Origin: Candidatus Cryosericum terrychapinii
Lineage (GTDB): Bacteria > Caldisericota > Caldisericia > Cryosericales > Cryosericaceae
NCBI RefSeq assembly: GCF_003570925.1
Contig: NZ_QXIS01000033.1
Span: 28,612-92,611 of the forward strand
Direction of reading: 5' to 3'
DNA: 64,000 bases
The position numbers and the translations under genes are program-made. This document shows positions 1-64,000 of the stretch, in pieces. The notes under the pieces are model-generated. The model was not told the origin of the DNA. It saw nothing but the letters and a program-made list of their open reading frames with translations, and did no database searches. The number at the start of each line of letters is the position of its first letter. Positions within the stretch are counted from its first letter, which is position 1.

Positions 1-1736
1 GTGGCGTCTTCCGCTCCACGAACGGCGGCACTACCTGGACGATGGCAAACACCGGGCTTACCAATCCGTGGATCTGGTCCCTTGCCGTTAACCCCCTCAC
101 CCCATCCACCCTGTATGCTGGTACCGTAGGTGGTGTCTTCCGCTCCACGAACGACGGCACCACCTGGATCGCGGTGAATACTGGACTCACCGATCTGTGG
201 GTTCTCTCTCTTGCCATCAATCCCCTCACTCCCTCCACCTTGTTTGCCGGTACTGCTGGCAGTGGCGTCTTCCGATCTACCAATAACGGCACCACCTGGA
301 CCGCTGTGAATACTGGACTCACCGATCCGTGGATCTGGTCCCTTGCTATCAATCCCCTCACTCCCTCCATCCTGTACACCGGTACTGGTGGTAGTGGCGT
401 CTTCCGGTATGAAGCTATGTCTTCCTATGCGCTCACGACTACTACGTGGCCGTCTGCCGGCGGCTCGATCGAGAGGTCTCCCGATGTTCTGTCGTATGCT
501 GCTGGCACGGTCGTCACCCTCACCGCCATCCCTGCCGCCGGCTACACCTTCACTGGCTGGTCCGGTGACCTCAGCGACACCGCGAACCCCACGACCGTCA
601 GGATGGATGTCAACAAGACCATCACCGCTATCTTCGACATCGACACATACACCCTCACGGTCAACGTGTCCGGTTCCGGGTCAGTCGCCAAGTTCCCGGA
701 CCAGGCTACCTACAGCCATGGCACTTCAGTACAACTGATCGCCACTCCTGACGCCGGATGGGCGTTCACTGGATGGACTGAAGATCTCACAACTGTCACG
801 AACCCGGTAACTCTCATTGTGAGCCGCACGCAGTCCATTGTCGCGCAGTTCGAGCTAGTGGCTCCCTCCTTGACATCATCGCTGCGCATCGTTGTCGTTG
901 GAGAGGGGTCCGTCGTACGTTCCCCTGAGCGTGACCTGTTCGACCCGATTGAGACCGTTGAACTTCGAGCGGTCCCAGCCACGGGCTGGACATTCACCGA
1001 GTGGACAGGGGATCTAAGTGGTACCATCCCAATGGCACGACTTCCCATGACCAGTTCCAAGGTGGTTGTTGCGGCCTTTGAACAGCTTCCCGAAGAGAAA
1101 ATATGGAACGTCGCCATCAGTAGTGGAACAAATGGAAAGGTCGCTCCCACGGGGACACAGACGGTGAAGGATGGGGGCATCCTGCGCATCGAGATTCAGC
1201 CGAATGCCGGGTATCAGATCGACAAGCTCTTGGTTGATAGCGTATCAGTGTCCTTGTCATCGACTGCAGCCCAGTCCTACAACCTGGGGCCTGTTACAAC
1301 AAACCGTCAGGTGCAGTGCAGCTTCGTGGCAGTTCCAGTCGTTCCGAAGAGCCGTGTGGTTCGTCTCTCCATCGGATCGACGTGGCTGACGGTGGATGGG
1401 CAGCAGACTGGGCTGGACGCCGCCCCCGTGATCCAGAACAACAGAACGCTCCTTCCCATCCGCGCGATCGTGGAAGCGTTTGGCGGAACCATCGAGTGGC
1501 ATGCAGAACTGCGCGTCGTTACCATGTACCTGAACGGTCACGAAGTCAGTCTCCAGATTGGAAACGGACAGGGATACGTCAACGGTGTGCAGACAGCGAT
1601 TGACGTATCCGACTCGAAGGTCGTTCCAATCATCATATCCGGGAGGACGTTGCTGCCGCTCCGGTTCGTCGCGGAAAACCTTGGACTTCAGGTGGAGTGG
1701 AATCCTGCCACGCGAACCGTAACGGTGCAGGGCTGA
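1..1736 (+). CDS. Secreted BNR/InlB-repeat protein with C-terminal stalk domain (5' partial)
   Basis: The reading frame is open to the left edge, so the N-terminus and signal peptide lie outside the window. At least three BNR/YCF48-type repeats come first, with the recurring pattern GVFRSTNxGTTWTAVNTGL and NPLTPSTLYAGT. Four InlB-type (Flg_new_2-like) repeats follow, recognisable by G(Y/W)xFTGWxGDLS. The last ~120 residues are a copper-amine-oxidase N-terminal 'stalk' domain (TLLPIRAIVEAFGG, then GRTLLPLRFVAENLG). The layout indicates an exported, cell-surface or matrix protein; no catalytic site is visible. The stalk domain is shared with the secreted proteins at 15.5-16.7 kb and 19.9-21.4 kb. 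Stop TGA at 1734-1736. Binding partner unknown. Confidence 0.85.
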   Translation, partial: GVFRSTNGGTTWTMANTGLTNPWIWSLAVNPLTPSTLYAGTVGGVFRSTNDGTTWIAVNTGLTDLWVLSLAINPLTPSTLFAGTAGSGVFRSTNNGTTWTAVNTGLTDPWIWSLAINPLTPSILYTGTGGSGVFRYEAMSSYALTTTTWPSAGGSIERSPDVLSYAAGTVVTLTAIPAAGYTFTGWSGDLSDTANPTTVRMDVNKTITAIFDIDTYTLTVNVSGSGSVAKFPDQATYSHGTSVQLIATPDAGWAFTGWTEDLTTVTNPVTLIVSRTQSIVAQFELVAPSLTSSLRIVVVGEGSVVRSPERDLFDPIETVELRAVPATGWTFTEWTGDLSGTIPMARLPMTSSKVVVAAFEQLPEEKIWNVAISSGTNGKVAPTGTQTVKDGGILRIEIQPNAGYQIDKLLVDSVSVSLSSTAAQSYNLGPVTTNRQVQCSFVAVPVVPKSRVVRLSIGSTWLTVDGQQTGLDAAPVIQNNRTLLPIRAIVEAFGGTIEWHAELRVVTMYLNGHEVSLQIGNGQGYVNGVQTAIDVSDSKVVPIIISGRTLLPLRFVAENLGLQVEWNPATRTVTVQG

Positions 1737-1932
1737 TGTGTCGCCCTCACTGAGGAAATCTACGAGTTCCGCGATGACTGGTCGGCAGGGATTCCGAGTA
1801 GGCGGGACTCCCGTCTAGTATGTGGTGGTACCACCCCAACGGTGTTGGCTGGCCGGCACCGGGGTATGTCAGGGCTCAGGGTACTTGTGACAGGATGCTT
1901 GGATGCACGGGGTCTCCAGACATGTTGTCATC

Positions 1933-2145
1933 TCAGGTGAGCCTCTTGATGAACTCCCCCGCGGACAGAATCTCGAATGGCCGGAAAGGCATCAACTGGC
2001 ATGTCCGCTGCAGATCGACGCCAGATGTGGCAAGAAGATCTGCGACCACGCTGAGAACACAGTACTGCCGATCGTATGAGTCTCCATTTGCCCAGAGCGT
2101 GCCATTCTTGAAGTGCCTTGAAGTGTGTGCATACGAGTACGCCAC
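1933..2145 (-). pseudogene. Unrecognised C-terminal gene fragment (possibly PIN-like)
   Basis: A GTG-led frame of about 70 codons reads like real protein and ends in EILSAGEFIKRLT. The frame stays open upstream to about position 2205, where it runs antisense through the DUF2958 remnant and meets a stop. This suggests the 3' end of a longer gene that was cut. The closing (S/P)xEFxxRL pattern resembles the end of PIN-domain toxins, but no acidic catalytic triad can be seen, so the assignment is a guess. Confidence 0.25.
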
Positions 2146-2149
2146 GTAA

Positions 2150-2310
2150 GCAGAAGCGAACGAGTGGGGGTTGTTCTTCTTTAGATGAGCTCGAGTCCTT
2201 GATGATACCCGACGCGGTTACTCCCAGGATCGAGCGAGACCTGAATTTCGCCCCAACCCTCTTCAAGAACCTGAACGTCTGAATCGGCCCAGAGGAGCGT
2301 TTGTTTTGGG
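2150..2310 (+). pseudogene. DUF2958 gene fragments
   Basis: The segment at about 2172-2269 encodes SLDELESL and then DAVTPRIERDLNF, ending FKNLNV and a stop. This matches the C-terminus of the DUF2958 family and the better preserved copy at 12709-13017. One base must be shifted just upstream to join it to an EWG codon run. Immediately after the stop, about 2270-2305 reads GPEERLFWVL, which resembles the middle of the same family (DPKERLFFGYV). So two pieces lie in scrambled order. DUF2958 genes are usually carried by plasmids and integrative elements. The rest of 1737-2463 holds nothing else I can recognise. Confidence 0.5.
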
Positions 2311-2463
2311 TCCTCTGTGATGAAGATGCCAACCACGGGGCTCGTCAACGGGCAGAGGGGCAGGGGCTGAACCATGCGGCCCCTGCCTTGTATGTGTGAG
2401 TAGTTCAGTGCAGAATCTGGCGCAAGGCGAAGCATGGGAGCAGACTCCACGTCGGCAGCCTGC

Positions 2464-5046
2464 TCAACCTCTGTGGAGCAGCTGTTGTATCTTTTTCAGC
2501 AGCTGGTCCAGCTCGTACGGCTTGCCCAGGAACCCTTGGACACTGCTCTCTGCGAGCATCTGCTTGACGGTGTCGTTGGAGGTGTACCCGGAGTTCAGCA
2601 GGATGGGGACTGTGGGGTCCAGGGTCCGGATGGCGTGCACGATTTCGCCGCTGGTCATGCCCGGCATGGTCATGTCGAGCAGGACGAGGTCGATGTCCGT
2701 CGGGTGATCCAGTAGGACCTTTAAGGCTGATGCTCCGTCCGGTGCTGTCAAGACCGTATATCCGCTCCTGCTCAGGAGAGCTTGTGCGACCGCGAGCACG
2801 ACCGGCTCATCCTCGACCACCAGGAGCGTTCCCCCACGTACGTCCACAGAGAGGGGGCTGGGAGTGAAAGACTGTGTGGGTTCTTCCAGGCATCGTGGCA
2901 GGTAGATATCGAAGGTCGCCCCCGAACATATTTGTTCAATGCCCCCGAGGATGTTCTTCCCATCCAGGGGGTGCTTCTGAGGGGTGTTCTTTCCGGCACC
3001 ATCGGTGGATACTGCCGTGATCCAACCGCCGGCCTGCTTGACGGCACCGTAGACGACGGAAAGTCCTAGCCCCGTTCCGGACCCCACCGGTTTCGTCGTA
3101 TAGAAGGGTTCAAAGAGATGCTGCATGACCTCCGAAGACATTCCAGGACCTGTATCGGTGACGCTGAGATGGACGAACTCACCCGCGCGCGCAAGAAGAT
3201 GGTCCTGGACATATTCTTGTCCCACGACTTCGTTTCTGGCCCTGATGGTCAGTGTCCCCTTGCCCTTCATGGCGTCGCGTGCGTTCACTGCAAGGTTGAG
3301 CAGGATCTGCGTCATCTGTGACTGGTCCAGCAGGACGTTCCAGACTGTCTGCTCATAGTCGCGGACGATCTCCAGGGTAGCCGGCAGCGACTGCTTCAGG
3401 ATGTCCAGTGTCGTGTCGATGGCCTCTGCCATGTCGAGGGGCACGGCTGTCACCACTGCCTTGCGGCTGAAGGTGAGTAGGCCCTTTGCCAGGTCGGCGG
3501 CCTGGTGGGCGGCGGCCTCCACCGCATTCAGGTTGGCAACCAGCGGGTCGGATGCCGGCAGGTCGCTCCGCATGATGGCCGTGTTGCCCAGGATGCCCGT
3601 CAGCAGGTTGTTGAAGTCGTGCGCTACCCCACCTGCCAGCTGGCCGATGGCGTCCATCTTCTGCGATTGCTGCAACTGCGCCTGCAAGGCCACCGTCTCT
3701 TCTTCGGCGCGCTTGCGGTTGGTGATGTCACGTACGACCGAGACACAGCCGATGATGGTACGCTGGGCATCCCGCACAGGCGAGGCGTTGACCAGGCGAT
3801 ACCGCAACTCACCACTGAGCGGGAGTCGGACGATCTCTTCCTGGTCAGTGACGGTTTCTCCCTCAAGGGCCCGCAGAGGAGGAGCCTCTTGGACGGGTCG
3901 CGGGCTGCCGTCGGGGCGGAACACTTCAAGGCTCTCTGCGAATTGTTGAATATCGGTGTTGATCGCGCTTTTCAGAGAGAACGTCTCGCAGGCTGCAGGG
4001 TTCGCCAACGTGAAATGCGCGGTCGTGTCAGCAAACCAAACCTCGTCCGACATGCTGTCGAGCAAGCGGTCCTGCATGTCTTTGTCCGCTTGCACCTGCC
4101 TCAGCAGGGACCGGATATCCTCTTCCGCCCGCTTGCGCTCAGTGACAACTGCGCCCACAAGCAAGCCAACGATACAATTGACGATCATCAGCAGTTGTAG
4201 TTCGCCCAAGTGTGCGAGGTCGAGTCGAAAAAACCACATCGCTAGCATCACCCCGAAATTCAACACTACGATTCCGGTGGTGACTCCCTTGAAGCCGTGA
4301 TCGAGGGCAATCCAGATGAGCGGCAAGGTAATAAGATACATGGGCCGAAACTCATCCAGGCCGCGCGCGCCAAAGACCCAGTAGAACATAAACGCGATGG
4401 TGAACGCTTGTCCAATGACAGAGAGCGTTGGACGCGGAAATGACCAGCGGGCGGGGGACCTGACCGGCTGTGCTTCCGCAAACTGTTTCAGCCGGGGCAT
4501 CGCATGGATAAGCAGAAAGGGTGTGATGGTCAGGACGCCGACCGTCTCACCAATCCACCAGATGAAAATCGCGCGCAGGACTTCATTGCGCGGCATATCA
4601 CTGCTCAAGGCGGAACTCGAAACGGAAAGTACGGCAAGAAGCGCTGAAACAAATACAGCCGTGACAATCAACCAGGTCACGTCGCGCGATTTTCGCAGCT
4701 GCCAATCGAAGCGAATTCGGTGGCGCAGGAACGCGGTGGCAACGCCATAAATCGAAGATATAATGAGCGCCCACAATAGAAGCAGGTAGGGGGGTTGAGG
4801 CATGTGATAGATGAATACACTGCTAATGAGTAAGGTGATCGTCACAGCGGGTGTGAATCCCTCCCCGAACACCAACAGCAGGGCGTAAGTTAGCCCAGCG
4901 GGCGGATACCAGGCGACAATCCCACGGAGTTCTTCAAACTGACGTGAAATAAGGTCGAGAATGATGAACGCGCACAAGTATGCGACAACAATCAACGCAG
5001 TGCGCAATAGCGGGCGCGGGTTGCGGCGCGCAAACATGGCGGTCAT
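2464..5046 (-). CDS. MASE1-PAS hybrid sensor histidine kinase with receiver domain
   Basis: An 860-residue membrane sensor kinase. Residues ~10-300 form a MASE1-type integral membrane sensor with about eight hydrophobic segments. A PAS/PAC segment follows (~325-440), then a HisKA H-box (QLAGGVAHDFNNLL, phosphorylated His near 476). The HATPase domain has DTGPGM and GTGLGLSVV boxes. A C-terminal receiver holds the phospho-acceptor Asp in DLVLLDMTMPGM (near 788). The HATPase lid carries an extra ~22 residues (~684-706) between STDGAG and ATFDIYLP. The ligand is unknown. The ATG overlaps the stop of the kinase remnant upstream (ATGA), suggesting translational coupling to the ancestral gene. No separate regulator lies nearby, so output must pass through a distant phosphotransfer protein or regulator. 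Confidence 0.9.
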   Translation of the reverse strand: MTAMFARRNPRPLLRTALIVVAYLCAFIILDLISRQFEELRGIVAWYPPAGLTYALLLVFGEGFTPAVTITLLISSVFIYHMPQPPYLLLLWALIISSIYGVATAFLRHRIRFDWQLRKSRDVTWLIVTAVFVSALLAVLSVSSSALSSDMPRNEVLRAIFIWWIGETVGVLTITPFLLIHAMPRLKQFAEAQPVRSPARWSFPRPTLSVIGQAFTIAFMFYWVFGARGLDEFRPMYLITLPLIWIALDHGFKGVTTGIVVLNFGVMLAMWFFRLDLAHLGELQLLMIVNCIVGLLVGAVVTERKRAEEDIRSLLRQVQADKDMQDRLLDSMSDEVWFADTTAHFTLANPAACETFSLKSAINTDIQQFAESLEVFRPDGSPRPVQEAPPLRALEGETVTDQEEIVRLPLSGELRYRLVNASPVRDAQRTIIGCVSVVRDITNRKRAEEETVALQAQLQQSQKMDAIGQLAGGVAHDFNNLLTGILGNTAIMRSDLPASDPLVANLNAVEAAAHQAADLAKGLLTFSRKAVVTAVPLDMAEAIDTTLDILKQSLPATLEIVRDYEQTVWNVLLDQSQMTQILLNLAVNARDAMKGKGTLTIRARNEVVGQEYVQDHLLARAGEFVHLSVTDTGPGMSSEVMQHLFEPFYTTKPVGSGTGLGLSVVYGAVKQAGGWITAVSTDGAGKNTPQKHPLDGKNILGGIEQICSGATFDIYLPRCLEEPTQSFTPSPLSVDVRGGTLLVVEDEPVVLAVAQALLSRSGYTVLTAPDGASALKVLLDHPTDIDLVLLDMTMPGMTSGEIVHAIRTLDPTVPILLNSGYTSNDTVKQMLAESSVQGFLGKPYELDQLLKKIQQLLHRG

Positions 5047-5270
5047 CCCCGCTTCTCCGCAACCATTTTCAGAAACTCCTTCACGTCAATCGGTTTGGTC
5101 AGGCAGGCGTTCTCCCCAGCTGCCAGCAGGACGATCTTGGAATTCATGATGCGCCTTTCAGGGTGAAATAGAATGTCGTACCCTGTCCCACCCGCGCGTT
5201 GGGCCAGACGCGCCCGCCGTGGTGGCGGACCTCGGTAATGCCCCTGGCCGTGCCAGCGACTGTGCTTGTG
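5043..5270 (-). pseudogene. Remnant of a second hybrid histidine kinase
   Basis: Two pieces lie in different frames. The first (~5155-5270) reads GTARGITEVRHHGGRVW and then GQGTTFYFTLKG, the degraded end of a HATPase_c domain; the normal box would be GTGxGLxxV. The second (5043-5145) reads AAGENACLTKPIDVKEFLK, the last third of a receiver domain. The stop overlaps the start of the intact kinase. The catalytic and dimerisation regions are gone, so this cannot work as a kinase. A 34-codon receiver stub could still be translated. Confidence 0.65.
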
Positions 5271-5720
5271 CATATTCTCTGCATTCGCAGCTCCTGAAGT
5301 TTCCTTGACTTCGTCGAGTAGCGGTTTGCTTGCCACACGCGCAAAAAATGCGGAGTCCGTACGATTCTGCTCTCAGGATAGTCGTGGCACGGATTGGGTC
5401 AAGTGCTCGCATCCACTCACCGAGAATGGACGTGGACTGTCTCTGCAACCTCATGAGAATAGATATGTGAAAGATGACAGAACACCCCTCGTCCTTTGGA
5501 CCAGGGAGGAGCAGAGGGAACGGAGCTCACGTTGGTCAAGGACCAGGAGTGTCCACTACCTGGACGTGTGCGTTATGGCCCGACCTGCTGGTATGCCCAT
5601 TCCAGGATCGCGTCGCCTTTCAGCTCGACGATCGTATCAAAGTCAGCACGGACACGCCGTTCCATAGTAGGAGAAGAATCCCTCACAAAATGGGCTTCTT
5701 GGTTTCCGAGGTGCCCGGCG
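5271..5720. other. No supportable gene
   Basis: This 450-bp stretch lies between the kinase remnant and the recombinase fragment. Frames on both strands are short and show no family signature. It probably contains further decayed upstream kinase sequence and the lost 3' end of the recombinase. Confidence 0.4.
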
Positions 5721-6200
5721 TCAACTCAGGATCGCTTCCTGCCGGCCTTTCGTTTCAGTCTTCGCATAAGCATAACGCCCGCGGTACAGGCTCCGGTATT
5801 CGAGGATCCTGGATACCTGCTTCGGCTGCAACTGCATCCCTCGCCAAGTCGTGCTTTCCTTGTTCAACGCGTCCGCAATCTCGTGCAGGGTCCATCGCTG
5901 GCCTCTCAAGGCGAACACCTTCTTGACGATCTCGACCTGGCGTTCGTCGACGACAAGCTGGTGACCATAAGAGGCATAGCCGAATTGCGGCAGTCCTCCA
6001 GAGTATCCTCCTGTCTTGACCTTCTCTCGTCTTCCGCCACTCATGCGCGAGTTGATCCTCGACCGCTCAAATTCAGAGAATGCGCCCATCACCGAACGAA
6101 TGAGCCTCGCGGTGTCTTGCTCCTATTCTCCCATAGGCTCCGCGACCGAGATCACCTGCATGCCGAGCTTCTGCAATTCGTCCGTGGTCATCAGCTGGAG
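5721..6200 (-). pseudogene. Serine recombinase, broken
   Basis: The minus strand encodes the end of a resolvase catalytic domain (GMQVISVAEPMGE, then GAFSEFERSRINSRM). The Recombinase-domain start follows (GGYSGGLPQFGY, QVEIVKKVFALR, PKQVSRILEYRSLYRGRYAYAK). An in-frame TAG interrupts the catalytic domain at about 6129, and the N-terminal part with the serine nucleophile is absent. The zinc ribbon and coiled coil expected downstream are also missing. It is a relic of a large serine recombinase, distinct from the fragment at 16690-17600. Confidence 0.7.
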
Positions 6201-6499
6201 ACGTTCACCGGCTGCTGCGGAGCCATGTGCGCGATGGCATGGCTGTTGCAGCGCCAGTATAGGCTCAGTCACGGGAAGGGGGCACAGAGATTCTCACCGA
6301 TCCCGACCTGCACAAGGCGATGCTGCTGATGCGTGCGGCATGCATCTCTTGCGACCGCCTGCATCCCGACGACGATTGGGAGTTCCCTGAGTACATGAAA
6401 GAGCCGGTGCCGTGACAGGGCACTGAACTTCGCATAACGGTACTGTTGATGACCCTGTCGAAGGACAAAGGTGTCAGGTGGTGGCAATTGTCGGGGATA

Positions 6500-6680
6500 T
6501 TGCGAAGAAGTACCATGCTCTAGAGTGAGTCCCAGAGGGGCTCGAGACTACGTGTGGAGATAGGGGGATGAACCACGCTGCCGAACACCCTCGACGACGT
6601 CTGAGAGTGCGGTCGTGGACGCCTTTGCAGATGTGTTGTTGAAGGTTCAGTCGCTCAGTGGTCGCCAGAGGCGGACACGC
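6500..6680 (+). repeat. Core-repeat copy (left family B, right family II)
   Basis: The core at 6552-6567 is a variant of GTGGTGGAGATAGGGG. The left flank (GAAGTACCATGCTC, then GAGTGAGTCCCAGAG) and the right flank (GCTGCCGAACACCC, then GGTTCAGTC) align with the copy at 24840-25010 over about 170 bp. Neither copy holds an intact gene. Confidence 0.6.
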
Positions 6681-6988
6681 GCGTTGCTCGTGAACACCGA
6701 GGTTATGAGGTCGTCGCAGGTATCCCCGTTGTCTCTGGAATCGGCTTGGACGGCACGGCAGAGGTGATATTCCTCGCGCGAGGAAGACAGTGGTGGAAGT
6801 ACGGAAAGTCTGAATTATGGCAAGACAGAACCCACAGGGTTAGCAGCCACAGATGAACTGCCTGCCCTGCGGGCCAACGCGCAATAATCTATGTGAAGTT
6901 CCAAGGCTAGGATAGGCGCAAATTCGTGCTTAGACGTGTACTGTCACTCGGTCTCCGCAAGAAACCATTTTCTCCGTGGGGAGGGTAC
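6681..6988. other. Intergenic, nothing recognised
   Basis: About 300 bp between the repeat copy and pspA. I see no gene, no tRNA and no strong terminator. Confidence 0.4.
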
Positions 6989-7666
6989 TTACAGCCCTAG
7001 TTCGACCTTCATTTTGTTCAATTCCTCATCTACCGAGGCGGTGCCCTTCGTGGCGTACTTTTCTTCCAATGCTTTTGCTGCGTCAATCGGCTTCATATTC
7101 AGGTCAGCCATAGCGTTTGCCTCGTCCAGCATCTTGTTCGCCTTGTCCTCCATGCGGCCAAAAGCGTTCATTGCACCTTCGGTTCTTCCTATGGCCGTGG
7201 TGGCCTCATTCAGCGTCTCTTGGGTTTTTGCCACGGTAACCTTGGCCTTGATCATCTCGCGGCGGGATTTCAGGGCGTCAATATCAGACGCGAGTTTATC
7301 GTGCATCTGACGCATCTTTACTGCGTTCTCATGGGCTGCTGCATAGGCCGTCATAAGACCCGCGCCGACGTTTTCAAGCTCCTGTTTCTTGGCGATGAAC
7401 ACACGGGCATCGCCTTCGTTTCCAGCCACCAGGGCCTTCTTGGCAAAGTCCGCATACTTAGCAGCCTCTGCCTGATTCTCATCTACCAGACGCTTCGTAC
7501 GCGTCTCTTCGGCCATAACCCCGGCAGTACTACGCTTGACCTCCGCCAGATCCTCCATCATATCGCGCAAGGACTGGTCGATCATCTTGGACGGATCTTC
7601 CATCTTGTCTATCAGTGCGTTGATGTTTGCCTTGATAATGTCGTTAAACCTGTCCAGAATAGCCAT
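6989..7666 (-). CDS. pspA: PspA/IM30 family membrane-stress protein
   Basis: 225 residues, the usual size for the PspA/Vipp1 family. The protein begins MAILDRFNDIIKANINALID, the amphipathic membrane-binding helix typical of the family. A long, almost uninterrupted alpha-helical coiled coil follows (MIDQSLRDMMEDLAEVKRS, then MRQMHDKLASDIDALKSRR). These proteins polymerise on the inner face of the cytoplasmic membrane and protect it under stress. The gene starts 19 bp after the stop of the TPM-domain gene upstream, so both are probably one transcript from the promoter at 8876-8904. No PspF-type regulator is present in the window. Confidence 0.9.
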   Translation of the reverse strand: MAILDRFNDIIKANINALIDKMEDPSKMIDQSLRDMMEDLAEVKRSTAGVMAEETRTKRLVDENQAEAAKYADFAKKALVAGNEGDARVFIAKKQELENVGAGLMTAYAAAHENAVKMRQMHDKLASDIDALKSRREMIKAKVTVAKTQETLNEATTAIGRTEGAMNAFGRMEDKANKMLDEANAMADLNMKPIDAAKALEEKYATKGTASVDEELNKMKVELGL

Positions 7667-7685
7667 TGTCTTGCCTCCTTAGATT

Positions 7686-8837
7686 TTAATGATCCGGTTT
7701 CCCTTGGTTGTCTTCGTACTTCTTCGTGAGTTCTTCCGCCTCCGTATCTCCGAATTTTTCCAGCGGTGTCTTGAGCATTTCCTCCGTCTGCTTCGCCTCC
7801 AGATTCTTCTGGTTTATTGCACGTCTCCACCAAGCGAACATTATGATCATCAGAACAACGACGCCCAGAACGACGAACACAATAATCCAGGGCGATCTTG
7901 TTACCTCCATGATGCGATCCGCCGCATCGCTGAAGGCTTTGCTGAAGAAGGCCCCTTCCGACAAATTGCTGTCGTAGTAGTACCGATCGACATAATCAAG
8001 CAGAATATTCGCGGCCTCGTTGTCAATAACGGTTTTGGCCTGTGTACCACAGACATACCTGTCCATGTAGCTGTTGTCATACTCGAAGAATACCAGAAGC
8101 AAATGAGCTTCATCGGTAAATAACTTGTCATACAGACTGTTTGCAGCTTTATCGAGGTCACTGGCCGTGGGAGAATGCGAACCATTGATCGTATCCGTAA
8201 TATACAGGTAGGGCTGCACGCCGGTCTTCTGATAGAAGTGCTTCAGGCCCGCGAGAAGCTGTGTCTGATTGTCAATCCATCCCAGCTGGTCGGTGTAATA
8301 GCCGGTTTCATTCACAGAACCCCGTGGCAGCGCCTTGCGTGCCACGGTAGATTTCATAATCTCCGTACTTCCTCCGGAGCTATTTGAAACAGAGCCTGAA
8401 TGGGATGCAGTAATCGCAGCGATAGCAATCCCGATGACAATCAGAACGACAATCAGCGTAAGGCAGCCGCATCCCCTTGAACGACCGCCTCCATAGCTGC
8501 GTCCGCCACCAAAAGGAACCCCGCTTGGCCTGCTGTTGCCGAGAGAAGGACCTGCAGGACCGCCGCCGAAGAAGCCGCCGAAGCCGCCGCCGAAGGAGTC
8601 GCCACTGCGCCTGCTGCCGAAGCCGCCACCGAAGGGTCCGCCGAAGCCGCCACCGCTTCTGCCGCCGGAGGAGTCACCGCTGCGTCTGCTGCCGAAAGAA
8701 GGGCCTCCAGAGCTACCGCCGAAGGAGCCGCTGCTGCGTCCGCCACTTGTGGAGCCGCTGCTGCGTCCGCCACTGCTCCTGCTCCCACCACCGGACCCGC
8801 CGCTACTTCTGCCACCGGAGCCGCCGCCTCTACCCAT
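7686..8837 (-). CDS. TPM-domain membrane protein with Gly/Ser-rich N-terminus
   Basis: 383 residues. The first ~115 are low-complexity Gly/Ser/Arg/Phe repeats (GGRSSGGS, FGSRRSGDS). Next come a transmembrane segment (LTLIVVLIVIGIAIAAI), a TPM domain (~155-310: WIDNQTQLLAGLKHFY, PYLYITDT, DEAHLLLVFFEYDN), a second membrane segment (IIVFVVLGVVVLMIIMF) and a charged tail. TPM domains occur in envelope-maintenance proteins and a subset are phosphatases; no activity can be assigned here. The Gly/Ser region is probably a flexible cytoplasmic arm. Pairing with pspA suggests membrane homeostasis. The ATG at 8837 follows GGAGGTAGG. Confidence 0.8.
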   Translation of the reverse strand: MGRGGGSGGRSSGGSGGGSRSSGGRSSGSTSGGRSSGSFGGSSGGPSFGSRRSGDSSGGRSGGGFGGPFGGGFGSRRSGDSFGGGFGGFFGGGPAGPSLGNSRPSGVPFGGGRSYGGGRSRGCGCLTLIVVLIVIGIAIAAITASHSGSVSNSSGGSTEIMKSTVARKALPRGSVNETGYYTDQLGWIDNQTQLLAGLKHFYQKTGVQPYLYITDTINGSHSPTASDLDKAANSLYDKLFTDEAHLLLVFFEYDNSYMDRYVCGTQAKTVIDNEAANILLDYVDRYYYDSNLSEGAFFSKAFSDAADRIMEVTRSPWIIVFVVLGVVVLMIIMFAWWRRAINQKNLEAKQTEEMLKTPLEKFGDTEAEELTKKYEDNQGKPDH

Positions 8838-8875
8838 TGCTTCCTACCTCCGTTCAGGAATAGATACCTAATTGC

Positions 8876-8904
8876 AATCTATCATAAGCGTAGAATCATG
8901 TCAA
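8876..8904 (-). promoter_or_regulatory. Sigma-70-type promoter for the TPM-pspA pair
   Basis: On the minus strand TTGACA (8899-8904) is followed after 17 bp by TAGATT (8876-8881), about 40 bp before the TPM gene start. Confidence 0.55.
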
Positions 8905-8996
8905 TTCATACTGCTATTGGCATGGGTGGTTGAGTGCACGTGACGCAGTCTTCTCCACGCATCTATGCTGCAAGCAACAAGGGAACACCGGACCTG

Positions 8997-9090
8997 CGGT
9001 GGAGATGGGGGCGAACAGGCCCTCCTGCGAACCATCGACACTACTACTGCTCAAGCTGATTCTGGAGGCGGTCCACTCCACTTGGGAGAA
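8997..9090 (+). repeat. Core-repeat copy (right family I)
   Basis: A degenerate core (GCGGTGGAGATGGGGG, 8997-9012) is followed by a family I right flank (GCGAACAGGC, CCTGCGAACCATC, CTCAAGCTGATTCTGGAGG) shared with 26184, 30740 and 51518. The left flank matches no other copy. The rest of 8838-9220 has no gene. Confidence 0.55.
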
Positions 9091-9130
9091 TGGGCGGACT
9101 TCTGTCGACAACGCGCTCACCGCATAGAGA

Positions 9131-9161
9131 GCCGCCTTCTCTATGTAGCAGAGAAGGCGGC
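9131..9161 (-). terminator. Hairpin downstream of the ABC transporter gene
   Basis: A perfect 11-bp stem (GCCGCCTTCTC / GAGAAGGCGGC) with a 9-nt loop lies 60 bp after the ABC gene stop. There is no T-run, so termination is inferred from the stem and position only. Confidence 0.45.
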
Positions 9162-9220
9162 CTGCGTGCAGGGAGGCAATGGTCGGTTCACAGCAGGCAC
9201 CTGCGATGAAGATGTCATGC

Positions 9221-11614
9221 TCACTCCGTGCGCAATGCCTCCACTGGATCCATTTTCGACGCCATGAGTGCTGGAATGTGACCGCCGAGAACGGTAAGAA
9301 CCGTGCTGATGGCTATCAGGAGTACAGCCTGCAGTATTTGCAGGTTCGCAACGCCGCTGAGGCCGGTCAGGTGAAGCAGAATGGCATTGATGGGTATGGT
9401 GAGAAGCCAGGCAATTGCGATCCCGAGGGCACCGGAGCTTACACCGAGAATGAACGTTTCGGCATCGAAAACACGGGTGATGTCTTTCTTTCTTGCGCCT
9501 AGCGAACGCAGAACGCCGATCTCCTTGGTGCGCTCGAGTACAGAAGTGTAGGTGATAATAGAAATCATGATCAGACTGACGATAAGCGAGATCGCAGCAA
9601 ATGCAATCAGGACACTTGTGATGGCGTCCATGATGCCACCTGTCAGTTTGGTCACCGTACCTGCCAGATCGGTATAGACCACTTGGTCTTTGATAGCTTT
9701 GCCATTGTTATACGCGTCGAGGTAGGAGATTACGGCCGTCTTGTCTGCGAAATTCCTTGGATACACCATGACCATGAAGGGAGTAGCGTCGCCGCCGAGG
9801 TAGGACAGGAAGGAGGCCTTCGTTTCCTTGTCCATGGGTTGCATGGTGATGACGTTGTTGCTGCTCGCCTTTTGGGCCTTGACGATGGCAGAACTTGCAT
9901 CACTGTCGACGACCATTTGCGACAGCTCGTCGCTGTACGCGATACCAGATCCGAGGATCCCGACTTTGACGTCCTGCTTCTGACGGACGATGCCGACGAT
10001 CTTCACTGTGATGCCTTTATCGGAAGCGTACATTGCGTGGTAATCGTTGTTGGGGAGATATGAACCGAATTTCGTCTGGACGTAGTAGTCGTCGTTGCAT
10101 ATGATCTTGAACTCCGTGCCGACGATGTCCGTGAACTTAATGCTGGTCAGTCCCTCAGTCTTGAATCCAAGATCTTTCAGAGCATTGAGGTCAATGGTGT
10201 TCTTGGAATCCACGACAAGTACGAGGTCGGTTGCGCTTTGTGGATATACGCCCGCAAGCAAGTCATAGTTCTTGGAAAGATAGGATCCGTCGCTTTCTTT
10301 CAGTTCCTTGGGATAGGAAGAAAGCCCGATGCTGCTCATACTTGTCACATTTGCCATGCTTGTCATGGTTGACGCGGCTGTGGCCCCTTGGCCACTGCTC
10401 ATGGACGCCAGGACGCTGTTGAGCGATACAGGTGTGACCGTGCCATTGACATCCCTCAGCATGTTCATGCCGACGATACGCGTGTATCCGACGTTGCTGC
10501 AGATGGTCGGGTCAATCTTGTTCACGTAGTTCATGTACGCGTCAGTGAAGACGTTCGTGTGGACAATCGTTGTTTTCGCCGGATCGGAGAGATAGACCTC
10601 GTCAGAATTGGCATCCGCTGTTGTTGTGCCCAGCAGCTTCTCTTTCATGAGGTTCTGCATGGTTGCCACATTTGCGGCATCGATCTCCGCGCTTGACTGT
10701 GTCATGATGATCGGGAACTCGGCCATGGTGTTGCCTTGAAAATGGTCTATCTGTGTCTTGAATCCAGTTGAAAGGCTGAGGATCACGGCGATGCCTATGA
10801 TGCCGATGCTGGATGCAATGACGGTCAACGCTGTTCTTCCCTTCTTCGTCCTCAGGTTGTTGAAGGAGAGCTTCAGCGCCGTCAAGAAGCTCATGCTGGT
10901 CTTCTTGAGCGAAAAACTGTCCGGTTTCGGCCTCTCTTCATGAGGGTGGGTGTCGGAGATGATCTTGCCGTCCTGGAAACGAATGACCCTGAGGGCATAT
11001 TTCTCCGCGATCTCAGGATTGTGGGTGACCACGATGACCAGACGGTTCTTTGCCAGCTCTTTGATGAGGTCCATGATCTGCATGCTCGTGACCGTGTCCA
11101 GAGCGCCTGTCGGCTCGTCGCAAAGCAGGATTTCTGGATTGTTGACGAGTGCTCTCGCGATGGCGACACGCTGCATCTGCCCGCCGGATAGCTGGTTTGG
11201 CCTCTTGTTCAGATGGTCCGTGAGGTCGACCTGGTCCAGGACCTGCAGTGCCCTTTTTTGCCGTTCCTCCGCCGGAACACCGCTGAGCGTCATGCCGAGT
11301 TCGACGTTGGCGACGATGCTCAGGTGCGAGATCAGATTGTAGCTTTGGAACACGAAGCCTATGGCACTGTTGCGATAAGCGTCCCAGTCGTCTTCTTTGA
11401 AATCGGATGTCTTCTTGCCCTTGATGATCAGTTCGCCCGAGTCATAGCGGTCAAGGCCGCCGATGATATTGAGGAAGGTTGTCTTGCCGGAGCCGCTCTT
11501 GCCGAGAATCGCTACAAAATCTCTCTCGCGGAACGCAACGCTCATGTCATCGAGAGCCCTTGTTTCGGTGTCACCCACGTGGTAGGTCTTCCTGATGTTT
11601 CTCAGTTCAAGCAT
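9221..11614 (-). CDS. MacB-like ABC transporter, fused ATPase and FtsX-type permease
   Basis: 797 residues. The N-terminal ATPase has Walker [10 protein letters not shown], signature [15 protein letters not shown] and Walker [14 protein letters not shown] MacB/FtsX-type permease follows: one membrane segment near residue 265, a large extracytoplasmic region, then three segments at the C-terminus including the typical [22 protein letters not shown] stretch split over the first loop. The fold moves lipids, peptides or drugs by coupling ATP use to an external domain (mechanotransmission); the substrate is unknown. The start overlaps the end of the tetR-type gene by 8 bp. The pair is therefore one operon, and induction probably follows binding of a ligand by the regulator. 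Confidence 0.9.
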
Positions 11615-12236
11615 AGCTAGTTTGCTCCTTGTTCTTCATGAAGCCGCGCTTCAGCAGCTCAAGCTTCTGGCGGTATTTCTGCATCGCTTTCTCGCAGTCT
11701 GATATGTTCAGGAATACTTCCTCCGTTGCGTCCCGACAGATAGTCAGGAGGATATCAAGCATGTTTGTGAAATCATGCTCGTCGCGCACGTCGAGCATGT
11801 TGAAATCGATGAGCGGTTTCAGCTCTTCCAACACATTCTTCGCGCTGGTATCCCTTGGAATCTTGAAATAGAAGCTACTGTCTACCTTGATGTCAGCAAA
11901 CAGGTTCCTGCAGAAGCTGTTTGCTTCTTCCATGACGAAGCGGATCATGGAGTCGAGAATACCGACGAACGCCGCGAATATGTCGCCATCGCCGGCACGA
12001 AGGCTCGCTTTCACTTGTTCGAGCATTAGCCTCTGATAGTCCAGAAGAATGAACCCGAGCATATCGTCTTTGTCAGCGAAGTACTGATAGAAGCTTCCTC
12101 TCGGAATTCCCGCGGCTTGTACGATCTTATTGATGGACACCTTGTCAAACGGCGCTCTCGAGAACTCATCCTTGATAGCACGGATGATCTTCTCCCTTTT
12201 CTCTTCTGGCAGATTCAGAAACGTAGATGTTGGCAA
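11607..12236 (-). CDS. TetR/AcrR-family transcriptional regulator
   Basis: About 209 residues. The N-terminal helix-turn-helix reads INKIVQAAGIPRGSFYQYFADKDD, split in the usual TetR way. The C-terminal ligand domain is helical with no recognised ligand. I place the start at the TTG at 12236 (reads PTSTFLNLPEEKREKI), which has GGGGAGAGG six bases upstream. The longer frame from an ATG at 12281 would start inside the operator and is unlikely. The gene overlaps the ABC exporter gene and probably represses both from the operators at 12252-12281. Confidence 0.85.
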   Translation of the reverse strand: MPTSTFLNLPEEKREKIIRAIKDEFSRAPFDKVSINKIVQAAGIPRGSFYQYFADKDDMLGFILLDYQRLMLEQVKASLRAGDGDIFAAFVGILDSMIRFVMEEANSFCRNLFADIKVDSSFYFKIPRDTSAKNVLEELKPLIDFNMLDVRDEHDFTNMLDILLTICRDATEEVFLNISDCEKAMQKYRQKLELLKRGFMKNKEQTSYA

Positions 12237-12251
12237 AACACACCTCTCCCC

Positions 12252-12281
12252 ATGACAACATGTCATATGACAAGCTGTCAT
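12252..12281. promoter_or_regulatory. Two abutting palindromic operators (TetR sites)
   Basis: ATGACAACATGTCAT (12252-12266) is directly followed by ATGACAAGCTGTCAT (12267-12281). Both are inverted repeats ATGACA-N3-TGTCAT. The second overlaps the -10 box of the tetR promoter by two bases (12280-12281), so occupancy would block transcription: a classical autoregulatory arrangement. Confidence 0.8.
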
Positions 12282-12307
12282 TATATGAGACGGGTCGTGG
12301 CTGTCAA
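12280..12307 (-). promoter_or_regulatory. Consensus sigma-70 promoter of the tetR-ABC operon
   Basis: On the minus strand TTGACA (12302-12307) and TATAAT (12280-12285) are both perfect, with a 16-bp spacer. The transcript would start within the operators and lead to the TTG at 12236. Confidence 0.8.
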
Positions 12308-12369
12308 TTGAGGACTTGTATGGAACTTTGTGAACGACAAGACACCTCTAGCTCCCGAATGACGCAACA

Positions 12370-12560
12370 GGGCGGGGGAGGGGGAGTCGATGGTGGTCGG
12401 ACGTGTTGTTGGAGACGCAGTATTGATACACGTGATGGAGATAGGGGCCATTGACAGCATTGGCGTCCAGCAGGATGCCTCCTACGGATTGTTGCTCAGC
12501 CTGCTGCCGCACCTTCCTTCAGATGCTGAACGACGGCCTTCGAAGCAGAGGAATGCGCAA
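12370..12560 (+). repeat. Core-repeat copy (left family C, right family IV)
   Basis: Core variant GTGATGGAGATAGGGG at 12432-12447. The left flank contains GACGCAGTATTGATAC, shared with 26165-26183 and 42318-42338. The right flank (CCATTGACAGCATTGG) is not seen elsewhere in the window. The remainder of 12308-12708 holds no recognisable gene. Confidence 0.55.
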
Positions 12561-12708
12561 CGACGGAGAAGAGCAAGAGCGTGAGAAACTGAGTATCGAG
12601 TACCAGATGCACGCGGTAGGTGGTTCGTCAGCCACTGCAAGTAGCTGAGGGTGGGGTCCGAAAGTTGATGCCCCTCGAAATGTTATCTTGCACTTGAGGA
12701 GAAGCCAT

Positions 12709-13017
12709 ATGCAACTTCTACCGCAAGGAATCGCAGCAACCCTTCCGCCGCTCTATGCGACAGAAGAAACTCCTGTCGAACAGAGAGTTCTCTATGTCAA
12801 GTTCTTCGACCCCCTACACCCAATGGACCTAGTATGCCTGCGAATATGACCCGAAGGAGCGTCTGTTCTTTGGGTACGTCGTCGGCCAGGAGAAGTAATG
12901 GGGGTACTTCAGCCTTGAGGAGCTTGAGTCATTGAAGATGTCCGACGGTCTCACTCCCAGGATTGACCGGGACCTGGACTTTCGTCCAGCTCCATTCTCC
13001 AGCCTCGTTATCTGAAT
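12709..13017 (+). pseudogene. DUF2958 gene, inactivated
   Basis: The start is intact: GAGGAG precedes an ATG reading MQLLPQGIAATLPPLYATEE and then RVLYVKFFDP, the family N-terminus. A frameshift near 12830 and two in-frame stops interrupt the gene; TAG and TAA sit where tryptophan is expected (before YACEYDPKERLFFGYVVG and before GYFSLEELESL). The end reads TPRIDRDLDFRPAP. DUF2958 genes are small cargo genes of plasmids and integrative elements, function unknown. It is dead here unless stops are read through. Confidence 0.75.
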
Positions 13018-13052
13018 CATCTTCTCGAAGTGTCGGTCTCTGACGCCCCCCC

Positions 13053-13200
13053 GTGGACTTGGTGGGTCGAGGCGGAGGGCAGGCCGTGGGGGCTCGGCTG
13101 GGTGCTCACCGTCACGGACTGTGCCACCGGCCGGACCGAGGCGGGGCCGTATGCACGAACGCAGAAGTGTACGCGCTTGCTGCACTGGGGTATTGTCTTC
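13053..13200 (+). pseudogene. Integrase-core transposase fragment
   Basis: VDLVGRGGGQAVG in one frame continues as GWVLTVTDCATGRTEA in another. This matches the first part of the DDE core in the copy at 35985-36439 (AVDLVTHEG, CALDITDVATGWTETRAV). Frameshifted and truncated, so no activity. Confidence 0.55.
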
Positions 13201-13287
13201 GCCGGTACCCAGGTCACGCCCCCTCTGATTGCATGTATTATCATCTGGCCAAAATGTCATTTTGAAAACGCGCTCGAATCTCTATTG

Positions 13288-13321
13288 ATATCACAAAATG
13301 TTCACGATATGCTTGTGATAT
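13288..13321. promoter_or_regulatory. Inverted repeat upstream of the serine dehydratase gene
   Basis: ATATCACAA (13288-13296) and TTGTGATAT (13313-13321) are perfect inverted arms separated by 16 bp. They lie about 95 bp before the start codon in a locally AT-rich region. This could be an operator or an attenuator stem; no clear -35/-10 pair can be chosen. Confidence 0.4.
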
Positions 13322-13415
13322 GTCACAGATATATTGATTACTTGAGAAGGTTCTACGCGTATGGTTATACCGTATTGACATTACGAGATCTTGGCAAAAA
13401 GGAGATTCCGTACTT

Positions 13416-15005
13416 ATGGTTGCATTGTATCCAGACTTCTACAACGACGTATTTGGCCCAATTATGCAACCTGGCTCCAGTTCACATATGGCTGCGCCGT
13501 GCAGAATGGGTTACATGTGTAACTCCCTTTTGGGTGAAGATGTCAAAGAGATCCTTGTCAAGTTGGATACCGAGGGCTCGTTTGCTGGAACATTCGGTCT
13601 GATGAATGAAGACCTTGGTATGTTGGCAGGTGCACTGGGGGATCTCCCCGATGATGAGAGGCTTTTCAGCACCAAATCCTATTGCAGAAACAATGGTATC
13701 AAGTATGAATTTGATTTCTGCGCTATGAAGGAGAGCCCCCACATCAATGCTGTCAAATTCATCCTGACGGGAGTAAGCGGGAAAACGTCAACCTTGGTCG
13801 CTAATTCGACCGGCGGCGGCATGGTGGAAACCGTTCTCGTAAACGGCTATCCCTATACTGGCAAGGGCGACACCTACGTTGTCCTTGTTTTTGACAAGGA
13901 CAGAAAATTGTCCTTCAAAGAGCTGGCGACACAGCTTGCAGGCAGACTCGACATATTGGAGGAAGGCGCCTCCGATACAGATGATAAGGGCATCCTCTAC
14001 TGGTATAGAACGCCGGATGACCCCTCCAAGGATTTCCTGAAGGAAGTTGTGGGAGACGTCGATTTTGCCGTTATGAAGCCGGTTCTTCCGGTGATTACCC
14101 GGAGGGACAAGAAGGAACAGCTTTTTGACACCGTCACCGATTGGCGCCGTCTCGCCGAGGAGCAAGGCAAGGGCCTTTATGAAGTAGCCCTCGACTACCA
14201 GATGGCCGCCTCAGGTTGGACCAGAGAACAGGTCATCGATTACATGAAGAACGTGCGTGCTAAGATGCACCGCCAGACCCACGCCATCTACGATGAAGAC
14301 GTCAAGCCGTTGGAAACCCCGTATTCCGGATACCATTACAAGCAGTGGTCCGAGTATATCGCGACCGGCAAACGTTTTTCCGGTAATGCGATCAACAAGG
14401 CCATCTATTACGCATTGGCTGCCACAACGACCATCCCAGGCGTACATATCGTTCCCGGCCCCATGGGCACTGGCGGGGGATTTGTGTATTCCGCCCTGTG
14501 TGCGGTCAAAGAGGAGTTCGGTTATTCTGATGAAGATCTGCTGAAAGGCCTGTTCATAGCGGCGGGAATAGGCGCAATCTGCTATACCCGCACCGGTCCC
14601 ACCGGCGAGGTCATCGGCTGCACCGGCGAATGCGGCGTCTGCTGCGCTATGGCCGCAGCCGGCGTAGCTGAAATGGCCGGTTCCACCCCTGAGCAGGTTG
14701 AAGCCGCCGCCTCACTGGCTTTGCAGACGACTGTCGGCTGGCCCTGTGACCCTATCCCCGGCGGAAAAATGCAGCCCTGCTTAAGTAGAGTCATCACCGT
14801 GGTCACCATGGCAATTACCTTCGCGGAATTCGCAAGGTCCGGCAGAGACCCTGTCCTGCCCTTCCACGAGGTTGTGGACGTAGCCGACAAGATTGGCCGA
14901 GGCCTTTCCGGAGACCTGCTCTGTACATCTCGCGGCGGTCATTGTGCCGCTCCTACCGCGCAACAATGTATCCAGGCCATCAATGAGTGGCATCGGCAAC
15001 AATAG
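13416..15005 (+). CDS. L-serine dehydratase, iron-sulfur type, single chain
   Basis: 529 residues, the size of fused beta-alpha serine dehydratases. The N-terminal beta-chain region carries QPGSSSHMAAPCRMGYM, a version of the family motif GPSSSHTxGPxR. The alpha-chain region carries GCTGECGVCCAMAAAG and GWPCDPIPGGKMQPCLSR, with cysteines suited to a [4Fe-4S] cluster. The enzyme would deaminate L-serine to pyruvate and ammonia in the cytosol. AAGGAGA lies upstream of the ATG. A truncated sodium/amino-acid symporter begins 28 bp downstream, so the original operon probably coupled uptake with breakdown. The family also includes desulfidase-like members, so the substrate is likely but not proven. 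Confidence 0.85.
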   Translation: MVALYPDFYNDVFGPIMQPGSSSHMAAPCRMGYMCNSLLGEDVKEILVKLDTEGSFAGTFGLMNEDLGMLAGALGDLPDDERLFSTKSYCRNNGIKYEFDFCAMKESPHINAVKFILTGVSGKTSTLVANSTGGGMVETVLVNGYPYTGKGDTYVVLVFDKDRKLSFKELATQLAGRLDILEEGASDTDDKGILYWYRTPDDPSKDFLKEVVGDVDFAVMKPVLPVITRRDKKEQLFDTVTDWRRLAEEQGKGLYEVALDYQMAASGWTREQVIDYMKNVRAKMHRQTHAIYDEDVKPLETPYSGYHYKQWSEYIATGKRFSGNAINKAIYYALAATTTIPGVHIVPGPMGTGGGFVYSALCAVKEEFGYSDEDLLKGLFIAAGIGAICYTRTGPTGEVIGCTGECGVCCAMAAAGVAEMAGSTPEQVEAAASLALQTTVGWPCDPIPGGKMQPCLSRVITVVTMAITFAEFARSGRDPVLPFHEVVDVADKIGRGLSGDLLCTSRGGHCAAPTAQQCIQAINEWHRQQ

Positions 15006-15033
15006 AACGCGATAATAAGAGGAGGTAGTCGAG

Positions 15034-15210
15034 ATGGAAGAGATTGTAGGAACCAAGACACACGCCAATTGGCGTAGTAATTTGGGGGCGGTTCTGGCCA
15101 CGGCGGGCTTCTCTATCGGTTTTGGTAACATATGGCGTTTTCCGTATCTGACCGGCACCAATGGCGGCGGAGCATTCAACATTCGTTGCTGCATATTCCC
15201 GCTCGAATGA
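15034..15210 (+). pseudogene. Sodium:neurotransmitter-type symporter, 5' fragment
   Basis: AGAGGAGG precedes an ATG reading [18 protein letters not shown] and then [19 protein letters not shown]. This is the unmistakable first membrane helix of the SNF/NSS family (Na+-coupled amino-acid import). Family members have ~450-500 residues; here homology stops near 15180 and the frame ends at 15210. The remaining helices are absent, so it cannot transport. Confidence 0.8.
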
Positions 15211-15461
15211 AAAAATGTGTTGACGTACGCTGTTTGTGACCGGTCGAACGTTAGAAGTCTCGATGGCACTTCAACATTCCATGTATAGGTATTCCTACCA
15301 TAGTTCCATGCGAAAGTCTTGCTTTGAGTTACAGTCGTACTCGTATACTGAAGCGAGAGAACGTCATGGTGTGCTGATGTCGTTCCCGCAGAACCATAGC
15401 TAGTAGGAAAAACGACAAACAGGATGAGAACTAAGACCAGAAACCATACGGTCTTTTTCAC
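15183..15461 (-). pseudogene. Secreted protein, 3' truncated
   Basis: A GTG start at 15461 (KKTVWFLVLVLILFVVFP, a signal peptide) leads to ~90 residues of exported sequence (QSKTFAWNYGRNTYTWNVEV). Homology must end near 15183, where the sequence becomes the symporter fragment on the other strand. The start overlaps the stop of the upstream nuclease gene (GTGA), so the two were one operon. The preserved region resembles the lead-in of secreted transglutaminase-like proteins, but no catalytic residue remains, so I do not name it. Confidence 0.55.
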
Positions 15462-16690
15462 AGGACATCCCCTTTTTGTGTTTGTACGGTTAATGACCAT
15501 CCACCCCCGGCTTCAATAACCTTCTGGATCGCAACCGGAACGTTCGACAGAAGATCATATCCCGTGGCGGCTTCGATAGCGTCAACACTTGTCAGGTATG
15601 CCTGCCATTTCGAATCGATGCTGTTGATATTCGGCGTATCGATGGCAATGACGCGGGTGCTTGTTGTAATGCGGCTCAGATCTTTGGTTCCATCAGTCAA
15701 CACAACCGCTACCTTCCAAATATATGCCGGCACCGTAACGTGTCCGCTATCAATCGTCGTTTGATAACTGCTTGAACCCGTCCCCCCTATGCCGTAGGAC
15801 CCCATGACGACATAAACTTCATTCCCCTGCGTTACTAAACTACGGAGATAACTCTCGAAGTTATTCCACGTTTGCTGATTATTGGTAGGGGCCTGCGGTA
15901 TCATGTTCGTCATCAGGAAGGTCGATGAATTGGCGGCAACAGTGGACGTTCTGTCTGCTGATGGACAATTGTGCCCACGATCGAAACCACTGCCGGAATA
16001 ACCGTTCGCTTGCACCTGATACCAACCAGCAGGGAGGGTGCTATCAGCACGAAAATCATCCTTCCTCGGAGTAGACCCCAACGATGAGCTGCCAACATAC
16101 CAGCTCACCCAGTTCGGTTCACCACGGTCCCGGTTATAGGACAGAACGTAATACCCGCTGTCCATCAGATAGTTATCGGGAGATGAGCTGCTGTCATGCA
16201 CGGCATTGCTCGGATTACCCAGGAGCAAATTGCTTCCATCGGCAGGCAATGCAACTGTTGATTTCGAGTAGGTAAGCGTGATCATCCTGGTCATCGCGTC
16301 GTATTGAACGTCGATACCCAAGGATTCTGCGACAAACCGGAGAGGGAGCATCGTCCGCCCGTTCGTGATGACAGGCACAACCGCAGAGTTTGCAGCATCG
16401 ATCGCAAGGGTGGTGCCGTTCAGCGATGCCTGTGGCTTGTCAATCCAGAGGTCGAGAGAATCCTTCCCCAGCGTGGCGGTGACTTTGCGTGTAGAGGACT
16501 CCCAGGCAGCGGATCCCCCAAACGCTTCGATGACGGCGCGAATAGGCACTAGCGTCCGTCCTTCGACGATGACGGGCGTGGTTCCTTGAGCATCGATCGG
16601 TTGCTGCACTCCGTTGATGGACATGGACGCGTTCCCGATCCACAGCTTGACCGTCGTTGACGACAAGGCCGTGGCTGTCGACGCGCCAAG
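15458..16690 (-). pseudogene. Secreted DNA/RNA non-specific endonuclease with stalk domain, 5' truncated
   Basis: The N-terminal part is a copper-amine-oxidase-type stalk domain (VKLWIGNASMSING, GRTLVPIRAVIEAFGG, GRTMLPLRFVAESLG). The C-terminal half is a beta-beta-alpha-metal nuclease of the NUC1 family. The catalytic motif is FDRGHNCPSADRT, and TNMIPQAPTNNQQTWNNFE supplies the metal-site Asn. It would cut extracellular DNA and RNA. A signal peptide should precede the stalk, but near 16690 the sequence turns into the antisense of a serine recombinase. The native start is lost and the longer open frame upstream is not genuine. The catalytic domain itself looks complete. Confidence 0.75.
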
Positions 16691-17600
16691 GAGATCCTTC
16701 GACGGGCAACCTCCGGTGAGCTTGAGCGTGCAGTTGCGCGCAGTCTCGGATTGACTCGTGACCAAGTGCGATCGGTCTTGCACAATTCGCTGTTTGCCGG
16801 CAAGATTTCCTATGACAGGCGCGGGAAGAAGGGCACGCGCATCCCGTACACGAAGTGGACATACGTCGATTACCTGGGCATCGAGCCGATTCTCGAGTTC
16901 GATGAATGGCTTCGCCTGCAGCAAGAACTTGGCACGCGTTCTGACAGGAGAGAGGGGCTTACGTTGCCCCTCTTCGGCAGGACGATCTACTGCACGAAGT
17001 GCAAACATCTCCTGAGCGCTCACGGGAGTTCGAAGCGCAACAAGACTGAGTATGCGTGCCAGACCGCCGGAAATGGGCAGAAGGCTTGCGGAGCTCAGTT
17101 GTTGGAACACAACCTGCTTCCGGTGTTTCTCCGGAAACTCAGCGAGGAATTGCGCCACTTCGTGCCCAAGTTCGATGGTGCCGACCGGCTGGCTGAGACA
17201 GACAGGAAGATCGCCAAGCACGACAGGGACATCACTCAGCTCGAGGGAAGACTTGCGATTCCGGAGGTTTCCGTCGAGAAGGTGAGGGATCGCATTGCCG
17301 TGCTCAGGACGTTGAAGCATGAGGCACTGCAGGAACGGGCGGAAATCGAGGAGGAAAAGGCGCAGCTGGAGGAGGTGACGAATGTGCTGGCGAATTTCGA
17401 GCCATTCTTTCACAGTCTTGACCGAAAAAGCCAGCTGGAAGTCGTGCATCGATTCGCAAGACGCATCGACCTGGGAGTTACTAACATAGTTATCCACTGG
17501 AGATTCTCGGAAAATGAGTACCAGGTGCCTCGGCTGGAAGTCAGTCCCAGAACGAGAAAGAGAGGTGTAAGGGGTCGAGTGGTGGAGATAGGGGGAGTTT
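16690..17600 (+). pseudogene. Serine recombinase, C-terminal half
   Basis: The frame reads LTRDQVRSVLHNSLFAGKI (end of the Recombinase domain), then a zinc ribbon (CTKCKHLLSAHGSSKRN, later YAC). A ~110-residue coiled coil follows (AETDRKIAKHDRDITQLEG to the AQLEEVTNVLANFE region), then the closing strand GVTNIVIHWRFSE and RGRVVEIGG. The resolvase catalytic domain is missing. Two shorter copies of the last ~45 codons occur at 30630 and 39085. The coding 3' end coincides with the 16-bp core repeat at 17579-17594. The frame formally runs on to 17767, but the sequence past the core is not recombinase-like. Confidence 0.8.
17579..17594 (+). repeat. Core repeat inside the recombinase 3' end (left family A)
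   Basis: Exact GTGGTGGAGATAGGGG. The left ~130 bp match 39085-39204 almost base for base and 30620-30739 more loosely. The right flank (GAGTTTACCCATTAGGCG) is unique in the window. Confidence 0.7.
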
Positions 17601-17884
17601 ACCCATTAGGCGTCCACTTCAATCATCCCGCCAAGGTCGTTTTGGACTCGTTACCTTGTGCCCCTTCTCAATGGGAAAGCTGCCGAAGAAACGGCAGAAG
17701 TCAAAGCACAAAACTAAGACTTCTCCAAGAAGGCATTGCGATCGCTAGGTGGTGGTGTGCTGCATGAATGCTTCGTATGCCGCAGCAAGTCTTAACTAGC
17801 CAAGCGGTCGTGCCCGTCAGGACGAGTTTAGCTTCGCCCGGGCTGTGGGATGGTGTAGTTCTGTCAGCAGAACGAAGAGGGGGC
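17600..17884. other. Intergenic, nothing recognised
   Basis: About 285 bp following the recombinase core site. No gene family, tRNA or terminator can be supported. Confidence 0.4.
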
Positions 17885-18319
17885 CTAAAAGGAAGGGTAA
17901 TTGGCATTTCTCTCGACGTTGTCTTTGGGGACGAGCGGTTTACGGAAGGACTCGACGAGAACCAGCCCAGCGCCCACAAGACTCATGATCGCACCGATGG
18001 GATATGCATACATGGCAACTCCCCACGATGCGGCAGCGGGGGCTTCAACATTGGCAGCCAAAAGGAACAGTGCAATCATACCGCACAGTGTCAACACAGA
18101 AGCACCGTACATGAATCTGCGGTAGCGGCTCTTGCTGAGGAGAGCGCCGAGTGCCGCCAGTCCGCTTCCGAGTCCAGGAAGGAAGTCGAACGCGAGCAAG
18201 AGTGCAAGGGCAAACCAACCAGATACGCGGAGCGTGAGATTGCCGAGTGCAACCTCGATTGGTATCATGGCGAGCTCGACGATGCAAAGGATACGTGACC
18301 ACACCATGCGCTTGTTCAT
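17885..18319 (-). CDS. Small four-helix membrane protein, MNKRM(V/L)WSRIL family
   Basis: About 144 residues starting MNKRMVWSRILCIVELAM, with an ATG preceded by AGAGGTG. Four hydrophobic segments are predicted. Between the second and third sits the family motif SKSRYRRFMYG, basic and therefore probably cytoplasmic. Paralogs lie at 18348-19154 (two modules) and 27693-28073 (one module). I do not recognise a named family and see no enzymatic motif. It starts 28 bp after the larger paralog ends, so the two form a small operon. Confidence 0.65.
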   Translation of the reverse strand: MNKRMVWSRILCIVELAMIPIEVALGNLTLRVSGWFALALLLAFDFLPGLGSGLAALGALLSKSRYRRFMYGASVLTLCGMIALFLLAANVEAPAAASWGVAMYAYPIGAIMSLVGAGLVLVESFRKPLVPKDNVERNANYPSF

Positions 18320-18347
18320 GGAAACACCTCTTGGGAGAGCCCCGCAC

Positions 18348-19154
18348 CTATGTCGTCTCGACAGTATCATCGGAGACAGGCGCTCTGCGGAGGGACTCGC
18401 GGCTGACAAGCACAGCGCCCACACAACTTATGATAAGACCGAGGGGATATGCGAAGCAGAAGATTGCCGACCATGGAGCGCGGGATTTATCATAGAAGAC
18501 AAGGAGCAGTGCTGCGATCATACCGCACACTGTCAGCACAAGAGCCACATACAGGAACTTGCGGTAGCGGCTCTTGCCGAGAAAAGCGCCGAGTGCCGGC
18601 AGCCCGCTGCCAGCAAGAATGAAGGTGTAGAAAATGACGAGAAACAATCCGGGGGCCGGGCCCACCACCCAAAGAGAGCCGAGGAACATCAAAATCACGA
18701 CTGGCATCATGACAAGCCCGCTGACGCTCACCTGAGCTGACCACCACCGCCTGCGCGTGCTCACCGAGACGCCTCCCAACGCAGGCGTCGGTGCACTGGG
18801 GGACTCGAAGAGCACGAGCACGGCACCAGTGAGACTCGCCATCAGGCCAAGCCAGTAGATCTCAGGCAAGTATGTTCTGAACCAGAGGGAATAGGTAATC
18901 CACGCCGACACACTAATCACTACAAGTCCAAGTACACCGTACGCGAATCTGCGGTACCGGCTCTTGCCGAGAAAAGCACTGAGTGCGACCAGTCCGCTTC
19001 CAGACAACAGGCAGAGCTCAGACATGCTGTCACGACGGAGTCCGATCCAAAACGAACGACCACCGAGTGCACTCACAACGATGCCAGCAATGCACAGGAT
19101 ACGTGACCACAACATGCGCTTGTTTATGGAACCGCCTCCTCCGCTGATGAACAC
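18348..19154 (-). CDS. Membrane protein made of two MNKRM-type modules
   Basis: 268 residues with an internal duplication. Residues ~10-115 and ~130-265 each hold four hydrophobic segments around a GKSRYRR(F/K) motif (AFLGKSRYRRFAYG, AFLGKSRYRKFLYV). The paralogs start at MNKRM; here that codon is ATA, with GGAGGAGG six bases before it. The start given is the in-frame GTG at 19154, which has AAGGAG four bases upstream and adds nine residues. Initiation at ATA (19127) remains possible. Function unknown; probably an eight-helix membrane protein. Confidence 0.6.
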   Translation of the reverse strand: MFISGGGGSINKRMLWSRILCIAGIVVSALGGRSFWIGLRRDSMSELCLLSGSGLVALSAFLGKSRYRRFAYGVLGLVVISVSAWITYSLWFRTYLPEIYWLGLMASLTGAVLVLFESPSAPTPALGGVSVSTRRRWWSAQVSVSGLVMMPVVILMFLGSLWVVGPAPGLFLVIFYTFILAGSGLPALGAFLGKSRYRKFLYVALVLTVCGMIAALLLVFYDKSRAPWSAIFCFAYPLGLIISCVGAVLVSRESLRRAPVSDDTVETT

Positions 19155-19345
19155 CCGTCTCCTTGGCCTACCGAATTGGGACTAGATGACGGGATTGCGA
19201 GACACTTGCTCCAAAATGCCGCGCTAGCACGGCCACATTTGACCAATCGGTCACCGGACTACCAGTGAGAGAGCCACTTACTGCTTACTACCAAGAGTAG
19301 TCGCGATCCGCAGAAATGCCAACAGAAACGAGAGAGTAGTATCGG
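19085..19345. repeat. Conserved upstream region of the MNKRM genes, copy 1
   Basis: The reverse complement of this segment aligns with 27475-27730. Both start with the 5' codons of an MNKRM gene and share CGGTAGGCCAAGGAG-like, TGACCAATCGGTCACCGG-like and ACTACTCTTGGTAGTAAG-like blocks over ~250 bp. The palindrome TGACC-AATC-GGTCA (19239-19252) is retained in both copies as GACC-N4-GGTC, a typical regulator-site layout. Conservation at non-coding positions suggests a shared promoter or regulatory RNA, or a recent duplication. Confidence 0.6.
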
Positions 19346-19439
19346 GGCTGTCTCTTGAGTGAAAGACAGCGTGAGTTGGTTCCGCTCAAGTGATGGGGGT
19401 TATGTTCGGCACGCCTTCTGCACGGTTACCCCCGGGCCC

Positions 19440-19608
19440 CGCATGTCCCTCCAGATAAGAATGTGACCCTTCCAAGAGGACATCGACACGACGAACAAGA
19501 TTGTCCAAGCTTTGAAGTGTGTTGGTGTCCGTGTCCTCGACCATATTATCGTGGGGCTCATCGGGATTGCGGCTTACCTTATGCTGACCGCAGCAGCGGC
19601 TTTGTAGG
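19440..19608 (+). pseudogene. radC C-terminal fragment
   Basis: FQEDIDTTNKIVQALKCVG followed by VRVLDHIIVGLIG matches the end of the RadC/JAB-domain family (PSxEDIxxTxxL, LDHIIVG). The region before it (PPDKNVT) needs a one-base shift, and the metal-binding HxHPSG histidines are degraded. RadC-type genes are frequent on plasmids and integrative elements. From 19609 to 19911 I see nothing further. Confidence 0.6.
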
Positions 19609-19911
19609 CAGCAAGATAGCGTTGGAGGGTCCCCACGCACTGAGAAGAGGTCTACTGGTTGGAGCCGACGTATGACAGGTTGCGACAACAAGCACGATAC
19701 GACACGTTCCTGCCCAATACCGCGTACAAGTCAAGGGCTCGTCGTCAATATGAATTATGCATGTGCTGAACGCGCCCGGGCCTTGTCGGCGTGGCTCAAT
19801 GGCAAGGACTGGACGGCTGATTCACTCGATATCAGACATGCCGCTCTCGGTGGAACACTTTATGCTACGCCTCCAACCGTTCCCTTCTTGCGCTGAGGTC
19901 CAGATTATCTT

Positions 19912-21372
19912 CTAGGTCCCTGGGTAGGTTATCGTTATCGTTTGCGTACTTGGATCCCAGTTAACTGCTGCACCGAGGTTTTTTGCCACAAACCCCAAGG
20001 GAAGCATGGTCCTGCCGTTGATGATTTCGGGCACAACTCTGCTGTTGCTTGGGTCAATCGGAGTGTTCACGGCGTTCACCTTTGCAGCATTCCTTCCGAT
20101 CCAGAGTTCAACAATGCTGCCACCAAGAGTTGCAGCAACCTTCTTCTGTGTTGGATTCCAGACAATTGTTCCGCCGAGTGCTTCAATGATAGCTCTAATA
20201 GGAAGCAACGTCCTGGCATCCTTGATGACAGGAGGCGAGTCCAAGGTTCTTGAGACTCCATTAACGGTACAAGCAGACTTCCCAATGTGGAGCACAACTA
20301 CAGTTCTAGGTACAGACTTGAACACACCGCCGAATGTCCCAGCGTATAGAGTGGCCGTCTTCGTTGGGTCAATGACAAGAGAGTTTACATTAGTGTTGGT
20401 TAAGCCAGCATTGAGTTGAGTCCAGGTTCTCCCCCCGTTCGTGGATTTGAATACACCGCCACCAACTGTCTGTCCCTTGTAGGTTCCTGCTGCATAGACT
20501 ACCTGGGTGTTCGTTGGATCAACAGCAACAGAGTCTGCAATAGTATTAGCTAAGCCAGTGTTCATTTGAGTCCAGGTTGACCCTCCATTTGTGGACTTGA
20601 AGACGCCATCGTATGTTCCCGCATAGATTACCTGGGTATTCGTTGGGTCAATGACAAGAGAGCGTACAATAGTCGCGCCCAAGCCAGCTTGAATCCAGGC
20701 AGTACCGCCATTGGTTGACTTGAATACACCGCCACCAACAGTCTGTCCATTGTAAGTTCCTGCATAGATTACCTGAGTGTTTGTAGGGTCAATGACAAGA
20801 GAATCTACATAAGGGTAGATCAACCCAGCGTTCGTCTGAGTCCAGGTTGATCCTCCATCCGTTGACTTGTACACACCACCCTCACCATTTGGTCCAGAAT
20901 GAGCACCTGCGTAGACCGTCTGAGTATTTGCAGGGTCTACAGCAAGGGAGTGCACGTCAACATTGGGTAGCCCGGCGTTGCCTCGAGTCCAGGTTGATCC
21001 TCCATTCGTTGACTTGAACACCCCGCCACCGAATGTCTTCCCCGTAAAGGTAACCGCTGCATAGACCACCTGAGTCGTCCGTGGGTCTATGACAAGTGAG
21101 TTTACTGCAGTATCTGCTAGGCCAGCATTCACGTGAGTCCAGGCTAGTCCTCCGTTCGTTGACTTGAATGCGCCGACATCTGTTCCTGCATAGACCACCT
21201 GGGCGTTCGTTGGGTCAATGGCAAGAGACCAGACAGCCCCACTGTACAATCCGTTGTTCACCGGGATCCATCGAGAGGTTTCGTCTGCTCCTGCAATATC
21301 CACACCCGATGACGCTTGGAGCAAAGACGAGATCATCAAGAAGCTCAACAAGACTGCGGCACATCTCTTCAT
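19912..21372 (-). CDS. Secreted BNR/YCF48-repeat protein with C-terminal stalk domain
   Basis: 486 residues. A signal peptide (KRCAAVLLSFLMISSLLQA) is followed by about eight repeats of ~45 residues with the pattern FKSTNGGxTWTxxNAGL, SLVIDPTNTQVIYAGT. This is a sortilin/YCF48-like beta-propeller. The last ~120 residues are a stalk domain (RTLLPIRAIIEALGG, NGRTMLPLGFVAKNLG). It is predicted to be exported. Such propellers usually bind ligands or other surface proteins; no catalytic residues are evident. The gene is monocistronic. The repeats differ from those of the plus-strand protein at 22060, so the two are not recent duplicates. Confidence 0.85.
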   Translation of the reverse strand: MKRCAAVLLSFLMISSLLQASSGVDIAGADETSRWIPVNNGLYSGAVWSLAIDPTNAQVVYAGTDVGAFKSTNGGLAWTHVNAGLADTAVNSLVIDPRTTQVVYAAVTFTGKTFGGGVFKSTNGGSTWTRGNAGLPNVDVHSLAVDPANTQTVYAGAHSGPNGEGGVYKSTDGGSTWTQTNAGLIYPYVDSLVIDPTNTQVIYAGTYNGQTVGGGVFKSTNGGTAWIQAGLGATIVRSLVIDPTNTQVIYAGTYDGVFKSTNGGSTWTQMNTGLANTIADSVAVDPTNTQVVYAAGTYKGQTVGGGVFKSTNGGRTWTQLNAGLTNTNVNSLVIDPTKTATLYAGTFGGVFKSVPRTVVVLHIGKSACTVNGVSRTLDSPPVIKDARTLLPIRAIIEALGGTIVWNPTQKKVAATLGGSIVELWIGRNAAKVNAVNTPIDPSNSRVVPEIINGRTMLPLGFVAKNLGAAVNWDPSTQTITITYPGT

Positions 21373-21411
21373 CTGGCGCCCCCTGCTTATCCCTTCACAT
21401 GTCCTATGACC

Positions 21412-21440
21412 ATTGTAGCCTTCTCCTGGAATCTGGCCAA
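21412..21440 (-). promoter_or_regulatory. Promoter of the secreted BNR/stalk gene
   Basis: Minus strand TTGGCC (21435-21440), 17-bp spacer, TACAAT (21412-21417). It lies ~40 bp before the ATG. Confidence 0.4.
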
Positions 21441-21703
21441 TGCAGCATTGACATCAGTATCATGCCTGCCAGGCAAGAGCATCCTCCTCTAGCTTGCTGG
21501 GCCGCATCGCAGCTATGTCCTTCCGGCTCTTCCATGTGTCGGGGCGTGCCGCCACCTGTGCTGTCAGTGCGGTGCGTCACAGGGGCGGAATCACGTCAGT
21601 TCCCGTAATCCCTGCTCGAGGCAGGGGGCAAGTAGTACGTGTGGAATCGAGTTGCCGCAGTCAATTGGGATCGGAGGATGGGTCACAAATGTAGTACTCA
21701 TAC

Positions 21704-21790
21704 GTTGGTGGAGCCGAGAGGGATTGACTGGTCGTCACGACCACTTCTGGATGCTCTCATGAGTGCTCTCCACCGTCGGTCGGCCGAGAC
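21704..21790. repeat. tRNA-3'-end-like segment related to the core repeats
   Basis: TTGGTGGAGCCGAGAGGGAT is close to the reverse complement of a tRNA-Ala 3' end (acceptor strand plus CCA). The next bases (GACTGGTCGTCACGACCAC) resemble the right flanks at 42355 and 42508. No cloverleaf can be completed, so it is not a tRNA gene. No gene is visible in 21373-22059 apart from the control sites listed. Confidence 0.35.
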
Positions 21791-21963
21791 CGCTGTGGTG
21801 TGCGGTCGTCGAGGCAAGTGACGCTGCAGGAAGCGCGTAGACCACCTGTCGTCCTGGACGTCATCGCTCACAACTGTCGAGGCACCGCATCCGCAGACGG
21901 CCTGTGTGCTGAAACCGGTACCAATGCGGCTGTCAGGGCCATCCTCTGAATGGAACGAATGGC

Positions 21964-22001
21964 TTGACAATTGTTGCCTTGCTCACCATACTATTAATAG
22001 T
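21964..22001 (+). promoter_or_regulatory. Promoter and palindrome upstream of the large BNR protein
   Basis: TTGACA (21964-21969), 17-bp spacer, CATACT (21987-21992). The 12-bp perfect palindrome ACTATTAATAGT (21990-22001) overlaps the -10 box and could be an operator. Confidence 0.5.
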
Positions 22002-22059
22002 GTACTGACCAAGAGCAGTGTCTCGCGATCAACGCCGACGTCCAAAGGAGGCCGTGACG

Positions 22060-24162
22060 ATGAGACCAATCATCCGTATCGTCTTGATCCTTGTTCTGTG
22101 TTTCATCGTGATCGTTCCCGGCGTCCACGTAGGTATCCCCTCTGTACGGGCAGCAGATACAGAGACCTGGACACAACTCCCGCTGTACGGAGGTGCGATA
22201 TTATGTCTTGCCGTCAACCCTGCTGCCCCTTCGACCCTCTACGCTGGCACCTCGGGCGATCTCTTCCGCTCCACGGACAACGGTGCCACATGGAGCGCAG
22301 CGAGTCCAGGGATCACTGATCTGTCCGTCCTGTCTCTTGTCCCCAACCCTGTCATGTCCTTTGTCATCGACCCTGTCACCCCCTCCACCCTGTACGCCGG
22401 CACGAATAGTGGTCTCTTCCGCTCCACGGACAGTGGCACAACATGGACGGCCGTGAACAGCGGGCTCACGAATCTGGGGGTAATCGCCCTTGCCATCAAC
22501 CCCGTCACCCCGTCGACTGTGTATGCTAGCACCTGGAATGGTGTCTTCCGCTCCATGGACAGTGGCAGCCACTGGACCACAGTGAACACGGGGTCCGCGA
22601 ATCTGTCAGTCCGCACTTTCGCCGTTGACCCCATTGCCCCTGCTACCGTGTACGCGGGCGCCTATGATGGTGTCTTCCGCTCCACGAACGGTGGTGGTGT
22701 CTGGACAAAGGTGAACACTGGTCTTGGCAATCTGGGGGTCTCCTGCCTTGCCATCGACCCTGCCACCCCCTCCACCCTGTACGCTGCGACAGATGGCGGC
22801 GGCGTCTTTTGCTCCACGGACCGCGGCACCACGTGGACCGCCGTGAACACGGGTCTGACCGACCAGATGATGTTTGTCTCGTCTCTTGCCATTGACCCCG
22901 TTACGCCTTCCACCCTGTACGCTGGCACGGAGAGTGGCGTCTTTCGCTCGACGGACAGCGGCAGCCACTGGACCGCCGTGAACACGGGTCTCGCCGATCG
23001 GGCGATCTTTTGCCTTGCCATCAACCTTGCCACCCCCTCCACCTTGTATGCCGGCACGGGCGGTGGCGGTGGTGGTGTCTTTCGCTCGACGGACAGCGGC
23101 AGCCACTGGACCGCGGTGAGCAAGGGGATCGCCGGTCAGTCTGTCCTGTCTCTCGCCATCGACCCTGCCGTCCCTTCGACCCTGTATGTGGGCACCTGGG
23201 GCGATCTCTTCCGCTCCACGGACGGCGGCAGCCGCTGGACCGCAGTAAACACGGGGCTCGCCGGCCAGATGATCACGGCGCTTGTCATCGACCCTGCTGC
23301 CCCTTCCACCCTCTACGCCGGCACAGGCGCTGGGGTTTTCCGCTCCACAAACGCTGGCTCGACGTGGACCGCGATGAACATGGGCTTTACGAGTCTGGGG
23401 GTCTACGCTCTTGCCATCGACCTGGCCACCCCTTCTACCCTGTACGCTGGCACAAATGGCGGCGTCTTCCGCTCCACGGACGGCGGCGTGACGTGGACCG
23501 ACGTGAACACCGGTCTCACCAGTCAGGAGATCATGGCTCTTGCCATCGACCCTTCTGCCCCCTCCACCGTGTATGCCGGCAGCCACGATGGTGGCGTTTT
23601 CCGCTTCACGGACAGCGGCAGCCACTGGACCGCGGTGAACACGGGCCTTACCGGTCAGATGATCTTGGCCCTTGTCATCGACCCTTCCGCCCCTTCCATT
23701 CTGTATGCTGCCGCTGGCGGTGGTGGCGTCTTCCGCTCCACGGACAGCGGTACGACGTGGACTGCGATGAACACGGGCCTTACCAGTCAGGTGATCCGGG
23801 TCCTTGCCATCAACCCTGCCACTCCCTCCACCCTGTACGCCGGCACGTACGGTGGTGGCGTCTTCTGCTCGACGGACCGCGGCGCGACGTGGACTGCGAT
23901 GAACGCAGGTCTCGCCAAGCAGGTGATCCGAGCCCTCGTCATCGACCCTGCTGGTCCTTCCACCCTGTACGCTGGCACCGAGGGTCATGGCGTCTTCCGG
24001 TATGCATATCCGACCGTCGTCGTCACGCGCCCCACCAACTATGCCCCTGTTGTGCTTATCCTACTCTTCTTTTTGGTCGGTGCCTGCCTGTTTTCGCTCC
24101 TTGCTTGGCAGAAGCAAGCCAACAAGAGATCCGGCGTACCCAAAGATGATAAAAGCAGCTAG
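22060..24162 (+). CDS. Large BNR/YCF48-repeat surface protein with C-terminal membrane anchor
   Basis: About 700 residues. The ATG at 22060 has AAAGGAGG upstream and gives a clean signal peptide (RPIIRIVLILVLCFIVIVPG). Some fourteen repeats of ~43 residues follow, each with VFRSTDSGxxWTAVNTGL and ALAIDPxxPSTLYAGT, a sortilin/YCF48-like propeller. Unlike the two stalk-domain relatives it ends in a hydrophobic segment (APVVLILLFFLVGACLFSLL) and a basic tail (KQANKRSG), so it is anchored in the cytoplasmic membrane with the repeats outside. The DNA repeats are highly similar, which favours copy-number change. Its last 102 bp overlap the convergent gene on the other strand. Confidence 0.85.
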   Translation: MRPIIRIVLILVLCFIVIVPGVHVGIPSVRAADTETWTQLPLYGGAILCLAVNPAAPSTLYAGTSGDLFRSTDNGATWSAASPGITDLSVLSLVPNPVMSFVIDPVTPSTLYAGTNSGLFRSTDSGTTWTAVNSGLTNLGVIALAINPVTPSTVYASTWNGVFRSMDSGSHWTTVNTGSANLSVRTFAVDPIAPATVYAGAYDGVFRSTNGGGVWTKVNTGLGNLGVSCLAIDPATPSTLYAATDGGGVFCSTDRGTTWTAVNTGLTDQMMFVSSLAIDPVTPSTLYAGTESGVFRSTDSGSHWTAVNTGLADRAIFCLAINLATPSTLYAGTGGGGGGVFRSTDSGSHWTAVSKGIAGQSVLSLAIDPAVPSTLYVGTWGDLFRSTDGGSRWTAVNTGLAGQMITALVIDPAAPSTLYAGTGAGVFRSTNAGSTWTAMNMGFTSLGVYALAIDLATPSTLYAGTNGGVFRSTDGGVTWTDVNTGLTSQEIMALAIDPSAPSTVYAGSHDGGVFRFTDSGSHWTAVNTGLTGQMILALVIDPSAPSILYAAAGGGGVFRSTDSGTTWTAMNTGLTSQVIRVLAINPATPSTLYAGTYGGGVFCSTDRGATWTAMNAGLAKQVIRALVIDPAGPSTLYAGTEGHGVFRYAYPTVVVTRPTNYAPVVLILLFFLVGACLFSLLAWQKQANKRSGVPKDDKSS

Positions 24163-24543
24163 TACATGCCATAGACGGACAAACATTCCCGCATTCAGAA
24201 CAAGGAGGACCCACGCCAACATGTTGACGAAGAACCCGGCAAACCAGATGCTTCTTGGATAGGCCCTTGCTATGAACAGGCATACGAGGAAGTCGTAGGC
24301 AGAAATGACTGCAAATAGTTCAAGTTGGGTTACGGGAAAGGGTGAATAATCGGAAATCCCAAGTCCGAACAGTAGAGACGACAAAACGAGTCCTGCCAGT
24401 CCGAACAGCATGGAGATTCTGATAGCCTTCCTGTCAGAAACGATGTCTTCCGGTTTCTTCGTCCTGTGGTTCATCAACACGACAACACCAGTAATGATCA
24501 CTCCTAGAAGGAGGAGTCTTAGCAGGAGACCAGGTATTCCCAT
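24061..24543 (-). CDS. Four-helix integral membrane protein of unknown function
   Basis: 160 residues: LLLRLLLLGVIITGVVVLM, a basic loop (NHRTKKPEDIVSDRKAIR), then three or four further hydrophobic segments (LFGLAGLVLSSLLFG, WFAGFFVNMLAWVLLV, VLAAFIIFGYAGSLVG) and a charged C-terminus. No family recognised. Alternating hydrophobic and charged regions support real coding. The ATG is preceded by a weak site (GGGAGGCGAGAC). The final third overlaps the 3' end of the BNR gene on the opposite strand by 102 bp. Confidence 0.6.
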   Translation of the reverse strand: MGIPGLLLRLLLLGVIITGVVVLMNHRTKKPEDIVSDRKAIRISMLFGLAGLVLSSLLFGLGISDYSPFPVTQLELFAVISAYDFLVCLFIARAYPRSIWFAGFFVNMLAWVLLVLNAGMFVRLWHVLAAFIIFGYAGSLVGLLLPSKERKQAGTDQKEE

Positions 24544-24779
24544 CGTGTCTCGCCTCCCTTCGTGGTTGGCACTCTCTTCGCATTGCCCGCAGGTCTATCT
24601 TGGAGCATTATACCATCAAGAAGCCTGACATGGGTATCACGAAGAAGGAAACCAGGACGAGGACATCCCCCGTGTCAAACCGGCAAACTCTTCAACTAGA
24701 GTCATGGAAGGCGCAACAGACGTACGGTCAAGATGTCACATCAGAGTCTCGTGCGAGGATTCTTGCATCTCGGGAAGCC

Positions 24780-25010
24780 GGTATTGAAGCTCCTGTTGAA
24801 GCACAATGTGGTCAGGTGGGGGCGAATGTCGGGGAGAAGCCGCAGAAGTGGCATGCTCCAGAGTGAGTCCCGGAGCTGCTTTAGAGTACGTGGTGGAGAT
24901 AGGGGCGCTGAACTACGCCGCCGAACACCCCTCAGCCGAACCCGGGAGCGCCGTCGTGGGCGCTCTTGCAGACGCCTTGCTCGGTGTTCAGTCTCCGAGT
25001 GGCCACTAGG
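24780..25010 (+). repeat. Core-repeat copy (left family B, right family II)
   Basis: Exact core at 24890-24905. The left flank (GAAGCACAATGTGGTC, GCTCCAGAGTGAGTCCC) matches 51425-51517 and 6500-6551; the right flank matches 6568-6680. An open frame crosses it (RVSPGAALEYVVEIGALN), but no intact gene is present. The rest of 24544-25199 is without a recognised gene. Confidence 0.65.
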
Positions 25011-25199
25011 TTTCGCTGCATCGTTCGTGAGGTATCGGGGTCGGACTGAGTCTCCAGGAACTGCCGTTTACCTGTAGCCTGTGGAAAACTGCTTGACTGT
25101 TCAGCAGACGGGCCTTCGCCACACTTTCCAGTGCAACATCGCCCCACGAATTGTCCAATATCGGGCACGCCACGGTAGAACTGCCTGACTGCGACTGCT

Positions 25200-25874
25200 T
25201 CATGGCCCTTCCTCTGGAATGAGGGGGCGACTGATTGCCGCGAGGGCCTCGTGGCTCATTCTGCCTTGTCCGACGAGTTCGTTTCCAGCTCTTCTCACCG
25301 CATCCAAGACAGCTTCCCCGTCTTGCGTGACCTTGTCGTCGACCTTCATCGCATCCGAGTGAGGCCTGAGAACTGCTCCCGCGAACTCGACGCTCGCATC
25401 TTCGGCTAGCTCCTTGACGATGCGCACGACCGTGTCGCAGTTTTCAACCTCCCGCCACCCACTTGTCGCGACAAGCACGATCTTCTGGATGCCGACGTCT
25501 TCACGAAACCTGGCTCGCGTACGCCCTTGGCGTCTCTCCAACTTTGGTTCGATAAGAGGCATGAGCCTGTTGACCACGTTCTGCATGTCACCTGGCAAAG
25601 GAACATAGACCGGGGTCGCCAGGATGAGGACATCGGCGGCCTTCAGCTTTGGATAGAGCAATTGCATGTCATCCTGGACACAGCATGCTCCGTGGCCGTC
25701 GTTCCAGCAGTACATCACCCCACAGCTGCATGGTTTGACCTTCAAACGGCTCGCATAGACTAGCTCGACTTCAGATCCAGCGTCCGTCATGCCTTGGATG
25801 AACGAAGCGAGAACCAAAGCGGTATTCCCCTTCTGCATTTGGGGGCTGCCATTGATCGCCACTGCTCTTATCAT
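25200..25874 (-). CDS. Flavodoxin-fold / NADPH-dependent FMN reductase family protein
   Basis: 224 residues beginning MIRAVAINGSPQMQKGNT, the phosphate-binding loop of the flavodoxin-like FMN fold (GSPxxxGNT). A cysteine-rich segment follows (KPCSCGVMYCWNDGHGACC), then LKAADVLILATPVYVPLPGDM, the family's second FMN-contact region. Proteins of this type reduce quinones, metals or iron-sulfur partners. The cysteine-rich insert resembles iron-sulfur flavoproteins, though their canonical CxxCxxC spacing is not exact. The gene stands alone, with a GGAGGCGATC-type ribosome site. Confidence 0.8.
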   Translation of the reverse strand: MIRAVAINGSPQMQKGNTALVLASFIQGMTDAGSEVELVYASRLKVKPCSCGVMYCWNDGHGACCVQDDMQLLYPKLKAADVLILATPVYVPLPGDMQNVVNRLMPLIEPKLERRQGRTRARFREDVGIQKIVLVATSGWREVENCDTVVRIVKELAEDASVEFAGAVLRPHSDAMKVDDKVTQDGEAVLDAVRRAGNELVGQGRMSHEALAAISRPLIPEEGP

Positions 25875-26119
25875 GATCGCCTCCCGTGATCACCAAAAAC
25901 TGGACTCCTGAGAAAGGCTCCACACTCACAGTCTACTGCAATTATACTCGCCTGCAGTGTCAATACGAGAGATCAAAGAAGCATCCACGGAGTCTCTTCA
26001 CGATTAGGGGGCCGGCGTCGTGGCAGGAGTCTGCTGCTGGGGGATATCGCAGGGAGTAATGGACGGGACGATGACACAGGCATCGCGGACGTTCCTGTCT
26101 TGATTGGTCACCATAGATG

Positions 26120-26280
26120 GACGGAGCGAGCGGTAGTCGGGGAGTTCGAAGGGTGGTACTGGAAACGCAGTATTGATGCGGTCGTGGTGGAGATAGGGGG
26201 AACAGGCAGTCCCCCGATCCATCTGTGTCGCTGATGTTGAAGCTGATCTTGGAGGTAGTCATCGGCGTTGCTGACTGTCC
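26120..26280 (+). repeat. Core-repeat copy (left family C, right family I)
   Basis: Exact core at 26184-26199. The left flank shares CGCAGTATTGATGCGGTC with 12432 and 42339. The right flank shares AACAGGCAGTC, CGATCCATCTGTGTCGCTG and TTGAAGCTG with 30756-30850 at near identity. Confidence 0.7.
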
Positions 26281-26374
26281 GCGCAGGAAGGATAGGTGAA
26301 GTCCTCGCAGGAACTCGAGCCCTCAAGGCTCTGGTTAGGCGCATCCGGTGAGGGATAGCCAAATCAAGCTGAAC

Positions 26375-26579
26375 GGACGGTCAAATTCGCAATCTCGAGA
26401 GGGCTCCGTATGGCACGACCCCTCCCTTGGCAGATCGCGTCAGACGAGTCCTTCTCTCTTGCTGTTCCATAGACTCCAGGAATCTTGATAGAGGGCGCGA
26501 GACCTCCCAGGAAAGGAACATAAGAGATCTGAGTTGTGCAGCAATCTCTTAGAGGGTTGCCTATGATACTTCTTGGCAC
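26375..26579 (-). pseudogene. Unidentified fragment ending in a KIPGVYG segment
   Basis: Minus-strand frame LAPSIKIPGVYGTARE over 26463-26498 repeats the DNA at 27250-27286, where it is joined to a radC fragment. The upstream part (RDCCTTQISYVPFLGG) has no recognised family. Confidence 0.35.
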
Positions 26580-27286
26580 CTCTCAACTTCAGAACGATCC
26601 AGTTTCCGCTTTCAAAATATGTCGTAGAATGTGTGAAAGAGGAGAAGCAGCTTATCAGAGGAATTTGGCAATTGAGAATGCTCCTAAAGATATCTTAATG
26701 GGGAGGTGGGAATGAAAACTGATGTCGAATACTTGCGGTTTATGTGGCCCATGAGACACTTTCTCATTAGCTGTGGAGATATAGACGACAAGTCAAACAT
26801 TATTGCAGCCAGTTTTTGCATGCCTGTTTCAAAGGAGCCCCCACTTATAGCATGCGCTATTGGAACGAAGGCTTACTCCTCAGAGTTAATAGAACGCACC
26901 AAGGAATTCATCGTAAATGTCCCCACAAAGGAACTGCAAGCAACGATCTCTTACTGCGGTTACCATTCAGGGCGCGAGCTAGATAAGTTTAGGGAAACAG
27001 GTCTAACACCTAAAGCTGCACGGAGAGTAAGAGCCCCAATTATTGAGGAGTGTGTAGCTCATATGGAATGCAAAGTAGTGCAGCAATTTGAGACAGGCGA
27101 CAAACATCTCTTTATTGGCGAAGTGATCGAGGCATACGCAGACGAAAGGGTTGTAAGAGGAGAAAAGAAGATTGAATATGCTGTAGGCGATTTTCCATCC
27201 AAGGTTTATGGCATAAGGTCTAAGAAGCTGTAAGGGTCAAGACTATTCCCTGCTCCATAAACCCCAGGAATCTTGACAGCGGGCGC
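26463..27286. repeat. ~36-bp direct repeats flanking the flavin reductase gene
   Basis: The copies at 26463-26498 and 27250-27286 share CCAGGAATCTTGA and GGGCGC in the same orientation. The enclosed DNA is AT-richer than its surroundings and holds the complete flavin reductase gene, as if a cassette had entered between two copies or duplicated its target. Confidence 0.45.
26712..27233 (+). CDS. Flavin reductase-like domain protein
   Basis: 173 residues of the flavin-reductase-like (FMN-binding split barrel) family. It shows MWPMRHFLISCGD near the N-terminus, NIIAASFCMPVSKEPPLIAC (the core strand pair), then FIVNVPTKEL and a C-terminal HLFIGEVIEAYAD. Members bind FMN and reduce it with NAD(P)H or act as flavoredoxins. 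The ATG at 26712 has GGGGAGG six bases upstream. The codon use is AT-richer than its neighbours and the gene sits between direct repeats, suggesting transfer. Other flavin proteins in the window (25.2 kb, 40-42 kb) may be functional company, but linkage is loose. Confidence 0.85.
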   Translation: MKTDVEYLRFMWPMRHFLISCGDIDDKSNIIAASFCMPVSKEPPLIACAIGTKAYSSELIERTKEFIVNVPTKELQATISYCGYHSGRELDKFRETGLTPKAARRVRAPIIEECVAHMECKVVQQFETGDKHLFIGEVIEAYADERVVRGEKKIEYAVGDFPSKVYGIRSKKL

Positions 27287-27350
27287 AGGGACGCCTACAT
27301 ATTCGATGGCTTGGGTGATCTTGTTGGTGGTGTCGATGTCCTCCTTGGAG
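27243..27350 (-). pseudogene. radC fragment fused to the KIPGVYG segment
   Basis: Minus strand reads DPSKEDIDTTNKITQAIEYVG, like the RadC end at 19440-19608, but instead of LDHIIVG it passes into PAVKIPGVYGAGN, shared with 26463-26498. The change of partner shows a recombination junction near 27290. Confidence 0.5.
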
Positions 27351-27474
27351 GGGTCCGTCTCTTATGTGGAGTGACGTGCCGAACCCCTTCCGAGCGATGA
27401 GCTGTGAGGCGTACTGAAGATGACACCCGCCCCTGACAGAACCAGTCCATACGGTCTTTGACTGGGAAAGCAGC

Positions 27475-27692
27475 CCAGATGCGACTGTCCCGTTCCTGTT
27501 GGCATTTCTGCGGATCGCGACTACTCTTGGTAGTAAGTAGTAAGTGGCTCTCTCGCCGGTGGTCCGGTGACCGATTGGTCGAATGTGGCCATGCTGACGC
27601 GGCATCCTGGTGCGTACATCTCAAGGTTCTGTGATCCGGTCCCGATTCAGTAGGCCAAGGAGTCCCGTGCTCGTCAGCGGGGAGGTGGTTTC
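27475..27692. repeat. Conserved upstream region of an MNKRM gene, copy 2
   Basis: This is the reverse-complement counterpart of 19127-19345. It includes a GACC-GATT-GGTC palindrome at about 27572-27583 and directly precedes the paralogous gene. Confidence 0.6.
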
Positions 27693-28073
27693 GTGAACAA
27701 GCGCATGTTGTGGTCACGCATCTTGACCGTCATCGGAGTTGTTGCCCTGTTGATTGGAGCTCTCGATCCTCTGGAAGGTTCGCTCCTCATCGTTCCCGCC
27801 ACCGCAGTGATTGCCCTCAGCGCTTATCTTGCTAGGAGCCGCTTCCGCCGACTTGCCTACTGGGGCTTTGGACTCACCGCGATCGGCGTGGGCTGGATGT
27901 TCATCATCAGTGCTCTCGGGGGGTTCGGCGGCGAGACCGGGCGATCGATGTGGTGGACACTCACTCTTCTGCCGTATCCCGTTGGCTGGATCCTGTCTGT
28001 CATTACTGGTGTGCGCCTGTTGATCGAGTGGAACCGATCGCGGGGAATGGAATCCGTCCTGCGCGGAGACTAA
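27693..28073 (+). CDS. Small membrane protein, single MNKRM-type module
   Basis: 126 residues with a GTG start preceded by GGGGAGGTGG. It begins with NKRMLWSRILTVIGVVALL and contains ARSRFRRLAYWGFGLT, the family's basic loop, and four hydrophobic segments. It is a paralog of the proteins at 17885-18319 and 18348-19154 and shares their upstream region in inverted orientation. Function unknown. Confidence 0.65.
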   Translation: MNKRMLWSRILTVIGVVALLIGALDPLEGSLLIVPATAVIALSAYLARSRFRRLAYWGFGLTAIGVGWMFIISALGGFGGETGRSMWWTLTLLPYPVGWILSVITGVRLLIEWNRSRGMESVLRGD

Positions 28074-28158
28074 CTGGCAAGATGACTACATGGTCAAATG
28101 TGACAAGAGCGTGTGGTGACCGAAGGTGGACATGTCTGCATCACGAAAGGGTGCATGG

Positions 28159-28761
28159 ATGAACCTGAAAGGACTTCCACTGAGCTCATGGTCTGGGGCC
28201 CTAGTTCTCGTCCTTTATCTGGGACTGGTCATGGTATCTTACTCGGCCTACCCATCGTCGTTCGGACCGGGCAATTGGCTCAGCGATCTCGGGGATAAGA
28301 GCCTGAACCCCGACGGTGCAGTGTACTATCGCCTGGCACCAATCCTGGCCGGCCTCGCTCTCATGCTCTTCTTCGTAGGACTGAAAGACTGGCATGGAGG
28401 CAAGAGAAGCAAGCCGAGAATACTTATGAGCATAGCTCAATCGTTCGGAGTCCTGGGTTCTTTCGCCCTTATCATGACCGGGTGGTTCTCCAAGGACAAT
28501 CCCGTTCCGCACTTGCGCTGGTCCATAGCAGGTAGTTACATGTGTTTTGGTGCTGTCGTCCTCGTTGGCATTGCACTGCTCTGCTATACAAGTGTGCCAA
28601 AACTCTTCAGCATCTTCTGTTTCCTATCGGCAGCTGTTGCCATCACCTCTGCGACCTATCGCAAGGCCCCCTGGCTGGAATGGCTCGCGGTATTCATGTT
28701 GATGATCTTCGTTGCGTCGGTGTCTTACCTGACACACAGGCACGTGAACCAAGGGCAGTGA
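28159..28761 (+). CDS. DUF998-like six-helix membrane protein
   Basis: About 200 residues starting MNLKGLPLSSWSGALVLVLY. The ATG at 28159 is favoured over upstream in-frame ATGs because its paralog at 35119 starts identically. The signature YPSSFGPGNWLSDLGD, with LNPDGAVYYRLA after the first helix, is typical of DUF998-type proteins. Five further hydrophobic segments follow and the C-terminus is basic. Function is unknown; the family is often linked to stress or bacitracin-type resistance loci. Identity to the 35119 copy is high over the full length. Confidence 0.7.
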   Translation: MNLKGLPLSSWSGALVLVLYLGLVMVSYSAYPSSFGPGNWLSDLGDKSLNPDGAVYYRLAPILAGLALMLFFVGLKDWHGGKRSKPRILMSIAQSFGVLGSFALIMTGWFSKDNPVPHLRWSIAGSYMCFGAVVLVGIALLCYTSVPKLFSIFCFLSAAVAITSATYRKAPWLEWLAVFMLMIFVASVSYLTHRHVNQGQ

Positions 28762-29093
28762 GCACTGAAGCGGATTGACCGGGTCCTAGCTACTCTCTAG
28801 AGCCTCCATTCCATCATCCATACGGGCCTGAGATAAGGTCAGGCGAGGTGACAAATACACGATAGATACAGGGCGAACCTGCAGTGGAAAACCGTAACAA
28901 GGGAACACGTCCCAGCCACACGTTCGAGGGTCGGGTCTGACAGGTCAAGGATCGGATGCCTTTGTAGTAACCCTTGAGAGAGGAGCGGTCGGGAAGAGGC
29001 CTTGACTGGGATGTATCCAGCCGGACCATTTCCTTCACTTGGCCGCTCTGGAAGGCACTTGTTCGCTATGGCAACAGAATCTATACGGTCTCC
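28762..29093. other. Intergenic, nothing recognised
   Basis: About 330 bp. No gene family supported; decayed coding sequence is likely. Confidence 0.4.
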
Positions 29094-29121
29094 TTGACAC
29101 AAGATGGGCTCAAGGTATAGA
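29094..29121 (+). promoter_or_regulatory. Promoter of the aldo/keto reductase gene
   Basis: TTGACA (29094-29099), 16-bp spacer, TATAGA (29116-29121), about 40 bp before the ATG; CAAAGGAG precedes the start. Confidence 0.6.
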
Positions 29122-29159
29122 CTTCCTTATACGTCAAGAATCTCAAAGGAGCGCTTCGC

Positions 29160-30092
29160 ATGAAAACAATTCGCATTGCAAATGGGGAGATTCAGGCATC
29201 CGAGATTTCACTTGGATGCATGAGACTACCTGGCCTATCTGGCAAGGAAGCGGAAGTTTTTGTTCAGACTGCTTTGGACGAAGGCATCAATTTCTTCGAC
29301 CATGCAGATATTTACGCCGGCGGTAAGTCTGAGGAGTTGTTCGCACGGGCAATTCACATGAGTCCGGCTGTCCGTGAAAAAATACTGCTCCAGACAAAAT
29401 GTGGCATATGCCAGCACGATGGAAGCAACATTTACTATGATTTTTCCAAAGAGCATATTCTGGAATCGGTTGATGGCAGCCTAAAACGGTTGAATACCGA
29501 TTACGTTGATGTCTTGCTGCTCCACCGCCCCGACGCATTAGCAGATCCACAAGAAGTGGCTGAGGCGTTTGATATCCTGCACAACAATGGGAAAGTCCGA
29601 TACTTTGGCGTAAGCAATGAAAAACCTATGCAGATTGAATTGCTCAACAGGTACCTGAATCAGAAACTCGTCGTCAATCAGCTGCAACTGAGCATTACCA
29701 ACGCGACGATGATCAGCAACGGCATGAACGTGAACATGCAAAATGACAGTGCCGTTGACAGGGATAGCAGCATTCTCGACTATTGCCGCTTGAAAGACAT
29801 TACCATTCAGGCATGGTCGCCATTCCAGTATGGTATGTTCGCAGGTGCGTTTCTCGATAATGAGAAGTTCCCGGAACTCAATCTCAAGATCGATGAACTC
29901 GCCAAGATCAAAGGGGTGCCGAATACTGCGATCGCTATTGCCTGGATTCTACGCCACCCCGCTAAAATACAGCCCATTGTCGGAACAACAAGCGCGGCTC
30001 GACTGAAAGATATCTGCAAAGGGTCCACATTTGAATTAACAAGGCAAGAGTGGTACGAAATCTACCGCGCGGCAGGCAATGTCGTGCCATAA
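29160..30092 (+). CDS. Aldo/keto reductase (YdhF-like)
   Basis: 310 residues, the normal family length. The catalytic residues are present: Asp and Tyr in INFFDHADIYAGG, Lys in LLQTKCGI and His in VDVLLLHRPDAL. The C-terminal NADPH site is represented by IQPIVGTTSAARLKDIC. The fold is a TIM barrel that reduces carbonyls with NADPH; substrate unknown. The length and the LGCMRLPG start resemble the E. coli YdhF subgroup. A DUF1801 gene follows 57 bp downstream, probably on the same transcript. Confidence 0.9.
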   Translation: MKTIRIANGEIQASEISLGCMRLPGLSGKEAEVFVQTALDEGINFFDHADIYAGGKSEELFARAIHMSPAVREKILLQTKCGICQHDGSNIYYDFSKEHILESVDGSLKRLNTDYVDVLLLHRPDALADPQEVAEAFDILHNNGKVRYFGVSNEKPMQIELLNRYLNQKLVVNQLQLSITNATMISNGMNVNMQNDSAVDRDSSILDYCRLKDITIQAWSPFQYGMFAGAFLDNEKFPELNLKIDELAKIKGVPNTAIAIAWILRHPAKIQPIVGTTSAARLKDICKGSTFELTRQEWYEIYRAAGNVVP

Positions 30093-30149
30093 GACATTCC
30101 GATGTTGATGCGGCACATGATATTGTGTGATTGAGGAGGCAATAAAGCA

Positions 30150-30572
30150 ATGAACGCCAGTGGACTTATTGACGATCTTGTTGCCAATCTCACTGATTGG
30201 CGCGGCGCTACGCTTGCCAGTATCAGGAGGATTATCCATGAAGCTGATCCCGATATAGTAGAGGAGTGGAAATGGATGGGAACTCCAGCATGGTCCCACG
30301 ATGGGACAGTCTGTATTGCCAATGCCTTCAAGGACAAAGTAAAGCTAACCTTCTCTCAGGGAGCGAGCCTTGCTGATCCTGACAAGCTGTTCAATAACGG
30401 ACTCACAGGCAAGCAATGGAGAACCATTGACATTTACAAGGACGACAAGATCAATGAGAGATCGCTAAAGGTCCTTATCCATGATGCCGTAGGCTACAAT
30501 CATTCCGCGGTGCAATCTACAAACCGGCCTCACGCGACACGAGGCGACCCGAAGAAGAAACCAGAGAAGTAG
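30150..30572 (+). CDS. DUF1801 domain protein (YdhG-like)
   Basis: 140 residues with the DUF1801 pattern: LASIRRIIHEADPDIVEEWK, then GTPAWSHDGTVCIANAFKDK and KLTFSQGASL. These small cytosolic proteins have an iron-chaperone/SAM-fold-like core but no established reaction. AGGAGG precedes the ATG by nine bases. The C-terminal tail is basic (GDPKKKPEK). It probably shares the promoter of the aldo/keto reductase. Confidence 0.85.
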   Translation: MNASGLIDDLVANLTDWRGATLASIRRIIHEADPDIVEEWKWMGTPAWSHDGTVCIANAFKDKVKLTFSQGASLADPDKLFNNGLTGKQWRTIDIYKDDKINERSLKVLIHDAVGYNHSAVQSTNRPHATRGDPKKKPEK

Positions 30573-30619
30573 ATACTCTAACATCGCGACACCTACGCAT
30601 GGCTGGACGAACATCCCGA

Positions 30620-30895
30620 TGTTGTATCCAACGTGGAGTTACTAACATAGTTGTGCACTGGCGATTTTCGGAAGACGTGTGTGAGGGGACTCGATCTGAA
30701 GTGAGTCCAAAAGCGAGAAAAAGGGGTGGTGGTAGTCGTGTGGTGGAGATAGGGGCGAACAGGCAGTCCTGCGATCCATCTGTGTCGCTGATGTTGAAGC
30801 TGGTCTTGGACGTAGTGAAGGGCGTTGCTGCCTGCTTCCACGGGAAGGACTATACGCGTGGTGAGCACTGGATTCCCGGCAAGAGCGAGGATTAG
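30620..30895 (+). repeat. Recombinase 3'-end remnant with core repeat (left A, right I)
   Basis: GVTNIVVHWRFSED and RGGGSRVVEIGANRQ are the diverged last ~40 codons of the serine recombinase family, ending at an exact core (30740-30755). The right flank (CGAACAGGCAGTCCTGCG) is family I. The open frame closes at 30895 after a non-recombinase tail. Confidence 0.65.
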
Positions 30896-30965
30896 GTGCC
30901 GGGGGCCGGAGAGTTGACTCCATTCCGTGGAACGATGATAATGAACACGAAGCTGAGAGTTCTGA

Positions 30966-31242
30966 GTGCTTGGAGCGAACCAAGCACTCTGTCTGGGCGC
31001 ACGGGAGTGGCTCGCTCGTTTCGTTCGCTGGTATCGCCTCGTACATCGTCACAGCGCACAACGATTCGTCACCCCTCGCCAGTTCCATACCGGACAGGCA
31101 ACCGACATCCTGGGGAAGCGACACGCCCTCTACGAAGCTGCGAAGGCCATGAATCCCCTACGATGGACACGACATACCCGGAACTGGACACCACATACCG
31201 AAGTCTGGTTGAATCCTGTAAGAGAAACCTTGACTAGAAGCG
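30966..31242 (+). pseudogene. IS3-family transposase, 3' remnant
   Basis: The frame reads REWLARFVRWYRLVHRHS, then RFVTPRQFHTGQATDIL, RHALYEAAKAMNPLRW and RNWTPHTEVWLNP. This is the well-conserved end of IS3-family OrfB integrases after the last catalytic Glu. The upstream DDE core is absent. It lies just before the promoter of the ABC pair, which may be a consequence of the insertion. Confidence 0.7.
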
Positions 31243-31251
31243 ACAACTATC

Positions 31252-31280
31252 TTGACACCTACCGCAAGTTACCCTATAAC
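31252..31280 (+). promoter_or_regulatory. Strong promoter of the BceAB-type operon
   Basis: TTGACA (31252-31257), 17-bp spacer, TATAAC (31275-31280). It lies ten bases after the IS3 remnant and ~37 bp before the start codon. Confidence 0.65.
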
Positions 31281-31316
31281 ATTATTAAGAAATTCAAAAC
31301 AGTTGGAGGTAGTCTT

Positions 31317-32081
31317 ATGAGTCTGCTAGTCGCGAAGAACATTACAAAAATATACGGTGGACAAAAAAACGCTAGTTCGATGCAGGCTCTAAACGGTATT
31401 GACTTAACCATTGAGGAAGGAGAATTTGTTGGAATAATGGGACCTTCGGGAAGTGGTAAAACGACCCTCCTCAATATATTAAGTGGTATTTTAAAGCCCA
31501 ATACAGGGGTTGTAGAAATAAACGGAAAATCCATCCTGGAATTGAGTTCCAATGAAATTGCACTGTTTAGAAGACAAAGTATGGGAGTTGTCTTTCAAGA
31601 TTTCAATCTATTGGACAGCCTGACAATAAGGGAGAACATTGTACTCCCTATGATCTTAGGCAAAAAGGGCCTTGTTGAGATACGGGCGAAAACAGAAGAG
31701 GTAATGTCTCTTTTTGATATTGAGTCTATTGCAGAAAAATATCCCTATAACGTTTCGGGAGGGCAACAACAACGAGCTGCAGTCAGCAGAGCACTTGTCA
31801 ATGATCCTGACATAATCTTCGCAGATGAACCTACGGGTAATCTTGACTCGAAATCTTCAAAGGCAGTTATGGAGTGTTTCGAAAAGCTGACTAATGTACA
31901 AAAGAAGACTCTCATGATTGTCACGCATGATCCATTTGCTGCAAGCTACTGTAAACGTATCGTATTTATCAAGGACGGCAGTATCAATATGGAAATAGTC
32001 AGCAATGGAGATCGAAGAGCGTTCTTCAATCGTATTCTTGATACGCTTGCTGTTATAGGAGGTGACCGGAGTGAGTCTTAG
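31317..32081 (+). CDS. BceA-type ABC transporter ATP-binding protein
   Basis: 254 residues from the ATG at 31317, with GGAGG eight bases upstream. Walker A GPSGSGKTTLLN, Q-loop FQDFNLLDSLTIRENI, signature VSGGQQQRAAVSRAL, Walker B IIFADEPTGNLD and the His switch ILIVTHD-like MIVTHDP are all present. With the next gene it forms a BceAB/peptide-7 exporter pair, the type that senses and removes lantibiotics or bacitracin. Both genes are markedly AT-richer than their neighbours, indicating transfer. The usual BceRS two-component genes are not adjacent. A longer open frame upstream is IS3 sequence, not part of the protein. Confidence 0.9.
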   Translation: MSLLVAKNITKIYGGQKNASSMQALNGIDLTIEEGEFVGIMGPSGSGKTTLLNILSGILKPNTGVVEINGKSILELSSNEIALFRRQSMGVVFQDFNLLDSLTIRENIVLPMILGKKGLVEIRAKTEEVMSLFDIESIAEKYPYNVSGGQQQRAAVSRALVNDPDIIFADEPTGNLDSKSSKAVMECFEKLTNVQKKTLMIVTHDPFAASYCKRIVFIKDGSINMEIVSNGDRRAFFNRILDTLAVIGGDRSES

Positions 32082-34035
32082 CAGGATAATTCTCAAGAAT
32101 ATTCGGGCTAACATTCGCAACTATGTTTCCTATTTCTTGTCAAGCAGCTTTTCGATCATGCTATTCTTTATCTATTCTACCCTTCTTTTTAGTGATACTA
32201 TTGCAACATCACAGGATTACAAGGGACTTTCAAAAATCTTCCTTATGACTCTCGTTGCAATTGTGGCTTTTTCAATTTTCTTCATTAGTTATGCTCACAC
32301 AACCTTTATGAAATCGCGAAGCAAAGAGTTTGGAGTATTTTCCATTTTAGGAATGACCCGAAATGACCTCATAAGGACAATTCTCATAGAGAATAGCTTG
32401 ATATTTGCTGCCTCAACGTTGACAGGAATACTCTCAGGAATAGTCTTCTCAAGGCTATTTCAAACGGTTGTGTTCAAAATCCTTGGGATACAGCAGTTTG
32501 ACTTCAATCTTACAGAAAGGCCCTTCGTTGTGACGATCGCTTCCTTTGCTGCCATTTTCCTATTTGTCATCGTTCAAAGCGCATTCCATATTGCAGGCCT
32601 CGACATATCCAGACTGATAACGGAGTCAAAGAGAAACGAAATAGAGACTGGCACCACGCCCTTATCCGGAGTGTTTGGGATCCTTTGTCTGGGGATATCC
32701 TTCATACTGCTCCATATGATAACTGAACAAAGCAAAGGACTAGCAGTAAACGGCTATCTGTATGCTTCGTACATTATCCTTCTCTTCACTGGTGTGTACT
32801 TAGTGATTTCGGGTTTTTCCGGTATCCTGTTGTCATTTTGGAAGAATAGCAAACTATATTATAGTAACCTGCTTTTCACAAGCGAAATCAATCATCATTA
32901 CAGACAAGACAAGAGGATAATCTTCGTCTTAAGCATCTTAACTTCAATCGTAATCGTGATGTGTACCACGGCATTTGCATTCTACCATTTGTCCGACGAG
33001 TCAGTAAGTGCAAGTCAAAAAAACGATATCGAATATGTACAATTGGGGAACATCAATAAACTGGATGAGGATAAGCTCAATGAAACATTAAGAGACTCAA
33101 GTGACACTCTGCTCAACAAAGGGGCTTACGAGTTTATCCAACTTACTCATGGAAATATGAAAGCCGGTATGAGTATTCCTGTCGTATCTGTGGACATTTA
33201 TGAGGCTGCAATGAATGGAAGAATCGAAATCGAAAAAGGCCATGCATTGATGATTTTGCCTCCATTACAACTTTTTAGTTCCAATGGATTGCAACAAAAA
33301 CAAGTAGAACTTACAGATGGTTCTCATTCCTTTTCGTATACCATTATGGATTCTGCTCGTTTAGAATGGATTGCCGGAACAGTGGTTTTGCCTTATGAAG
33401 AGGCAATTGTCCTGAACAATGATGACTATGCCCTTATGAAGAGTAAAGTCAGCGAAGCCCTTGTTGGAGTCTATCATGTGTTCAATTTCACTGATTGGAA
33501 GAATACACAGGGGATAACCAAGGGAATTCGAGATGAACTAGCTAAGGCGAATATCGATAAACAGCTAAGTCCTAAAGAACAAGAATTGTCATTAGGGCTA
33601 ACTGTCTCTTCAAAGAAGGAAATCTCTGATGTTTTTAGGAAGGGCTATGCGTTATTCATTTTCAGTACTGTATTCATTGGCGTGTTATTTTTCATTGCCT
33701 CAGGTGGCATACTCTACTTTAAACAATTCGCAGAACTTGATGCAGCCAAAGTGAAATTCAGAAAGGTCTATAGACTTGGTATAGCAGATAGAGAAATATC
33801 TCGTGTCATTTCACAAGAATTTGCATTAAGCTTTTATACACCGATTCTCATAGGCGGAATCATAAGTATTGCCTTGCTTTACCTCTTGATTGATGTTGCA
33901 AATGCTCAACATATCCAAGGTGTATTCATATCAACGGGCGTTTCTGTTCTAGCTGGGTACGCTCTGGTTCAATCTCTTTTCTATCTCTTAGCAAGAAGGA
34001 ACTATATTCGTGGAGTTCTACGAGATATTTCATGA
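32071..34035 (+). CDS. BceB-type FtsX-like permease
   Basis: About 654 residues with ten predicted membrane segments and a large external domain (~300-515) between helices 7 and 8, the BceB plan. It starts SLSRIILKNIRANIRNYVSYF, typical of the family. The GTG at 32071 is chosen because AGGAGG ends nine bases before it; a GTG at 32062 overlaps that site. The gene overlaps the ATPase gene by 11 bp, consistent with coupled translation. The external domain would bind peptide antibiotic-lipid complexes. AT-rich like its partner. Confidence 0.85.
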   Translation: MSLSRIILKNIRANIRNYVSYFLSSSFSIMLFFIYSTLLFSDTIATSQDYKGLSKIFLMTLVAIVAFSIFFISYAHTTFMKSRSKEFGVFSILGMTRNDLIRTILIENSLIFAASTLTGILSGIVFSRLFQTVVFKILGIQQFDFNLTERPFVVTIASFAAIFLFVIVQSAFHIAGLDISRLITESKRNEIETGTTPLSGVFGILCLGISFILLHMITEQSKGLAVNGYLYASYIILLFTGVYLVISGFSGILLSFWKNSKLYYSNLLFTSEINHHYRQDKRIIFVLSILTSIVIVMCTTAFAFYHLSDESVSASQKNDIEYVQLGNINKLDEDKLNETLRDSSDTLLNKGAYEFIQLTHGNMKAGMSIPVVSVDIYEAAMNGRIEIEKGHALMILPPLQLFSSNGLQQKQVELTDGSHSFSYTIMDSARLEWIAGTVVLPYEEAIVLNNDDYALMKSKVSEALVGVYHVFNFTDWKNTQGITKGIRDELAKANIDKQLSPKEQELSLGLTVSSKKEISDVFRKGYALFIFSTVFIGVLFFIASGGILYFKQFAELDAAKVKFRKVYRLGIADREISRVISQEFALSFYTPILIGGIISIALLYLLIDVANAQHIQGVFISTGVSVLAGYALVQSLFYLLARRNYIRGVLRDIS

Positions 34036-34120
34036 ACTTCTACGAATCTGTTTCCATCAGCCCCTCTATTCTACGGAGACAGTTCTCGCGTCTGGTAATT
34101 AGGATCTATCTTATTGAAAC

Positions 34121-34161
34121 AAGGCATAGAGAGTGTTATATCTCTATGCCTTTGTGTTTTT
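34121..34161 (+). terminator. Rho-independent terminator after bceAB
   Basis: A 12-bp stem (AAGGCATAGAGA / TCTCTATGCCTT) with an 8-nt loop is followed by TGTGTTTTT. It lies 85 bp after the permease stop. Confidence 0.8.
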
Positions 34162-34197
34162 AGTCAGCAATTTAGCTTCAAAATGGCATCTATTCCG

Positions 34198-34290
34198 TCA
34201 ACTCACCCCTAAAGTCTTTCAACCGACACCTATTTCATCAACTCACCCTACATAAGAAAGTTCAATCGACATCAATTATGTCATCTCACC
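34198..34290. repeat. Short direct repeats at a likely insertion-sequence end
   Basis: TCAACTCACC (34198, 34248) and TCATCTCACC (34281) recur, with related spacers (AAAGT-N2-TTCAACCGACA; AAAGTTCAATCGACA). They directly abut the transposase fragment starting at 34290. Such arrays resemble transposase-binding sites at element ends. Confidence 0.45.
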
Positions 34291-34579
34291 GCAGTCTGAG
34301 ATTGTTCTCCTGACCCGACTGTACCAGGCGCTGCACCTAGAGGTGAGCTGGTTCCTTCCCAGCCAGAAGCTCCTCCACAAGGTCAGGACCGGGAGCCACG
34401 TCACCAAGGTGTACGACACGGCACAGACACCGTGCGTCAGGATGCTGGCACGGATGGACGTGTCCGAAGAGACAAAGAGACGCCTCTTGGCCACGCGTGC
34501 GAAGCTGGACTTGACGAGCCTGCACCATGAGATTCTCCTCTGTCAGGAGCACCTGGACGAAATCGCCAAAAGGAGATAA
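34290..34579 (+). pseudogene. Integrase-core transposase, C-terminal fragment
   Basis: The frame reads EIVLLTRLYQALHLEVSWF, PSQKLLHKVRTGSHVTKVYD, TAQTPCVRMLA and ends EIAKRR. This is the C-terminal region of the same transposase family whose N-terminus and core survive at 35985-36439. No catalytic residues are left in this piece. Confidence 0.6.
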
Positions 34580-34714
34580 TCCCTGGTCGTCAAGAAACGC
34601 GGCAACTACGCGCATATTCTAGATGAGTCTACGGCCTGATTGTTCACGTACATCCTACATGAGTTGACACGGATGGACAAATGTGATAGAAGAATAAAAC
34701 AGTTGGAGGAATCA

Positions 34715-35122
34715 ATGTCTGCAAATAGCCGTATATTAAATCCTAGATGGGCAAGAACGGGGGTGCTTGGATCTGTTATCGCTATTCCAATTCTTGCTGT
34801 GCTTGAGTCCCCGCCTCCGATTGGCTTCGAGACCAGGCCACAAGGTGACGTCTCGCACTTCCGGGTGGCCCTTCTTCCTGGTATTCTGGTCACCGAGACA
34901 GCAACTATCCTGCTGGTTTTCAAACGCCCGCAACTTGGGGCAACATTGGCTATCGTCGCAGCTGTTCTCAATATTCTCCAGGTTTTCGGCGGCCAATTGC
35001 ACCTGATGCAACCCCGAGTTGCGCCCTTTGGCTATTTGATGCTTGAGTACTCGGTTGGATTGTTCGCCATGGCTCTTGCCTATATTGCCTGCACTGTTCA
35101 TCAGGAAAGGACAAATCAATGA
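34715..35122 (+). CDS. Small integral membrane protein
   Basis: 135 residues. The ATG at 34715 (SANSRILNPRWARTGVLG) has GGAGG seven bases upstream. Four hydrophobic segments are present (VLGSVIAIPILAVL, ALLPGILVTETATILLVF, LGATLAIVAAVLNILQVFGG, YSVGLFAMALAYIACTV). No family recognised. The stop overlaps the ATG of the DUF998-like gene (ATGA), so the two products are made together and may form a complex. Confidence 0.65.
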   Translation: MSANSRILNPRWARTGVLGSVIAIPILAVLESPPPIGFETRPQGDVSHFRVALLPGILVTETATILLVFKRPQLGATLAIVAAVLNILQVFGGQLHLMQPRVAPFGYLMLEYSVGLFAMALAYIACTVHQERTNQ

Positions 35123-35724
35123 ATCTGAAAAAGCTCCCTATGAGCTCAGTGTCTGGAGCCTTGGTCCTCGTTCTCTATGTGGGGTTGGCAAAGATATCCT
35201 ACTTGCTTTATCCGTCGTTTTTTGGGCCACGTGGGAATTGGCTTAGCGATTTGGGGAGCAATCAGTTGAATCCCCATGGTGCAATTTACTACCGCCTGGC
35301 AGGAATTCTGGGCGGTCTCGTTCTCATGTTCTTCTTCATAGGACTAAAGGACTGGTACAAAGGTCAGAAAGATAAGTCGAGAATATTCATGACTATTGCC
35401 CAATTGTTTGGAGTGTTAACTTCTCTCGCTTTTGCCATGACCGGGTTCTTCTCTGAGGACAACCTTGTTCCTCACTCATTTTGGTCAGTAACCAATTACA
35501 TCTGCTTTGGTACTGCCGCATTTTTCGTGGGTTTTGCATTGCTGTATCACAAGGACGTGCCCAGGCTTTTCAGCGTTTTCTGTTTCATATTGGCAATTGT
35601 GGACATTGTTTCTGGCGTCTATGGCAAAACTTACTGGCTGGAATGGCTAGTGGTGTTTATGTTGTTAGTATTTGTTGCATCAGTGTCTTACATAACAAAT
35701 AGACATCTGAAACAAGGGCGATGA
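35119..35724 (+). CDS. DUF998-like membrane protein (paralog of 28159-28761)
   Basis: 201 residues starting MNLKKLPMSSVSGALVLVLY, with YPSFFGPRGNWLSDLGSN and six hydrophobic segments. It is colinear and highly similar to the 28159 copy, but AT-richer and coupled to an extra upstream membrane gene that the other copy lacks. Function unknown. Confidence 0.7.
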   Translation: MNLKKLPMSSVSGALVLVLYVGLAKISYLLYPSFFGPRGNWLSDLGSNQLNPHGAIYYRLAGILGGLVLMFFFIGLKDWYKGQKDKSRIFMTIAQLFGVLTSLAFAMTGFFSEDNLVPHSFWSVTNYICFGTAAFFVGFALLYHKDVPRLFSVFCFILAIVDIVSGVYGKTYWLEWLVVFMLLVFVASVSYITNRHLKQGR

Positions 35725-35762
35725 GTACTAAACAGCATCGATAGAGTTCTAGGTATTGTATT

Positions 35763-35805
35763 GAGTTCTTGATACATTATTCATGTAAGACACCAACTCT
35801 TTTTT
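35763..35805 (+). terminator. Possible terminator after the DUF998 gene
   Basis: GAGTT (35763-35767) can pair with AACTC (35795-35799) just before six T residues. The loop is long and the stem short, so support is weak. Confidence 0.3.
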
Positions 35806-35984
35806 CGTTGGGCTGTCCTATTTGTGTTGTCTCATTTTGGCGCAATATCGTTAGAATCTCTAGTAGCGGGCAAGGTAGGAGGTGGTGGGTTCAAGACCGC
35901 CGTAGCTCTCCAATATTCGCATGATGGAACTAGTCATCGTATAATAGGCGACAAGCCGTCATGAACGAGGTGCGAGCGTAATAT

Positions 35985-36439
35985 CTCTATGGGTCGAAGC
36001 ACGAGAAGTCGAGGATCCTGGACGGGTTCGTGGTCCTGACGCATCTTAACCATTCGTACCGACGCAGCACCCCGAAGGCGAGGGGAGGTGCAGGGCAAGG
36101 GTCCCGTGCATCGCCCCCCCGGCATCCGTGTACACGGCTAAGGTTCGTCGCTGTGGACCTGGTGACACATGAAGGCTGTGCAGCCGGAGGAGAGTATGCC
36201 TGCGCCCTGGACATCACCGACGTCGCAACAGGATGGACCGAGACCAGGGCCGTGCGGAACAAGAGTCAGGAACATGTTGTCATTGCACTGAGCCGCATAC
36301 GCAGCAACCTCCCGGCCCTGGTACTGCACTCGGATAAAGGGAGCGAGTTCATCAACGACCAGTTGGGACGGTCCTGCGATGCCCATTGCATCCGCTTCGC
36401 GCGTTCCCGTCCCTGGGGGGAATGGACCGACTCTCCTTG
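35985..36439 (+). pseudogene. Integrase-core transposase, N-terminal and catalytic fragment
   Basis: KSRILDGFVVLTHLNHSYRR matches the N-terminal helix-turn-helix region of the family. RFVAVDLVTHEGC, ITDVATGWTETRAVRNK and VLHSDKGSEFIND carry the first two catalytic Asp residues of a DDE integrase core. The third catalytic residue and C-terminus are absent and the frame ends at 36439. No terminal repeats could be paired. The stretch 36440-36730 has no gene. Confidence 0.65.
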
Positions 36440-36730
36440 ACAAGTTCCCGCACTCACGTACAATCATCGACGGAACAGACATTGGCCGATGGCCGGAAGG
36501 GAGGAACCTCAATGACTACCTATGAAGAAGTACTTGCTGCAGGGGGCGACTCCTGGATTGCTGCCGACTGAACTCCTGACCTGATCAGTGTCAACGGAGT
36601 CTGTCCTGCGTCCGGCAGGTCTGCCGGAGTCCAGTCGTCGTCAGTACAACTCCTCGAGCGCCCTCTCCGCTATCCGTGCGTGGTTTGCCACGCACCCCAT
36701 GATCCATGTCCATCATTGGAGGTAGAAGAG

Positions 36731-37855
36731 ATGCATTTGGCAGCGCTTGGGTGGGATGACTATTTCTCACGACAATTCGAGAGTCTTGAACGCGATGGGC
36801 TCGTACCGGCGCGCATCGTTGAACAGCACAAGAACGGGTACATCGCATATGGGGAGCACGGAGAGTGGCAGGCCGAAGTCACGGGACGATTCCTGCACGT
36901 CCTAGCAGGGAGCGTCGGCTTTCCTGCCGTCGGTGACTGGGTAGGTCTCCAGCCGCTTCCGAACGAAGACCGGGCGCTGATCCACGCTTTTCTGCGTCGC
37001 AGGACGCAATTTGTAAGGAAGGTCGCCGGCTCGGGCATCGAGGAGCAGGTCGTCGCCTCAAACGTCGACGTCGTATTCCTCGTGACAGGGCTGGATGGCA
37101 ACTTCAACCTGAGGCGCATCGAGCGCTACCTGACCGAAGCGTGGTCAAGCGGTGCACAGCCGGTCGTCGTGCTCAACAAGGCCGACCTGTGCGACGACGT
37201 CGCGGCTTGTATCAGATCTGTCGAGGCGGTCGCCCCCGGTGCCGCCGTGCACGCAGTAAGCGCCGCACGGAACGAGGGCGTGGACGTTGTGCGAAGCTAC
37301 CTTACTCCCGGACGTACGATTGCATTCCTTGGTTCCTCCGGCGTGGGGAAGTCGACCATCATCAACCGCCTGCTGGGCGAGGACCGCCAGAAGGTGCAGG
37401 CAGTCAGTAACGCTGTAGGGAAGGGGCGGCATACGACGACCAGCAGATCGCTCCTGCTTCACCCTGACGGTGGGATGATCATCGACACGCCTGGCATGCG
37501 TGAACTCCAGTTGTGGGCGAGCGAAGGCGATGTCGAGCAGAGCTTCACGGACATCGAACTGCTGGCGGGCAAGTGCAGGTTCGGCGACTGCACGCACTCC
37601 ACCGAGCCCGGATGTGCCGTCACAGCAGCCGTGGAGGACGGTTCACTAGACGAAGACCGATATCGGAACTACATGAAACTGCAGAAAGAGGTCCGACGAC
37701 TTCAGCGGTTCCAGGAATTGCGGGAGCACACACGGGGAGACGGAGACCTCAGCAGGGTGCACGGCACGAGGCGGACCGTGGAACGGATTCGCGAGCCCAT
37801 CCGAGGACAGCGCGACTTCGACAGGGTGAGCATTGTGGACAGAGACGAATTATGA
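36731..37855 (+). CDS. rsgA: Ribosome small-subunit GTPase RsgA
   Basis: 374 residues with the circularly permuted GTPase order of RsgA: an OB-fold first (~20-110), then G4 VLNKADL (~145), G1 GSSGVGKSTIINRLLG (~200), G3 IIDTPGMREL (~250) and the zinc site C-x4-C-x-H-x5-C within CRFGDCTHSTEPGC (~281). The protein checks late 30S subunit assembly in the cytosol. The ATG at 36731 has GGAGG nine bases before it. The C-terminal tail is basic. A phosphotransferase remnant overlaps the stop. This is one of the few clear core genes in the window. Confidence 0.95.
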   Translation: MHLAALGWDDYFSRQFESLERDGLVPARIVEQHKNGYIAYGEHGEWQAEVTGRFLHVLAGSVGFPAVGDWVGLQPLPNEDRALIHAFLRRRTQFVRKVAGSGIEEQVVASNVDVVFLVTGLDGNFNLRRIERYLTEAWSSGAQPVVVLNKADLCDDVAACIRSVEAVAPGAAVHAVSAARNEGVDVVRSYLTPGRTIAFLGSSGVGKSTIINRLLGEDRQKVQAVSNAVGKGRHTTTSRSLLLHPDGGMIIDTPGMRELQLWASEGDVEQSFTDIELLAGKCRFGDCTHSTEPGCAVTAAVEDGSLDEDRYRNYMKLQKEVRRLQRFQELREHTRGDGDLSRVHGTRRTVERIREPIRGQRDFDRVSIVDRDEL

Positions 37856-38090
37856 CACACAAGGAAGAGACCGTCGGACAGACAACATTGGTCGGAGTGG
37901 CACGCCGCAACGGCGTGCCACCGGACGACCTCATGGAACCGTCTGGAGGCTGGCTCAACCACATCTACGGGCTCAAGCGCAGGGGCGCGAAGTATGTTCT
38001 GCACGTTTCTCCGGCTGCTGTCCGCCCCTCTGAGCTGGTCAAGCCGAAGCGGACTGGATCAGCCACCTGGTTGACGTCGGAATGCAGTGA
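37852..38090 (+). pseudogene. Aminoglycoside-phosphotransferase-family gene, 5' fragment with frameshift
   Basis: The ATG overlaps the rsgA stop (ATGA). The frame reads SGGWLNHIYGLKRRG, YVLHVSPAAVRPSELV, the N-lobe start of APH/choline-kinase-like enzymes. After SELVK the expected AEADWISHLVDVGM continues only in the +1 frame, so one base has been lost or gained near 38048. The sequence is then cut by the GNAT gene. No catalytic loop remains. Confidence 0.6.
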
Positions 38091-38678
38091 TTACCTATTG
38101 AGCGCTTCAAATTCACCTCTCAACATCGAATAGTACAGTGTTCCACTTAGGGTTCCATTCGGATTCTTCTTGTTTTCGCGGAAATGGCCTTCTCTTGTCA
38201 TTCCACACCGTTCCGCCACGCGGCAGCTCCGGATATTTGTGTCATCGCATTCCAAACGGACACGGTGAGCTTCCAGGTTCTCAAAGATGAACCGCAGCGT
38301 CCCTTTGACAGCTTCGGTCACATATCCTCGGCCTTCGTGGTCCACATCCGCGAAGTAGCCGACTTCGAACTCCGGCAGATCCCATGTGATCGGACCGATA
38401 TAGACTTGGGCGACGAACTCGTCGCTCCTTTTGTCGAAAACGCCCAGAAAGAAGCAATTCCGGGCCACCCAGGCGGCGGCTAGGTTTCGGACCACGATTT
38501 CCGCATCTTCTTTGCTCTGGATGTTCATCACGGCATTCTCTGATTCGTATTGCATGAGATGGGCATGATTCTTCTGGCTCATGGTGTAGAACCAGGGACC
38601 ATCACCAGCCTGATAGCAGCGCAGACAGAGCCGCTCTGTCTCGAAGCGCGCGGGAAGATCAAGAAGTAGTCTATGCAC
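38091..38678 (-). CDS. GNAT-family N-acetyltransferase (RimJ/RimL-like)
   Basis: 195 residues from the GTG at 38678, which has GAGGAGG six bases upstream. It reads HRLLLDLPARFETERLCLR, the usual RimJ-like opening. WDLPEFEVGYFADVDHEGRGYVTEA holds the acetyl-CoA loop (GRGYxTEA), and RVAERCGMTREGHFRENKKN the conserved C-terminal element. It would acetylate protein N-termini or small amines; substrate unknown. The 3' end abuts the broken phosphotransferase on the other strand. Confidence 0.85.
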   Translation of the reverse strand: MHRLLLDLPARFETERLCLRCYQAGDGPWFYTMSQKNHAHLMQYESENAVMNIQSKEDAEIVVRNLAAAWVARNCFFLGVFDKRSDEFVAQVYIGPITWDLPEFEVGYFADVDHEGRGYVTEAVKGTLRFIFENLEAHRVRLECDDTNIRSCRVAERCGMTREGHFRENKKNPNGTLSGTLYYSMLRGEFEALNR

Positions 38679-38741
38679 GGAATGCCTCCTCAGCCCTGTT
38701 TGGCTGTACGTGCCTGTGGAGAGTGTGGATTGCATGCCATC

Positions 38742-39005
38742 TCATTCTCCTTTGGAGTCTTCTGTCCTCCGGCGGGGGAGACGGATTTCTTGCTGCAACG
38801 AAAGAGCGTCCTGTGATTCATGCGAACCACAGATAGAATGGGTGACAATGATTTCTAGTGGTTCTAGTAATTGCCCCATCGTCTGGCAAACGACAATCGG
38901 TGTTTCTCCATCTTCTGTGGCTAGGACTGTTGTTACCGAATATCTTCCAGTGTACCATGCATCCCATACTCCGCACCCCGAGACGATATCCATCTGCCGA
39001 TCCAT
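38742..39005 (-). CDS. Possible small hypothetical protein
   Basis: An 87-codon minus-strand frame contains SVTTVLATEDGETPIVVCQT and LEPLEIIVTHSICGSHE, with plausible codon use. It has no clear ribosome site and no recognised family. It may be a fragment. Confidence 0.25.
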   Translation of the reverse strand: MDRQMDIVSGCGVWDAWYTGRYSVTTVLATEDGETPIVVCQTMGQLLEPLEIIVTHSICGSHESQDALSLQQEIRLPRRRTEDSKGE

Positions 39006-39079
39006 GCCTGTCTGGCTTGCGCAAACAAGGCCAGGGAGACAACATCACCCTCAAGTGTAGTATATCGGGCTTAAGAGAA

Positions 39080-39220
39080 AAGCGAGACGCATCGACCTGG
39101 GAGTTACTAACATAGTCATCCACTGGAGATTCTCGGAAGATGAGTGCAAGGTGCCTCGGCTGGAAGTCAGTCCCAGAACGAGAAAGAGAGGTGAAAGGGG
39201 TCGAGTGGTGGAGATCGGGG
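39080..39220 (+). repeat. Recombinase 3'-end remnant with core repeat (left family A)
   Basis: ARRIDLGVTNIVIHWRFSED and LEVSPRTRKRGERGRVVEIG repeat the end of the recombinase at 16690-17600 almost base for base. The core at 39205-39220 has one change (GAGATCGGGG). No upstream recombinase sequence is present. Confidence 0.7.
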
Positions 39221-39244
39221 CCTTGAACCGATGTGGCGACATTG

Positions 39245-39365
39245 CGAAACGGCGCTCGGGTGCATCCAGACTGCTCGAAAGCACAGGACTCGAACACCAT
39301 GAAGCAGGACTAGCCCCAGCGCCGTGACGCTTGAATCAGTCCGCGTACTTGAATACCTGGCAGCG
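39245..39365 (+). repeat. Second dispersed repeat, copy 1
   Basis: It shares CAGACTGCTCGAAAGCACAG-like and GTACTTGAATACCTGG-like blocks in the same order with 42640-42755. It directly follows a core-repeat site in both places. Nothing recognisable occupies 39366-39750. Confidence 0.4.
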
Positions 39366-39753
39366 AGGATTAGTTACCTTTCATCCAGAAGCTGATTATC
39401 TGAATGAGACCGAAGTGTCCGTGCTTGGCGCAGGGGGATGCAGAGCGAAATCCTCCATGCTGCGGCCTGGTGTAGCCCGGGATTGTCTGCTTGAAGACTG
39501 TCTCGTCCGGAAGTCTATCCAACGACGGCTTCGCTTCTGCGTGCAGGCCGATGCTTGCGGGTTCATGAGCCGGCCGAGAAGAGCGGCGCCAAGTGATGAC
39601 GGAAGACTAGGGCAAAGCACGATATCACCCGATACTAGCGGGCAGTCCGTGAAATTCAAGAGATGTGCCAAGGACATAGTATCGATGCAATGGGCAGTCT
39701 GGCAAATAGAGATGCCAGTTGATCACACATTCTGCAAGTAATACTTCTGCAAC

Positions 39754-39842
39754 ATATATCAATGGATATAGAGATTTTCCATTGACGCTTGACAGCACAT
39801 TTTCCTTTTGCTAATATATCAATGGATAAATAGATATTCATT
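39754..39842 (+). promoter_or_regulatory. Promoter and twin operators of the apbE operon
   Basis: TTGACA (39789-39794), 17-bp spacer, TAATAT (39812-39817). The motif ATATATCAATGGATA-N2-AGAT occurs at 39754 upstream of the -35 box and again at 39814 over the -10 box and start region, 60 bp apart. This placement of two identical sites suits a repressor that loops or blocks the promoter. The leader of ~140 bp to the ATG has no gene. Confidence 0.65.
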
Positions 39843-39971
39843 CAGTTTGCTAGGCAGAGAACGACGGCATACTTACGTATGCCCAAGACGACAACAACAC
39901 AAAACGCTAATTAATCAGGGCTGAGGCGGGTCGCGTTCGACTCCCCTCAACTTAAGAAGGAAGGGATACGG

Positions 39972-40940
39972 ATGACCGAAAACATGACTGCCCAGTCCGC
40001 TAGCTTTGGAATGGGTACAGTGATAACCCACAGAGTCTTCGGAGGGCAGACAGAAGAAGCACTTCAGGCCGCAATAGGGGAAACTGTGAGGCTCGAAAGA
40101 ATGCTGAGCCGATTTAGATCGGAAAGTGAAATAGGCAGGATCAACAGTTCTGCAGGTATTAGATACGAAAAAGTGAGCAGCGAAACGTTTGAGGTACTAT
40201 CTGGGGCAGTTGAATTTTCAAAATGCTGTCAAGGCTCCTTTGATGTAACTATTGGGCCTCTAGTTACTTTATGGAACATATACGAAGGTGTATCAGAGCC
40301 TCCGCCCAGATCTAGGATAGAAAAGGCTATTCCTCTTGTAGACTATACCGATGTGGCTTTTGACTATCATACAAAATCGGTTGGCCTCAAAAAGGCAGGA
40401 CAGTCAATTGATCTAGGAGGAATAGGAAAAGGATATGCCGCGGACAAAGTCATAGACGTCTTCAAGAAATACGGTATTTCATCGGCTTTTACAAATTTCG
40501 GAGGAAATGTGGCTACTGTCGGGGCTAGGCCTGACGGATCTCCGTGGCGGGTTGGCATCCAGCATCCGCGACAAGAGGACAAATTGATTGGAGTGGTCTC
40601 TGTGGTAAACAAGTCAGTTGTTACATCTGGTGACTATCAGCGATACTTCATTGATAGCCATGGAAGGAGGTATCACCATATCTTGGATCCAGCTACCGGA
40701 TATCCATGCGAAACAGGGCTTGTCAGTGTTACCGTGGTTTCGGACAGCTCTATGGCTGCTGACGCGCTGTCAACCATATTGTTCACAGTGGGGATGAACA
40801 GGGGGATTGAACTCCTCAAATCCTTCCCCGGAACGGAAGCAATTCTTATTGATATGAACTTGCTGGTTCACGTTACACGAGCTCTCAGAGACTGCTTTCA
40901 GACGACTGAAGGCAGAAGAATAGATGTATTGGATAATTAG
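39972..40940 (+). CDS. apbE: FAD:protein FMN transferase (ApbE family)
   Basis: 322 residues. ApbE motifs are clear: ERMLSRFRSESEIGRINSS, SIDLGGIGKGYAADK, AFTNFGGNVATVG, HHILDPATGYP and the metal-site Asp in MAADALSTILF. The enzyme attaches FMN from FAD to Ser/Thr of target proteins. The substrate is almost certainly the FMN-binding protein two genes downstream. I see no signal peptide or lipobox at the N-terminus (TENMTAQSASFGMGTVITH), which is unusual because the target domain is predicted outside the membrane. AAGGAAGGG precedes the ATG. AT-richer than the window average. Confidence 0.9.
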   Translation: MTENMTAQSASFGMGTVITHRVFGGQTEEALQAAIGETVRLERMLSRFRSESEIGRINSSAGIRYEKVSSETFEVLSGAVEFSKCCQGSFDVTIGPLVTLWNIYEGVSEPPPRSRIEKAIPLVDYTDVAFDYHTKSVGLKKAGQSIDLGGIGKGYAADKVIDVFKKYGISSAFTNFGGNVATVGARPDGSPWRVGIQHPRQEDKLIGVVSVVNKSVVTSGDYQRYFIDSHGRRYHHILDPATGYPCETGLVSVTVVSDSSMAADALSTILFTVGMNRGIELLKSFPGTEAILIDMNLLVHVTRALRDCFQTTEGRRIDVLDN

Positions 40941-40955
40941 CCTGGAGGGTTTACC

Positions 40956-41489
40956 ATGAAGACGGCAGTCATTTCGTACTCATTAACCGGTAACAACGAA
41001 GCTTTAGCCAACAGTATCGCTGAAGAACTTGCAGTGGAGCATATCAGAATTACAGAACCTAAACCTCGGACTATGGGTTCAATTGTCCTAGACACGATCT
41101 TTAACAGAACACCGCAGGTACAACCAATGTCCAGCAGACTAGAAAACTATGATTTGATCCTCTTTTGTGGACCGGTTTGGCTGGGACAGGTGGCGACACC
41201 GCTTCGTGCATACTTGAAGTATCTCAAGACAGATCTACGTAGATATGCCTTCATTTCAATAAGTGGTGGGGCCGATGGCGCGAATACGAAACTGGCAGGT
41301 GAGCTGAAGAAAAGAGTTGGGAGAGAACCTATTGCACTCATCGATCTGCATATCGCTGATCTATTGCCTCCTGACCCGAAACCTGTTCGTAAAGATACGT
41401 CAGCCTATCGAATAAGTGACGGAGACATTGAGAAACTGACTGGTACAATTGTGAAAACTGTGCGAGAAGCAATTTCGAATTGGCAGTGA
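40956..41489 (+). CDS. Flavodoxin family protein
   Basis: 177 residues opening MKTAVISYSLTGNNEALA, the FMN-phosphate loop of flavodoxins (SxTGN). LENYDLILFCGPVWLGQVA is the 60s-type FMN contact loop, and YAFISISGGADG the third. It would carry electrons in the cytosol. It lies 15 bp after apbE, with GGAGGG before the ATG, between the flavin transferase and its probable target. It may therefore feed electrons to the membrane FMN protein. Confidence 0.85.
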   Translation: MKTAVISYSLTGNNEALANSIAEELAVEHIRITEPKPRTMGSIVLDTIFNRTPQVQPMSSRLENYDLILFCGPVWLGQVATPLRAYLKYLKTDLRRYAFISISGGADGANTKLAGELKKRVGREPIALIDLHIADLLPPDPKPVRKDTSAYRISDGDIEKLTGTIVKTVREAISNWQ

Positions 41490-41518
41490 GTAGATTGTAG
41501 AGTAATAGTGAGGTAGAG

Positions 41519-41941
41519 ATGAAGAGGAGAAGCAAAATGCCAGGATGGATTGTAGCTCTGATAGTAATGGCTGTTTTGGGTATAGGTGGAGGAATCGGCT
41601 GGTCGTTTTTAGCCAAGGAGCATAACGAAGCAAGAAATCTCACTTTTGGTGCCATGGACTTCGGTAATCTGAATGACGGCATCTATGTTGGGGAATATGA
41701 GGGCGGGATGTACAAATGGAGAGCCAACAAAGTCCAGGTCACGGTATCATCAGGCAAGATTTCTGACATTAAACTATTAAGTTCTTCAGATCCGGGTAAC
41801 AAAAATGCACAGCAGGATGTGCTCTACGACAGGGTAATCAAAGAACAGTCATTGCAGGTGGATGTCATCAGCGGCGCAACCCTTACATCTAAAGCCTATC
41901 TCCGGGCGGTTGAGAACGCACTCAAACAAGCGCAAAAATAG
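41519..41941 (+). CDS. Membrane-anchored FMN-binding domain protein (ApbE target)
   Basis: 140 residues: a basic start, one membrane segment (GWIVALIVMAVLGIGGGIGW), then an FMN-binding domain with NLNDGIYVGEYEG, KVQVTVSSGKISDIKLL and the flavinylation motif VISGATLTSKAY, in which the Thr of SGAT is the expected covalent FMN site (as in NqrC and RnfG). The domain should face outward. With apbE and the flavodoxin it forms a compact flavin electron-transfer operon. GAGG precedes the ATG. Confidence 0.9.
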   Translation: MKRRSKMPGWIVALIVMAVLGIGGGIGWSFLAKEHNEARNLTFGAMDFGNLNDGIYVGEYEGGMYKWRANKVQVTVSSGKISDIKLLSSSDPGNKNAQQDVLYDRVIKEQSLQVDVISGATLTSKAYLRAVENALKQAQK

Positions 41942-42164
41942 CGGGAATCCACCAATTCTCGGAGAAGTCTGTGCAGGTGAAAGTGACCCTGCGATGATTG
42001 ACTACATATTCAGATGGTCGAATTGGGATTACTCAGGGATTTGGCAGCTTCGACTGCATTGGTTGCCGAACCGGCAGAATCGGATTTGCCTAAGTAGAAC
42101 TTAAGAGATCCCCAAGAACTCAGTCTTGCTTTGGTAGCAATTGTCGCAACATCATCAAAAGACT

Positions 42165-42201
42165 GATGCTCGCTGGAGAAATCCGGCGGGCATCTTCTTC
42201 T
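42165..42201 (+). terminator. Terminator region downstream of the flavin operon
   Basis: GATGCTCGCTGGA and TCCGGCGGGCATC form a 13-bp stem with three G-U pairs and a GAAA tetraloop, followed by TTCTTCT. It lies ~220 bp after the last gene. Confidence 0.65.
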
Positions 42202-42289
42202 ACCTAATATGAGTGGTGGAGCAGAGGGCGCCCGAACGCCTGACTCCCGTCGCGAGCGCGGCTCTTCAGCTGTAGAAGTGGGGGGGGGG

Positions 42290-42420
42290 GTCGCTGGTGG
42301 TCAATGGGAGATGCCGAAAACGTAGTATTGATACGGTCGTGGTGGAGATAGGGGGGATTGGTGGGTCCTCACGACTCTCTGTTCATGCGCTAGTTAGCGC
42401 ACTTCGGATGCGGTCGTCGG
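42290..42420 (+). repeat. Core-repeat copy (left family C, right family III)
   Basis: Exact core at 42339-42354. The left flank includes GTAGTATTGATACGGTC; the right flank includes GATTGGTGGGTCCTCACGAC. Confidence 0.65.
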
Positions 42421-42479
42421 CGACAGGTTATGGGTGGCGAGAGCAGGTCAACCGGTTGGGAGCCAGGTGGAGGTAGAAC

Positions 42480-42545
42480 AACGGTGGTTGTGTGGCGGAG
42501 ATAGGGGGCAATCGTTGGGTCTCACGACCACCTGCCGGTCGGTTG
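42480..42545 (+). repeat. Core-repeat copy (right family III)
   Basis: Core variant GTGGCGGAGATAGGGG at 42492-42507, followed by GCAATCGTTGGGTCTCACGA. It is only 150 bp from the previous copy and in the same orientation. Confidence 0.55.
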
Positions 42546-42634
42546 TCTGCGATGATTGCGATGATCAATAAGGCGCATTTGCAGCTGATTGCAGAACAAA
42601 GAAAGACAGCGCTGTGGATAGGGAGAAAGACGCT

Positions 42635-42755
42635 CGCGCACCTGTGGACTGCTTGAAGGCGCAGAACTCAAGCACTCTGAAGTACGATCGAGGCTAGGAG
42701 GCCGGGGTTTGAACCAGCTCGTGTACTTGAGTACCTGACTGGTCGGATGGGTACT
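42635..42755 (+). repeat. Second dispersed repeat, copy 2
   Basis: Blocks GGACTGCTTGAAGGCGCAGA and GTGTACTTGAGTACCTGAC correspond to those at 39245-39365. The remainder of 41942-43010 contains no gene. Confidence 0.4.
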
Positions 42756-43010
42756 TCACATCGGGGACTTGATCACCTGGCTAGATCTATCTTGGTCAGA
42801 GTTCTTCGGTCTCGGAAGCCGGTGGTTTGCACAAGAAACGCCACGGACAACATGGTCAGAAAGCCCGCGTGATTGAGCGCGGTATCTGGAATCGAGCGAT
42901 GTTGTCAGTGGAGTAGGGTGCTGGCATTCTCGTCAGATTGGGGAAGGGTGTGGCGGGGCGATTGTCAGTCGGAAATGGCGCAAATGTCAGTCTGAGGGCG
43001 GCTCTACTCC

Positions 43011-43057
43011 ATTACACCAACAGTGTTACACCAACAGTGTTACACCAACAGTGCAAT
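43011..43057. repeat. 14-bp iterons, distal array (three units)
   Basis: ATTACACCAACAGTG, then two further GTTACACCAACAGTG units, closing with GCAAT. Each unit is an imperfect palindrome (ACACCAACAGTGT). The array lies 174 bp beyond the stop of the ATPase gene. Confidence 0.75.
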
Positions 43058-43230
43058 GGAGATAGAATTGGTCGGAGCTCGCATGCGAATTCTGAGCTGA
43101 CGAGTCTCGACAACAATTCGGCGACGGTGTGGCCACAAATCGCAAAGAGTCATCGGCGAGACCATAGATTCGGAGGTCGGGCGCACTTTTCGGCAATAGA
43201 CCCGGGAGATGCAAGACCGGTCCGAGATGC

Positions 43231-44379
43231 CTAGATCGTATCCGTTCCTGCATCTCTGATCCATACTGCCATGACGGGATCCACGAGGCGCCACTCCTTC
43301 TGCTCACGTTCAATGAGGTCCAGTACCTCGAGAGTCTTCATGGCCTTCGCCATGCCTGATGCAGACAGACCATATTGCTGCAGGTATTCGTGTGCCAAGG
43401 GCTGCGCCGTAGGATCAATGGCAAGACTGTTCAGCGCCCGTCGCTGGACGGGGGTAAGTCCCATCCACGTGGCTTGGAGGAATGATGTCTCGGAATGGAT
43501 CAGTTTATTCCATGCTGCATCGATGATTTCGTCAGTGCAAGCGGTCTCTGTCATGTTCCAGATAATGCCTGCGAGCTCTTGGACGTAGATGGGGTATCCG
43601 GCAGCACGGTCATAGATGGCAGAAGCCATAGCGGGACTGCACGTCTTGCCAGTATTGGAGAACTTCTGAACAATGTAGGGGACGAAGTCGGCGCTGCCGA
43701 TCCTATCGAGTGTCAGAAAGGTGGAGCTGCCGTAGAAGGGTCGATTCTTGCCAAACATGTCCATGAGCAGTTGCCGTCGGCTGCCTACATAGACGAAGGA
43801 GACGTCTTTCTGCATCGAAATGTGCTCACGCAGCGTTCCCTCAATCCTTTTTGACTCTGGGAGCGTACTTATTTCCTGAAACTCGTCGAACACACAGCAG
43901 GCCTTCCTGTGGTTCTTCTGAACGTAGCTGAGCAGACTTGCCATGATATCATCAAGCCCTGCGGCAGGCGATGTCCCGGGCGTCATGGCGGCAGAAACAC
44001 TCATCTCATTCTGACGTACAGTGAAGGTCACCGTGAAGCTCCCGAACAGGTTCGTAAGGCGTTTCTTGAAACTGCTCGGAGATGCCCCACGTCCGATGCC
44101 AGCGATGACCGCTCTTGCCAGCTTCATGACGAAGTCCTGCTCTGAGAGAACAGAGAAGAAGTCGGCATAGACCGTCAGAAAGTCCTGTTCGTGAAGGAGC
44201 ACAATAGCGCGGCGGGTGAGAGACGTCTTTCCGTAGCGGCGGGGAGAACTCAGAACGACGCTCTGTCCGCTCAGGACAAGATTTTCCAGCTGTGCTAGCT
44301 CCTTTGTCCTATCACAGAAATCGGCACCATCCGCAACGGTGGTGATGAACGGATTGCTCGTCCTTGAGCTTCTCTGCAT
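43231..44379 (-). CDS. AAA-family ATPase (archaeal-type ATPase, PF01637-like)
   Basis: About 382 residues. Walker A is SSPRRYGKTSLTRRA, Walker B ACCVFDEFQEI, sensor-like FVYVGSRRQLLMDMF; a winged-helix end follows (TPVQRRALNSLA, LSASGMAKAMKTLEVLDLIE). This is the plan of the ATPase_2/PF01637 group, which often occurs with mobile or defence genes and whose role is largely unknown. The ATG at 44379 (QRSSRTSNPF) has GGAGG nine bases upstream; the ATG at 44394 lies inside the iteron array. The gene is bracketed by related iterons on both sides. Confidence 0.85.
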   Translation of the reverse strand: MQRSSRTSNPFITTVADGADFCDRTKELAQLENLVLSGQSVVLSSPRRYGKTSLTRRAIVLLHEQDFLTVYADFFSVLSEQDFVMKLARAVIAGIGRGASPSSFKKRLTNLFGSFTVTFTVRQNEMSVSAAMTPGTSPAAGLDDIMASLLSYVQKNHRKACCVFDEFQEISTLPESKRIEGTLREHISMQKDVSFVYVGSRRQLLMDMFGKNRPFYGSSTFLTLDRIGSADFVPYIVQKFSNTGKTCSPAMASAIYDRAAGYPIYVQELAGIIWNMTETACTDEIIDAAWNKLIHSETSFLQATWMGLTPVQRRALNSLAIDPTAQPLAHEYLQQYGLSASGMAKAMKTLEVLDLIEREQKEWRLVDPVMAVWIRDAGTDTI

Positions 44380-44392
44380 GGCCAATTCCTCC

Positions 44393-44453
44393 ATTACGCG
44401 AATAGCGTTACGCCGATAGTGTTACACTAACAGCGTTACACCAATAGTGTAAT
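44393..44453. repeat. 14-bp iterons, promoter-proximal array (four units)
   Basis: Units GTTACRCCRATAGTG-like repeat every 14 bp from ATTACGC to GTGTAAT, related to 43011-43057. Their place right before the ATPase start makes them likely operator sites for its product. From here to 44682 I see a palindrome CTGCATGCAG (44652-44661) and nothing else. Confidence 0.75.
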
Positions 44454-44682
44454 GACAGAGATGAGTCGCGCAAGTCTATGTGAGGACCCCGCAACAGGCA
44501 AATTGCACGGATCCAATTGGTGTGCCCGCGTGTACGACGCCAATCATCGGCGTCCTTGAGCGTGAGAATTGATTTGCAGTCGCACACATGGTTCAGACGG
44601 TGACGTGATGGATTCCACAATGTCGGCGGGAAGTGATACACTAAAATGTAGCTGCATGCAGTATTAGGAGGGGGATGGTCTC

Positions 44683-45279
44683 ATGAGTATGCCGTACTGG
44701 GAATACTTCTTGGCAATCGAGCAGGATCTGGAGAAATGCACTAGGTACGTCCAATTCGATGTGAGGAACTACAAGGCCTATTCACTGGAATTCGCCAGAA
44801 TCATCGTGGCTAGCGGAGCCGAATGTGATACCGTCATGAAATCGCTGTGCAACTCCATTGATGATTCCGAAGATCCAGACAGTATTGGCTGGTATTTCCC
44901 CATAGTGAGTTCAGCGTACCCCAGGTTCACTGAGTATGAGATCAACATACCGCGATATGGATTGTCCTTCATGCCTTGGAAGGGTTGGTCTCCGACCGAT
45001 AGCCCTGATTGGTGGAAGAGTGCCTACAACAAGATCAAGCACGAAAGAGACCAGCACTTTGAGAGTGCGAACCTGGAGAATGCCATTCTGGCCACGGCTG
45101 CACTCTTGTCCACGTTGCTGTACTACTACGTGCAACTACGGTCGAAGGAGGAGGAGTCAAAGTGGACGACCTTCATCGACATTGACTATCTGCAATCGCC
45201 GAGGCTGCTCTCTCCCAAGCACTACGACAGGTTGTGGCAGGGGGCGGATATTCTGTGGGATTACGATATTCTGCGGTAA
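44683..45279 (+). CDS. Hypothetical protein, HEPN-like
   Basis: 198 residues, predicted cytosolic. The C-terminal half reads WWKSAYNKIKHERDQHFESA, then LENAILATAALLSTLLYYY. An N-x-x-K-H-x-R helix followed by a hydrophobic helix is common in HEPN-like proteins of defence loci. The strict R-x4-6-H order is not present, so nuclease activity is uncertain. AGGAGGGGG precedes the ATG. The gene is immediately upstream of the large frameshifted protein and may belong with it. Not assigned to a named family. Confidence 0.6.
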   Translation: MSMPYWEYFLAIEQDLEKCTRYVQFDVRNYKAYSLEFARIIVASGAECDTVMKSLCNSIDDSEDPDSIGWYFPIVSSAYPRFTEYEINIPRYGLSFMPWKGWSPTDSPDWWKSAYNKIKHERDQHFESANLENAILATAALLSTLLYYYVQLRSKEEESKWTTFIDIDYLQSPRLLSPKHYDRLWQGADILWDYDILR

Positions 45280-45473
45280 CCAGAGGACAGCCAATCGCGG
45301 AAGTCACTCCCATCGAGGAGTTCTGCGGTACGCGCTGTGGAGCGGATTCAGCACCTGTTCTCGTATCAGCGTTCACATGGCAACACTGACACGGTAGTGC
45401 TGGCGAGTCGATCGAGCTCGAGAGAAGTGCCGCTGGTGTACCAACGATGTCTGTGGTGGAGGCATGGAGAAGA

Positions 45474-48400
45474 ATGAGCAGAATCATTAGTGAACTGGAA
45501 CTGGATCAATGGGTCAGGAATCATCCGACGCCTGCAGAGAGCGCGGTTCCGGAGCTTCTGTTGCGTCTCGTCAGACAGTCCTGCCCGGGTGCCATCGAGA
45601 GACGCATCCCGATTGGCGACAGCATCGATCAACCTGGGCTCGATGGCATCCTTGTCACAGAGAGTGGTTTTGGCGCTTTCGTACCGAGAGGAAGATCCTG
45701 CTGGGAGATTGGGACCGGAGCGGATACAACAGCGAAGGCGACAGAGGACTACTCCAAACGAACCACCGAGAAGAACACGTCGGTTCCGGAGGACATAAGG
45801 GTGGAATCGACTTTTGTCTTTGTCTCGCCTCTTTCGGCACAGCGAGGTTGGCGAAGGGAATCCCAGTCAGAATGGCTGGCACAGCGAAGAGAACGGCACG
45901 AGTGGGCTGATGTCCGAATCCTTGACGGAACCGGGATTGTTGATTGGCTGGAAGATTTCCCGGAAGTCGAGTTGTGGCTCGCAGGACAAATGGGGATTCA
46001 TGTTGACCAGATCGAGCTCCCAAGTCAACGTTGGGAGAGGTTGTCTTCTGTTGGCGGCCACCGGCTCGTACCAGAACTGTATCTTGCAGGTCGTGAAGCC
46101 GTCTCGATCGCGCTGACAAAGGCGTTTGCCCATGAGCAAAAACAGTTGGAGATTGACACCCATTTCCCCGGTGAAGCAGTGGATTTCGTGTCAGCTTTCA
46201 TCGCGTCGAAGGAAGCAGGTGGAGAAGAACCGGCGCTTGATCAGTGCCTGATTGTCTCCGGAAGAGAAGCTTTTGACGAGATTGCGGGACTTGAGACAAC
46301 CAGGGTGTTGGTTCTCGACTTCCCGTTCGGTGACGACAGCACGATGACGTCTGCCATCGCACAAGCAGAATCGAAAGGAAATGTCGTTGTGTATGAAGGA
46401 ATACCGGGAGGGGAAGAAGACTGGCAAAGGGTGCTTCTGGCGAAGCCACGCAGGCATGCGATTGAAGAGAATCTTGTGAAGGCTGGTTACTCAGAAGAGC
46501 GAGCTCGGTTACTGGCACAGCAGAGTGATCAGAATCTGAGCGCTCTGCTCAGGCTGATTCAGGGCGTTGCAGCTACACCCGAATGGTCTCGCAGCGGAGA
46601 GGCTGCTGACCTCGCCTTGGCTCAGCTGGCAGGTGGATGGCATGAGGGTTTGCCGGCTGACAAGGCGGCAGTAGAAGAACTGTCAGGCAGGGACTACGCG
46701 ACCTGGGCGGCGAGACTCAGTGGATCATCGGTCAGCGAAGAAGCCCGATCGTCCGGAAGGGAAAGGTGTGGCAATTCGCCGCACGCTATGAGGGCTGGCG
46801 GTGTCTGGGCCGGCTGATTCACGATGAGGATCTTGGCAGGTTTCAGAAAGTCGCCATCGATGTCCTGAGTGAGCGGGATCCGCAATTCGACCTTCCGCCA
46901 GACAAGCGATTTGCAGCATCGATGTATGGCAAGACGCTCACGCATTCTTCCGAACTAAGGAAAGGGTTATCGGAGACGTTGGCGCTCCTCGGGAGCTACC
47001 CGAACGTGCTTACGTCATGCTCAGCGGGAAGCGCCGAGGGGACCACCACTCTCGTCGTCAGGGACGTTCTGTCAGGGGCAGGTTGGGACCGATGGGCAAG
47101 CGATGATGATGTTCTGCCGCTCCTCTCCGAAGCTGCGCCATTGGAGTTTCTAGATGTGGTGGACAAGGCTCTTCGCGTGTCGCCATGCCCTTTCGATTCT
47201 GTCTTTGCTCAAGAGGGGAAGGACCTGCTGACCGGAAGGAACTACATGACCGGTCTCCTCTGGGCGCTTGAAGGACTCGCATGGAATCGGGACTACTTCT
47301 CAAGAGTAGTGAGCATCCTGGGTGAACTGGCGCAACGCGATCCATCAGGAAACTCAGCGAACCGTGCAGCCAATTCCTTGGTGAGCATACTTCTGCCGTG
47401 GCTGCCCCAAACGACTGCTGCACTCGACCAGAAGAGAACAGCAGTTGAGGCCTTGTGCACGGCCCAACCGGGAGTTGCCTGGAGTCTTCTTCTCGCATTG
47501 CTTCCATCAACGCGCCAGGCCTCCTGGCCCTCTCACCGCCCTGTTTGGCAGACAGGGTGGATCCCTGACGACTGGCGCAGGGGCGTGACAACACGGGAGT
47601 ACTGGGATGCAGTGACTACATACGCTGGACTCGCAGTGCGCATGGCGAAAGGTGACCTGCACCGGCTTGCCGAATTGCTGGATCATGTGGACAGTCTGCC
47701 GCCCCAGACCTCAGACGATGTACTTGAGTATGTCATCTCGGATGCGGTCAGGTTGTTGCCTGAAGAGACCAGAGTGGACCTCTGGAACCGACTGATGAAG
47801 TTGACCGGCGAGAGCATCAGAGCACAAAGATCCCAACAACCAACGGACCAGAAGGTGCTGGAGAAGGTCAAAATGGCTGCAGAGAAGATCGGTCCGGTGT
47901 CTCCTTTCTACCGATATCAGCGCCTCTTCACTGACCGAGCACATGAGCTTTTCGATGGTCAAGGAAGCTACGAAGAGCAACGAAAACGCGTTGATCAAGA
48001 GCAACAGAAAGCTGTCAACGAAGTATACGGAGCCGACGGCTATGACGGTCTGCTCAGATTCGTCCGCGCTGCCCAGTCGCCGTCCCGGGTCGGATCTGCT
48101 CTGGGAGCTTGTGCTGATAGCATGATTGATGCACAAATCCTCCCCTCGTTGTTGGACTCCAAGGATTCTGCGATGGAACAGTTCCTCGGCAGTCTCATAT
48201 GGCGTAGGCACTTTGTGCTTGGCTGGGAATGGGCCGATGCTCTCGATGTCCGCTCTTGGACCCCCGATCAAAAGGCTCAATTCCTGGCGTATCTTCCCTT
48301 TGCGCCAGAAGCCTGGGAACGTGTCTCAAAGTGGTTAGGAGAAGACGAGTCCAGATACTGGATGAAGACTTCCGCGGAACCACGTGAAAGTGACACTGGG

Positions 48401-49276
48401 CTTGGAGAAGCCGCTGAAAACCTGCTTCGGGTTGGCCGCCCATTGGCTGCCCTGAGATGCCTTGAACACCTAGCCGTCGACAAGAAGGCGGTTGGCGGCC
48501 AGCTGGTTGTTCGCACGCTGAATGCAGCTGCGAGCTCCTCCGAGAAGCCCCACCAAGACGATGGATACGCTATCGTCCAGCTGATTGAGGTGCTGCAGAA
48601 CGATCTCACCGTGGAACGGGCAGATGTTGCCAGAATTGAATGGCTGTTTCTGCCTCTCCTTGAAGGCGGGCAGCACAGAGTGCTTGACCGCGAATTGGCG
48701 AAGAATCCCGGCTTGTTCTGCGAAGTAGTACAGATGGCATTCCGGTCTGGGAAGGAGGCGGATGCGCCTCGCAACCTGAATCAGCAGCAGCAGCACATGG
48801 CAGAGAATGGTTTTCGACTGCTCACTGAATGGCGAATTCCACCTGGACTGCACGAGGATGGTACATTTCATGGGGAAGAGTTGCTTTCTTGGTGGAACGA
48901 TGTGAAGGCGAGGTGCGCGGAATCCGGTCGTCTAGAGGTCGCCTTGGACATCGTCGGTCAAGTCCTTGTTCATGTTCCTCCGGATCCTGACGGCTTCTGG
49001 ATCGACAAGTCTGTTGCGCAAGCGCTTGACCAGAATGACGAGAGCGCTGAGTGCCTTCGTTCCGGGTTTGGCAGCGCAGTGATCAACTCACGAGGCGTCT
49101 ATTGGGGGAACCCTTCAGGCGAGGATGAAAGAGCCCTGGCAGCCAAGTACCGTCAGCAGGCCAGTGATCTGAATATGGAGGGACTCCCTCGCTTGGCAGC
49201 GACCTTGCAGGGAATTGCGAAGAGGTACGACCAGGAAGCGGGGGAAGTCGTGACACGCCATGAGTCGGAAGAGTAG
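45474..49276 (+). pseudogene. ~1270-residue defence-type protein with nuclease-like N-terminus, one frameshift
   Basis: Two long frames encode one protein. Part one (45474-~46740) starts SRIISELELDQWVRNHPTP. It has a restriction-endonuclease-like region (GLDGILVTESGFGAFVPRG, WEIGTGADTTAKATEDYSKR) and a segment resembling an NTPase but lacking a P-loop (LYLAGREAVSIAL, LEIDTHFPGEAVDFVSAF). Part two (~46740-49276) continues in another frame (PIVRKGKVWQFAARYEGW, then long helical sequence to the end). The change is between SGSSVSEE and SPIVRKGK, near 46730-46750. No slippery heptamer is obvious, so it is either a mutation or a sequencing error. Codon use is even across both halves. The family is known to me only as large uncharacterised proteins in defence islands. 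Confidence 0.7.
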
Positions 49277-49395
49277 TTGACATGAGGAACCTCCGTTGTC
49301 AGACTACCAAGAGAAATGACCGTGGTGTCGGTCTTCCGGCAGCCAATTGTGTAGCCGGATGAATGATCCGTAGAGGAGGGGGTGTCGAAATTAAC

Positions 49396-50241
49396 ATGAA
49401 CTCTGTCGGTTCAGCGGACACATGCGTTGCCGATTTTCGAAAGCGCTGGAGCATGACCCAGGTTCCAGCAGAGGCAATTGAGGACTTTCGAAACAGAGCA
49501 TTCGGCAGCATCAAGGAAGCCCTCGGAGGCTTGATACTAGATGATTCGTCGATATCGGACGCGTTCCTCCACGCGTTGGGGGAACCGGTGTCATCGGATG
49601 ATTGGGGGTACATCAACAAGCCGACGGAGACGCCACTCTGGCACGCCCTAGAGCGAAGAACTACGCTTCCCGAATTCGTTCTTGGACTTGAGGTCCTGTT
49701 TCACATCGGATTGGATGGTCGCGCGCAACAGGAATTGGCGAGGCTGTTGCGCAAGGACATTGTGGCTTCGGGAGTATCAGTCTCATGTGCCGAGAGCAAT
49801 GGCTACGTCACTTTCTACCCGGAAGGGGCACGGTTGCTTGACGAGCAGGTCATCAACGCTGATCTCACCTGGCTTGGTGCCTACCCGGAGGCTCTGAAGG
49901 CTTTTTCCGAGGCCCTCAGTGTGTACGGCTCGTCCAGCCAGCACAGACACATGCTCGATTGCCTTAGAGTGTGTATTGAAGAGCTAGCTAGGAAGTTGTT
50001 GGGGAATGATCTGTCCCTGGAGAAGAACACCGTCGGCTTGTTGGCGCTTCTTGGGCCCGTGCTAAGCAAAGAGACGCGGAACATGACTCGCGTGCTGCTC
50101 GACTACTACACCAGATACCAGAACGAACACGTCAAGCACCACGATGACTGGACGCCAGTCGAGGTTGCATTCATCCTGTATCTCACTGCGACGTTCGTCT
50201 ACCTGCTGATTGCGGCGCGTCGGGAAGATGGCCATGACTAG
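49396..50241 (+). CDS. Hypothetical HEPN-like protein
   Basis: 281 residues from the ATG at 49396 (NSVGSADTCVADFRKRW), with a GAGGAGGGGG box ~16 bases upstream; the exact start is uncertain. The C-terminal part holds RVLLDYYTRYQNEHVKHHDD, in which RYQNEH fits the HEPN ribonuclease motif R-x4-6-H, followed by a hydrophobic helix (VAFILYLTATFVYLLIAA). HEPN proteins cleave RNA in abortive-infection and toxin systems. It follows the large protein by ~120 bp in the same direction, so joint function is plausible. Confidence 0.65.
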   Translation: MNSVGSADTCVADFRKRWSMTQVPAEAIEDFRNRAFGSIKEALGGLILDDSSISDAFLHALGEPVSSDDWGYINKPTETPLWHALERRTTLPEFVLGLEVLFHIGLDGRAQQELARLLRKDIVASGVSVSCAESNGYVTFYPEGARLLDEQVINADLTWLGAYPEALKAFSEALSVYGSSSQHRHMLDCLRVCIEELARKLLGNDLSLEKNTVGLLALLGPVLSKETRNMTRVLLDYYTRYQNEHVKHHDDWTPVEVAFILYLTATFVYLLIAARREDGHD

Positions 50242-50432
50242 CAATGCGACCGCATCGTGACCGGATCAGAGCGGACGGTCGGTGCTCAAGAAGCATGTGG
50301 GACTGCAGCTGATTGCGTTGCTCTCACGGGACGCTGCTGTGACATCAGACTAGTACTGTTCTGGAAGACCTCGCACGACAATGGCAGGCTACGGGGTTTA
50401 AGCGTTGCGTATCGCCATGCTTGAGCGGAAGC

Positions 50433-51197
50433 TCAATGGGTCCAGCCCGAAATCATCTTGTAGAGGGTGTCAAGGAACCGATTGAGACCGGGTTCGATTA
50501 GGACAGCCAGGCGCATAGAGGAACACAGGAGAACTATTGCGGTCACCGTCGCTACGAGTCCAAGCAGCCTCTTGTTCTTGCGGAGAGGACTCCTTCTCAC
50601 TGCTGGCACGGCAAAGCCAAAGAGTACGACACCGAAAATGGTTGCGGCGATCGGATAGACGAGGAAGTATCTCCATATGTCCCTGTAGTCCACGAAGAAG
50701 TCGAGAAGCAGCAACAGGACAGCGAGTGTCAGTATGCCCTTGAACAGCATAACCTTCATACTGTCGCTCTGCGAGGGGAACCGGGTCCACAACTCGACGC
50801 ACAGGATCAGCACGAGTGTCGTAAACAGAAACGTGACAACATACGCGAACCACCGGATTCCCAGTTGCCCCGTGAAGAAGGAGATGGCAGTGAAGACACC
50901 GATGACCTCGATGATCTTCTGGTTAGTCTCTAGGAGCTCCGAAAGAGTGGCAGTCGCGACGGATTTCGGTGCGGCATGATCTGCAACGGTGGTGCCCTGA
51001 GAGAGGACTGTCTCCGGCTCGCATTTGGTCGGCGCGGTTAACGGAAGGCTCTCCGGGTCGGGAGCAACTATAGCCTTCTTGGGATTCCGCGTTATCAACG
51101 TCGACAAGAGCACCAGAGAGCCAACAGCGGTGACAATACAGCCCAGGCAGGACAACGGCCTCTTCTTGGTCAACTTGCGTCTCCTTGATCGCGACAC
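50433..51197 (-). CDS. Multi-pass membrane protein of unknown function
   Basis: 254 residues. A basic N-terminus (SRSRRRKLTKKRP) and one membrane segment (CLGCIVTAVGSLVLLSTLI) are followed by a ~60-residue soluble linker. Four or five hydrophobic segments then close the protein (AISFFTGQLGIRWFAYVV, FLFTTLVLILCVEL, GILTLAVLLLLLDFFV, YPIAATIFGVVLFGFAVPAV, LLGLVATVTAIVLLCSS). No family recognised. Membrane effectors of this size are frequent in defence loci, but there is no direct link here. Confidence 0.65.
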   Translation of the reverse strand: MSRSRRRKLTKKRPLSCLGCIVTAVGSLVLLSTLITRNPKKAIVAPDPESLPLTAPTKCEPETVLSQGTTVADHAAPKSVATATLSELLETNQKIIEVIGVFTAISFFTGQLGIRWFAYVVTFLFTTLVLILCVELWTRFPSQSDSMKVMLFKGILTLAVLLLLLDFFVDYRDIWRYFLVYPIAATIFGVVLFGFAVPAVRRSPLRKNKRLLGLVATVTAIVLLCSSMRLAVLIEPGLNRFLDTLYKMISGWTH

Positions 51198-51429
51198 TGG
51201 CCCGCGCTCTGCTCTTATCGGGATTGCCTTCGTGCGTGATCTTCATTAGTATGACGATGAGGTCGCTTTCCACAACTACTGGCGCTGATAGTACTCGTAG
51301 TGCTCACGCCTGAGTGTGTCGGACGGAGTGGAAGTGTCTGAAACCGCCCTGACAGACTTGACCTGGGTCGACGTGGTGAGTAGTGGATCTACGATTCTCG
51401 AATGTTCAGGATTGATGCCCCTATTGAAG

Positions 51430-51680
51430 CACAAAGTGGTCGGGTGAGGGCGAGAGCTGGGGAGAAATCGTGAAAGAGTCTTGCTCCAGAGTTAGTCCTA
51501 GAGCGGCTTTGGAGTACGTGGTGGAGATAGGGGCGAACAGGCAGTCCTGCGATCCATCGGCATTGCTAATGTTGAAGCTGATGTTGGAGGTGGTCCTTGG
51601 TATCTCGTCTGGCGTGACAGAGCGTCGAAGCAGAGATGTGCCAAGTCTTCTGTCCCAGACAATCCAGAACCGAGAACCGT
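51430..51680 (+). repeat. Core-repeat copy (left family B, right family I)
   Basis: Exact core at 51518-51533. The left 90 bp align with 24790-24889 (GAAGCACAAAGTGGTC, GCTCCAGAGTTAGTCC). The right flank (CGAACAGGCAGTCCTGCG) aligns with 30756-30850. It therefore joins the left of one copy with the right of another. No gene lies in 51198-51720. Confidence 0.7.
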
Positions 51681-51720
51681 GAGGGACCGACCAGCCAGCA
51701 GCTGTAGTCAGGCGACCCCT

Positions 51721-54700
51721 TTACTGCGTCGTGTACACACTGTGTCCAGCGCCATAGTAGGCTTCATAGACGTGCTGGAACACGGCGGAGGACTTCTGCT
51801 CGAACAGCTGTGGCGTGTAGGCCTTTGGTAGGCCCTGGTCCAGCAGCTTCTCGATAGTCACTCGTACCGCGGCTCGGGATTGCTGACGTTTGCGCCAATC
51901 AAGCACCAGCTTCGCCTCTTTGAGCGTGACCAGCAGTTTCCGGGCAGTTACCTTCACCTTATCGCGGTCGGCAGCGCCCATATCAATAGGTGGCTTGGTC
52001 AAGAGATCGAAGACTGCCAGCTCTTCTTCACTTAGTTGCTCGCTCACGCCCCGTCGTTCTTCCTCGCTCAGCTCCCTGTTGAAAGCATCCAGTTGATGAA
52101 AGAACTCCTCGGCGTTGAGACTGCCAGCGTTGTATGCGTCGATCATCGCCTGGAACCGCTCCACATAGTCCATGCGCGTGCGGTTAAGTCGCACCATACC
52201 CACGAGTTTCTGTGCCACTGCGCCTTTCAGCTTCTCGTTGAGCGTGCGCTTGTGGCCTGTCTTGAACTGCTCCGCCAGCTTCTCGAAGTCGATCTTGCTC
52301 AGGTCGACGAAACGCTCGTAGTCGTCGGCAGCACTTGCCTTGACGACGTAGCCCTCAGCAGCAATCGACTGGTCAAGTAGACCCTCCACATCCTGCATGA
52401 CCTCAGAGATGTCTGCAGGCGGTATCAGAGCCCGGATCTTGTAGGCAATGACCTCAACGGGATTCACTTCTGCGGCAAACTCCTGCGCAGACGGATCGGG
52501 CAGCACGGCCTGGAGAAGACGCTGGACGCTGTTGGCAAGATCAAGATAGCGGCGCTTGACCTCTTCGGACGTGACTAGTGCCTCTACCGCGTCATCAAGC
52601 AAGCCGACCCGCGAGAAGCCTTGGGCGCTCTGGATGGCCGTGAGACTCACTCCCCGTTCCTGACACAAGCTACGGGTTTCTGCGAGCGACTGTCGCAATG
52701 CCGCCACCAGCGCAGCCTTGTCCTCTACCGGTTTGTCGCCCCCCTTGCCTGCACCATAGATGGCCAGGGCGGCCTCCAGGTTGCGAAAAACCCCCACGTA
52801 GTCCACAATGAGGCCGCTCACCTTGCCAGGATAGACCCGGTTGGCTCGAGCGATCGTCTGCATCAGTGTGTGGTTGCGCATCGGCTTGTCGAGGTAGATG
52901 GTCGAACAGTTCGGCACGTCAAACCCGGTCATCCACATCGCGCAGACGAACACCAGACGGAAGGGGTCCTCCGGATCCTTGAACTTCGTTTCCAGGTCCT
53001 CCTCGACTATGCGTTTGCGGTGTGGACGGATGTCCAGCCCCTTCTCTGCCATATCGGCGATCTCGTTCTGCCCCTGAGAGACGACCACTGCCATGTCTGT
53101 TTCCTGCATCCGTGCGATCTGTTGTTCGATCTCCTGTCGAGTAAGATCATCGGCCACAGCCAGCTGTGCCGTCAACTGCGCAATCTTACTAGCCCAGTGC
53201 CTCTTCACCTTGTCGTACATGCGAATGGCCGTGGCTTTGTCGATCGAGACGACCATGGCCTTGCCCTGGAAGCCCCGGCCTGTGAAATGTGCCACCAAGT
53301 CTTTCGCCACCGATTCTAGCCGATCGTCACGGGTGATCAGGTGGTACTCGCGCGCGAACTCTCGTTCCAACGCCTTCTCCTGGCCCTCATCCAGTTCCGC
53401 CTCTTCCAACAACCGCTCCATATCCTCATTGAGGTTGTCATTGACCAGCTGCAGTTCAGGAATGCGATTTTCGTAGTAGAGAGGAACCGTCGCATGATCG
53501 ATCACCGATTGCTGGAAGTCGTAGACGCTGACATAGTCCCCGAATACCTGGCGGGTCTTCTCCTCGCCGACGATCAGTGGCGTGCCGGTGAAAGCCAGAA
53601 AAGAAGCGTTGGGCAGGGCCGTGCGCATGTTCAACGCCAAGGTGTCGTACTGGCTGCGGTGTGCCTCATCCGTGATGACGATGATGTCGCTGCGCTCCGA
53701 CAGTACCGGGTGCGGTTCGCCTTGTTCGGTGCGAAACTTGTGGATCAGCGTGAACACGTAACGGTGGTCTTCAGTGAGAAGTCTCCGCAGATGCATGCTG
53801 CTTTCCGCTTGGGCGTGGGCTTCGGTCACAACCCCAGCCGAGGCGAAGCTCTTGTAGATCTGAGCATCCAGTTCCTGGCGGTCCGTTACCACCACGAAGG
53901 TCCAGTTGCCCGGTATCTTCCGTAGTACCTTCTGGGCGAAGAACATCATCGACACGCTCTTGCCGCTGCCCTGCGTGTGCCAGAAGACCCCCAGCTTGCC
54001 CTTGCGTTGCCGAATATCGGTCAGCGCTTCCAGCGCGTTATTGACTCCCAGGTACTGGTGGTTCTTGGCCGTCAGTTTGATCAGTCCGCCGCGTACCTCC
54101 TGGAAGAGGGTGAAGTTCTCCACCAGGTCCAACAGCCGCGTCGGATCGCAGACGCCACGGAGCATGGTTTCCAGTGACACTTGTCCCGTCTCGCCTTCGC
54201 TGTCGATCTTCTTCCATTCGGCGAAGTGCTCCCAGCCCGCGGTCACGCTGCCCACGCGGCTCTCACTCCCATTGGAGAGGATGATCAGAGCGTTGGGCCA
54301 GAACAACTGTGAGATCGTGTCCTTGTAGTCACGCAGATTGTCGGCGAATGCGGTCTCCAGACGGCGGTGGGCAGCTTTCAACTCGATGAACACGAGTGGA
54401 AGGCCGTTGACAAAGCCCACCAGGTCGGCCCGGCGCGTGTACATCTCCCCGGTGACCCAAAACTGCGAACAGAACAGCAAGTCGTTGTTGGTCGGCTCTT
54501 CCCAATCAATTATGTGCACGACTTCTACCGTTTCGCCGTCCCCCTCGGGATTGGGAACAGGGACGCCCACGCCGCTCTTCAGCAAGTGGTAGATCTCGCG
54601 GTTGGCAGCCACCAGGCTCATGCGTGAACGGTCACGGGTCAACTCCTCGATGGCCTGATCGATAGCCTCGGGCGATGCATCCGGATTGAGCCGCCGCAGG

Positions 54701-54873
54701 GCAGGTCGCAACCGTTTGGTGAGAATGACCTCGGCTCGAGTTTCACGACCGAGCGTGCTCGCGCCATGGTCGAACTCATGGTAGGCGTTGAGTGTCTCCC
54801 AACCCAGTCCTGCCAGCAGGTCGACGGCGGGCCGCTCTACCAAGGCGTCCTCCGTGTAGCCGGCGGGGCTCAT
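51721..54873 (-). CDS. hsdR: Type I restriction enzyme, motor/nuclease subunit HsdR
   Basis: 1050 residues, normal for HsdR. The N-terminal nuclease domain (HSDR_N) has VIIDWEEPTNNDLLFCSQF-type strands, LVGFVNGLPLVFIELKA with the catalytic E-x-K, and a supporting Asp. The SF2 translocase follows with Walker A TQGSGKSVSMMFF (~306) and DEAH box TDEAHRSQYD (~401); motif VI is QTIARANRV. The C-terminal helical part binds the methyltransferase. It cuts DNA far from unmethylated sites after ATP-driven translocation. The start overlaps the end of the Schlafen-like gene (ATGA), so all four genes of the locus form one operon read leftward. Confidence 0.95.
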   Translation of the reverse strand: MSPAGYTEDALVERPAVDLLAGLGWETLNAYHEFDHGASTLGRETRAEVILTKRLRPALRRLNPDASPEAIDQAIEELTRDRSRMSLVAANREIYHLLKSGVGVPVPNPEGDGETVEVVHIIDWEEPTNNDLLFCSQFWVTGEMYTRRADLVGFVNGLPLVFIELKAAHRRLETAFADNLRDYKDTISQLFWPNALIILSNGSESRVGSVTAGWEHFAEWKKIDSEGETGQVSLETMLRGVCDPTRLLDLVENFTLFQEVRGGLIKLTAKNHQYLGVNNALEALTDIRQRKGKLGVFWHTQGSGKSVSMMFFAQKVLRKIPGNWTFVVVTDRQELDAQIYKSFASAGVVTEAHAQAESSMHLRRLLTEDHRYVFTLIHKFRTEQGEPHPVLSERSDIIVITDEAHRSQYDTLALNMRTALPNASFLAFTGTPLIVGEEKTRQVFGDYVSVYDFQQSVIDHATVPLYYENRIPELQLVNDNLNEDMERLLEEAELDEGQEKALEREFAREYHLITRDDRLESVAKDLVAHFTGRGFQGKAMVVSIDKATAIRMYDKVKRHWASKIAQLTAQLAVADDLTRQEIEQQIARMQETDMAVVVSQGQNEIADMAEKGLDIRPHRKRIVEEDLETKFKDPEDPFRLVFVCAMWMTGFDVPNCSTIYLDKPMRNHTLMQTIARANRVYPGKVSGLIVDYVGVFRNLEAALAIYGAGKGGDKPVEDKAALVAALRQSLAETRSLCQERGVSLTAIQSAQGFSRVGLLDDAVEALVTSEEVKRRYLDLANSVQRLLQAVLPDPSAQEFAAEVNPVEVIAYKIRALIPPADISEVMQDVEGLLDQSIAAEGYVVKASAADDYERFVDLSKIDFEKLAEQFKTGHKRTLNEKLKGAVAQKLVGMVRLNRTRMDYVERFQAMIDAYNAGSLNAEEFFHQLDAFNRELSEEERRGVSEQLSEEELAVFDLLTKPPIDMGAADRDKVKVTARKLLVTLKEAKLVLDWRKRQQSRAAVRVTIEKLLDQGLPKAYTPQLFEQKSSAVFQHVYEAYYGAGHSVYTTQ

Positions 54874-56303
54874 GATTGCGATTCCTTATCAGAGTTTTCA
54901 AGAATACTGCGTCCAGTCGCGGTGGTGCGATACCGTTGCTTCGAGCTGCGGGGTTTGTCAGGAATGGTCATCTCAATAAGACCGGCACTTATGAGCGGAT
55001 TGATGACTTGGTCCCTGAACTTGGTCCTGTTGGTTCGACCGGCAAGTACCAGCAACTCGCCTATTGAACTGTCTTGCAGGCATTTGTCGAGGATTCGAAC
55101 TTGGTCCCGACTTGGTCCCGACTTGGTCCCGACTTGCGGGGCGGATTCCACCGTCTCATGGGCCTCTTCATGTCCGGCAACAGCAACAATCGGCCGGAAC
55201 ACGGCCGTGAAGAACCCATCCATGGCAAACACCGGTTCTGGATACCCCTGCTCCCTGGCCCCTTCACGCATCCGCCGAATACCCGTACCAGCCTTCTCGA
55301 TAAAAGCGATGCGGTGCAGCAGATCCGCAATCAGCGGGTTGCGGCGCACGCTCTTGCTTCCGAGATCTTCGGGAAGCATCCCCTTTGGGAGACCGCCGGG
55401 ACTCGATATTTCGATGCGATCCTCGTAAATCTCGACAAAGACATTGGCTCCCTCTATGAACCAGTCCCGGTGCATGACAGCATTAGTGATGGCCTCGCGC
55501 AGTGCGGCCACGGGATATTCTGGAATCTCCTCACGCTGGAGCTTCTCGATCCGGTAGGCCGTGCGGGTGTTGCGCTCGATGAACCGCAGACTGTCCTCGA
55601 TGTCGGCGACAACGCCCCCGGCAAAATCCTTGCGGTCCAGAATATGAACCTTGCTCGTTCCCATGAACAGCAGACAGGTGACATAGGCCTGATTGAAGAA
55701 CCGTCGCGGCTCACGGGCAAAGAAAAGCACCCCTGCGTTGTGGAAGAGCAGCTTGCCGCCCGAGCGTTCTGCCGCCTCGATGTTCACCAGGATGTCCTCC
55801 ACCGAGCCGCCTTGGGAGATCGTGCTCTTCCGCAGCCAGTCGCTGAATTTATCCGGATCGAAATCATCAGGATAGCGGAAGCGCGTGCAAATGGATGAAT
55901 CGAAGCGGATGGCTCCAACCTGTTGGAAGAGATCACGGATCTCTTCGCGGGAGAGCTTCTGACTCATGGCACCTTGCCGCACGAAGAAACCATCGCTGCA
56001 TTGCACCGGTTTCGCGTCACTCTCGCGGACCGTCACCGCGGTTACCTCGCCAATGCGCTGAAGCAGGATCTTTATCGGCGGATCGCAGTTGCGGGCAATG
56101 TCCTGGATCTGGGCGCGCAACCTGTTGCTATCTGCAATGCCCCGAACAGTACCATCATCCCGGACGCCAAGCAGGATCCGGCCGCCAACGGTGTTGGCGA
56201 AAGCAACAAGCTCGCGGGCGAAGGAATCGGACAGCGCTTCCTTGTACTCTAGAGTGACCCCCTCGCCCTCCTGGAGTAGTATGGCAAGATCAGCGGCTGT
56301 CAT
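54870..56303 (-). CDS. Schlafen/AlbA_2-domain ATP-binding protein of the restriction operon
   Basis: 477 residues. The N-terminal AlbA_2 (Schlafen-like) domain reads EGVTLEYKEALSDSFARELV, AFANTVGGRILLGVRDDG. A HATPase_C_4 region contains REAITNAVMHRDWF and EIYEDRIEISSPGGLPKGML. A linker (~385-405) and a winged-helix end follow. Such genes often sit between hsdS and hsdR in type I loci and are thought to modulate the system; their exact role is unsettled. The gene overlaps hsdS and hsdR by 4 bp each. The linker is encoded by 11-bp tandem repeats (55099-55136), whose copy number would change the frame. Confidence 0.85.
   Translation of the reverse strand: MTAADLAILLQEGEGVTLEYKEALSDSFARELVAFANTVGGRILLGVRDDGTVRGIADSNRLRAQIQDIARNCDPPIKILLQRIGEVTAVTVRESDAKPVQCSDGFFVRQGAMSQKLSREEIRDLFQQVGAIRFDSSICTRFRYPDDFDPDKFSDWLRKSTISQGGSVEDILVNIEAAERSGGKLLFHNAGVLFFAREPRRFFNQAYVTCLLFMGTSKVHILDRKDFAGGVVADIEDSLRFIERNTRTAYRIEKLQREEIPEYPVAALREAITNAVMHRDWFIEGANVFVEIYEDRIEISSPGGLPKGMLPEDLGSKSVRRNPLIADLLHRIAFIEKAGTGIRRMREGAREQGYPEPVFAMDGFFTAVFRPIVAVAGHEEAHETVESAPQVGTKSGPSRDQVRILDKCLQDSSIGELLVLAGRTNRTKFRDQVINPLISAGLIEMTIPDKPRSSKQRYRTTATGRSILENSDKESQS
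55099..55136. repeat. 11-bp tandem repeat inside the Schlafen-like gene
   Basis: ACTTGGTCCCG occurs three times in a row (55099-55131), followed by a partial fourth (ACTTG). Because 11 is not a multiple of three, gain or loss of one unit shifts the reading frame of the C-terminal ~95 residues. Confidence 0.85.
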
Positions 56304-57562
56304 GCTGAGGTCCCCTCGGGAACTGCGATGTCTAGGTCTGCCACGTCTATCTCGCCGGAGACGAGTCGGGGTAGCAGTAGATCTCTGGTACGGCGGAGGA
56401 TTAGGTTTTGCTGCTGAAGAGTCAGCATAAGCTCCATGAAGTCCGTCGCAGCATGTCCGAACTGCTGAACGATCTCTCGGGGAGGGCAGATCGTAAGGAT
56501 GCGACTCAGGCCATCATTCGTCAGTGAGCGCTGCGTGGCCCCGGTGCAGTACCGGTCCTTTTCCTGGTGGAATTCCCTTGATGCTATCGTCAGGAACAAG
56601 AACGGAAGAGAATCCTCGTCAGCCGCTACGAATCCCGCAAAACCCGAAGAGAGCATAGCATTCGCGGCCAAGGCAGCGTTGGGCCTCGCTACTGCAAGCA
56701 CTTTGTATGTCTCCTGCATCCGCGCAAACCAGACTGAGTTGAGTAGTGGCTGCTTCTGTGCCCGACTTGGCTTCTGCTTATACGCGTAGTCGACACCGTC
56801 GCTGACTATCGTGATTCCATCGATGTCCGCTGTGGCATGGTACCGCTTCGTGCCCACGTAGGGCCCAACGTTCTGATCGATGAAGTTCCAGTTGCCGTTG
56901 TCCATCGCGCCCTTCACTTCCCAGCCCTCTGGAATCTGGCCGAGAGGAGAGTCTATGAAACGAGCATCCTGGCCACCAGGATAACGGAACTTGACGAACC
57001 ACTCGCGGTAGAGATTCTGCGCCATGTCCTCAAGAATCTCGATTCGCCGAAGGTCATTCTCGATCAGACTTTCATAGGGCAAGAGAATGCCGGCGATTTT
57101 GCTTTGGTCTGCAACATCCGGTAATGGAAGCTTGATATGAGCGATGCTCTTGAGACTGATAGTAGGCTGTGATGCTCCGCCCACCAAGGAGTCGATCTGT
57201 TGCCTGACAAACGGCGTATTGAGACAGCAGTATAGAAAGTACGGGACCGATCTGCCCGGGTCGGGTGTTATGCACACCGTGTTCTGACCCAAACAGAATT
57301 CCTGCTCTCGATCAACAAAGCACGAGTTGCCATATGAACCGACTCTTGAGAAGAGAATATCGCTGGCTCGGGGCCTGTGACGTTCGATGAACTCTTGGTA
57401 GGTCTCATCCTGAACCTTCAACGTTCTCGACAAGTCGAGGAAACCACGCTTGATGTCCGTCACTCTAACCATGGGATACCCGTCCTCAGAATATGCAGGG
57501 GTCTTGTGCAGACAGTCCCACAGGGTAGCAATGGAACCAAGTTCTGCCTCTGGATATGCCAT
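56300..57562 (-). CDS. hsdS: Type I restriction specificity subunit HsdS
   Basis: 420 residues with two target-recognition halves. The first starts AELGSIATLWDCLHKTP and has YPMVRVTDIKRGF, ILFSRVGSYGNSCFVD, LGQNTVCITP. The conserved spacer helix follows (LPLPDVADQSKIAGILLPYE to LIENDLRRIEILEDMAQNLY). The second half (GQIPEGWEV onward) ends with a matching helix (LTLQQQNLILRRTRDLLLPR). It sets the DNA sequence recognised by both methylase and nuclease; the target cannot be read from sequence alone. It starts 2 bp after hsdM ends and overlaps the next gene by 4 bp. Confidence 0.92.
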   Translation of the reverse strand: MAYPEAELGSIATLWDCLHKTPAYSEDGYPMVRVTDIKRGFLDLSRTLKVQDETYQEFIERHRPRASDILFSRVGSYGNSCFVDREQEFCLGQNTVCITPDPGRSVPYFLYCCLNTPFVRQQIDSLVGGASQPTISLKSIAHIKLPLPDVADQSKIAGILLPYESLIENDLRRIEILEDMAQNLYREWFVKFRYPGGQDARFIDSPLGQIPEGWEVKGAMDNGNWNFIDQNVGPYVGTKRYHATADIDGITIVSDGVDYAYKQKPSRAQKQPLLNSVWFARMQETYKVLAVARPNAALAANAMLSSGFAGFVAADEDSLPFLFLTIASREFHQEKDRYCTGATQRSLTNDGLSRILTICPPREIVQQFGHAATDFMELMLTLQQQNLILRRTRDLLLPRLVSGEIDVADLDIAVPEGTSA

Positions 57563-57564
57563 GT

Positions 57565-59109
57565 TTACCCAACTATCCTTGCCACGTTCTCGGCAATCCG
57601 CTCCTGCAACTCAAGGGCCTCGGTATTGAGAGCTTCCAGTTCCTCGTTCTGCTCCTCCAGCCATTCCCTGAAGTCAGAGTGCTCTTCCGCTCGGGTGGCC
57701 GCGCCTACGTATCGCGCGGGGTTCAGACACCAGCTCTGTGCTTCGATCTCGGATATCGTCGCGACCTTGCACAGGCCCAGCACGTCGGCATACTTGCGAT
57801 CAGGGAAGTACTCTGCCATCAATTTCGCGCTGTCGTGCAGCTCCTCTGGCTGCTCTCCTCGGTAGAGTCGGGCAATGTTGGCCAGAAACTCTATCTGCGC
57901 CAGAGTCCAGTCGCGGTGAGCACGGTCAATCTGGCGGTAGAGGTGGCGAGCGTCGATGAAGAGCACGTTGTCCGCCCGAACAGTCTTGTGCTTGCTCTTA
58001 TCCAGGAACCAGAGTGTACAGGGCAGAATCACGGTATAAAAGAAGTTGGGGGCAACTGCTACCATCACATCGACCGCTCGAGCCTCGACCAGTTGCCTGC
58101 GAATTTCGAGCTCGGAGCCTCTGGCATCAGCAGCCGAGTTGGCCATGACAAATCCAGCGCGACCGCTGCCATTGAGGGCACTGTAGAACAGCTGGATCCA
58201 GAGGTAGTTGGCATTGTCTGCCCTAGGTAGACCAAAGGGAAAGCGCGGGTCGTTCTTGAGCCGATCCTTGTCTACTCCATTCACGTTGAAGGGTGGATTG
58301 GCCATGACGAAATCGAACTTGCCGCTAGAATGGTGCAAGTCTTCGTAGTAGGTGTTCCCTTCCCTAATGTCACCAGCTAAGCCATGCACGGCTAGGTTCA
58401 TCTTGGCCAGACGCACCGTCTCGGACACCTTTTCCTGCCCATAGATACTCAGTTCAGCATTGGGGTTCTTCTTGCGTCCCTCAACGAAGCGCGCGCTCTG
58501 CACAAACATGCCGCCAGACCCACTGGCTGGGTCGAACAGGAGACCGCGGTAGGGTTCGATGATGTTGACGATGAGTTGGACGATGGCAGTAGGAGTGAAG
58601 AACTCGCCACCCTTTTGACCCTCGCTCATGGCGAATTGGCCAAGGAAGTACTCATAGACCTTGCCGAAGGCGTCCCCCTCAATGTCCGTGGGGATGGAAT
58701 TCATGGCCTTGAGCAATTCCTTGAGCAGGGCGTTGTCAAAGCGGTTGTAGGTCTTGGGCAGCACGTCCTTGAGGTCGGGGTTCTCCGCCTCGATGGCGCG
58801 CATGGCATCGTTAATGGCCGCGCCGATGTTGGTCCCTTCCGGCAGTCGGATCAGCGTCGAGAAACGCGCCGCGTCGGGCAGATAAAGCACGCCTCTTTCC
58901 TGATAGTCCACCGGTCCGACCTTCCGCCGGCCGCCGCCTTGACCGGCCAATTCCTTCGCCGCCGACTGGAATTTGTGATCGGCATAGCGCAGAAAGACCA
59001 GCCCCAACACCGGGACGGCGTATTCCGAGGACTTCAGCCTGGAATTGGCTCGCAGTTCATCGGCTGCTCCCCACAGGCGGGATTCAATGTTGTTGCCATT
59101 ATGATTCAC
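57565..59109 (-). CDS. hsdM: Type I modification methyltransferase HsdM
   Basis: 514 residues from the GTG at 59109 ([19 protein letters not shown]), which has GAGGGGG four bases upstream; an earlier start would add ~76 non-conserved residues. An N-terminal helical domain (HsdM_N) precedes an N6-adenine methylase domain with the SAM motif [14 protein letters not shown] (~191) and catalytic NPPF in [10 protein letters not shown] (~271). The C-terminal coiled coil ([20 protein letters not shown]) contacts HsdS. It is the first gene of the operon. It methylates host DNA to protect it from HsdR. Confidence 0.95.
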
Positions 59110-59437
59110 GACGCCCCCTCGGTAGATTGGAACTCCTTTGGAGTATAGCACTGCACAGCGGAAACGCGCACATGAGAAGGTCCCACGGAATGGGGATGGA
59201 GAGACCCCACATTTGGTCTGGATCTGAGTCAGTCGCTGGTCGGAACGTAGGATCGGAATGGGACACTTACAGACTATACTGGTGCATACGACAACGGGCT
59301 TGAGTGTCTGCGGTTGTCTGCCCCGAGTCGCGGACAACGTACCGTCAGGTTCGCTGACGATTCAGGGCTGGAGTAAGGTTCAGCAGAATGCATGGGGCGC
59401 GGCAACATCCATTGGTTTCTAGACCGAAGGAGGACCA

Positions 59438-60415
59438 GTGTTCGGAATTGGACCATTCACGATGCTTGACTGTGCTGATTGCCAGCGGGGACAGTCACTC
59501 TCACTGTCCCCCGAAGAAGCCGACCGTTCGCGGAAAGACATGAGAACCTTCCTTGCCAGCAACTGGCGTTGCCCCGTATGCGGCAAGGAATGGTCGGTCC
59601 AGGAGGCCATGATCCAAGGATTAATCAGCAGCCACCAGGGCGCTTCAATGAATGTGGTAGGCAACATACTTCTTCATGGAAAGACAACTGTTGCCACGGG
59701 GATAGAGAGAGTGGTCGAGCTTGCCCAAGAAGTACCTCTGATTCTTGGCGTGAACTTCACGCCGTGGGGCAAGTATGCCAGGCTTGGTTGGGTTTCAGCC
59801 GGTAAGGACAAGTTCATCATTACCAGCTCGACTATTACAGCAACGGCCGGTCAGGATCCGAAGAGATATGCAGGGCTTGGAGAAGAGCTGGACGTAGATT
59901 GGATGTTGAGTGGGAGATCGAACTGGAGCAACCTAGACGTTCCGGTCTGGCAAATCGTTCTCATTCAGGCCAGAGAACAGCTGGACCGAAAAGGGTATAG
60001 CCTGTCTATTCTTAGCAGCGTCGTCGCTTTGGAGGCCTTTGTGGGCGCAATTATCACCGGCGCGTTTCATGATGCTGGAGTCGAGAAGAAGGTCTCGGAT
60101 ATTGTTTTGGAGCATACATCTGGCATTACCCGAAAGATTGACTCCTTGCTGCCAAGCATTGCTGGGATCTCGCTCAAGAAGTCAGGACTACGAGGCCGCT
60201 TGGGAGATGTGATCGAACGTCGAAACGAGATCGTACATGGTGACGTAGCAGAGTCAACAGAAGGGGATGCGCGCGAGGCATTTGAGGTATGCGTGCGCAC
60301 CATATTTCATCTACTTGTCCAATCCTTGAATGCAGACGCAACACGCTCGGCGAGAGAACAGCGGCTTCGCAGCAAATCGGCTAGTGGAGACCTCGGCATG
60401 GAGTCGCGAGCTTGA
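59438..60415 (+). CDS. Zinc-ribbon protein with HEPN-like C-terminal domain
   Basis: 325 residues. Two CxxC pairs (LDCADCQRG and WRCPVCGKEW) near the N-terminus suggest a zinc ribbon. The middle is unassigned. The C-terminal ~130 residues look like a HEPN domain: SSVVALEAFVGAIITGAF, then GRLGDVIERRNEIVHGDV, with RNEIVH fitting R-x4-H. It is divergent from the restriction operon, sharing the ~330-bp region between them. A role as an RNA-cleaving defence effector is an inference from motif and context. GAAGGAGGA precedes the ATG. Confidence 0.65.
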   Translation: MFGIGPFTMLDCADCQRGQSLSLSPEEADRSRKDMRTFLASNWRCPVCGKEWSVQEAMIQGLISSHQGASMNVVGNILLHGKTTVATGIERVVELAQEVPLILGVNFTPWGKYARLGWVSAGKDKFIITSSTITATAGQDPKRYAGLGEELDVDWMLSGRSNWSNLDVPVWQIVLIQAREQLDRKGYSLSILSSVVALEAFVGAIITGAFHDAGVEKKVSDIVLEHTSGITRKIDSLLPSIAGISLKKSGLRGRLGDVIERRNEIVHGDVAESTEGDAREAFEVCVRTIFHLLVQSLNADATRSAREQRLRSKSASGDLGMESRA

Positions 60416-60654
60416 TAATACCTGGGCGTACACGGCACATGGCGCACGGCCTATTGCCGACACCGTATCGTCTTGGTTTCGCCTAGTGTCTCATAGCAGT
60501 CAGTGCCAAATCCAAATCGGATACTAGAGAGGCACCTCGTTCACTAGGAAACGAGGAAAACGGAAGGTTCGGAGAAGCTACTTGTCTTTTCGCTTTGCTC
60601 GCAGTATATTGCTGTGCAGGCAGAACATCGAGAAACTGGAAAGCGGAGGAGAGA

Positions 60655-61338
60655 GTGCTTGGCAACTACAGAGCGTACTGCGACGAAAGCAGTCATCTCG
60701 AACACGATGGACTCCGTGCTATGGGCCTTGGGGTTCTGTGGTGCCCTGAAGAAAAGACAGGAGAGGCAAACCATGCAATCCTGGAACTGAAACGAGTCCA
60801 CGGCATTGCTCAGACAGCTGAACTCAAGTGGACAAGAGTGTCCCCAGCGAAACTGGATTTCTACCAAGCGCTCATAGACTACTTCCTCAATACCACATAC
60901 CTGAACCTTCGGGTACTAATTGTTCCGGACAAGTCTGTGCTGAACCACGCTGCATGGCACCAGACACACGACGATTGGTACTACAAGATGTACTATGTCG
61001 CCCTGAAACATGTGCTCCAAAGATGCCTGAGCTGTGATGTCTTCCTAGACTACAAGGACACTCATGGTGGGCCCAAAGTCCGCAAGCTGAGAAAGTATCT
61101 CGCAGGCGTAGTCTCGAGTAGCATTGCCGTCCAGACAGTGCGGTCCGATGAAGTCCCCCTGGTGCAACTCGTGGATCTACTGCTCGGTGCCGTAACGGCC
61201 GCGAATCGCGGTGACGTAGCCAGCGCCGCGAAGCTTGCACTGATCGAGCAACTTCGCCGGGGATTGCACAGTGACCTGCGAACCGAAAGCAGCTACAGTG
61301 CAACGAAGTTCAACATGTTCCTATGGCCCTCGTCTTGA
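60655..61338 (+). CDS. DUF3800 protein
   Basis: 227 residues. The GTG at 60655 has GGAGGAG four bases upstream and leads into LGNYRAYCDESSHLEHDG, the DUF3800 opening with its conserved D-E pair. CDVFLDYKDTH and VPLVQLVDLLLGAVTAA supply the later acidic residues of the RNase H-like core. The family is common in phage and defence regions and is suspected to act on nucleic acid; activity is unproven. It overlaps the next gene by 16 bp. Confidence 0.8.
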   Translation: MLGNYRAYCDESSHLEHDGLRAMGLGVLWCPEEKTGEANHAILELKRVHGIAQTAELKWTRVSPAKLDFYQALIDYFLNTTYLNLRVLIVPDKSVLNHAAWHQTHDDWYYKMYYVALKHVLQRCLSCDVFLDYKDTHGGPKVRKLRKYLAGVVSSSIAVQTVRSDEVPLVQLVDLLLGAVTAANRGDVASAAKLALIEQLRRGLHSDLRTESSYSATKFNMFLWPSS

Positions 61339-61841
61339 ATCGGCTTCCCTGGCTTCCAGCGATGTTGCCGCCGCGAGGATGTGGGCAAACTTGGGAGAAC
61401 TACTTGATCCCCGTCCTGCGTGCCTACTCGGAAGATTTCGCATCGACTTGTCCACTATGCCACGGGAAGCCGGTGGCTCCGTTTTACCGCCGCAGTCCAA
61501 GTGTCTCTGGGTATGAAGGCGGATTCTGGCACCTTGTTACCGATGATCCTCCGATTCCGCATGACCATGATGAGGCACATCGAGTGTTGTCTGAGGATCG
61601 TTGCCGAACCATCAAGTGGCCCCGCCCAACCATCGAACACATTGACAGCGGGGTGCCTTTGGTGTGGCTCCAGAGAATCAGCGGAGGAATGAGGACTCAT
61701 GTACTGCTACGAGATGTTCCCTATTTGGTGGTGCTGGAGGAAGATGTGAACGTCGTCTATCTCACGACCGCCTATCCGGTTACACGTAAACATACGCTGG
61801 AGCAGCTACTAGACCGGTACAACCAGTACGGAAGACCATAA
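61323..61841 (+). CDS. Hypothetical protein coupled to DUF3800
   Basis: 172 residues. It contains a possible metal or structural pair (CPLCHGKP), HLVTDDPPIPHDHDEAHRV, and an ending HVLLRDVPYLVVLEE, VYLTTAYPVTRKHTLEQLL. That ending resembles the last strands of small RNase toxins of the RelE/PBECR type, in which YPV-like strands close the fold. This is only a resemblance. Overlap with DUF3800 implies translation together; the two may form one functional unit. Confidence 0.55.
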   Translation: MALVLNRLPWLPAMLPPRGCGQTWENYLIPVLRAYSEDFASTCPLCHGKPVAPFYRRSPSVSGYEGGFWHLVTDDPPIPHDHDEAHRVLSEDRCRTIKWPRPTIEHIDSGVPLVWLQRISGGMRTHVLLRDVPYLVVLEEDVNVVYLTTAYPVTRKHTLEQLLDRYNQYGRP

Positions 61842-61868
61842 AAAAACGCACACCGCAAAGCGGTGGCG
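61840..61868 (-). terminator. Leftward terminator facing the island
   Basis: On the minus strand a CGCCACCGC / GCGGTG-N-GCG hairpin with a 3-nt loop is followed by seven T residues. It would stop transcripts coming from the Ntn-hydrolase pair; the plus strand lacks a T-run here. Confidence 0.6.
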
Positions 61869-62376
61869 TAACTCCTTCTACACATGGTAGATGAGCTACT
61901 AGTACTTGTACACCAGTTTTTAGAATTGTCAACTACCACAAGCACCCTCAGCCAATCTGCCTGAGGCACTTCCTCGAGAAGCCAGTCCTTGCGCTCAAAG
62001 CATTATGGAAACGGTTCTGCAAGATGAAGGCGCAGAACAGAACTGCCGTGAACATCAACGGTCTTTCACCTCGGCCCATTCAGATCCTAGACTAAGTGCG
62101 GTGCTAGGCGCAACCCAATCGCTTCTTCATAATCGTGAGAAAACGTCGAAAAGGGAAGTCGAAGTCTGTGACGTAATTCAAGGTTTACGTTATGGGCGAC
62201 ATACATACGGATACGATAGAAGGTTTTTTGGAGTCTGCTAAAGCGTGGCATTTCAGGAGTCTATCATGCTGTCTCTGACAAGTATCTTCAATCTTACCTA
62301 AATAGATACAGTTTCCAGTATGATCACAGAGAAGATAAGACCCCGATGTTTACTACGATGCTCAAACGAGTGTAAC
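61869..62376. other. Intergenic, nothing recognised
   Basis: About 500 bp, more AT-rich than the island. No gene of supportable length or family. Confidence 0.4.
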
Positions 62377-62583
62377 CTACTTTTTAATTCGACGACAAAC
62401 CTTGCCTAAATCACGCTCAGCATCTCTCTTGTTGGAAGGTTGTCCTTGGTCAATGGTTGCCTGTGAAGACAATCCTTCAGTCAATCCATCATGAATATTG
62501 CTCGGCAAATATGCGGCTATGTTGTGACCTTTACTTACCTCAAGCCATTGCTGGGTACTAACTCCATTTGTTAAGCCTGGCAT
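62377..62583 (-). CDS. Small hypothetical partner of the Ntn hydrolase
   Basis: 68 residues starting PGLTNGVSTQQWLEVSKGHN and ending in a basic tail (DLGKVCRRIKK). It begins one base after the stop of the protease-fold gene, with GGAGGTAG inside the end of that gene. No family recognised. The tight coupling suggests it works with the hydrolase, for instance as substrate or inhibitor. Confidence 0.55.
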   Translation of the reverse strand: MPGLTNGVSTQQWLEVSKGHNIAAYLPSNIHDGLTEGLSSQATIDQGQPSNKRDAERDLGKVCRRIKK

Positions 62584-62584
62584 T

Positions 62585-63430
62585 TTATTCTACCTCCGAT
62601 TTGATTGTCTCACCCTTGATTTTCTTCTGCTGTATTGGTCTGAAGCCATCGGTGCGGGTGATAGTAGCTAAATCTATGGCTCCGCCAACACCCCGTATAC
62701 CCACTTGCCATGTTTGAATCTTCATAGTAGTTCGTATTAAGAAGATAGATAAGTCAACACAATCCTGTAGTGGCAAGAATTGATAGGGAATCTGTACGCT
62801 TAATGGCTTGAGTGCATTTTCCAGGGTAGTGGTTTGGATATCAGATAGGTTTAGTGCTGCTTTTACTAAAGCAACTAAGTTCGGGTCAAACCCTTGTAAC
62901 AGACGGTCCGTGAATTCCCGTTGTCCACCCCATACAGGTCCAAACATACCTGGGTCGCTATCCCATTCCTTTGGGGTTGGGCCTGACGGGATATCCACTT
63001 CAAATACCCGTCCATAGGGCGCATCTTTATCAAATCCACCTACCAAGAAGACTATATCGGGTATCGTCTTGTTCTGAGGCATATTTGCGGCTGTCCACTG
63101 AGTCATAAAGAACTCGCTCAATTTCCCTGCAAATTCTGTCACTGACAAACGTTCCTTTGTCTCTTGATTCAATTTAGCTTCAAACTCAGGTAGCAAGCTA
63201 TGTGCTGTCCGAGGTGCTGCTAAACCAATAGCTCCTAATCCATAGGTAACTGCCGCAACAAAATCTTGCCCCTTCACCTTGAGTAGTTTAGTAGCATTAT
63301 CGTAACTAGCAGGAAGTAACATAGCTTGCTGTTGAAGTTGACCAGGTTGGACTTGAGTAGTTAATGTTACTCTGCTATCAGCCGCCAAGACTATGCCCTC
63401 TGCACCTTTGAAGGCTATACCCAATGACAT
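62585..63430 (-). CDS. Proteasome-fold Ntn-hydrolase family protein
   Basis: 281 residues. The ATG at 63430 has GGGGGAG five bases upstream and gives MSLGIAFKGAEGIVLAADSR, the opening of proteasome beta-type proteins. In that fold the residue after Met removal is the nucleophile; here it would be Ser instead of Thr. The Asp of AADSR and a Lys in NATKLLKV fit the D17/K33 positions. The second half (FEVDIPSGPTPKEW, QFLPLQDCVDLSIFLI, VGGAIDLATITR) also matches the fold. It is AT-richer than the restriction locus, so probably separately acquired. It is likely a peptidase, either self-compartmentalised or a defence protease. Confidence 0.7.
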   Translation of the reverse strand: MSLGIAFKGAEGIVLAADSRVTLTTQVQPGQLQQQAMLLPASYDNATKLLKVKGQDFVAAVTYGLGAIGLAAPRTAHSLLPEFEAKLNQETKERLSVTEFAGKLSEFFMTQWTAANMPQNKTIPDIVFLVGGFDKDAPYGRVFEVDIPSGPTPKEWDSDPGMFGPVWGGQREFTDRLLQGFDPNLVALVKAALNLSDIQTTTLENALKPLSVQIPYQFLPLQDCVDLSIFLIRTTMKIQTWQVGIRGVGGAIDLATITRTDGFRPIQQKKIKGETIKSEVE

Positions 63431-63952
63431 ATTACTCCCCCTTTCTTGCTCTAGCAAAGAGTTTACCATATAACTATATCACAGATTTCTCAACACTGTC
63501 TCGTTTAATCTCGTTTCTAACCCAAGCCCTACCTACTCTGGTGGAATAGTTACAAAAGTGATGGACTGTCCGTGGATGCAAGGCGTGACGTCGGGTATAC
63601 GGTGGGGCCGGACCGGAAAGCCAAGCGGTGATGACGTAGGATCGCAGCGCACACGTCCGGGAGGTGACATTTCCCGGTCTGCATGCATAGCAGGGCGGCC
63701 TCTCGCATGGGCTGCCCTTGTTTCTTCGCTGGTACTGTCCCGGGAGATGTCGCGCCCGCTTCTAAGGGAGTGCCAATTGATGAGATCAGCACCCAGAGGT
63801 ATGCTGATATGGTGAAGGGTCTCCTTGAAGGGGCCCGGACTGCACACCCATAAAGACAGGGAAAGGGTTCGGAGGCTGACAGACACGCGGATTCGTTGCG
63901 CCCATCCTATCCTAGCGGAGCAGGAGACTAGGCCGTCACAAGGAGGCATGAC
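63431..63952. other. Intergenic with decayed coding sequence
   Basis: A plus-strand stretch near 63773-63851 reads IDEISTQRYADMVKGLLEG and ends at a stop. It looks like the tail of a lost gene. Otherwise nothing is recognised. Confidence 0.35.
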
Positions 63953-64000
63953 ATGGCAACTTGGCTATTTCAAGGGAATCCGAAGTTATGGGATATGAAC
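63953..64000 (+). CDS. EVE-domain protein, 5' end
   Basis: Sixteen codons reach the right edge (MATWLFQGNPKLWDMN). AGGAGG lies six bases before the ATG. The opening xxWLFQGNPKxxD is characteristic of EVE-domain proteins, including EVE-McrB-type restriction proteins that bind modified DNA. The rest is outside the window. Confidence 0.6.
   Translation, partial: MATWLFQGNPKLWDMN

Follow-up and report, generated by a model that had tools for sequence, protein, structure and literature searches.

A frame-broken nuclease–solenoid gene in Candidatus Cryosericum terrychapinii points to a widespread, unnamed family of putative modular immune receptors

Results

The window, by which we mean the whole 64,000-nucleotide stretch of the Candidatus Cryosericum terrychapinii genome under study, contains at 45474–49276 a split gene that probably encodes, in decaying form, a modular anti-phage sensor–effector, a function that we infer for it. 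For the family as a whole, we lean towards a superfamily, widespread and unnamed, of modular immune receptors that work independently of NTP. Each would combine a solenoid sensor and a docking segment with one of seven or more exchangeable effectors, either fused to the solenoid or coupled to it, and some copies, housed in type I restriction or BREX operons, would add a second line of defence there.

Anatomy of the split gene

Two open reading frames on the forward strand make up the gene. ORF1 (45474–46817) encodes the effector half, that is, a restriction endonuclease (REase)-like domain, an inactive STAND domain and a docking segment, and ends in an out-of-frame tail past the break; it could start at 45447 or 45474, and the starts of homologs agree better with 45474. 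ORF2, in the −1 frame relative to ORF1, stays open over 46661–49276 and overlaps ORF1 by ~150 nt; its earliest possible start is GTG 46766. The joined product of ~1267 residues can be aligned over its full length with intact homologs of ~1270 residues encoded by one ORF, bearing out the original prediction of one large ~1270-residue protein split by a single frame change. Terminator, promoter and Rfam searches contributed nothing.

The PD-(D/E)XK-like nuclease domain (45474–45983, +) carries the motifs G55-x-D57-G58, W77-E78-I79-G80 and K88-A89. D57, E78 and K88 are invariant in 34 of 34 aligned N-termini, the window copy included, as are G55, G58, W77, I79, G80 and A89. These residues, and the presence of MspJI among the structural matches, recall PD-(D/E)XK nucleases, whereas K88 lies ten residues beyond E78 and not at the classical E-x-K spacing. 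An alpha/beta domain of inactive STAND/AAA+ type, devoid of Walker A, follows (46020–46559, +). The best structural matches of the N-terminal model (419 residues, pLDDT 86, pTM 0.78) were the AAA+/STAND proteins RFC, CED-4 and NRC1 NB-ARC, with MspJI for the first domain. Because the best E values were 0.003–0.06 and none passed E 0.001, the assignment of the N-terminus to an REase-like domain plus an AAA+/STAND fold is only probable. To this extent the model agrees with the REase-like N-terminus and the NTPase-like region without a P-loop that had been read from the DNA. A Walker A motif was found in the STAND region of none of the 87 non-redundant homologs, and three matches to a relaxed Walker A pattern all lie in the solenoid motif 'AA.I.GK'.

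Common to all effector classes is the docking segment 'A..LA.A.L.G.W.E....D...E.L.G' (46598–46690, +), which stands immediately before the solenoid. The alpha-solenoid scaffold itself comprises ~840 residues (46692–49276, +; frame open from 46661), and its model (836 residues, pLDDT 84, pTM 0.76) is nearly all helical, as the predicted long helical C-terminus had implied. Its nearest solved structures are generic karyopherin- and HEAT-type solenoids (TM ~0.2) with no sequence relation to it, and the structural search with the solenoid returned no viral relative. The solenoid is absent from Pfam and NCBIfam and was recognised by no repeat-family model tried; apart from HTH domains, sequence searches of Pfam, NCBIfam and PDB returned nothing meaningful for the window protein or the rest of its family. 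The structure models were built without plasmid-record sequences.

One nucleotide is missing from the window gene

In all 31 homologs of the window's own class (type-1 nuclease with inactive STAND) that have the motif, the stretch running from a conserved Tyr to the Leu of '(S/T)PL' measures exactly 19 residues. In the window gene, 47 nt separate the Tyr codon (46695) and the Ser codon of 'SPI' (46742), compared with a homolog spacing of 48 nt; exactly one nucleotide is missing within 46695–46742 (+). The break had been placed near 46740, and this interval confirms a single frame change while setting it slightly upstream. Recent inactivation, a sequencing error and recoding had been offered as causes, and the first of these is now moderately favoured.

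We counted, leaving one row out at a time, deviations at sites conserved in at least 95% of the other rows. The window solenoid deviates at 14 of 115 sites (12%, against a median of 1.8%; second of 77 rows) and the window N-terminus at 11 of 55 (20%, against a median of 1.7%; first of 34 rows), a loss of conserved residues 7–12 times the family median. The deviations fall on both sides of the break, none being in the catalytic motif, and the sister copy L011 retains the consensus at 23 of the window's 25 deviating sites. This excess loss speaks more for relaxed selection and true decay than for an isolated sequencing error. Since the window branch in the solenoid tree is long (0.88, versus 0.53 for L011), the loss may partly reflect branch length, and our confidence that the gene is a decaying copy under relaxed selection is moderate. 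The full-length protein is probably no longer made in the Candidatus Cryosericum terrychapinii genome.

A sequencing or assembly error in a gene that is intact in the organism is the strongest competing explanation and a real, if lesser, possibility. The assembly is incomplete (37 contigs, 81% completeness), the missing nucleotide is the only lesion in frames that are otherwise open, and similar single breaks occur in other draft assemblies (L013, L088 and L081). Against such an error stand the near-invariant sites lost in both halves, mostly unlike the sister copy, a pattern that fits relaxed selection preceding the break. It is improbable that the window gene has become a functional two-gene form of the kind found naturally at seven homologous loci (L049, L065, L067, L075, L079, L094 and L096). 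A purine-rich stretch does lie directly upstream of GTG 46766, but natural splits start the solenoid at the domain boundary, whereas the window's first start falls ~24 residues inside it; moreover, ORF1 terminates in out-of-frame residues, splits are absent among the type-1 homologs and conserved sites are being lost in the window copy. Programmed −1 frameshifting to a full-length protein, for which the overlap of the two frames might speak, can practically be set aside: the window gene has no correctly phased slippery heptamer, its sole X-XXY-YYZ-like heptamer (46759) being out of phase and too late for the change of frame that is needed, and all 31 comparable homologs read through the site with no frame change, so that the lesion is an indel and not recoding.

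The solenoid family is widespread and recently mobile

ORF2 is 47% identical to its counterparts in two congeneric genomes (Candidatus Cryosericum odellii and hinesii; L100 and L101) and 42% identical to one on the Shewanella baltica plasmid pSBAL17501; relatives also occur in one further genome (42%) and in 22 plasmid records, mostly inside one longer frame. A first contig scan with a single sequence as query found no relative, and distant members, once aligned, proved too variable for use as a scan query. When 84,980 species genomes were scanned with the guidance of a profile, the solenoid was found in at least 147 of them, and 80 of these loci were fetched; 10 loci came from viral contigs. 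The non-redundant loci analysed number 87. Most homologs are single proteins and 7 of the 87 loci are naturally two genes, so the homologs are not always two separate proteins.

Hosts of the solenoid include Proteobacteria, Desulfobacterota, Verrucomicrobia, Planctomycetota, Gemmatimonadota, Chlorobiota, Nitrospirota, Cyanobacteria, Firmicutes, Bacteroidota, Acidobacteria, Elusimicrobia and methanogenic archaea, among others. Copies in Modicisalibacter, Oceanimonas, deltaproteobacterial and Opitutales genomes (L022–L025) are 75–88% identical to the Shewanella plasmid copy, an identity across unrelated hosts that points to very recent transfer across phyla. In E. coli, a form with a second nuclease type is intact in 7 of 5,426 complete genomes, beside prophage remnants, and a GapS6a-paired form is present in seven complete genomes, the example examined sitting in a P2-like prophage. 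Accessions for E. coli are WP_000182525 for the nuclease-type protein and WP_000346951/WP_001299565 for the pair with GapS6a. The effector part is frame-broken in three other draft genomes (L013, 499–4036; L088, 145–3655; L081, 9008–12496), and inactivation or assembly breaks are thus recurrent in the family.

In the literature covered, which lies outside bioRxiv and most subscription journals, the family is not described, and the DefensePredictor main text makes no mention of the accessions of the E. coli members, one of which may nevertheless have been tested before. A named-system search in PADLOC (2023 version) left the window family without a name, and later naming is possible. The family is widespread, unnamed in the libraries searched (PADLOC 2023, Pfam and NCBIfam) and probably anti-phage.

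Effectors are exchanged on a constant solenoid

At least seven N-terminal effectors are found on the solenoid: two nuclease types, a Ser/Thr kinase, two HEPN-like types, a PNP phosphorylase and the GapS6a adaptor. The window class, a type-1 nuclease with inactive STAND, accounts for 42 of the 87 non-redundant loci, in seven of which it stands behind an HTH domain. The second nuclease type is fused to the solenoid at 26 of the 87 loci and has conserved E21, D61-D62 and Q81-x-K83; a PDB search with it gave no match. Members with other effectors lack the inactive STAND. At 7 of the 87 loci a solenoid-only gene lies right behind a separate effector gene, the two overlapping or being a few bases apart. 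There, the docking segment ends the effector protein and the solenoid begins within 1–2 residues; these loci are split at the solenoid boundary and never within the solenoid.

The rarer effectors were assigned as follows. The L096 effector is a Ser/Thr kinase like PD-T4-6 (E 1e-93), that of L081 is a PNP phosphorylase (PNP_UDP_1, E 8.5e-13), L070 and L089 have a DUF4145/HEPN-like domain (E 2e-4) and, by motif reading only, L079 and L065 have a protein with an RX4H HEPN-type motif. A HetE-N/GapS6a protein (129–139 bits against an NCBIfam cut-off of 90) serves L009, L108, L109 and the E. coli locus L124.

When eight effector classes were placed on a tree of the solenoid alone, at least 10 changes of effector were counted (minimum 7; shuffled mean 39), the deeper nodes being unsure because this was a quick tree with four long branches. 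HEPN-type L070 and L089 are nested within the second-nuclease group, and the L070 solenoid is 75% identical to those of the nuclease-type L068 and L050 while its N-terminus is unrelated.

Homologs occur in restriction and BREX operons

Seven copies of the family lie in type I operons, 0–30 nt from hsdS or overlapping it (L011, L013, L040, L072, L073, L087 and L090), and three are located between pglX and pglZ-brxL in BREX loci (L070, L089 and L093). PADLOC identified six HsdS and four PglX proteins among the 113 nearest neighbours. By comparison, in a set of 83 genes lying beyond 6.5 kb, neither HsdS nor PglX was among the 25 most frequent models; these distant genes included two type I methylases and a single BrxB, Zorya and Cas7, as expected for defence islands. 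The majority of homologs are solitary on plasmids, prophages or islands, with no diagnostic partner. The association with defence genes is clear, and the placement in hsd operons and BREX loci supports the description of the window product as a defence-type protein.

The database name 'helix-turn-helix transcriptional regulator' and the N-terminal HTH of seven homologs would suit a family that is regulatory and not defensive, but there is little to recommend that view: the HTH is an addition behind which the nuclease motif is kept, and other members have kinase, HEPN-like or PNP domains instead and sit within restriction–modification and BREX operons.

Comparison with named systems

PD-Lambda-4 A (~1283 aa; Vassallo et al. 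2022, PMC9519451; PADLOC PDLC03991) appears to be the nearest named system, though weakly so, as a remote collinear relative whose sequence similarity is at the detection limit. It shares with the window protein its length, the order of nuclease, STAND and helical C-terminus, the linker 'D..KL..WL...P....W' and a short collinear stretch of solenoid. The similarity reached E 2e-6 for A7 and E 3e-6 for A8, with an hhalign probability of 58%. That the window protein belongs to PD-Lambda-4 and is not a separate family is unlikely, despite the common domain order and the collinear weak profile matches. The PADLOC PD-Lambda-4_A model scored it at 16–17 bits (E 1e-4 to 3e-4, partial coverage), as opposed to ~2500 bits for true members; the P-loop GLSGVGKT is present in 6 of 6 A proteins (L114–L119) and in the STAND region of 0 of 87 window-protein homologs; and PADLOC found no PD-Lambda-4 B match among the window genes scanned. 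The window protein may function like PD-Lambda-4 A, yet we do not class it as a member, and the statement that this architecture matches no named system stands.

The likeness to GAPS6 (NCBIfam NF047935, antiphage_GapS6a), a comparison made by the NCBIfam name alone, is that L009, L108, L109 and L124 have a GapS6a gene directly upstream of a solenoid, which in these loci bears an HSGxGDNV-type tag. GapS6a differs in that it also pairs with unrelated tagged proteins that have no solenoid: at least four different partners, each starting HSGxGDNV-like, were seen (L127, 4076–5378, minus strand; L128, 4001–7684; L129, 4001–7811; L130, 1417–4334), from which GapS6a looks like a shared adaptor. The tag, as far as these sequences go, looks like an adaptor code by which many effectors or sensors are paired with one small protein. 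Pfam and PADLOC gave no GapS6a/HetE-N match among the window genes scanned.

Avs and other STAND NTPase immune receptors have a swappable N-terminal effector, a central STAND fold and a C-terminal superhelical sensor. The solenoid family likewise joins swapped N-terminal effectors to a C-terminal superhelix that stays constant, and an exchangeable effector, a conserved docking segment and a conserved superhelix together are an immune-receptor design. The solenoid family differs in that its STAND is inactive or absent, with no intact Walker A, and in that its solenoid matches no repeat-family model tried. The iSTAND components of BREX and MoxR-vWA systems have a STAND fold without Walker motifs and stand beside effectors (PMC12839542, PMC7159879). 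The window effector class resembles them in its probable STAND/AAA+ fold with Walker A lost, but here the domain is flanked by the nuclease and the large solenoid, and members with other effectors do not have it.

Proposed mechanism

In the mechanism that we propose, the constant ~840-residue alpha-solenoid probably detects a component of the invader, while the interchangeable N-terminal effector, in the window a PD-(D/E)XK-like nuclease with an inactive STAND domain after it, is probably kept inactive against the solenoid through the ~30-residue docking segment. Once it has sensed the invader, the solenoid would set the effector free or rearrange it. The nuclease form would then cut DNA (or RNA), and released effectors in general would damage nucleic acid (nucleases, HEPN) or nucleotide pools (PNP) or modify proteins (kinase), the outcome, from direct restriction to abortive infection, presumably being set by the effector. 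Since all members lack a P-loop, we do not expect them to hydrolyse nucleotides. With the STAND inactive or absent, activation probably proceeds by ligand-driven rearrangement of the solenoid and not by nucleotide exchange.

If this is correct, a common design of immune receptor, with an exchangeable effector and a superhelical sensor, needs no NTPase switch to operate in bacteria and archaea, and the pattern of effector swapping would make the solenoid a bait for new effectors. The window locus is modest in itself; the family, widespread and directly testable, matters more. Since intact members exist in E. coli genomes, tests in a laboratory host are immediate, and one experiment on an E. coli member could open the whole family.

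The neighbourhood of the window gene

The window gene was described as sitting between two HEPN-like genes. Flanking genes are indeed present, the downstream one (49363–50241, +) matching the PADLOC candidate PDC-S32 (E 1e-29). The upstream one (44683–45279, +; 198 aa) is HEPN-like by motif reading only, family-model searches having given no match. Neither is conserved as a partner: no match to either was found in the homolog loci scanned, some of which have short flanks, and the suggested constant HEPN partners did not appear. HEPN-like domains occur in other members of the family as swapped effectors (L079, L065, L070 and L089), not as partners of the window gene.

An adjacent type I restriction–modification locus (51721–59337, −) comprises hsdR (51721–54873), an AlbA-like gene (54870–56303), hsdS (56300–57562) and hsdM (57565–59337). 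The AlbA/Schlafen-like gene, predicted to be ATP-binding, lies between hsdR and hsdS with a 4-bp overlap on each side. Next to hsdM, a gene with a weak RiboL-PSP HEPN match (59438–60415, +) and one for a DUF3800 protein (60595–61338, +) lengthen the defence island, at the opposite edge of which lies a gene for an archaeal-type ATPase_2 protein (43231–44394, −).
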